A DNA stretch of 5,917 nt, taken from positions 1 to 5,917 of the forward strand of contig CAJVXD010000088.1 of NCBI GenBank assembly GCA_913009675.1. The letters are read 5' to 3'. This document shows, piece by piece, positions 1-5,917 of this stretch. The position numbers and the translations under genes are program-made. Origin of the DNA: an uncultured bacterium. Its GTDB lineage: Bacteria; Omnitrophota; Gorgyraeia; Gorgyraeales; Gorgyraeaceae. The notes below the pieces were generated by a model, which did no database searches, was not told where the DNA came from, and saw only the letters and a list, made by a program, of their open reading frames with translations. The stretch's first letter is position 1. Every line of letters begins with the position of its first letter.

Positions 1-58
1 GCAAAATGGTAATATGGTTGTTGTTTTTGTTTTTTTTTTTGTTTGTTTTTGTTTTTTT
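1..58. other. T-rich low-complexity artefact at contig end
   Basis: Nearly pure T/G sequence abuts the outer end of the P7 adapter. On the reverse strand it reads as adapter followed by an A-rich run, which is what a read gives when it runs past the end of a library molecule. It should be treated as sequencing noise assembled into the contig, not as genomic DNA. Open frames crossing it are spurious. Confidence 0.9.
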
Positions 59-124
59 CAAGCAGAAGACGGCATACGAGATATATCAGTGTGACTGGAG
101 TTCAGACGTGTGCTCTTCCGATCT
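59..124. other. Illumina P7 / index / TruSeq read-2 adapter contamination
   Basis: Positions 59-82 match the P7 flow-cell oligonucleotide, 83-90 (ATATCAGT) sit where the 8-nt index lies, and 91-124 match the TruSeq index-adapter sequence ending in CTCTTCCGATCT. The reverse complement of the index, ACTGATAT, agrees with my memory of TruSeq index 25. The forward translations give the familiar adapter peptides containing SSRRRHTR, VTGVQTCALPI and SSDVCSSDL. This stretch must be trimmed: it creates a false N-terminus for the GH130 gene and a false 94-residue ORF at 6-290. Confidence 0.98.
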
Positions 125-126
125 AT

Positions 127-906
127 GGGATAGAGGATATGCGGATAGTCAAGTACGACAAGAAATACTTGCTGGTTGGATGCGGCAAGATCAATCCTCC
201 GTTCAAAGGTGTGAATGCGGATCGGATTGTAGCTTACTCAACAGAAGATTTTGTCAACATTACTTATCATGGTATGGTCAGGCCCTTTGATTCACGCAAT
301 GCCGCTCCATTTTTTGAGCCGGTAAATGGCCAGCACTACATGCTGTTACGCCTTCATTCTAATATCCACCTGGATTTTCTTGAAGCCGGCATGGAGCAGT
401 TGCTGAATCCTTCCAAGTACACAGAATATTGGGAGAAGATCTATGACCGACGGAACCAGAGTCTGCTTTTAGAAAATGGCCTCTACCCTCACGAAAAGGA
501 AAAAATTGGTTTAGGTCCTCCTATAGTCAAAACTGATAAGGGTTGGCTGCTCATCTATCATGCTGTTGGTGAGATAGAAACTGATATTTGTAAAGCCTAT
601 GGGTTGGCAGAGAAGATTGAAAGAGGATATTCTATCTGTGCAGCCCTTTTGGATCTAAACGATCCCAGAAAGGTTCTTTGTCGAACCAGAAATCCAATCT
701 ATATCCCTTCAGCCCCGTATGAATTATATGGTAACGATCAGTATTTAGTGGACGTGCCTGCAGTTGTTTTTCCAGTAGGTGCTATCGTCCGAAAAGGCAA
801 GCTGCTTGTCTATGCCGGATCTGCTGATAAATACACTATTCTCTTAAGCTGCAAGCTTGATAGCCTAGTTAATTATTTGTGGAGGCATTGCAGGAGTGTT
901 AGGTAA
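127..906 (+). CDS. GH130-family beta-mannoside phosphorylase, 5'-truncated
   Basis: This is the C-terminal 259 residues of a glycoside hydrolase family 130 protein, a five-bladed beta-propeller. The family mostly phosphorolyses beta-1,4-mannosyl linkages (mannosyl-glucose or mannooligosaccharides), releasing alpha-mannose 1-phosphate in the cytoplasm. Numbering from the first whole genomic codon, the fragment opens with G1-I-E-D4, the family motif holding the catalytic Asp. The motif reads GIEDMR where GIEDPR is usual. Later landmarks are GLGPPIVKTDKGW (Lys about 135), IYHAV (His about 145), CAALLDLNDPRKV, VVFPVG and a YAGSADKYT-like ending. The Lys and His correspond to phosphate-binding residues of characterised phosphorylases, which favours phosphorylase over hydrolase. 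Only the N-terminal blade is missing, because the contig ends in adapter; the apparent upstream ATG at 43 lies in artefact. The stop TAA overlaps the convergent HD gene by 8 nt. Substrate cannot be set from this fragment. Confidence 0.88.
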   Translation, partial: GIEDMRIVKYDKKYLLVGCGKINPPFKGVNADRIVAYSTEDFVNITYHGMVRPFDSRNAAPFFEPVNGQHYMLLRLHSNIHLDFLEAGMEQLLNPSKYTEYWEKIYDRRNQSLLLENGLYPHEKEKIGLGPPIVKTDKGWLLIYHAVGEIETDICKAYGLAEKIERGYSICAALLDLNDPRKVLCRTRNPIYIPSAPYELYGNDQYLVDVPAVVFPVGAIVRKGKLLVYAGSADKYTILLSCKLDSLVNYLWRHCRSVR

Positions 907-1453
907 TGCAATTTCTTACAAGCGACTCAAGATATTTATCATCGTAACGAAAATCAGCTACAACCTTTTTCAGATCGTTCGATAATCTTTTGAGCCCCCA
1001 CATGCACCTACTTTTTGTCTCTTTCTTATTATTCCTGGTATAGTATAAAGGTAGATTGACTTGAAAGAAAGAGATAGCGTCGGCACTCTTGAGGAGATCG
1101 GATCTTTTGTCGCCTCCTGCTTCGTGACGGCAGACGAGCGAATAGACATCTTCAATAAATTCAGGCCTTAACTTACATTCGATCATAATCTCTTTTAATA
1201 TTACAGAGCTGTTTAAGGCATGAGCTTCTTTAAACTCATCATAACTCTTATAATCTTGGCGCTTTATTTTTCGTTTGTTGAGTGCCCTTTCAATATCATG
1301 TCCCAACGCGGCTATACGTAATGCCTCGTCAGCATCCGGGTTTAACTTTAGGAGCCATTCGAGTGTATTCTCTGAATGGACAGGGTCTTCCGTAACAGCA
1401 GATAAGGCGAGGGTCTCTTTAATCCTTTTCTTTAGACATTCAATGCGATTCAT
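899..1453 (-). CDS. HD-domain metal-dependent phosphohydrolase-like protein
   Basis: This 184-residue soluble protein has the HD-superfamily ligand series: H26 (VHSENT), H52-D53 (GHDIER), H78 (KEAHALNS), H110 (CRHEAGGD) and D125 (SADAISFF). HD proteins are mostly metal-dependent phosphohydrolases acting on phosphomonoesters, nucleotides or cyclic nucleotides. The complete set suggests an active enzyme. No signal peptide or membrane segment is visible. It is the last gene of the ino1 operon. Its ATG lies inside the end of the IPCT/DIPPS gene (14-nt overlap), and no good Shine-Dalgarno precedes it, so translation probably depends on ribosomes finishing the upstream gene. My inference is that it removes the terminal phosphate from phospho-DIP, or from another inositol-phosphate product of the operon. 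A nucleotide hydrolase or regulatory role is also possible. I do not recognise a named subfamily. Confidence 0.8.
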   Translation of the reverse strand: MNRIECLKKRIKETLALSAVTEDPVHSENTLEWLLKLNPDADEALRIAALGHDIERALNKRKIKRQDYKSYDEFKEAHALNSSVILKEIMIECKLRPEFIEDVYSLVCRHEAGGDKRSDLLKSADAISFFQVNLPLYYTRNNKKETKSRCMWGLKRLSNDLKKVVADFRYDDKYLESLVRNCIT

Positions 1454-2774
1454 TTCTATAACACACGGCCACTCTTCTTATATTTTCTATATTCATTAAC
1501 ACCGCGATAAATACAAGCACGAAAAACGCTTGATTTGTTACTGCTCCAATAAATATTATAAACATCCTCACGTCTCGTCCTATCCTGATCCCGAAAGGTT
1601 TACCCCGAGAAAATTTAGCTTTCATCAGACCATCATATTTGTCAGCCATATAGCTATTCATAAAGGATCCGATAATAGCCAGAAAACCCACCGGCCATGC
1701 AATAAGCCCGCTACCTGAGCTGAATGCATAATAGCTCAATCCAAAAAGGATGAACGCATCTGCATAACGGTCCAGGCAGGCATCAAACCACTTGCCGAAA
1801 TCCGTTTCTTTGTACTTTAATCTAGCTACCTCACCATCGCAACCATCTATAATAGACGATACCTGTACAAGGATACCACTGAGAAGAAGGCCAATGTAAT
1901 TACCCAAGAACAAAAGCACCGAGGCTATTAAAGAAACAAGAAAGGAAACAAAAGATATCTGATTAGGAGTAATGTTGGTTCTTAAAAGATGTTTTGTGAT
2001 TTTTGTAGAGATGGGCCTGTTAATGTATCTTGACACGGGTCCATCAGAGAGTTTCTTTAACCTACCCAGCATATATTTTTCAGCCTTTTTAAGGGTGTCC
2101 TCATCATCTAAATCTAACCAAAATTTATTCCTGATGTCGAATGCTTTAGCCTTGTTTCCTTCAGCCAGTATCTTTATGGCACCGGAAAGACTTGAGTCGT
2201 TATTTCTGGCTGTACTTCTTTCTATGGCTGTAAAGATGATAGGGGAACACAAAAAGGCACCTGTATCATAAGCACTATATCTACGTATACCCTTGCCTAT
2301 ATCAACAATGCCTTTGTCTTCAACATAGACCCTGGTCACATCACCTATATCTACCAGGGAATTTGAATTTATATTGTAATCAACCGCCAGGATTACTTCT
2401 CCATCATCTATTTGCTGAGATTGAAGTTCCTCAAGTATCTTTTCGTCAAAGAGGTGATCTACCATTAGGAGTATAAAATTTTTATCTAACAGGTGTTTTG
2501 CTTTAAGAACTGATAAACCATTGCCTTTTTCCCACTCTTCATTTATGAGGTGGGTTATCTTTATGTTTTTATGCTTGCCGAATCCATCTAGAAAAGACCT
2601 TACTTTTTGGCCATTGTAGCCGGTAACAACATAGAAGTCAGAAAGACCACATCTTTTTGCGGTTAATATTGCACGTTCAATAAGGGATAATCCAAGGAGG
2701 GAGATGAGAGGCTTAGAATCCCCTCTTTTTGACAATCTGGTTCCTTGTCCTGCAGCAATGATAAGACATTTCAT
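1440..2774 (-). CDS. Bifunctional CTP:inositol-1-phosphate cytidylyltransferase / DIPP synthase
   Basis: This is a 444-residue fusion. Residues 1 to about 235 form a sugar-nucleotidyltransferase: AAGQGTRL at 7-14, KP at 21-22, GNGLS at 84-88 and a metal-binding Asp in MVDHLFD (D106). Residues about 250-440 form a CDP-alcohol phosphotransferase with a perfect signature: D310-x2-D313-G-x2-A-R318-x8-G327-x3-D331-x3-D335. Several hydrophobic spans lie around 272-290, 292-309, 336-352, 355-375 and 402-427. Domain order and length match the archaeal/thermophile IPCT-DIPPS fusion, which makes CDP-inositol and condenses it with inositol 1-phosphate to phospho-di-myo-inositol phosphate at the membrane. 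It starts 5 nt after ino1, which supplies its substrate, and overlaps the HD gene by 14 nt. No strong Shine-Dalgarno is seen. A different acceptor alcohol, for example in an inositol lipid pathway using CDP-inositol, cannot be excluded. Confidence 0.92.
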   Translation of the reverse strand: MKCLIIAAGQGTRLSKRGDSKPLISLLGLSLIERAILTAKRCGLSDFYVVTGYNGQKVRSFLDGFGKHKNIKITHLINEEWEKGNGLSVLKAKHLLDKNFILLMVDHLFDEKILEELQSQQIDDGEVILAVDYNINSNSLVDIGDVTRVYVEDKGIVDIGKGIRRYSAYDTGAFLCSPIIFTAIERSTARNNDSSLSGAIKILAEGNKAKAFDIRNKFWLDLDDEDTLKKAEKYMLGRLKKLSDGPVSRYINRPISTKITKHLLRTNITPNQISFVSFLVSLIASVLLFLGNYIGLLLSGILVQVSSIIDGCDGEVARLKYKETDFGKWFDACLDRYADAFILFGLSYYAFSSGSGLIAWPVGFLAIIGSFMNSYMADKYDGLMKAKFSRGKPFGIRIGRDVRMFIIFIGAVTNQAFFVLVFIAVLMNIENIRRVAVCYRNESH

Positions 2775-2779
2775 ACCAA

Positions 2780-3886
2780 CTAGCTTTGGCGCTTATTTGC
2801 GATAAACTCTTCAAGCATACTATGAGCTTTATCATCGGTAAACTGTTTGGGTGGATGTTTTGAGAAGTATGCAGATGGTGAATATAAGACCCCACCAATA
2901 CCTCGATCAAGGGCTAGTTTACAGCACCTGATCGAATCTATCGCTACCCCGGCAGAATTTGGAGAATCTTCCACAGACAACCGTAATTCAATATTCATCG
3001 GCACATTGCCAAAGAGTTTACCTTCCATCCTAATGAAGCAAATCTTATTGTCCCTCTGCCATGGCACATAATCGCTGGGACCGATATGAATATTCACATC
3101 TTCGAGCCTTTTGGCTGTAACTGACTGAACTGCTTCTGTCTTTGAAAGTTTTTTTGAGGCTAGTCTCTTATGGTTAAGCATGTTGAGGAAGTCGGTATTT
3201 CCTCCTGTGTTCAGCTGGTATGTTCTCTCTAACTTTACGCCTCTTTTTTTGAATAAATCAGTCAAGACCCTATGAGTGATCGTAGCACCTATCTGGGCCT
3301 TAATATCGTCACCTATGAGGGGTATATTCTTTGTTTTAAATCTCTCTGCCCATTCAGGATCGCTTGCTATAAAAACAGGGATATTATTTATAAAAGCTAC
3401 CCCGGCTTCAAGTGCGCACTCAACATAAAACCTCGTTGCTTCTTCAGAACCTACAGGGAGATAATTTAAAAGCATATCAGCCTTTGATCTCTTCAGCGTA
3501 TTTATTACATCTTTCTTCGAAGACTCTTTTCTATCACTGGTAACAAATATATGCCGATCCTCATAATCCTTCATATGTTCTGAAACCCCATCAAGTATCC
3601 TACCCATCTTTACCTTAATACCTGATTTTGGTACATCCTTAGAGAATATGGCTGTGCAATTTGGCAGTTCAAATATTGCATCTGAGATGTCTTTTCCGAC
3701 TTTTCTCTTATCTATGTCATAGGCAGCTACTACCTCAATATCATAAGGTTTGTATCCATCTATATCCCAGTGCATCAACCCAATAAGTTCTTTTTGGTTC
3801 TTTTTTTTGCTATAGTACGAGATCCCCTGTAATAACGAACTAGCGCAGTTGCCAACTCCTATAATCGCAATCCTGATTTTCTTCAT
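2780..3886 (-). CDS. ino1: Inositol-1-phosphate synthase
   Basis: This 368-residue cytoplasmic NAD-dependent enzyme converts glucose 6-phosphate to L-myo-inositol 1-phosphate (the 1D-3-phosphate). The N-terminus is a Rossmann fold, IGVGNC at 9-14, with an acidic residue after the second strand (AAYDID, D58). The catalytic domain carries GDDIKAQIGATITHRVL (K196), LNTGGNTDF (225-233), LASKKLSKTEAV (242-252), IGPSDYVPW (268-276) and DSPNSAG (307-313), all hallmarks of the short actinobacterial/archaeal type. Length is close to the roughly 367 residues of the mycobacterial enzyme and much shorter than the eukaryotic form. The ATG at 3884-3886 is supported by an AAAGGAA Shine-Dalgarno about 9-10 nt upstream. 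It is the first gene of the operon and ends 5 nt before the IPCT/DIPPS start. A promoter and a structured leader lie upstream. Confidence 0.96.
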   Translation of the reverse strand: MKKIRIAIIGVGNCASSLLQGISYYSKKKNQKELIGLMHWDIDGYKPYDIEVVAAYDIDKRKVGKDISDAIFELPNCTAIFSKDVPKSGIKVKMGRILDGVSEHMKDYEDRHIFVTSDRKESSKKDVINTLKRSKADMLLNYLPVGSEEATRFYVECALEAGVAFINNIPVFIASDPEWAERFKTKNIPLIGDDIKAQIGATITHRVLTDLFKKRGVKLERTYQLNTGGNTDFLNMLNHKRLASKKLSKTEAVQSVTAKRLEDVNIHIGPSDYVPWQRDNKICFIRMEGKLFGNVPMNIELRLSVEDSPNSAGVAIDSIRCCKLALDRGIGGVLYSPSAYFSKHPPKQFTDDKAHSMLEEFIANKRQS

Positions 3887-3894
3887 AATTAATC

Positions 3895-3902
3895 ATTCCT
3901 TT
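3895..3902 (-). promoter_or_regulatory. Ribosome binding site of ino1
   Basis: On the minus strand this reads AAAGGAAT, with the AGGA core (3897-3900) 10 nt before the ATG of ino1. It is the only convincing Shine-Dalgarno within the operon, in keeping with the downstream genes being translated by coupling. Confidence 0.7.
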
Positions 3903-3926
3903 AGCTTTATTGAGATATGCTCCCCT

Positions 3927-3951
3927 GATGCTTCACTACCCTTAAAGCATC
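3927..3951 (-). promoter_or_regulatory. Hairpin in the ino1 5' leader
   Basis: The minus strand can form a 7-bp perfect stem, GATGCTT with AAGCATC (3945-3951 and 3927-3933), plus one T-G wobble pair and a loop of about 9 nt. Flanking CTCC and GGAG could add a short outer helix. It lies within the predicted leader of about 80 nt, between the promoter and the Shine-Dalgarno. No U-run follows, so it does not look like an intrinsic terminator. A role in mRNA stability or control is only inferred. Confidence 0.45.
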
Positions 3952-3971
3952 CTGCATTAGGAGAATTTCTT

Positions 3972-4000
3972 ATTATACATCATCCGTTTATATGAGTCAA
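3972..4000 (-). promoter_or_regulatory. Sigma70-type promoter of the ino1 operon
   Basis: On the minus strand TTGACT (3995-4000, one mismatch to the -35 consensus) is followed by exactly 17 nt and then TATAAT (3972-3977, perfect -10). Transcription would start near 3965, giving a leader of about 80 nt before ino1. No other promoter is evident between here and the end of the operon. The -35 box lies 7 bp outside the perfect inverted repeat of the IS element. Confidence 0.8.
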
Positions 4001-4007
4001 TGCATTT

Positions 4008-4020
4008 CTTAGTTGAGGTT
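4008..4020. repeat. Terminal inverted repeat, transposase 3' end
   Basis: CTTAGTTGAGGTT is the exact reverse complement of 5464-5476. It lies 22 bp beyond the transposase stop codon and close to the ino1 promoter. Confidence 0.85.
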
Positions 4021-4042
4021 GGCATAATTCCTCGTTCCATTT

Positions 4043-5365
4043 TTAACTCTCTATAGCCTGTAAAGCAGGCTCATCTTTTTTGATGCTCCCGTATTTTTTC
4101 TCCTGCCGTTTCTTGATCTCTTGCTTCATCTCATGCCTTAAAATATTCAAATATCTAAAACCTCTTATTTTTCTAAGATTCGGCTCTATCTCCATGAGGC
4201 TTGCCGCGTTCCATCGAAGAATCTGGTTTGAATTCTGCCAGTAGTCTACTTTATTCGTAAACTGGGCAATGTGACTCATGATGGATTCTATGCAGTTGGT
4301 AGAATTCAGGCTCCTGCATAATTCAGGAGATAAACCAAGCCTATGAAGAGTCAGGGTTTCTTCCAATCCTTCGGCAAGGCTATTGGCTGCTGATTCATTG
4401 ATAATCGAGAGTCTTTTATGCAGTGCTTCCAAAGATTCTCTTGCCTCTTTGTAAGAGGTTTTTCTGTAAGCATATTTTAAGTCTCTTTTACAGAGTTCTG
4501 CCTGGAAGTTCGAGAGATAACTTGTGACGTTTTGCTGCTTATGCCACACACAACGCTGTACGAAGCCGTATTCTTGGAATTTTTGTCTTATAGCTTTTAT
4601 TATCCCTTTTGAGCCGTCTATGATAAATAGAAGGCCTTCTTTGTATCTTAATCCTCGTTCGATTAATCTATCGAGTAATTGCCCTGTAACTAATGATGAT
4701 TCGGAATGAGACTGCTCTATATCCAGGATGAACTTTTCTCCGTCTATGGTTATGCCTAAAGCGACTAATATTCCTTGATCAGCATACCTTTTGCCATCAA
4801 TGAATACGCATATAAAATCATATGCTTCCAATGAACGCATTTTAAGTCTCTTTAAAGAGCCCAAGGTGTTTTTCTTTAACCTCTTTGAGAGGTTTGATGG
4901 AGACAGGCCGAATACCTCCGGCACAAGCTCAACGGATTCTTTATACTTACGCGTGCTTATGCCGTTTAATAGCTTCAGCATGGTTTTTCTGTCACATTGA
5001 TACGGAGACTGCAGTTTTTGATACATCTCTAAGGGTATCTCAATATTATTGTTTTTATTCCTGACTCTTGGGACCACGATAGGGACTTTTTGATCCTGTA
5101 AATACACTGAACCGGGGTTATCTCCCCAGCGGAGGTTTTCTTTTCCGTGCCTGCGTTTTTCACCTGCCAGCATATCAACTTCTCTTTTTAATTTCTCTTC
5201 AATGGTTTTTAAGCCGCAAGGTATTAGAGCTTGTATTAAAGCTACTGATGTATCCAGATCATCTGTATCCATATTCCTTAACATCTCTTGGGCGCCCTTT
5301 CGTTTTTCCGAAACTTTTATCTTCCCTTTACCCCTGGTTCTTGGTATACTTATTTCGACAGGCAT
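4043..5365 (-). CDS. IS256-family (mutator-type) transposase
   Basis: This 440-residue DDE transposase is full length for the family and has no internal stop or frameshift, so it may be active. The N-terminal part (about 1-170) is the DNA-binding and multimerisation region. The RNase H-like catalytic core has D190 (FIDGKRYAD), D250 (FIIDGSKGI) and E360 (NSTNCIES), with the typical QRCVWHKQQN block at 270-279 before the helical insertion. The first Asp is followed by Gly, whereas DA is common in classical IS256 members, so it belongs to a divergent branch. The ATG at 5363-5365 is fixed by a strong AAAGGAGG Shine-Dalgarno 5 nt upstream. A 6-bp hairpin near the stop (AGCCTG/CAGGCT, 4055-4071) lacks a clear U-tract, so read-through towards the ino1 operon, which has the same orientation, is possible. 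Confidence 0.95.
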   Translation of the reverse strand: MPVEISIPRTRGKGKIKVSEKRKGAQEMLRNMDTDDLDTSVALIQALIPCGLKTIEEKLKREVDMLAGEKRRHGKENLRWGDNPGSVYLQDQKVPIVVPRVRNKNNNIEIPLEMYQKLQSPYQCDRKTMLKLLNGISTRKYKESVELVPEVFGLSPSNLSKRLKKNTLGSLKRLKMRSLEAYDFICVFIDGKRYADQGILVALGITIDGEKFILDIEQSHSESSLVTGQLLDRLIERGLRYKEGLLFIIDGSKGIIKAIRQKFQEYGFVQRCVWHKQQNVTSYLSNFQAELCKRDLKYAYRKTSYKEARESLEALHKRLSIINESAANSLAEGLEETLTLHRLGLSPELCRSLNSTNCIESIMSHIAQFTNKVDYWQNSNQILRWNAASLMEIEPNLRKIRGFRYLNILRHEMKQEIKKRQEKKYGSIKKDEPALQAIES

Positions 5366-5370
5366 TTGTT

Positions 5371-5378
5371 CCTCCTTT
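5371..5378 (-). promoter_or_regulatory. Ribosome binding site of the transposase
   Basis: On the minus strand AAAGGAGG lies 5 nt before the ATG of the transposase. This near-consensus site decides the start codon. Confidence 0.85.
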
Positions 5379-5383
5379 CGGTT

Positions 5384-5424
5384 AAAATAAGGTTTTTTCT
5401 CACAAGATTATTTTACCTTATTTT
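5384..5424. repeat. 10-bp inverted repeat in the transposase leader
   Basis: AAAATAAGGT at 5384-5393 is the exact reverse complement of ACCTTATTTT at 5415-5424, separated by 21 nt. The pair sits just upstream of the transposase Shine-Dalgarno. In the transcript it could form a hairpin limiting translation from read-through RNA, or it could be a transposase or repressor binding site. The AT-rich arms make the fold weak. Confidence 0.5.
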
Positions 5425-5463
5425 TGAGGAACTTTGCCTGTTTTTTTATTCCTTCCTGAATCA

Positions 5464-5476
5464 AACCTCAACTAAG
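5464..5476. repeat. Terminal inverted repeat, transposase 5' end
   Basis: AACCTCAACTAAG is the exact reverse complement of 4008-4020. It lies about 100 bp upstream of the transposase start, leaving room for the promoter and leader of the transposase gene. Confidence 0.85.
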
Positions 5477-5576
5477 ATTAGCATACTTTCCATCGTTTTT
5501 GTTAAGAAAACTAAAGATGGTATAGAAGAACGAGTTAAATGGCCCCGCAACCAAAAGGTTTATTTTTTCCATAGCT

Positions 5577-5750
5577 ATGTATGTGCGTAATAAAATAGGC
5601 CAGCAGCGAATAGGAGAGTTGTTGAAAGATAGCATAAGTAGTGATGTTGATCCAAGGCATGTTGTTGAAAACATAGAATCTGTAAACCAGTCTCACTTTG
5701 ACTCAATGGGGATTGCTAATAGTCTTTCTACTACACGAGTCTGTCAATAG
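5577..5750 (+). CDS. Possible small hypothetical protein (57 aa)
   Basis: An ATG-to-TAG frame encodes 57 residues with a mixed, soluble-looking composition (RIGELLKDSISSDVDP and VENIESVNQSHFDS are typical stretches). I do not recognise a family. The nearest purine-rich AAGG is about 19 nt upstream, too far for a good Shine-Dalgarno. It could be a chance ORF, or a piece of a larger gene broken by frameshifts, as the neighbouring open stretches lie in other frames. Confidence 0.3.
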   Translation: MYVRNKIGQQRIGELLKDSISSDVDPRHVVENIESVNQSHFDSMGIANSLSTTRVCQ

Positions 5751-5758
5751 TTATCTAG

Positions 5759-5917
5759 AATATCATTACCCCTATATGCAGTAGACTTAGAGATATTATA
5801 GCAAAAAAAAAACCAGACAAAATAGACAATTTTAGCCTGAACTTTATCTCTGATTTGCCAATTTTCGTGATATTTGGGGTTATGTTATATATAATAGGCT
5901 TGCTTGTGTTAAGAGAT
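5759..5917 (+). CDS. Possible 5' part of a membrane protein, cut by window end
   Basis: This frame is open from just after a TAG (5756-5758) to the right edge, 53 codons. It has a basic stretch (AKKKPDK, residues 15-21) and then a hydrophobic segment, LPIFVIFGVMLYIIGLLVL (33-51), resembling a signal anchor or first transmembrane helix. No ATG occurs before residue 42, and no Shine-Dalgarno is evident, so the start is unknown. The frame includes a 10-A run where an indel could shift reading. Family unknown. Confidence 0.3.

Follow-up and report, generated by a model that had tools for sequence, protein, structure and literature searches.

In the pathway to di-myo-inositol phosphate (DIP) of hyperthermophiles, Ino1, an inositol-1-phosphate cytidylyltransferase (IPCT) and a DIPP synthase are followed by an IMPase-like phosphatase, which was reportedly proposed for the phospho-DIP step by Rodionov and colleagues in 2007. 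The first-pass annotation of the locus described here had regarded this step as one to which no gene is firmly assigned. The step is not wholly unassigned, since such a phosphatase was proposed before. Thermotoga maritima is described as accumulating DIP and as making beta-1,2-mannosylated DIP (PMC3124967), an extra IMPase gene near IPCT/DIPPS is mentioned for a hadal thaumarchaeote (PMC7265257), and ANME-1 archaea are reported to carry DIP genes (PMC4335971, citing Meyerdierks 2010). The window, i.e., the whole stretch of 5,917 nucleotides that was analyzed, shares ino1 and a fused gene for IPCT and a CDP-alcohol phosphotransferase (CDP-AP) with the hyperthermophile pathway, whereas its third gene encodes an HD protein instead of an IMPase, and its CDP-AP domain belongs to a different clade.

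The locus and its proteins

The three genes follow each other on the minus strand in the order ino1, IPCT/CDP-AP and HD, with the HD gene being the last one (Table 1). The first-pass annotation had located the HD reading frame correctly but had left the strand, which is the minus strand, unstated, and the ORF coordinates confirm what it had claimed about the overlap of the HD gene with the IPCT/DIPPS gene and about ino1 at the head of the operon. Just upstream of ino1 lies a gene for an IS256-family transposase (window 4043-5365, minus strand; 199.5 bits at a cut-off of 150). At the other end of the window both halves of one adapter sequence occur as exact matches at positions 59 and 91, after a T-rich run, and we take this adapter at positions 59-124 to be Illumina P7. 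The first ~124 bases of the contig are likely a library artefact, which probably cuts the GH130 gene at its 5' side.

Table 1. Features of the locus with their positions in the window.
Feature	Position	Strand	Basis or remark
GH130 mannoside-phosphorylase-like gene	127..906	plus	Pfam GH130 102.8 bits; possible accessory of the solute pathway
HD/DUF4202 gene, 184 aa, ATG at 1453	899..1453	minus	ORF; probable phosphatase for what the adjoining transferase produces
D125 codon, predicted metal ligand	1079..1081	minus	invariant 101/101
H110 codon, predicted metal ligand	1124..1126	minus	invariant 101/101
H78 codon, predicted metal ligand	1220..1222	minus	invariant 99/99
H52-D53 codons, HD motif	1295..1300	minus	each invariant 99/99
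H26 codon, predicted metal ligand	1376..1378	minus	invariant 95/95
Overlap of transferase gene and HD gene, 14 nt	1440..1453	minus	ORF coordinates
IPCT/CDP-AP fusion gene, predicted phospho-DIP synthase, 444 aa	1440..2774	minus	ORF, PDB matches
CDP-AP domain, residues 241-444	1443..2054	minus	complete signature
IPCT domain, residues 1-240	2055..2774	minus	2xme and 4jd0 matches
ino1, inositol-phosphate synthase, 368 aa	2780..3886	minus	Pfam Inos-1-P_synth 125.7 bits

The HD protein passes the Pfam cut-offs of both DUF4202 (PF13875; 64.7 bits at a cut-off of 35.1, residues 20-173) and HD (26.9 bits at a cut-off of 22), and it has the six-ligand site and the hydrolase fold matches in common with the DUF4202/HD superfamily. 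All ligands named by the first-pass annotation (H26, H52, D53, H78, H110, D125) are present. They are invariant wherever they are aligned (Table 1) among 101 HD rows, consisting of the window and 100 further genes, eight of which are second fetches. In the predicted structure (pLDDT 94.7) the protein adopts an HD fold, the best Foldseek match of the model is an HD-fold cyanamide hydratase (E 0.02), and its fold matches include HD hydrolases, phosphodiesterase (PDE) catalytic domains, YpgQ with ADP, and MESH1. MIOX and PhnZ are absent among the fold matches listed, an absence that excludes nothing; the ligand order H-HD-H-H-D is presumably the ligand pattern of these two enzymes, and the six-ligand set cannot tell a hydrolase from a diiron oxygenase. 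Searching the PDB by sequence with the HD protein yielded chance matches only, the Pfam search gave no match to PF00459 (inositol monophosphatase) at E<=1, and a protein search gave 589 matches, the best 120 of which are all close relatives. The Pfam name DUF4202 carries no function. Literature searches, with most subscription papers beyond their reach, found no paper on DUF4202 and none joining di-myo-inositol with an HD domain, and a search for a phospho-DIP phosphatase gave unrelated papers only among the matches listed. Within DUF4202 the subfamily of the window is tied to IPCT/CDP-AP genes, whereas an HD relative (34.5%) found in Thermomicrobium roseum is part of an unrelated catabolic cluster. 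Furthermore, two genomes of the window's phylum (L005 and L006) contain HD segments that share 36-39% identity with the HD protein of the window and are embedded in very long reading frames, 7201 and 3902 codons in length, respectively.

The ino1 product scores 449 bits with TIGR03450, which is under the cut-off of 638. The fused enzyme contains the Pfam domains NTP_transf_3 and CDP-OH_P_transf, but since it reaches 284 bits at a cut-off of 580 with NF041135, the bifunctional equivalog of the Thermococcales, it is not filed as that equivalog. Its PDB matches are the IPCT/DIPPS of Archaeoglobus fulgidus (4mnd, E 1.5e-50), to which it is similar over the full length, and AF2299 (4o6m, E 3e-47). 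The IPCT domain matches the A. fulgidus IPCT 2xme with 81.8 bits and 4jd0 with 48.7 bits, and the CDP-AP domain contains the complete signature D-x2-D-G-x2-A-R-x8-G-x3-D-x3-D. An RxxR motif (residues 400-403) and R434 are invariant in 88 of the 88 rows of the HD clade, and R434 may be the counterpart, by position only, of the acceptor arginine R191 of RsPIPS. The closest solved CDP-AP domain is that of AF2299, with a profile score of 201.9 bits compared to 105.2 bits for the A. fulgidus DIPP synthase, and in the CDP-AP tree AF2299 is sister to the window's clade, whereas 4mnd falls into another one. AF2299 is described as using CDP-glycerol (PMC4634129), and its four close relatives in our data set (L277, L279, L284, L286) have no IPCT match, unlike the fusion of the window.

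Coupling of the HD gene to one transferase clade

GTDB contigs were scanned with an alignment of 17 HD proteins, which led to 114 confirmed places; the 80 best ones were retained. By their MAG labels these 80 HD loci belong to some 25 phylum-level groups, archaea included, although some of the labels may be due to mis-binning, since many loci lie on short MAG contigs. The pair is also found on long contigs, namely of 2.54 Mb (G904), 2.29 Mb (G1134), 689 kb (L084), 107 kb (L053), and 97 kb (L021 and L060). CDP-AP sequence was detected by tblastn directly upstream of HD and on the same strand at 76 of the 80 loci, in two of them (L014, L059) as a short piece only. Two of the loci without it (L029, L085) start less than 100 bases from the contig end, and the true exceptions are L080, which has ino1 but no CDP-AP, and L088, which has neither; whole-genome searches for both revealed no IPCT/CDP-AP at E<=1e-20. 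At 65 HD loci a gene preceding CDP-AP is present, and at 44 of them this gene is ino1. In most pairs HD overlaps the synthase gene, and the overlap, counted from the first aligned HD residue, amounts to exactly 8 nt in 44 of the 95 pairs measured, eight of which are second fetches. As the pairing is kept at 76 of 80 loci from many phyla, chance is excluded. The first-pass annotation had suggested looking for homologues beside IPCT/DIPPS genes across phyla and would have given up its proposal if they showed no such association; the association is there. Two loci contain tandem IPCT/CDP-AP genes (L070:3293-6101 and L081:4221-7002), and the CDP-AP domain of the first copy in L070 is extremely divergent (branch 2.94).

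The same coupling is seen from the side of the transferase. The IPCT/CDP-AP protein was searched in four phyla, with HD carriers as search centres, and was found in 3 of 270 genomes of the window's phylum (counted at E<=1e-40), 59 of 246 of the phylum of an ANME-1 genome, 4 of 294 of the phylum of a planctomycete, and 38 of 395 of the phylum of a deltaproteobacterium, which makes 104 genomes in total. Twenty-nine of these have a transferase of the window's CDP-AP clade, and in 26 of the 28 resolvable ones the HD gene follows directly downstream (22 of 24 if the four search centres are excluded). In one of the remaining three the contig ends at this point (L213), and in the two others (L195 in genome G1029, L212 in genome G892) the CDP-AP of the clade is present and HD is undetectable. 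The other 75 genomes gave 78 loci, of which two partial ones without a called CDP-AP domain (L221, L225) were dropped, and none of the 76 loci left outside the clade (73 genomes) has an HD gene, with three of them ending right after CDP-AP. In a whole-genome HD search of 80 genomes, HD was found in 24 of 27 genomes of the HD clade compared to 1 of 49 others (Fisher p 1.8e-15, kinship ignored), the only case outside the clade being a 111-aa piece in G876; the remaining four had been included on other grounds and were already known to carry HD. This search also revealed the HD gene of L199, which the gene caller had missed. It is therefore very likely that HD and the transferase of the window's clade are functional partners. 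A third CDP-AP clade (L236-L241) occurs in the phylum of the ANME-1 genome, for which no HD, HAD or IMPase neighbour was found, the IMPase neighbours having been sought with seven seed proteins, so that more remote ones may have escaped detection. L238 carries a PfkB-like kinase gene in its ino1 operon, and L239 has a similar gene of 305 aa.

Exchange of the HD protein for HAD phosphatases

In a CDP-AP tree of 161 rows all 83 HD-labelled rows, including the window, fall into one clade of 88 (support 0.983), and none is found outside. A separate clade of nine (support 1.0) comprises five proteins (L014, L190-L193) in which the IPCT-CDP-AP fusion ends in a C-terminal HAD phosphatase domain, an archaeal locus (L245) in which a separate HAD gene of this type comes after the transferase, two members without an adjoining HAD, and one ending at the contig end. 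All six HAD-bearing cases contain the motif DFDGT, and the two tested with Pfam HAD_2, L191 and L245, score 72.2 and 77.1 bits, respectively. These fusions share the type of IPCT and the operon logic of synthase and then phosphatase with the window, but HAD is fused in the place of HD, the CDP-AP domain belongs to a different clade, and the next gene is of the IMPase family in three of five (L191, L193, and L014, the latter with 92.5 bits in Pfam). The next gene in L192 is Kdo-kinase-like, and L190 ends at the contig end. IMPase-family genes were also seen between ino1 and the transferase gene of a planctomycete (L226, 79.6 bits) and, encoded on the other strand, in the vicinity of L018 and L205, and in L051 a HAD piece and an IMPase-family gene come after HD.

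The tree of the IPCT domains differs from that of the transferases, as the five HAD fusions nest inside the HD-type IPCTs. Both trees were built without the eight re-fetched loci, and the tree tests were run on chosen subsets, i.e., 56 of 155 rows for IPCT and 62 of 161 rows for CDP-AP. On the IPCT tree of the 56-row IQ-TREE run, eight changes are required to explain the label of the whole HAD clade, at least six of them forced by starred branches, whereas in the 62-row CDP-AP run one change each is sufficient for the HD and the HAD label. A grouping of the five fusions in the IPCT run and a placement of L014 with its IPCT neighbours in the CDP-AP run are both rejected with AU p-values of 0.0047 and 0.0007, respectively, which are to be taken as indicative because the trees were "quick" ones and the five-row group was named after the first FastTree had been seen. 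Since the IPCTs of the HAD fusions nest among those of the HD type, the phosphatase follows the transferase and not the cytidylyltransferase, and this is the chief argument for HD and HAD each working on what their own transferase makes. L014:2051-7567 contains ino1, the IPCT-CDP-AP-HAD fusion, an IMPase-family gene, a 112-aa CDP-AP-like stretch and an intact HD gene, and from its sequence it looks like a swap caught in place.

Probable function of the HD protein and nature of the solute

Taken as a pathway, Ino1 would convert glucose 6-phosphate into inositol 1-phosphate, the IPCT domain would activate one inositol 1-phosphate to CDP-inositol, and the membrane CDP-AP domain would transfer the inositol phosphate onto a second inositol 1-phosphate, giving phospho-DIP. 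Finally, HD would hydrolyse the terminal monoester of this phospho-di-myo-inositol phosphate, which yields DIP. We assume with a probability of roughly 0.62 that the HD protein is the phosphatase which removes the terminal phosphate from phospho-DIP as the product of the adjoining transferase; metal binding, hydrolase rather than oxygenase chemistry, and the substrate are predicted here. The earlier proposal that HD supplies the missing phosphatase thus holds with respect to the partnership, given the wide pairing and the change from HD to HAD with the switch of CDP-AP, but HD is not the general enzyme. DUF4202 was found in none of the 14 genomes used as controls, which include T. maritima, so that other DIP makers finish the solute otherwise, and HD is a lineage-specific partner. 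It is on balance favoured, if only by a little, that we are dealing with a swappable module, in which a transferase and its own finishing phosphatase (HD with one clade; with another HAD, fused or adjacent and sometimes accompanied by an IMPase-family enzyme) are exchanged beneath a shared IPCT, and that HD would be the first dedicated phospho-DIP phosphatase and this the first function for DUF4202.

Alternatively, an IMPase encoded elsewhere could perform the dephosphorylation, and HD could be a phosphodiesterase that breaks down the finished diester or adjusts its pool in some other way. Of 53 HD-carrying genomes, 45 contain IMPase-family genes over the cut-off, as do 20 of 21 genomes of the HD clade or the HAD type. 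Such genes lie beside some CDP-AP genes and beside the IPCT/DIPPS mentioned for the hadal thaumarchaeote (PMC7265257), and the fold matches include PDE catalytic domains. However, PF00459 occurs in 14 of 14 control genomes, so that the presence of the family decides nothing, and being near-universal it was dropped as a discriminator by presence or absence. In the window's own genome (1.3 Mb) no IMPase-family gene was found, which is not used as evidence since this genome is 73.6% complete. The overlap of HD with the synthase gene in most pairs and the HAD phosphatases in the HD slot of the sister modules speak against an IMPase acting instead, and a degradative enzyme is not expected to track the transferase clade so strictly, which makes this explanation rather unlikely.

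A second alternative concerns the solute, as the product could be another inositol phosphodiester, with HD still acting as terminal phosphatase. DIP is the natural reading of ino1, IPCT and CDP-AP, but it is itself presumed, because the CDP-AP domain is nearer to AF2299 than to the A. fulgidus DIPP synthase; the sister position of AF2299 and its CDP-glycerol donor (PMC4634129) point in the same direction. In contrast, the IPCT-like N-terminus and ino1 point to CDP-inositol as donor, and six archaeal operons (L028, L031, L036, L041, L042, L049; five labelled ANME-1 or Methanophagales, one Methanosarcinales) contain a GT4-like glycosyltransferase and a GH130 gene between ino1 and synthase, which fits a mannosyl-DIP-like solute. 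In L041 this region is L041:1153-3463, the contig of L028 starts inside the glycosyltransferase gene, and L019 and L051 have no glycosyltransferase/GH130 between ino1 and synthase. The GH130 fragment of the window, convergent to the operon, shares 68% identity over 256 aa with that of the ANME-1 locus L041 and best resembles mannobiose-phosphorylase models, far under their cut-offs. GH130 is also found on L055, L057, and L091. GH130 together with the glycosyltransferase in operons suggests a glycosylated, mannosyl-DIP-like solute. Another phosphodiester is unlikely, and the final solute is presumably DIP, perhaps mannosylated.

It is improbable that HD converts inositol 1-phosphate to free inositol and that the latter is the real acceptor, as it is in the earlier four-step version of the DIP pathway, which is described with an inositol monophosphatase step before the condensation (PMC1224877). 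The acceptor-side RxxR and the C-terminal arginine are invariant in the clade, as in enzymes taking inositol phosphate (with R434 and R191 compared by position only), and draining a substrate common to both half-reactions would be wasteful. A nucleotidase clearing CMP or CDP-inositol side products would agree with the small nucleotide-acting HD proteins among the fold matches (YpgQ with ADP, MESH1), but is very improbable, as every CDP-AP releases CMP and the IPCT is shared, which leaves the ties of HD and HAD to their clades unexplained. Many of the HD carriers come from groups known to be anaerobic, such as ANME-1, and the alternative partner is a HAD phosphatase, so that a diiron oxygenase of the MIOX or PhnZ kind, with the inositol moiety as its target, can hardly be expected, despite a MIOX-like ligand order and a substrate that would be an inositol.

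If HD is indeed the phosphatase acting on phospho-DIP, the phosphatase step that is still unassigned in DIP synthesis would gain concrete genes, and DUF4202, a family without a functional name, would gain a function. A stress-solute pathway known best from hyperthermophiles would then be present as a compact cassette in many uncultured bacteria and archaea, including the methane-oxidising ANME-1. Moreover, there would be two phosphatases without homology to each other, each tied to a transferase clade of its own, which could be exchanged to probe how phosphatase and substrate are matched.
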